DNA of 12,011 nucleotides from Anaerolineae bacterium (GTDB lineage: Bacteria > Chloroflexota > Anaerolineae > B4-G1): the NCBI GenBank assembly GCA_030620125.1, contig JAUXFI010000041.1, positions 1 to 12,011 of the forward strand, read 5' to 3'. Position 1 is the stretch's first letter. Each line of letters begins with the position of its first letter. The translations under genes were made by a program, and so were the position numbers. Shown here in pieces: positions 1 through 12,011 of this stretch. A model generated the notes under the pieces. The model ran no database searches, had not been told where the DNA came from, and worked only from the letters and a program-made list of their open reading frames with translations.

Positions 1-1583
1 CCGGAGGGAGTTGTAGACGTTTCCACCGGTGTGTAGACCAGCGTAGTCGCCTCCGTCACTGCGCCGGCAGGCATCTGGATGACCGTGGGGCTGCCCTGTG
101 TGTCGGTGTAGACCAAGGTGCCGCCAGTGATCGGGTCCACGGTCACACTCCACATCATTTCATCCGCGCCGATGTCGTAGCCCGTGCCAACCGGTCGTGG
201 TTCGCCGTCAATGTCCACGGTGACACCCGCGTCCACGCCTCCGTCAATGGCGGCCGAGGCACCGGTCAAGTGGTAGCCGTCGGGGGCGAAGGCTGGGTCG
301 CCGTTGCGGTCATTGGTGTGGACAACATTGCCGCTCCAGTCGGTGGTGTTTGCATGCCACAGGGTGGCATTGAGCGTAGCCGTATTGCTGGCCGTGACGC
401 TGATGCCTACGCTGTGGCTCACCAGGATGGTGTTGGTCAAGATTGCGGTGCTACCATCAGTGACGTAGACGCCGCTGCCGTCGCCACCAGTGTTGCGGGC
501 GATGGTGTTGTGCAACAAGCAAGGGGAGGAGCCCCGGATGTACAGCCCGCCACCGGAGTCATTGGCGGTGTTGCCACTGATGATGTTGTTGATGAGCGTG
601 GCGTCGCTATAGTAGTTCATGTACAGTCCGCCGCCGTCGCCAGTGGCAGTGTTGGCAGTGACAATGTTACTGCTGAGTGTGGCGGTGCTGGAATATAAGT
701 ATAACCCCCCGCCGAAGGCCCTGGCAGTGTTGGTGGTGACGGTGTTATCACTGAGTATTGCGGAGCTAGACCGCAAGTACAACCCGCCACCGTAGCCATA
801 GTCGGCGATGTTCGAGGTAACAGTATTGCCACTGAGCGTGGCAGCGCTGGAGTTCAGATACAGCCCACCACCATCCCAGGCGGCAGTGTTGGAGGTGACG
901 GTGTTGGCTCTGAGCATGGCGCCGCTTTGGTACAGATACACCCCACCGCCGTGGTCGGAGGTGTTGCCAAACACTCGGTTATTGCTGATGATGGCCGTGG
1001 CAGTGACGACGTATACCCCACCGCCGACATCATTCCAGGAGGACTCCCCGCCGCCCAACCCGTCCGCATCCCCGCCGGTGATGCGCAGCCCCTCGACTGT
1101 GGGGCTGATGTCTCCTATGATGCACAGCACCCGCCCCTGCCCCTGGGCATCCAGCGTGGTGGGGTTAGCCTCGGGGTCGGGCGTGGTCCAGTCAGTAGTG
1201 GTGTATCCGCCCTGGATGGTCACGGTCTCGCTGATGAAGACTACTTGGGTGATCACCGATGGACCTTCATATCCAGGAGGGGCCAGACGGCCCTGTACGC
1301 CGGTGTAGGTGTCGGTCGCCACTTTGATGACGTCGCCCTCGTTGGCGGCGTCCACCGCGTCCTGCACGGTAGCATAGTCGCACGTCGGTGGACCGTCCGG
1401 GCAGACGCGCAGTTCAGCGGCGGGGGCGCTGGGGGCCTCAATGGGGTCTTCCGCTACGCTGCGGGCAGGCTCAGCACGCGGCGCGGCTACAACCGGCGTG
1501 TTCCGGCCTCCCAGGACCAACACCAGGGCCAGGATCAAGCCCAGGCCCAGAGCGAATGGAATGAGCATACGTCTGATTTTCAT
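1..1583 (-). CDS. Secreted right-handed beta-helix repeat protein, C-terminus beyond window
   Basis: The reading frame is open from an ATG at 1583 to the left edge, giving 527 codons with no stop, so the gene is partial at its 3' end. Residues 1-35 form a secretion signal (MKIRR, then a Leu-rich core, then VVAAP). Residues 187 to about 370 hold seven repeats of 25-27 residues with the pattern GGGLYL-SS-A-LS-NTVT-NTA, typical of parallel beta-helix or Pmp-like surface proteins. Residues 445-474 (AIDGG ... DIDGEPRP ... DIGADE) match the choice-of-anchor Q region that often follows such helices. A beta-sandwich-like segment begins afterwards (GGTLVYTDTQG ... MPAGAV). The likely role is an extracellular or surface-attached adhesin or polysaccharide-binding protein; no catalytic residues are evident. 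An AAGGAG ribosome site lies 9 bases before the ATG. A GTG-ATG pair 20-21 codons upstream is in frame but would put a hydrophilic stretch before the signal peptide. Confidence 0.88.
   Translation of the reverse strand, partial: MKIRRMLIPFALGLGLILALVLVLGGRNTPVVAAPRAEPARSVAEDPIEAPSAPAAELRVCPDGPPTCDYATVQDAVDAANEGDVIKVATDTYTGVQGRLAPPGYEGPSVITQVVFISETVTIQGGYTTTDWTTPDPEANPTTLDAQGQGRVLCIIGDISPTVEGLRITGGDADGLGGGESSWNDVGGGVYVVTATAIISNNRVFGNTSDHGGGVYLYQSGAMLRANTVTSNTAAWDGGGLYLNSSAATLSGNTVTSNIADYGYGGGLYLRSSSAILSDNTVTTNTARAFGGGLYLYSSTATLSSNIVTANTATGDGGGLYMNYYSDATLINNIISGNTANDSGGGLYIRGSSPCLLHNTIARNTGGDGSGVYVTDGSTAILTNTILVSHSVGISVTASNTATLNATLWHANTTDWSGNVVHTNDRNGDPAFAPDGYHLTGASAAIDGGVDAGVTVDIDGEPRPVGTGYDIGADEMMWSVTVDPITGGTLVYTDTQGSPTVIQMPAGAVTEATTLVYTPVETSTTPS
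477..1025 (-). repeat. In-gene tandem repeats of about 78 bp (beta-helix coils)
   Basis: Seven consecutive units of 75-81 bp, each starting with codons for Gly-Gly-Gly-(Val/Leu)-Tyr, encode the coils of the beta-helix. The units are similar at the DNA level (recurring GGCGGGCTGTAC and AACACYGYCACC-like blocks), which points to expansion by duplication and makes copy number likely to vary between strains. Confidence 0.8.
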
Positions 1584-1603
1584 CGTTTGTTTCTCCTTGT
1601 GTG

Positions 1604-1652
1604 CAAATAGCGAATGGCGAGTGGCGAATCCCGAATCACGCATCACTGCAAA
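1604..1652. repeat. Heptamer-repeat cluster A
   Basis: Degenerate 7-bp units on the plus strand read CGAATGG, CGAGTGG, CGAATCC, CGAATCA, CGCATCA. The cluster lies in the leader of the beta-helix gene. It sits between a perfect anti-16S complement (AGGAGGTGAT on the minus strand, 1656-1665) and the gene's actual AAGGAG ribosome site, as if it had been inserted into an older translation start region. Confidence 0.65.
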
Positions 1653-1703
1653 TGCATCACCTCCTATCCAGGCTGCGGTGTCATTGCCCGAAAGGATGTT
1701 TCC

Positions 1704-1724
1704 TCAGAAAGCGCCCAGTTGTCA
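1704..1724 (-). other. In-frame UGA at a conserved Cys position with 5-codon tail (QLGAF) and second UGA
   Basis: The codons are CAG-TGA-CAA-CTG-GGC-GCT-TTC-TGA. The first half of the same protein has CAT-TGT-CAG-TTG-GGC at the matching place, so the UGA differs from a Cys codon by one base. Read-through would give a 126-residue protein ending in (C/U)QLGAF. I see no convincing bacterial SECIS: only a weak 5-bp stem (GAGGA/TCCTT, loop AACA) lies within 35 bases downstream. Confidence 0.6.
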
Positions 1725-2084
1725 CTGCCCAATGCGAACGTCCAACTTTTCGGCAGCGTTCGCCACGCGCAGTTTGGGAACCTCAAACCGGGCAGCGATG
1801 GCCCAGGCGACAGCACACGGCAGTCTTCCCAGGATCAGCCCTTCGCGGATGGCCTGCTCCAACCCTGGCGACACCTCTCCAGCCGATTTCACGACGAGCT
1901 TGTGCTCGGCGTGGCCGAGCAGGCCCAACTGACAATGCGAGAGCCGCACTCCCAATGTGTCGGCGGTCTGCCCCACTGCCAGCGGTGTTATGCCCAACTC
2001 CTCGGCAATGCAAAAGGACGCCGCACAATGCAGCGTCCCCTCCAGCGCCCGCTCCCGAATGGCTGCTGTGATCCTTTCGTCCAT
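1722..2084 (-). CDS. Small two-fold-repeat HTH-like CQLG protein, ends at in-frame UGA
   Basis: This 120-residue protein consists of two similar halves. Half 1 (about residues 16-57) reads GTLHC...IAEELGITPLAVGQTADTLGVRLSHCQLG. Half 2 (about 86-120) reads GRLPC...IAARFEVPKLRVANAAEKLDVRIGQ and then stops at UGA. After the UGA the same frame continues Q-L-G-A-F and meets a second UGA at 1704-1706. The stop therefore aligns exactly with Cys51 of half 1. Cys20 to Cys51 and Cys90 to the UGA are both 31 residues apart. The helix-turn pattern with Ala-Asp/Glu-x-Leu resembles a DNA-binding fold, and the paired Cys might bind metal, but I cannot name the family and assign no function. No Shine-Dalgarno precedes the ATG because a heptamer repeat fills the gap to the upstream peptidase gene. 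Confidence 0.72.
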   Translation of the reverse strand: MDERITAAIRERALEGTLHCAASFCIAEELGITPLAVGQTADTLGVRLSHCQLGLLGHAEHKLVVKSAGEVSPGLEQAIREGLILGRLPCAVAWAIAARFEVPKLRVANAAEKLDVRIGQ

Positions 2085-2088
2085 CAGA

Positions 2089-2116
2089 TTACGTTTTACG
2101 TTTTACGCATTACGTA
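2089..2116. repeat. Heptamer-repeat cluster B
   Basis: Four exactly phased 7-bp units occur: TTACGTT, TTACGTT, TTACGCA, TTACGTA. They fill nearly the whole gap between the peptidase stop codon (2117-2119) and the start of the small repeat protein (2084), leaving no ribosome site. Confidence 0.75.
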
Positions 2117-3307
2117 TCAAATACACCATAACTCTGTCTGCGGCTCACTCAGGTACTCGGCTCCCTGGGGAGTGACCAGCACATCTTCCTCACAGCCGAT
2201 GTAGCCGTACCCCGGCACCTGCACCCCCAACTCGATAGCGAAGACATTGCCGGCTTCAATTACGCCATCTACCGTAGCCCCGTACCGCTCCCAGCGAGGT
2301 CCCAGGATCGTCGCGCCGTCGTGGGCGGAGCGGCCGATGTGATGACCAAAGGCATGCATGTACTCCGGATAACCGGCCTGAGTCAATGTTTTGCGTGCCG
2401 CCTGGTCCACTTCCCAGCCACGCGCGCCGGGACGCAGTGTCGCTCTTCCGGCCTCCAATGCCTTTCTCGCGGCTTCCCATCCAGCCAACACCTCCGCCGA
2501 CGGTCCCGTCTTCCCCTCGCCGAGCAAGTACCACGTCCGTTGCAGGTCCGAAACGAAGCCATCCTTCCGCACGCCAAAGTCCGCTTGCAGCAAGCACCCA
2601 CGCTGGACGGTGAAATCGCCTGGCATGGCGTGACCGAAGGGCGAATCGGGACCCGCCGTGACCACCGGGCAGTAGTCTGCCTCCCATGCCGGCCCCAATC
2701 CTTCCTGAGACGCAGCCTCCTTGAAAAAGTGGGCTATCTCCCGTTCCGTCAGACCTGGGCGGATCAACTGGCCGGTGCGACGAAAGATGGCTTCTGCGGC
2801 CTGGATGGCAGCCTCGATGCGCGCCACCTCCGCCGGAGACTTGCGCCCGCGCAGCGCACCAATCACCTCTTCGGCGGAGACGAGGCGACTGGCGTACTCA
2901 GTCCCGCCGACGACCTTTGCCAGCACGCGGAACATCCCGTGCGTGAGGCCGTCGGCTGCCGGGTCGCTCTCCGAAAAGTTGAGCGCCACCTTGCGCGGAC
3001 CCAGCCGGGCCAGGTGCTCCAGCAACGGCCCGCGGACAGACCGGTCGTAGCCGACGACCGTCGTGTAGCCGCCTACACGCTCGATGTTTTCCACGTCGTA
3101 GCGGCCCACAATGGCAATGCGCTCTCCAGTGCGGCTGATCATCAACGCCGACTGCCAGGTCAGGTCAAAGCCCAACAGCAGGTCGAGGCAGGGATCCCCT
3201 GCCTGCGTCGTCTCACGCACGAAGGTGAGCCAGAGATCAATCTCCTTCTCCTCCAGCACCTCCACAGCCTGGTTCAATTTCTCACGAATGATTTCAAAGT
3301 CCGGCAT
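2117..3307 (-). CDS. M24-family metallopeptidase (Xaa-Pro aminopeptidase/dipeptidase type)
   Basis: This 396-residue cytosolic protein has the two-domain build of creatinase-fold peptidases. The N-terminal domain (about 1-150) precedes a pita-bread catalytic domain (about 160-385). All five expected metal ligands are visible: Asp243 (LLQADFG), Asp254 (FVSDLQRTW), His322 (FGHHIG), Glu359 (AIELGVQ) and Glu374 (CEEDVLVT). His329 in RSAHDG fits the catalytic His. Such enzymes remove N-terminal residues before proline, or split X-Pro dipeptides, using two Mn or Co ions; the exact substrate cannot be read from sequence. I chose the ATG at 3307, preceded by GAGG nine bases upstream. A TTG at 3340 would add 11 residues and overlap the parB end. 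It follows parB by 16 bp and is probably cotranscribed. Confidence 0.9.
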   Translation of the reverse strand: MPDFEIIREKLNQAVEVLEEKEIDLWLTFVRETTQAGDPCLDLLLGFDLTWQSALMISRTGERIAIVGRYDVENIERVGGYTTVVGYDRSVRGPLLEHLARLGPRKVALNFSESDPAADGLTHGMFRVLAKVVGGTEYASRLVSAEEVIGALRGRKSPAEVARIEAAIQAAEAIFRRTGQLIRPGLTEREIAHFFKEAASQEGLGPAWEADYCPVVTAGPDSPFGHAMPGDFTVQRGCLLQADFGVRKDGFVSDLQRTWYLLGEGKTGPSAEVLAGWEAARKALEAGRATLRPGARGWEVDQAARKTLTQAGYPEYMHAFGHHIGRSAHDGATILGPRWERYGATVDGVIEAGNVFAIELGVQVPGYGYIGCEEDVLVTPQGAEYLSEPQTELWCI

Positions 3308-3323
3308 CTCGTTTGTCCTCGTG

Positions 3324-4178
3324 TTACTCTCTTCCGACAATGTGCTCGTATAAAGCGTCTAACTCTTCCTCAGAATAAAAGTAAATCACGACGCGGCCCT
3401 TTCCCCCGCTGCGCGTCAGGCTGACTTTGGTGCCCAGCGCCTCGCGGAAGCTGGTCTCCAGCGCCCGCGTCTCCGGCGAGGATGTGCTTGCAGGCCGCTG
3501 CTCCTCTCGCAGGCCGAGCAAGCGCCGCACCAACTTTTCCGTCTGCCGCACGTTCAGTTCCTGCTTCAGGACCGTCTTGAGCGCGCCCCCCTGCGCTTCA
3601 GCCTGCTCCAGGCCCAGGAGGGCACGGGCGTGACCCTCGCTGATCTTGCCTGCCAGCAGTGCCGCTTGCACGGGCCGGGCTGCTTTCAGCAGGCGCACCG
3701 TGTTGGAGACCGCCACCCGGCTTTTTCCCACCCGCCGCGCTACCTGCTCCTGCGTCAGTCCGAACTCTTCGACCAACTGGCGGTAGGCCATGGCCTCCTC
3801 CAGTGAATTCAGGTCGGACCGCTGGAGGTTTTCCACCAGCGCCAGCTCCAACATCTCGCTGGGGGCCACATCCTTCACGACGACGGGGGCTGTTGATAAC
3901 CCGGCCAGTCGCGCCGCGCGCCAGCGACGCTCGCCGGCAATCAGTTGATATCCGTCGGCCACTGCGATGACGATGAGCGGCTGGATGATACCGTGTTCCT
4001 CGATGGAGGCTGCCAGTTCTACCAGGTCTTGATCGCGGATCGACACACGGGGTTGATGAGGGTTGGGCACGATAGAAGATAGAGAGACCTCGGCCACACC
4101 CTGCGCCGCCGCCGGTTCCTCGGCGAGGGGGATCAGCGCGCCTAACCCCCTGCCCAGCCCGCTCTTGCGTGATGACAT
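3324..4178 (-). CDS. parB: Chromosome-partitioning protein ParB
   Basis: ParB is a CTP-dependent DNA clamp that loads at parS and spreads over the origin region to guide segregation with ParA. The 284 residues show the hallmark parts. The N-terminal GLGRGLGALIP (7-17) is the ParA-stimulating segment. The ParB/Srx CTP-binding domain contains NPHQPR (39-44) and the arginine-rich GERRWRAAR box (82-90). ENLQRSDLNSLEEA (116-129) and a helix-turn-helix (LTQEQVARRVGKSRVAVSNT, 141-160) for parS reading follow. A C-terminal dimerisation domain (about 230-284) ends in YSEEELDALYEHI. The length is normal for chromosomal ParB. The ATG is preceded by GAGGTGA. It lies 57 bp downstream of parA with heptamer cluster C between them. 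No consensus parS is visible in the window. Confidence 0.96.
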   Translation of the reverse strand: MSSRKSGLGRGLGALIPLAEEPAAAQGVAEVSLSSIVPNPHQPRVSIRDQDLVELAASIEEHGIIQPLIVIAVADGYQLIAGERRWRAARLAGLSTAPVVVKDVAPSEMLELALVENLQRSDLNSLEEAMAYRQLVEEFGLTQEQVARRVGKSRVAVSNTVRLLKAARPVQAALLAGKISEGHARALLGLEQAEAQGGALKTVLKQELNVRQTEKLVRRLLGLREEQRPASTSSPETRALETSFREALGTKVSLTRSGGKGRVVIYFYSEEELDALYEHIVGRE

Positions 4179-4192
4179 CTCTCACCTCGGTA

Positions 4193-4262
4193 ATTAACAA
4201 TTAGCCGTTAGCAATTGGCAGTTAGTGTCTACCGGCTAACTGCTACTGGCTAACGGCTGCGA
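4193..4262. repeat. Heptamer-repeat cluster C with large inverted repeat, spanning the parA stop
   Basis: Phased 7-bp units run TTAGCCG, TTAGCAA, TTGGCAG, TTAGTGT, CTACCGG, CTAACTG, CTACTGG, CTAACGG. The two halves are inverted: 4203-4225 pairs with 4236-4258 at 20 of 23 positions around a 10-base loop. The right arm overlaps the 3' end of parA, including its TAG stop at 4236-4238. Confidence 0.8.
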
Positions 4263-5030
4263 ACGTCCATCGCCCACCAACAACTCCCGCGTCAGCCCCG
4301 CGTAGGCGAGCGACCCGGCCGAACGAGGCGCATAGGAAATGACAGGCTCGCCGTAACTGGGAGCCTCGCTCAGGCGCACGTTGCGCGGGATGATCGATTT
4401 AAAGACCCGTCCCGGGAAGTGTCTCTGCACCTCCTCGACGACCTGCCGCGAAAGAGTCGTCCGGGAGTCGTACATCGTCATGACCAGCCCCCGCAGCCGC
4501 AACTCTGGGTTGAGGGCGCGGCGCACCAACTCAATCGTGCGCGCCAACTGCGAGAGGCCCTCCAGCGCCAGGTACTCGCACTGCACAGGGATGATCACCC
4601 CATCGGCAGCGGCCACCAGCCCATTCACCGTCAAAATGCCCAGGCTGGGCGGACAGTCAATCAGCACGTAATCGTACCGTTGGTCCAACTCTGCCAGCCC
4701 CTGGCGCAAACGATACTCCCGCTGTGGCAGGCTGATCAATTCCACCGTCGCGCCGGCCAGGGACGGCGACGACGGAGCCAAATGGAGACGCGCGCAACCG
4801 GTGGGCCGCACGACGCGGGACAACGGGGCCTGGCGCACCAGCAAGTCATAGGTAGAGAGCGACACGGCACGCTTATCTATCCCCAGGGAAGACGTGGCGT
4901 TAGCCTGCGGGTCAATATCCACTACCAGGGTACGCCGACCCCACTGCGCCAGGTAGGCCCCCACGTTTACCGCCGTCGTGGTCTTGCCGACTCCACCCTT
5001 CTGATTCGCCAGCGCGTAAATGACCGCCAC
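4236..5030 (-). CDS. parA: Chromosome-partitioning ATPase ParA (Soj)
   Basis: ParA forms ATP-bound dimers on nucleoid DNA and is released by ParB, which moves the origin. The 264 residues carry the deviant Walker A box KGGVGKTT (11-18, with the signature Lys11), the A' motif VDIDPQAN (37-44) and Walker B YVLIDCPPSLG (121-131). QCEYLALEGLSQL and the RNVRLSEAPSYG segment are typical of Soj-type chromosomal ParA. The start is GTG at 5030; the nearby ATG at 5034 is out of frame and only a weak GGA precedes the start. The last residues (about SQPLASSS) are encoded by heptamer cluster C, so this C-terminal tail is probably not ancestral. It sits between a PfkB kinase gene and parB. Confidence 0.96.
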   Translation of the reverse strand: MAVIYALANQKGGVGKTTTAVNVGAYLAQWGRRTLVVDIDPQANATSSLGIDKRAVSLSTYDLLVRQAPLSRVVRPTGCARLHLAPSSPSLAGATVELISLPQREYRLRQGLAELDQRYDYVLIDCPPSLGILTVNGLVAAADGVIIPVQCEYLALEGLSQLARTIELVRRALNPELRLRGLVMTMYDSRTTLSRQVVEEVQRHFPGRVFKSIIPRNVRLSEAPSYGEPVISYAPRSAGSLAYAGLTRELLVGDGRSQPLASSS

Positions 5031-5070
5031 TCATCCAACCCCATCAATGACCAAAAATTTCTCCATCCGC

Positions 5071-5101
5071 GTGAAACGTGACACTCAATGTATAGTTTCA
5101 C
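5071..5101. promoter_or_regulatory. Everted parS-half-site-like inverted repeat upstream of parA
   Basis: GTGAAAC (5071-5077) and GTTTCAC (5095-5101) are perfect inverted arms 17 bases apart. Each matches seven bases of a half-site of the bacterial parS consensus TGTTTCACGTGAAACA, but in the outward-facing order. The arms straddle the end of the PfkB gene and the short parA leader. This could be an operator or a decayed ParB site, or chance. Confidence 0.25.
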
Positions 5102-5933
5102 ATTCCATCAAGGCTTGCTCGCAGTAGGCCACCTCATCCAGGCTCGGCGTGCCAGACAGCCCCACCTGTGCCACGGAGCGAGCGGCGACGGTATTGGCGA
5201 AGCGAGCGGCCGCCCAGGGATCGCCGCCACGCTGCAGCCACACGAAAAAAGCTGCCGCAAAGATGTCGCCGACACCGGTAGAATCCACCTCGTGCACGGC
5301 CGGGGCAGGGAAGTGACGGGGCTGGCCCGCCACGTATACGGTGCAGCCTGCCGCCGCCTGGGTCACAACCAGCAGCCGCGTCTGTGTGGCATATTGGGCC
5401 AGCAGGGCCTCGTCGCCCTCTACATCCTCCTCGCTCAACACGACGGCGTCGGCGCGGGCGAGCAACGAGGCCGCATCCTCCCACTGACAGCAACTCACGC
5501 GCCCAGCCTGGTCCCAACACCGCATCCACCCCTGGGGAGTCAGGCCTACGAAGGCCTCTCCGAACAGGTTGACCAACGCCGGGTCGCACTCGCGGGCTAC
5601 CGGCCCCAGGTGGACGATGGTCGCCCGCCAGTTTAGTGGTACCATCGCCGGCGACAGTCTCTCCGCGACGGAGTGCAGTGTCTGACGCCGGCCGTGAGTG
5701 GTGTAGATGTTCTCAAACGTGGTCGTCGCAGCAGCGGGGAACCGGGAAATCATCACGCCGTCCAGCAGTCCGTCCAGGTTGAGATCGTCACTAGCGCTGG
5801 TGATAATGCCGACGCGACAGCCCAACGCCCGCGCAGTGCGAGCCGCGTAGGAAGCCGTCCCGCCAATCGTAAAGGCACCGTCCACCAGGTCACGAGTCAC
5901 GTGGCCGACGACCAGATAGTCTAGCTCAATCAT
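5085..5933 (-). CDS. PfkB/ribokinase-family sugar or nucleoside kinase
   Basis: This 282-residue cytosolic kinase transfers phosphate from ATP to a hydroxyl of a sugar, nucleoside or similar small molecule. The N-terminal GGTASYAARTARALG (24-38) matches PfkB signature 1, which contacts the substrate. DSTGVGDIFAAAFF (217-230) matches signature 2, with the anion-hole Gly residues and Asp223 as the expected catalytic base. LSEED (167-171) sits where family members carry an N/S-x-x-E metal-site motif. The substrate cannot be told from sequence. The start ATG lies directly against heptamer cluster D, so no Shine-Dalgarno is seen. It is located between jag and parA, where many bacteria have rsmG or mnmE/mnmG instead. 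Confidence 0.85.
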   Translation of the reverse strand: MIELDYLVVGHVTRDLVDGAFTIGGTASYAARTARALGCRVGIITSASDDLNLDGLLDGVMISRFPAAATTTFENIYTTHGRRQTLHSVAERLSPAMVPLNWRATIVHLGPVARECDPALVNLFGEAFVGLTPQGWMRCWDQAGRVSCCQWEDAASLLARADAVVLSEEDVEGDEALLAQYATQTRLLVVTQAAAGCTVYVAGQPRHFPAPAVHEVDSTGVGDIFAAAFFVWLQRGGDPWAAARFANTVAARSVAQVGLSGTPSLDEVAYCEQALMECETIH

Positions 5934-6009
5934 AGCAGTCAGCAGCTAGTCGTTAGCGGCCAGCAATCAGCAGTCCGTGGTATCCGAAGGCTAACTGCTG
6001 ACGGCTGAT
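5934..6009. repeat. Heptamer-repeat cluster D filling the jag-PfkB junction
   Basis: Phased 7-bp units run AGCAGTC, AGCAGCT, AGTCGTT, AGCGGCC, AGCAATC, AGCAGTC, then, inverted, GCTAACT, GCTGACG, GCTGATT. The array occupies the complete gap from the PfkB start codon to the jag stop codon. The two ends are in opposite orientation and can pair in RNA. Confidence 0.75.
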
Positions 6010-6743
6010 TAGTGTCGCGGGATGATGGTGACCTTGCGCCGGTTCCCCTCCCCGACGCGCTCGGTGGTCACCTGGGCATGGTCGCGCAGTGTGATGTGGA
6101 TAATACGACGCTCATTCGGCGGCATAGGCTCCAGCTTTACCGTGCGGTTGGTACGCACTGCCTGATCCGCCATACGCAGAGCGAGGCGGCTCAGCGACTT
6201 TTCCCGGCGCGCCTTGAACCCCTCCACATCCACCACCAGCCGCACCCTGCCCGCCACCTCCCGACCGACGATCAGCCGAGTGATGCGCTGCAATGCGGCC
6301 AGTGTCTCCCCACGGTAGCCTATCAGCACGTCGGTGCCCTGCCCGCGCACGTCGAGCACCAGCGGGGGGTCCCCCTCACCCTCGGCAGGCTCGGCTCGTC
6401 GCACATCAACCTGGGCTCTTTCCATACCCAAAAGAGCCAGCAATTCCAGCAACACTCCCTGGGCTAATTCGTCTTCATCCCTTTCCACCGTGGCTAGTTC
6501 CACCACGTCTGGCTCGGCTGGCTCTGCCGGGATTGCCGGGGCCGGACGCGGCGCGACCTTTAACTTGGGTGTCAAACGCACGCGGGCTTCTCGCGATCTC
6601 AGCCCAAAGACGCCTCGGCTTCCCTCGTCCAGCACTTGCACTTTCACCACATCTCGATCAACTTCCAGGCGTGCCAGGCCCGCCGCAATCGCCTCATCAA
6701 CGCTTGCCCCGGTCGCCTCGACTGCCTGTTCCATTTCCGCCAT
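6009..6743 (-). CDS. jag: Jag/KhpB-type RNA-binding protein (Jag_N-KH-R3H)
   Basis: This 244-residue protein belongs to the Jag/KhpB (EloR) family, whose members bind RNA and are encoded next to yidC in many bacteria. The Jag_N domain spans about 1-52 (DEAIAAGLARLEVDRDVV ... EGSRGVFGL). A Pro/Ala/Glu-rich linker occupies about 60-95. A type II KH domain (about 110-175) has the GxxG loop in LIGYRGETL (140-148). A C-terminal R3H domain (about 178-244) contains RREKSL and NERRIIH (210-216). The ATG at 6743 is preceded by GGAG at good spacing; an upstream TTG lies inside that ribosome site and is unlikely to be used. The stop codon abuts heptamer cluster D. Confidence 0.93.
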   Translation of the reverse strand: MAEMEQAVEATGASVDEAIAAGLARLEVDRDVVKVQVLDEGSRGVFGLRSREARVRLTPKLKVAPRPAPAIPAEPAEPDVVELATVERDEDELAQGVLLELLALLGMERAQVDVRRAEPAEGEGDPPLVLDVRGQGTDVLIGYRGETLAALQRITRLIVGREVAGRVRLVVDVEGFKARREKSLSRLALRMADQAVRTNRTVKLEPMPPNERRIIHITLRDHAQVTTERVGEGNRRKVTIIPRH

Positions 6744-6805
6744 CTGCCCTCTCCTCAAGCAAGTACTGGTGTGAGTTACTAATCACTTTGCCATCTCATT
6801 GACGA

Positions 6806-7570
6806 CTACTGCTTACTCTTGGTCTCTTTCTTACTCTTGGTCTCCGCACTGTTTCGATCTTTGTGGATAAAGTAATACTGGGCAATTCCGATCAGGTTGG
6901 AGATTATAAAGTAGATGGAGAGGCCCATCGCGTATTGGAGGGAAATGAAGCCAAACATCAGCGGCATCATAATCTGCATCTGCTGGCTCATCATCGCCGA
7001 CTGCGACTGACTGTCGCTCGAGGTAGGTGGGGTAAGCAGTTTCTGCTGCAACCAACTCGTGGCGAACACCAAGAGAGGCAGAGCATACGACCACCACTGA
7101 AGCATACTGGGAGGTTGACCCAGGTCCATCCCCAGAAACTTGCTCTGTAGCGGCACGAGTCCCATGACACCGGGCAACCACTTGTAGATGTGCTGGGAGA
7201 ACTGGAACAACTGCAACGTCGTCGCGGGCACACAGTAGGTGATCGCCTGATAGAGACCGAACATGATCGGCAACTGGATCAACATCGGCAAGCATCCGCC
7301 TGCCGGGTTGACGCCGGCCTCTTTCCACAGCTTCATCTGCTCCTGGGACAGTTTCTCCTTGTCCTTGCCATGCTTCTTCTGCAGTTTCTCGACCTCTGGC
7401 TGGAGTTCTTGCATCTTGCGCGCCGACCGCTGCTGCCCCAGCGTCAACGGCAGAATCAGCAAGCGAATCAAGATAGTCAGCACAGCAATGGCCAAGACGG
7501 TCTGATTCCAAAGCAAATCATACAGGAGCAGCAACATGTTGGCGAAAAAGTAAGCGATAACACTAAACAC
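6806..7570 (-). CDS. yidC: YidC/Oxa1-family membrane protein insertase
   Basis: This 254-residue protein has the short monoderm-type YidC architecture, without the large periplasmic P1 domain. The first membrane helix (about 23-45) carries the conserved positively charged residue of the insertion groove (Arg36 in LTILIRLLILPLT). It is followed by a charged cytosolic coiled-coil hairpin (about 46-88) and NPAGGCLPMLIQLPIMFGLY (88-107). Further helices lie at about 160-178, 197-215 and 217-234. The basic tail (KSKKETKSKQ) fits ribosome contact. The start is GTG at 7570 with AAAGG seven bases upstream; the first ATG is 11 codons later and would cut into the N-terminal hydrophobic segment. The stop is TAA. 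Confidence 0.94.
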   Translation of the reverse strand: MFSVIAYFFANMLLLLYDLLWNQTVLAIAVLTILIRLLILPLTLGQQRSARKMQELQPEVEKLQKKHGKDKEKLSQEQMKLWKEAGVNPAGGCLPMLIQLPIMFGLYQAITYCVPATTLQLFQFSQHIYKWLPGVMGLVPLQSKFLGMDLGQPPSMLQWWSYALPLLVFATSWLQQKLLTPPTSSDSQSQSAMMSQQMQIMMPLMFGFISLQYAMGLSIYFIISNLIGIAQYYFIHKDRNSAETKSKKETKSKQ

Positions 7571-7587
7571 AGTCTGACCTTTCTATT

Positions 7588-8718
7588 CTATTCTTCAACT
7601 TCACGTGGGTATGACCACTCCTCGCGGCCATTATCCACGTGCAGCGCCCGTATCCGGTAAGACCCGGGAATCAACGTCTCGTACACCACAGACCCCTCCA
7701 CGACCGGCCTCGAAAGTATCTGTCCTTCGCTCTCTTTGTACCACATCACAAAGCCATCGCTGGTGTCCAGCGCGTACAGAGTGCCATTCTCACTGCCGAC
7801 GAGTAGCTTGCTTCCATCCTCGGTCAGCGCTGGCCCCGCCCGCACCGGCACGCCGAGCGGTTGGTGCCAGACCTGCCGACCGGTCTCAGCATCCACGGCA
7901 TAGACATTCCCGTCCACATCGGCCGCATAGACCACATCACCGTAGACCGCTGGCCCTCCCCAGAACCAGTTCTCTCCGGTAAAGTACCACTGTTCGGCCC
8001 CAGTCCGGGCATCCACGGCGTAGAGCCTGTTGTAGAAATCGCCGATGTAGAGCGTGTCATTTCGCAAGGCCGGCACGCTGGCAAAGGCTCCCTCGGTGTG
8101 GAAATCCCAGCGCACGCTCCCGTCAGACAGGTTCAGCGCATAGAGATGGCGGTCCATCGAGCCAATGTAGACTACGTCTGAGCCGACAACAATAAGGGGA
8201 ATGGCCCACACGCGACCCTCTGTCTCGAAAGTCCACCTGAGAGCACCGCTCTCTGCATCCAGCGCGTAGACGTTGCCGTCGCTGTTGCCGATGATGAAGA
8301 GGCCATCACCTATGGCCCCACCTTCGATGTACTGACCGGTAGCGCCATCAAAGTGCCACAGCAAGCCGCCAGTGTCGGCGTCCAGCGCCCAAACGACGTT
8401 CCTGGTCTGGCCGAGGAAACCACCACTAGGCACCTGCGAAGCTACGATGACGCGCCCATCGTCCACCACAGGAGTAGCGTAAAAAGTCCCACGCTTGTCC
8501 TCCGCCGGATCCATTGGGAAAACCCACACAAGATCGCCGTCTGCCGCGTTCATCACTCTGACCTGTTCCAGGTCAGCCGCGTACAGTCTCTCCCCTACGA
8601 CAGCCAGCCCCGTCCAACTCGTTGGGCGTGCCCCGCCCGAACAGCCACTCATGACAAAGATCAGCGCCGCCAACATCGCGAATGCGATGGGCCAGCGCCG
8701 TGTCCAAGATCGTCTCAA
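7588..8718 (-). CDS. PQQ-repeat beta-propeller lipoprotein
   Basis: This 376-residue protein starts with MRRSWTRRWP, a hydrophobic core and VMSGC, a lipobox with Cys26, so it should be an outer-face membrane lipoprotein. The rest holds eight repeats ending in the PQQ-blade pattern (YA-x-D-x-x-[TSD]-G-x-x-x-W), for example YALDAESGALRW, YAVDARTGAEQW and YALDTSDGFVMW, predicting an eight-bladed propeller. The fold is shared with BamB and with quinoprotein dehydrogenases; the enzymes' extra PQQ and metal ligands are not recognisable, so a scaffold role is more likely. The start is TTG, immediately after the yidD stop, with GAGG in the yidD 3' end. An ATG at codon 14 would delete the basic signal start. 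It stops 17 bp before yidC. Confidence 0.88.
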   Translation of the reverse strand: MRRSWTRRWPIAFAMLAALIFVMSGCSGGARPTSWTGLAVVGERLYAADLEQVRVMNAADGDLVWVFPMDPAEDKRGTFYATPVVDDGRVIVASQVPSGGFLGQTRNVVWALDADTGGLLWHFDGATGQYIEGGAIGDGLFIIGNSDGNVYALDAESGALRWTFETEGRVWAIPLIVVGSDVVYIGSMDRHLYALNLSDGSVRWDFHTEGAFASVPALRNDTLYIGDFYNRLYAVDARTGAEQWYFTGENWFWGGPAVYGDVVYAADVDGNVYAVDAETGRQVWHQPLGVPVRAGPALTEDGSKLLVGSENGTLYALDTSDGFVMWYKESEGQILSRPVVEGSVVYETLIPGSYRIRALHVDNGREEWSYPREVEE

Positions 8719-8955
8719 TTACTTATCCTCCTCTAGATTGGGAACAGGGTCATATCCCCCTGGGTTGAAGGGGTTACAGCGCACCACCCGCTTCACAGCC
8801 AGCCAGATACCGCGCCAGGCCCCATAGCGAGCAATGGCTTCGTAGCCATACTGAGAACAGGAAGGCACAAACCGGCAGGTGGGAGGGAGCACACGCGAGT
8901 AAGTCATCTGATAGAGGCGAATCATACCTAGAAGGACAGTACTCATTATTCCCAT
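8719..8955 (-). CDS. yidD: Membrane protein insertion efficiency factor YidD
   Basis: This small protein (78 residues) has the full YidD pattern: an N-terminal amphipathic segment (MIRLYQMTYSRVLPP), then TCRFVPSCSQYGYEAI (26-41) with two Cys, GAWRGIWLAVKRVVRCNPF with the third Cys (Cys60), and GGYDPVP (66-72). YidD helps YidC-dependent insertion at the inner leaflet. The start is uncertain: ATG at 8955 and ATG at 8946 are both in frame, each with a poor ribosome site, and the region upstream belongs to rnpA. It lies 17 bp after rnpA and its TAA touches the TTG start of the lipoprotein, suggesting translational coupling. Confidence 0.92.
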   Translation of the reverse strand: MGIMSTVLLGMIRLYQMTYSRVLPPTCRFVPSCSQYGYEAIARYGAWRGIWLAVKRVVRCNPFNPGGYDPVPNLEEDK

Positions 8956-8972
8956 TCTTGTGCATAAACCCA

Positions 8973-9308
8973 CTACACGTTCACTCCGGCCCGTCTCAAC
9001 AACGAGGCCAACGCTTGCTCGACCTGCGGCTCCTTTACCTTGAGAATAGCAGCACGCGCGATCAACATCACATCCCACCCAACCCCGAACTGGGGGTAGA
9101 GGCAACGTGCCGCCTCACGCATGAGCCGTTTGGCGCGGTTACGAGCCACTGCATTCCCTACTCTCCGGCTGGCCGTAACACCCACGCGGCTAAAATCGAG
9201 CCCATTGGGCCGCGCGACCAACACCAACAGAGGGTGCGCCCAAGATCGCCCCTCATCGTACACCAGCCGCACATCAGTCGTTCTTCGTAGTCGAATCCGC
9301 CGCTCCAC
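8973..9308 (-). CDS. rnpA: Ribonuclease P protein component
   Basis: RnpA is the basic protein subunit that binds the RNase P RNA for tRNA 5'-end maturation. From the GTG at 9308 the product has 111 residues, the usual length, and begins VERRIRLRRTTDVRLVY, like the typical K-x-x-R-L-R-x-x-x-D-F start. The signature GNAVARNRAKRLMREAAR lies at about 51-68, and DVMLIARAA (79-87) is the conserved central strand. The frame is open back to an ATG at 9425, but the extra 39 residues resemble nothing in the family. That DNA also forms two strong hairpins, with the ATG in the loop of one, so I treat it as noncoding leader. The ribosome site for the GTG is weak. Confidence 0.93.
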   Translation of the reverse strand: MERRIRLRRTTDVRLVYDEGRSWAHPLLVLVARPNGLDFSRVGVTASRRVGNAVARNRAKRLMREAARCLYPQFGVGWDVMLIARAAILKVKEPQVEQALASLLRRAGVNV

Positions 9309-9333
9309 CGCAAGGCTCGTCTCTGGCGCAAAA

Positions 9334-9361
9334 GTGGGGCAGGCCAGGAAGCCCGTCCCAC
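9334..9361 (-). other. Hairpin in rnpA leader (11-bp stem, 6-base loop)
   Basis: On the minus strand GTGGGACGGGC and GCCTGCCCCAC pair around TTCCTG, with one mismatch and one G-U pair. The hairpin sits 25 bases upstream of the chosen rnpA start. It has no following T-tract, so it is not a typical intrinsic terminator. It may be a dispersed repeat or an mRNA processing/stability element. Confidence 0.5.
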
Positions 9362-9406
9362 AAACTATCTCGCACCGACAACTAGACTCGGCAGATCCTC
9401 GGTTTC

Positions 9407-9443
9407 GGCCTGGATCTGGCAGCATACCGAAGGGATCCAGGCC
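9407..9443 (-). other. Hairpin between rpmH and rnpA (perfect 10-bp stem)
   Basis: GGCCTGGATC and GATCCAGGCC are perfect inverted arms with a 17-base loop. The ATG at 9423-9425, which would start a longer rnpA, lies in the loop. No T-run follows. A role in processing or partial attenuation between L34 and RnpA is possible but is inference. Confidence 0.55.
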
Positions 9444-9467
9444 AAGCAGAATTGGATCTACTGAGAC

Positions 9468-9662
9468 TCAGCGTCGGGGCCGGTAGGAACTCTCCTTCCA
9501 ATTCAGCTTCTTGGCCCATTCCCTATTCACAGCCAGATGCCGGCGGCCCTTTAGCCGCCGTGCCTTGATCACTCGCCTGCCACCCGGTGTAGCCATGCGG
9601 GCCCGAAAACCATGTGTGCGCATGCGCTTGCGTTTCTTTGGTTGATACGTTCGCTTCGGCAT
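9468..9662 (-). CDS. rpmH: Large ribosomal subunit protein bL34, C-terminally extended
   Basis: Residues 1-45 are a textbook bL34: [20 protein letters not shown], then the [25 protein letters not shown] core, rich in Arg and Lys for 23S rRNA contact. The protein is 64 residues rather than the usual 44-50, because 19 residues ([19 protein letters not shown]) follow the normal end without a stop. The ATG at 9662 has AAGGAGG four bases upstream, which settles the start over any longer reading. It is the first gene after the promoter at 9720-9747 and heads the rpmH-rnpA-yidD-yidC-jag run. Confidence 0.96.
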
Positions 9663-9672
9663 CCATCCTCCT

Positions 9673-9705
9673 TCTAACAATCGGCGGTCAGCGTTTAGCT
9701 AACCA
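9673..9705. repeat. Heptamer-repeat cluster E in the rpmH leader
   Basis: The plus-strand units CTAACAA, TCGGCGG, TCAGCGT, TTAGCTA continue the same GTTAGC/TCAGC vocabulary as clusters C and D. They lie between the promoter and the rpmH ribosome site and so would be transcribed in the leader. GGTTAGC and GCTGACC can form a short imperfect hairpin. Confidence 0.55.
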
Positions 9706-9719
9706 CCAACAGTCGTGCC

Positions 9720-9747
9720 ATTATACCCCAAACAGGGAGTAAGTCAA
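9720..9747 (-). promoter_or_regulatory. Sigma70-type promoter of the rpmH operon
   Basis: The minus strand reads TTGACT (9742-9747), a 16-bp spacer and a perfect TATAAT (9720-9725). The start of transcription should fall near 9713, about 50 bases before the rpmH ATG. The near-consensus match fits the high expression expected for a ribosomal protein operon. Confidence 0.85.
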
Positions 9748-9777
9748 TCTATCGTTCTCAATCCTAAAGCGCGGGCT

Positions 9778-10509
9778 TCACTGGACCACAGCGACAATGA
9801 TCGGGGCTATGACGATAGCGGGCAAGAGGTTGCCCGCCCGGATTTGTTTGATCTCCAAAAGCCCTAACCCCAACGCCAACATCAGCACGCCACCTGTGGC
9901 CGTCATCTCAGCGAGCATGGGGGCGGTGAGCGCCGCGCTGGCCCACCCGGCTCCCAGCGTCAGCGCCCCCTGGTATACCAACACGGTGAGGGCAGAAAAG
10001 ATCACGCCAGGCCCCATAGTGGATGCAAAAGCCAGCGCCGCAAAACCATCCAACGTCGCTTTGATCGCCAGCAAGGTATAGTCACCGCTCAGACCATCCT
10101 GGATGGAGCCCAGGATGGTCATCGGGCCAACGCAGAACACCAGACTTGCGGTCAGAAAAGCGCGGCTGAACCGGGATGTGACAGAGTGAGCCGCGCCCTG
10201 GGGATGGTCGGCAGCAAGCAGGCCATCGCCCCTCGCGGTCTTGCGCTCGAGCCAGCGCCCCAACTGGTCGAGGCGAGCCTCAATGCGTAGCCATTCTCCA
10301 ACAATGCCCCCCAGCAGCAAGCTGACCAGCACGATGAGGATATTGTCCGTCTCAAAGGAGAGTTGAACGCCGATGACGAGGGTCAACAGGCCCAGGCCGT
10401 GCATGATCGTCTCCCTCATTCTCTCAGGCAAGCGAGTACCCAGCAACAAGCCCAGCGTCCCGCCAAGCAGGACGGCGATTACGTTGATGAAGGTACCCAT
10501 GCCAGACAT
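9778..10509 (-). CDS. DUF554 (YqgA-type) integral membrane protein
   Basis: This 243-residue, very hydrophobic protein shows the DUF554 layout. The N-terminal MGTFINVIAVLLGGTLGLLLG helix (4-24) comes first. The conserved central segment FCVGPMTILGSIQDG (125-139) is followed by IKATLDGFAALAFASTMGPG (149-168). Further helices lie at about 42-72, 170-186, 192-217 and 228-242. The family is widespread, and its function (possibly transport) is not established. The ATG at 10509 is supported by AAGGGAG four bases upstream; the frame extends to 10554 but lacks a ribosome site there. It ends about 30 bp before the -35 box of the rpmH promoter and is likely a separate transcript. Confidence 0.9.
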   Translation of the reverse strand: MSGMGTFINVIAVLLGGTLGLLLGTRLPERMRETIMHGLGLLTLVIGVQLSFETDNILIVLVSLLLGGIVGEWLRIEARLDQLGRWLERKTARGDGLLAADHPQGAAHSVTSRFSRAFLTASLVFCVGPMTILGSIQDGLSGDYTLLAIKATLDGFAALAFASTMGPGVIFSALTVLVYQGALTLGAGWASAALTAPMLAEMTATGGVLMLALGLGLLEIKQIRAGNLLPAIVIAPIIVAVVQ

Positions 10510-10537
10510 CGAACTCCCTTCTGCACACACCGTGAGG

Positions 10538-10656
10538 TAGATGACGAGTATCATCTCAATAAACTGGGGAGCGGGGGGTTTGCGGGCGGCTTTGCCGCCC
10601 GCAAACCCCCCATCTTCCTCTACTTATTGAGAAGTTAGATGACGAGATGGTATCAT
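10538..10656. repeat. Imperfect direct repeats flanking the palindromic element
   Basis: TAGATGACGAG-TATCAT (10538-10554) recurs as TAGATGACGAG-ATGG-TATCAT (10636-10656). The 11-base block and the 6-base block are both identical, separated by a 4-base insertion in the right copy. They bracket the compound palindrome and look like a target-site duplication. Confidence 0.6.
10554..10632. mobile_element. 79-bp compound palindrome with terminal inverted repeats (MITE/REP-like candidate)
   Basis: The outer 9-bp inverted repeats TCTCAATAA (10554-10562) and TTATTGAGA (10624-10632) enclose a perfect 18-bp hairpin. Its arms are 10573-10590 (GGGGGGTTTGCGGGCGGC) and 10594-10611, with a TTT loop. No T-tract follows on either strand, so it is not a standard intrinsic terminator, although it may still hinder transcription from the upstream isomerase gene. 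Small size, nested symmetry and flanking direct repeats favour a non-autonomous mobile element. Confidence 0.5.
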
Positions 10657-10706
10657 GTGTTTCTCTACCACGAGCAGCGTATCCTCACGCTGGTTCTTAT
10701 GGGGAA

Positions 10707-11489
10707 TTAGCACTCCAGGTAGCGCAGGCTGCTCTCCAGGTACTTGATTTCGTCCATCTCCAACGAGAGAGTGGGCTGGTTGGGCAGCGCGTGCAGCAGA
10801 GGAAGAACGTCTCTCTTGTAGTCAATGACCCCACCGGGGAAATCGAGTGACAGGTGCTCGTCGCAGAAGCCCCGGTGGTTGTTCAAGTGGCAATGCACCA
10901 ACCGGTGGCTGATTCGTTTGATCCACCTCTCCAGAGGCAGATAGTCAGAGAACAGGTAAAAGTGCCCAACGTCGAGACACGCGCCCAGGTGAGGTGAATC
11001 AACCCGATCCAGGACGTCGCCGATAATGTCCGGGTCCGGCTCCCACATGTTCTCCAGCGTGATGACCACTCCCCGCTCCGCGGCCTCCTCGGCCATCGGG
11101 CCCCAGAAATCTATCTGGCGCTCGGTCCATTCGGGGCGATAGTCCGGCTTGCGCACCATGGGCATAAAGTCGGTGTGAAAGACAACCTTGCGTGCCCCCA
11201 GTCCGGCGGCAATATCGAGGTTCAACATGTAACGCTCGTGGGTCAGCGCCACGATGCGCTGGTCTGGGCTGGCGGGGGAGAGGTCGTAGAAAGCGCCGTG
11301 GATAGCGAGTTCGCCTTCGAAGCCACGCAATAGGGCCTTGTGCTGGTCGAGCAACTCGCGCCAGCCACTGTCAAGCAAATCCGTGTCGTAGCCATAGACC
11401 TGGAGTTCCAATCCCGCGCCATGAGCTTGAGCCAGTTCATAGTATCGCGTGATGTCCCTCTGGTAAGTGGCAAGCAGTATGCACTCCAT
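10707..11489 (-). CDS. Sugar phosphate isomerase/epimerase-like TIM-barrel protein
   Basis: This 260-residue protein fits the AP-endonuclease-2/xylose-isomerase-like TIM-barrel family (Pfam AP_endonuc_2). The expected metal-site acids and His are visible at strand ends: Glu146 (VITLENMWE), Asp173 and His176 (CLDVGHF), His199/His201 (VHCHLNNHRG) and Glu244 (LSLEMDE). His64 (AIHGAF) and His105 (VFHTDF) lie in earlier strands. Members include isomerases, epimerases, dehydratases and endonuclease IV; nothing here fixes the substrate, and the endonuclease is less likely because its three-zinc pattern is not obvious. The ATG at 11489 has GGG seven bases upstream and follows the promoter at 11520-11548; the longer frame to 11591 would run through that promoter. 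Confidence 0.85.
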   Translation of the reverse strand: MECILLATYQRDITRYYELAQAHGAGLELQVYGYDTDLLDSGWRELLDQHKALLRGFEGELAIHGAFYDLSPASPDQRIVALTHERYMLNLDIAAGLGARKVVFHTDFMPMVRKPDYRPEWTERQIDFWGPMAEEAAERGVVITLENMWEPDPDIIGDVLDRVDSPHLGACLDVGHFYLFSDYLPLERWIKRISHRLVHCHLNNHRGFCDEHLSLDFPGGVIDYKRDVLPLLHALPNQPTLSLEMDEIKYLESSLRYLEC

Positions 11490-11519
11490 AGTCAATCCCT
11501 TTGCCCTCCCCGCTGACCA

Positions 11520-11548
11520 ATTGTACACCAGCACGGCCCAATGAGCAA
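11520..11548 (-). promoter_or_regulatory. Sigma70-type promoter of the TIM-barrel gene
   Basis: The minus strand reads TTGCTC (11543-11548), a 17-bp spacer and TACAAT (11520-11525). Transcription would begin about 20-25 bases before the ATG at 11489. Spacing is ideal and the -10 box differs from consensus by one base. Confidence 0.6.
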
Positions 11549-11601
11549 ACCAACCGGCTGGATGCCGCGTGGGGGGCGAGCCACAAGCCACCGGCGCGCA
11601 T

Positions 11602-12011
11602 CTACTGCGCCAGCACCTGCCTGTAGACAGTCAGTGTCTTGCGAGCGGCCTCCTCCCACGTGAAGCTCGTCGCCTGCGCCAGTCCCTGTTCTCGCATCCG
11701 GACTCGTAGCGACTCATCCGTCAGCACACGGGCCAGCGCGCGGGCAATGTCGTCCGGGTCGTCGGGGTTCACCAGCAATCCCGCCTCCCCCACCACCTCC
11801 GGCAGCGAGGCCCGCTCGGCGACCACGACCGGGGTTCCACAGGCCATCGCCTCAAGTGCCGGCAGCCCGAATCCCTCGTAAAACGACGGGGTCACCAACA
11901 CACTAGCGCCGTTGTACAGCTCCACCAGGGCGGCATCCGGCACGACGTGGAGGAAGCGCACCTGCCCGGTCAGGCGCAGCACATTGACGTGCTCAAAGAC
12001 CTCGTCGTACA
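11602..12011 (-). CDS. GT4-type glycosyltransferase, C-terminal part (N-terminus beyond window)
   Basis: The frame is open to the right edge, so only the last 136 codons are present (YDEVFEHVNVLRLTGQV... to TAG at 11602). The segment is the nucleotide-sugar-binding Rossmann half of a GT-B enzyme. VVPDAALVELYNGASVLVTP precedes the E-x7-E motif EGFGLPALEAMACGTPVV, where the two Glu contact the donor sugar-nucleotide. EVVGEAGLLVNPDDPDDIARAL and the closing helix FTWEEAARKTLTVYRQVL are standard for family 4. It likely transfers a sugar to a glycan or lipid acceptor in the cytosol; donor and acceptor are unknown. It ends 112 bp before the TIM-barrel start, which has its own promoter. Confidence 0.9.
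   Translation of the reverse strand, partial: YDEVFEHVNVLRLTGQVRFLHVVPDAALVELYNGASVLVTPSFYEGFGLPALEAMACGTPVVVAERASLPEVVGEAGLLVNPDDPDDIARALARVLTDESLRVRMREQGLAQATSFTWEEAARKTLTVYRQVLAQ

Follow-up and report, generated by a model that had tools for sequence, protein, structure and literature searches.

We identified, in a small gene of the window (the whole analysed stretch of 12,011 nucleotides), an in-frame TGA that stands exactly where relatives carry a conserved Cys, and we lean, with somewhat better than even confidence, towards a real and recent nonsense change in this gene. The open reading frame (1722..2084, minus strand) starts with ATG at 2084, counts 120 codons and is closed by TGA at 1724–1722 (codon 121), a codon one base away from a Cys codon. 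The stretch behind it (1704..1721, minus strand) holds the intact codons of a conserved tail: five of them (QLGAF) lead to a second in-frame TGA at 1706–1704, such that the surroundings of the early stop read RIGQ-UGA-QLGAF, and the frame is otherwise clean. An earlier note on this DNA, made from the letters alone, had placed the UGA on the conserved Cys of a second CQLG motif, with QLGAF and another in-frame TGA to follow. The minus-strand frame confirms the latter, and the relatives described below confirm the former.

Conservation of the cysteine among relatives

A protein search of approximately 5.8 billion sequences yielded 480 relatives, of which the best 120, with the window itself among them, were used; at the level of genome loci, we used the best 80 of 510 confirmed ones. 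Cys occupied the TGA column in all of the 119 other sequences (best 120 of 480) and the corresponding place in all 80 loci (best 80 of 510), with no stop seen. The codon itself was printed for 77 of these loci and was TGC or TGT; for L028, L068 and L073 the Cys comes from the translation, with L068 cut by a contig end just past it. The DNA patterns of the locus scan lay elsewhere in the gene and would therefore not have hidden a stop at codon 121. In addition to that, a scan of 396 genomes from the same class as G001 gave 80 matches in 79 genomes, none with an internal stop and 78 of them reaching residue 121, and viral contigs gave seven pattern matches and no relative.

The earlier note had raised the possibility of homologues with a natural end ahead of the second CQLG; none of the 119 listed is of this kind, and the motif was slightly changed (to CQIG, CQLS, CQLD or CELG) in 17 of them. 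P0004, at 89% identity the nearest of the listed homologues, has Cys at the place and matches the window exactly over residues 75–120. Genome G289 reads TGC, followed by CAA ATC GGC GCG TTC TGA. As far as seen in these collections, the TGA appears to be private to the window sequence.

A twin-repeat family with four cysteines

The gene belongs to a family that is widespread in Chloroflexota and Desulfobacterota genomes and carries four near-invariant Cys and CQLG motifs (window and L001–L080). Its scanned members had no Pfam or NCBIfam match over cut-off; the window's own protein was likewise without a match in Pfam (E ≤ 1) and in NCBIfam (E ≤ 0.1). The internal duplication proposed earlier is real: half 1 aligns locally with half 2 at a score of 68, the highest of 500 shuffles being 45. 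Repeat 1 (1905..2060, minus strand; approximately residues 9–60) runs helix-strand-helix-helix-strand and contains Cys20, Cys51 and CQLG; repeat 2 (1722..1868, minus strand; approximately residues 73–121) is built of the same elements and contains Cys90, with the TGA replacing the Cys of the second CQLG. The spacing had also been described correctly: 31 residues separate C20 from C51, and 31 separate C90 from TGA121. Cys20, Cys51 and Cys90 are all present in the window and invariant in 120 of 120 sequences (best 120 of 480).

Compared with the twin-repeat CQLG family, the window keeps both tandem repeats, their spacing and three of the four Cys, and shares the neighbours ParB and M24 with some relatives, whereas it is without the fourth Cys, whose place is taken by the TGA, and without the five residues after it. 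The C-terminal Cys and QLGAF-like end typical of the family are thus missing from its protein, QLGAF being encoded behind the stop only.

A structural model of the 120-residue protein had a mean pLDDT of 84.0 and a pTM of 0.56, with block means of 88–96 over residues 71–120. Its elements follow one another in the same order as those modelled for P0005, a relative of 126 residues (mean pLDDT 77.7), whose tail (residues 121–126) had a pLDDT below 50. The stop is accordingly placed by the two models directly after the last strand, where it is predicted to take away only a flexible tail. Solved structures searched by sequence gave a best E of 0.38, and Foldseek gave no match at E ≤ 0.001. A NuoE-like N-terminal helical domain was considered and set aside, with VIA-align rows reaching only approximately residues 1–50; NuoE was also without profile support (six usable sequences from 15 loci tried). 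In four of six fetched stretches (the remaining two being L128 and L131), the family protein formed the end of a longer open frame, in which no domain was recognised by eye.

Comparison of the window with G289 gave dN 0.22 and dS 1.30 over 124 codons, corresponding to average constraint. We defined 40 constraint columns, conserved in at least 95% of the other 118 sequences (best 120 of 480). The window departs at three of them, the lost tail apart, and P0004 at four, with 107 of the 120 sequences departing at none or one; there has perhaps been mild relaxation in the lineage of the window, judging by these alignments. P0004 is off-family at several near-invariant places, e.g. V37E and G54C, which may point to errors or a loosened constraint in P0004 too.

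Directly upstream of the family gene, on the same strand, lies a gene for an M24 peptidase (2117..3340, minus strand), and parB is found at 3324..4178 (minus strand). M24 also neighbours the family gene in genome G289, where it is preceded by what by eye is an apparent ParB end, and in locus L011; L003 has ParB immediately next to the family gene. Neighbouring genes were read out for 40 of the 80 loci, and ten neighbour proteins were scanned, other names being given by eye. Elsewhere in the window, a parallel beta-helix protein with a choice-of-anchor Q type domain (3–1646, minus strand) runs off the window start. Two mechanical ORFs at 8719–9425 (minus strand), which we take to be YidD and RnpA, overlap by 133 bases, probably on account of a start called too early.

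A probable recent nonsense change or a possible sequence error

In the reading that we favour, one base substitution would have turned a Cys codon, TGC or TGT, into TGA on the branch of the window only, the base being presumed real and the change recent. UGA, acting as a plain stop, would then end a 120-residue protein in which the last six residues (CQLGAF in relatives) are missing. The shortened protein would be expected to fold still, with two helix-turn-helix-like domains minus the fourth conserved Cys, and may either work less well or tolerate the loss. Relatives that keep the Cys, a frame that is intact behind the stop and the TGC of the M24-linked gene in G289 all argue for such a change, whereas the strong conservation of the tail argues against it, as its loss should cost something. 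Given this conservation, some loss of function may have followed, e.g. at a putative metal site or contact using the four Cys, although the effect would probably be mild. The case is like other recent C-terminal nonsense changes, with a one-base stop near the end and the frame and following codons intact, and we saw no difference from them.

The coincidence of the stop with a Cys can be set against the number of places where a stop could arise. There are 38 codons in the gene that lie one base from a stop (37 sense codons and the changed one), four of them conserved Cys. Within codons 120–126, the part of the gene that should best tolerate a stop, only 120, 121 and 122 are a single base away from one. 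By number of sites alone, roughly one in three tolerated late stops would hit the Cys.

The main rival is an error of sequence or assembly, in which case the true codon would be Cys and the protein a normal 126-residue family member. We regard this as possible, although tentatively so. One wrong base would explain everything, with the codons behind it intact, and a TGA was found in none of the listed relatives. A step from TGC to TGA in the gene amounts to C to A, and such changes can arise from oxidised guanine. Against an error, the remaining frame is clean. The earlier note had offered both sequencing error and a recent loss of the six C-terminal residues, and the relatives' Cys together with the intact codons support the two jointly.

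A leaky stop is an improbable third account. Read-through of UGA-C at a low rate, e.g. as Trp, would produce a little full-length protein; UGA is a weak stop when C comes next, and the codons are intact up to the second TGA. Nevertheless, the same look is expected from any recent nonsense change, and no examined relative (80 loci and 80 genome matches) keeps such a stop.

Selenocysteine decoding in related genomes

The earlier note had also put forward UGA121 as a selenocysteine candidate. In this account, UGA121 would be read as Sec instead of the conserved Cys, by means of SelB and a SECIS in the codons and leader behind it; we consider this very unlikely. It draws on the UGA falling exactly on a conserved Cys with the tail intact. 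A first filter, described in one study, looks for a TGA paired with Cys in most homologues, followed by a search for SECIS elements (PMC1088965), and UGA121 would pass its Cys/TGA pairing step. The related clade is also equipped for Sec, and an absence of the machinery, named in the earlier note as a refutation, does not apply to these relatives. SelB was found over cut-off in 18 of 20 related genomes, as well as in G289, and tRNA-Sec in 17 of the 20, with 16 matches at 66.9 bits or more and the 17th, of 47.3 bits, at the threshold of 47. Among 17 related genomes, selD was over cut-off in 15, each with one in-frame TGA (L111–L125), and formate dehydrogenase in 13. The main FdhA matches over cut-off numbered 18, of which 16 had one in-frame TGA and two had none. 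As to tRNA near the gene, there was no tRNA in the window, and 35 of the 80 loci, when scanned, contained three tRNA genes, none of them for tRNA-Sec.

One formate dehydrogenase (L107, 1812–1859, minus strand) carries Cys (TGC) where its relatives have Sec. A SECIS-like stretch remains recognisable there at 31.7 bits, with the GGUCU loop turned into GGCCT, and the locus looks like a case of a Sec-to-Cys change.

Search for a SECIS element behind UGA121

The stretch behind the UGA (1652..1721, minus strand) was scanned for a bacterial SECIS, and none in it fits the published model. As set out in its source (PMC13188914), this model has a loop of 3–9 nt with a G within the first two positions, located 16–37 nt from the UGA, on a stem of 4–16 bp with an energy of ≤ −7.5 kcal/mol; we applied our own coding of the published criteria. 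The window yielded no candidate with at least four contiguous pairs, the best having three pairs and −5.3 kcal/mol, whereas all 15 real FdhA and SelD sites from related genomes passed. The earlier note likewise saw no clear SECIS downstream. At the same time, the model is permissive, letting through 31 of the 77 ordinary TGA ends as well as 22 of 79 relatives that encode Cys, so that a pass would mean little and a failure is informative. The failure at UGA121 counts strongly but not finally against Sec, since a subset of accepted SECIS elements lies outside the model, according to that source (PMC13188914).

A near miss is nonetheless present at a SECIS-like distance: a hairpin with a 6-pair stem and a 10-base loop that starts with G, the loop lying 19 bases behind the UGA and being one base over the loop limit of the model. 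It is weak, with −1.5 kcal/mol alone and −6.2 kcal/mol with nearby pairs, against −9.2 to −15.4 kcal/mol for the 15 real stem-loops, and it fails even when loops of up to 14 bases are allowed. In a looser scan (loops ≤ 14 bases), the same hairpin with outer pairs reached −9.3 kcal/mol, a value that 37 of the 77 ordinary ends equalled or beat. Three FdhA sites scored −18.6 to −23.3 kcal/mol in that scan, a level also reached by eight of the 77 ordinary ends. Plain folding of the stretch behind UGA121 gave −7.6 kcal/mol (z 0.12; z −0.26 for 60 bases). Fold energy alone was discarded as a SECIS test, the real sites having z between −2.51 and 0.53 and 56 of the 77 ordinary ends lying at or below 0.53.

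In each of the eight FdhA Sec sites read, a GGUCU loop begins 18 bases past the UGA, and the seven SelD sites read share a hairpin of the form GGCGCAGGTnCTGCGCC after the TGA, unlike that of FdhA; the window has neither. A covariance model trained on the eight FdhA sites, with three FdhA sites held out, scored 2.9 bits at UGA121 versus 72–75 bits for the three held-out sites. As a general SECIS test it was rejected, being FdhA-specific and missing all seven SelD sites. Rfam had no match in the window.

The positive controls were taken from eight of 12 fetched FdhA loci and seven of 15 fetched selD loci, chosen for having the gene on the plus strand of the fetched locus. Other printed TGA sites were judged by eye to belong to neither FdhA nor SelD and were excluded; two of them, in FdhA loci, were also positive in a simple GGTC check. 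For the SelD controls, the best-scoring loop was not always the shared hairpin (L112 and L113). The 77 ordinary ends are those of mechanical ORFs of at least 200 aa in loci L001–L024, which are putative genes.

UGA-containing homologues in other organisms are named as a filter in the SECIS review (PMC13188914), and there was none among the 119 listed homologues, the 80 loci and the 78 genome matches reaching the place. UxxC, CxxU or TxxU motifs are reported for 15 of 17 families in which Cys gave way to Sec (PMC1794560), and no CxxU, UxxC or TxxU surrounds UGA121. The site resembles the FdhA and SelD selenoproteins in having an in-frame UGA where relatives have Cys, in a group of related genomes that own the decoding machinery. 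It differs from them in having no model SECIS, no UGA homologue found and no thiol redox motif, and the selenocysteine candidate is unsupported on these three counts. A young Cys-to-Sec change in this helix-turn-helix-like family, served by an unusual SECIS that is perhaps the 6-pair, 10-base-loop hairpin, deserves even less credence. Wholesale recoding of UGA is ruled out, as had been argued from its use as a normal stop elsewhere, by several other window ORFs that end in TGA: those taken as M24 and PfkB, and those that we presume to be rpmH and DUF554-like.

Significance for the family

If UGA121 were Sec after all, a selenoprotein family would have been caught at its start, in a clade already decoding Sec, and showing this would call for a widening of the published SECIS model. 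The UGA-Sec genes of the relatives serve as a local yardstick, which UGA121 fails. With a recent nonsense change as the favoured reading, the gene provides a worked example of how a stop landing on a conserved Cys can mimic selenocysteine. Of greater value than the stop may be the conserved four-Cys family itself, for which neither Pfam nor NCBIfam has a model.
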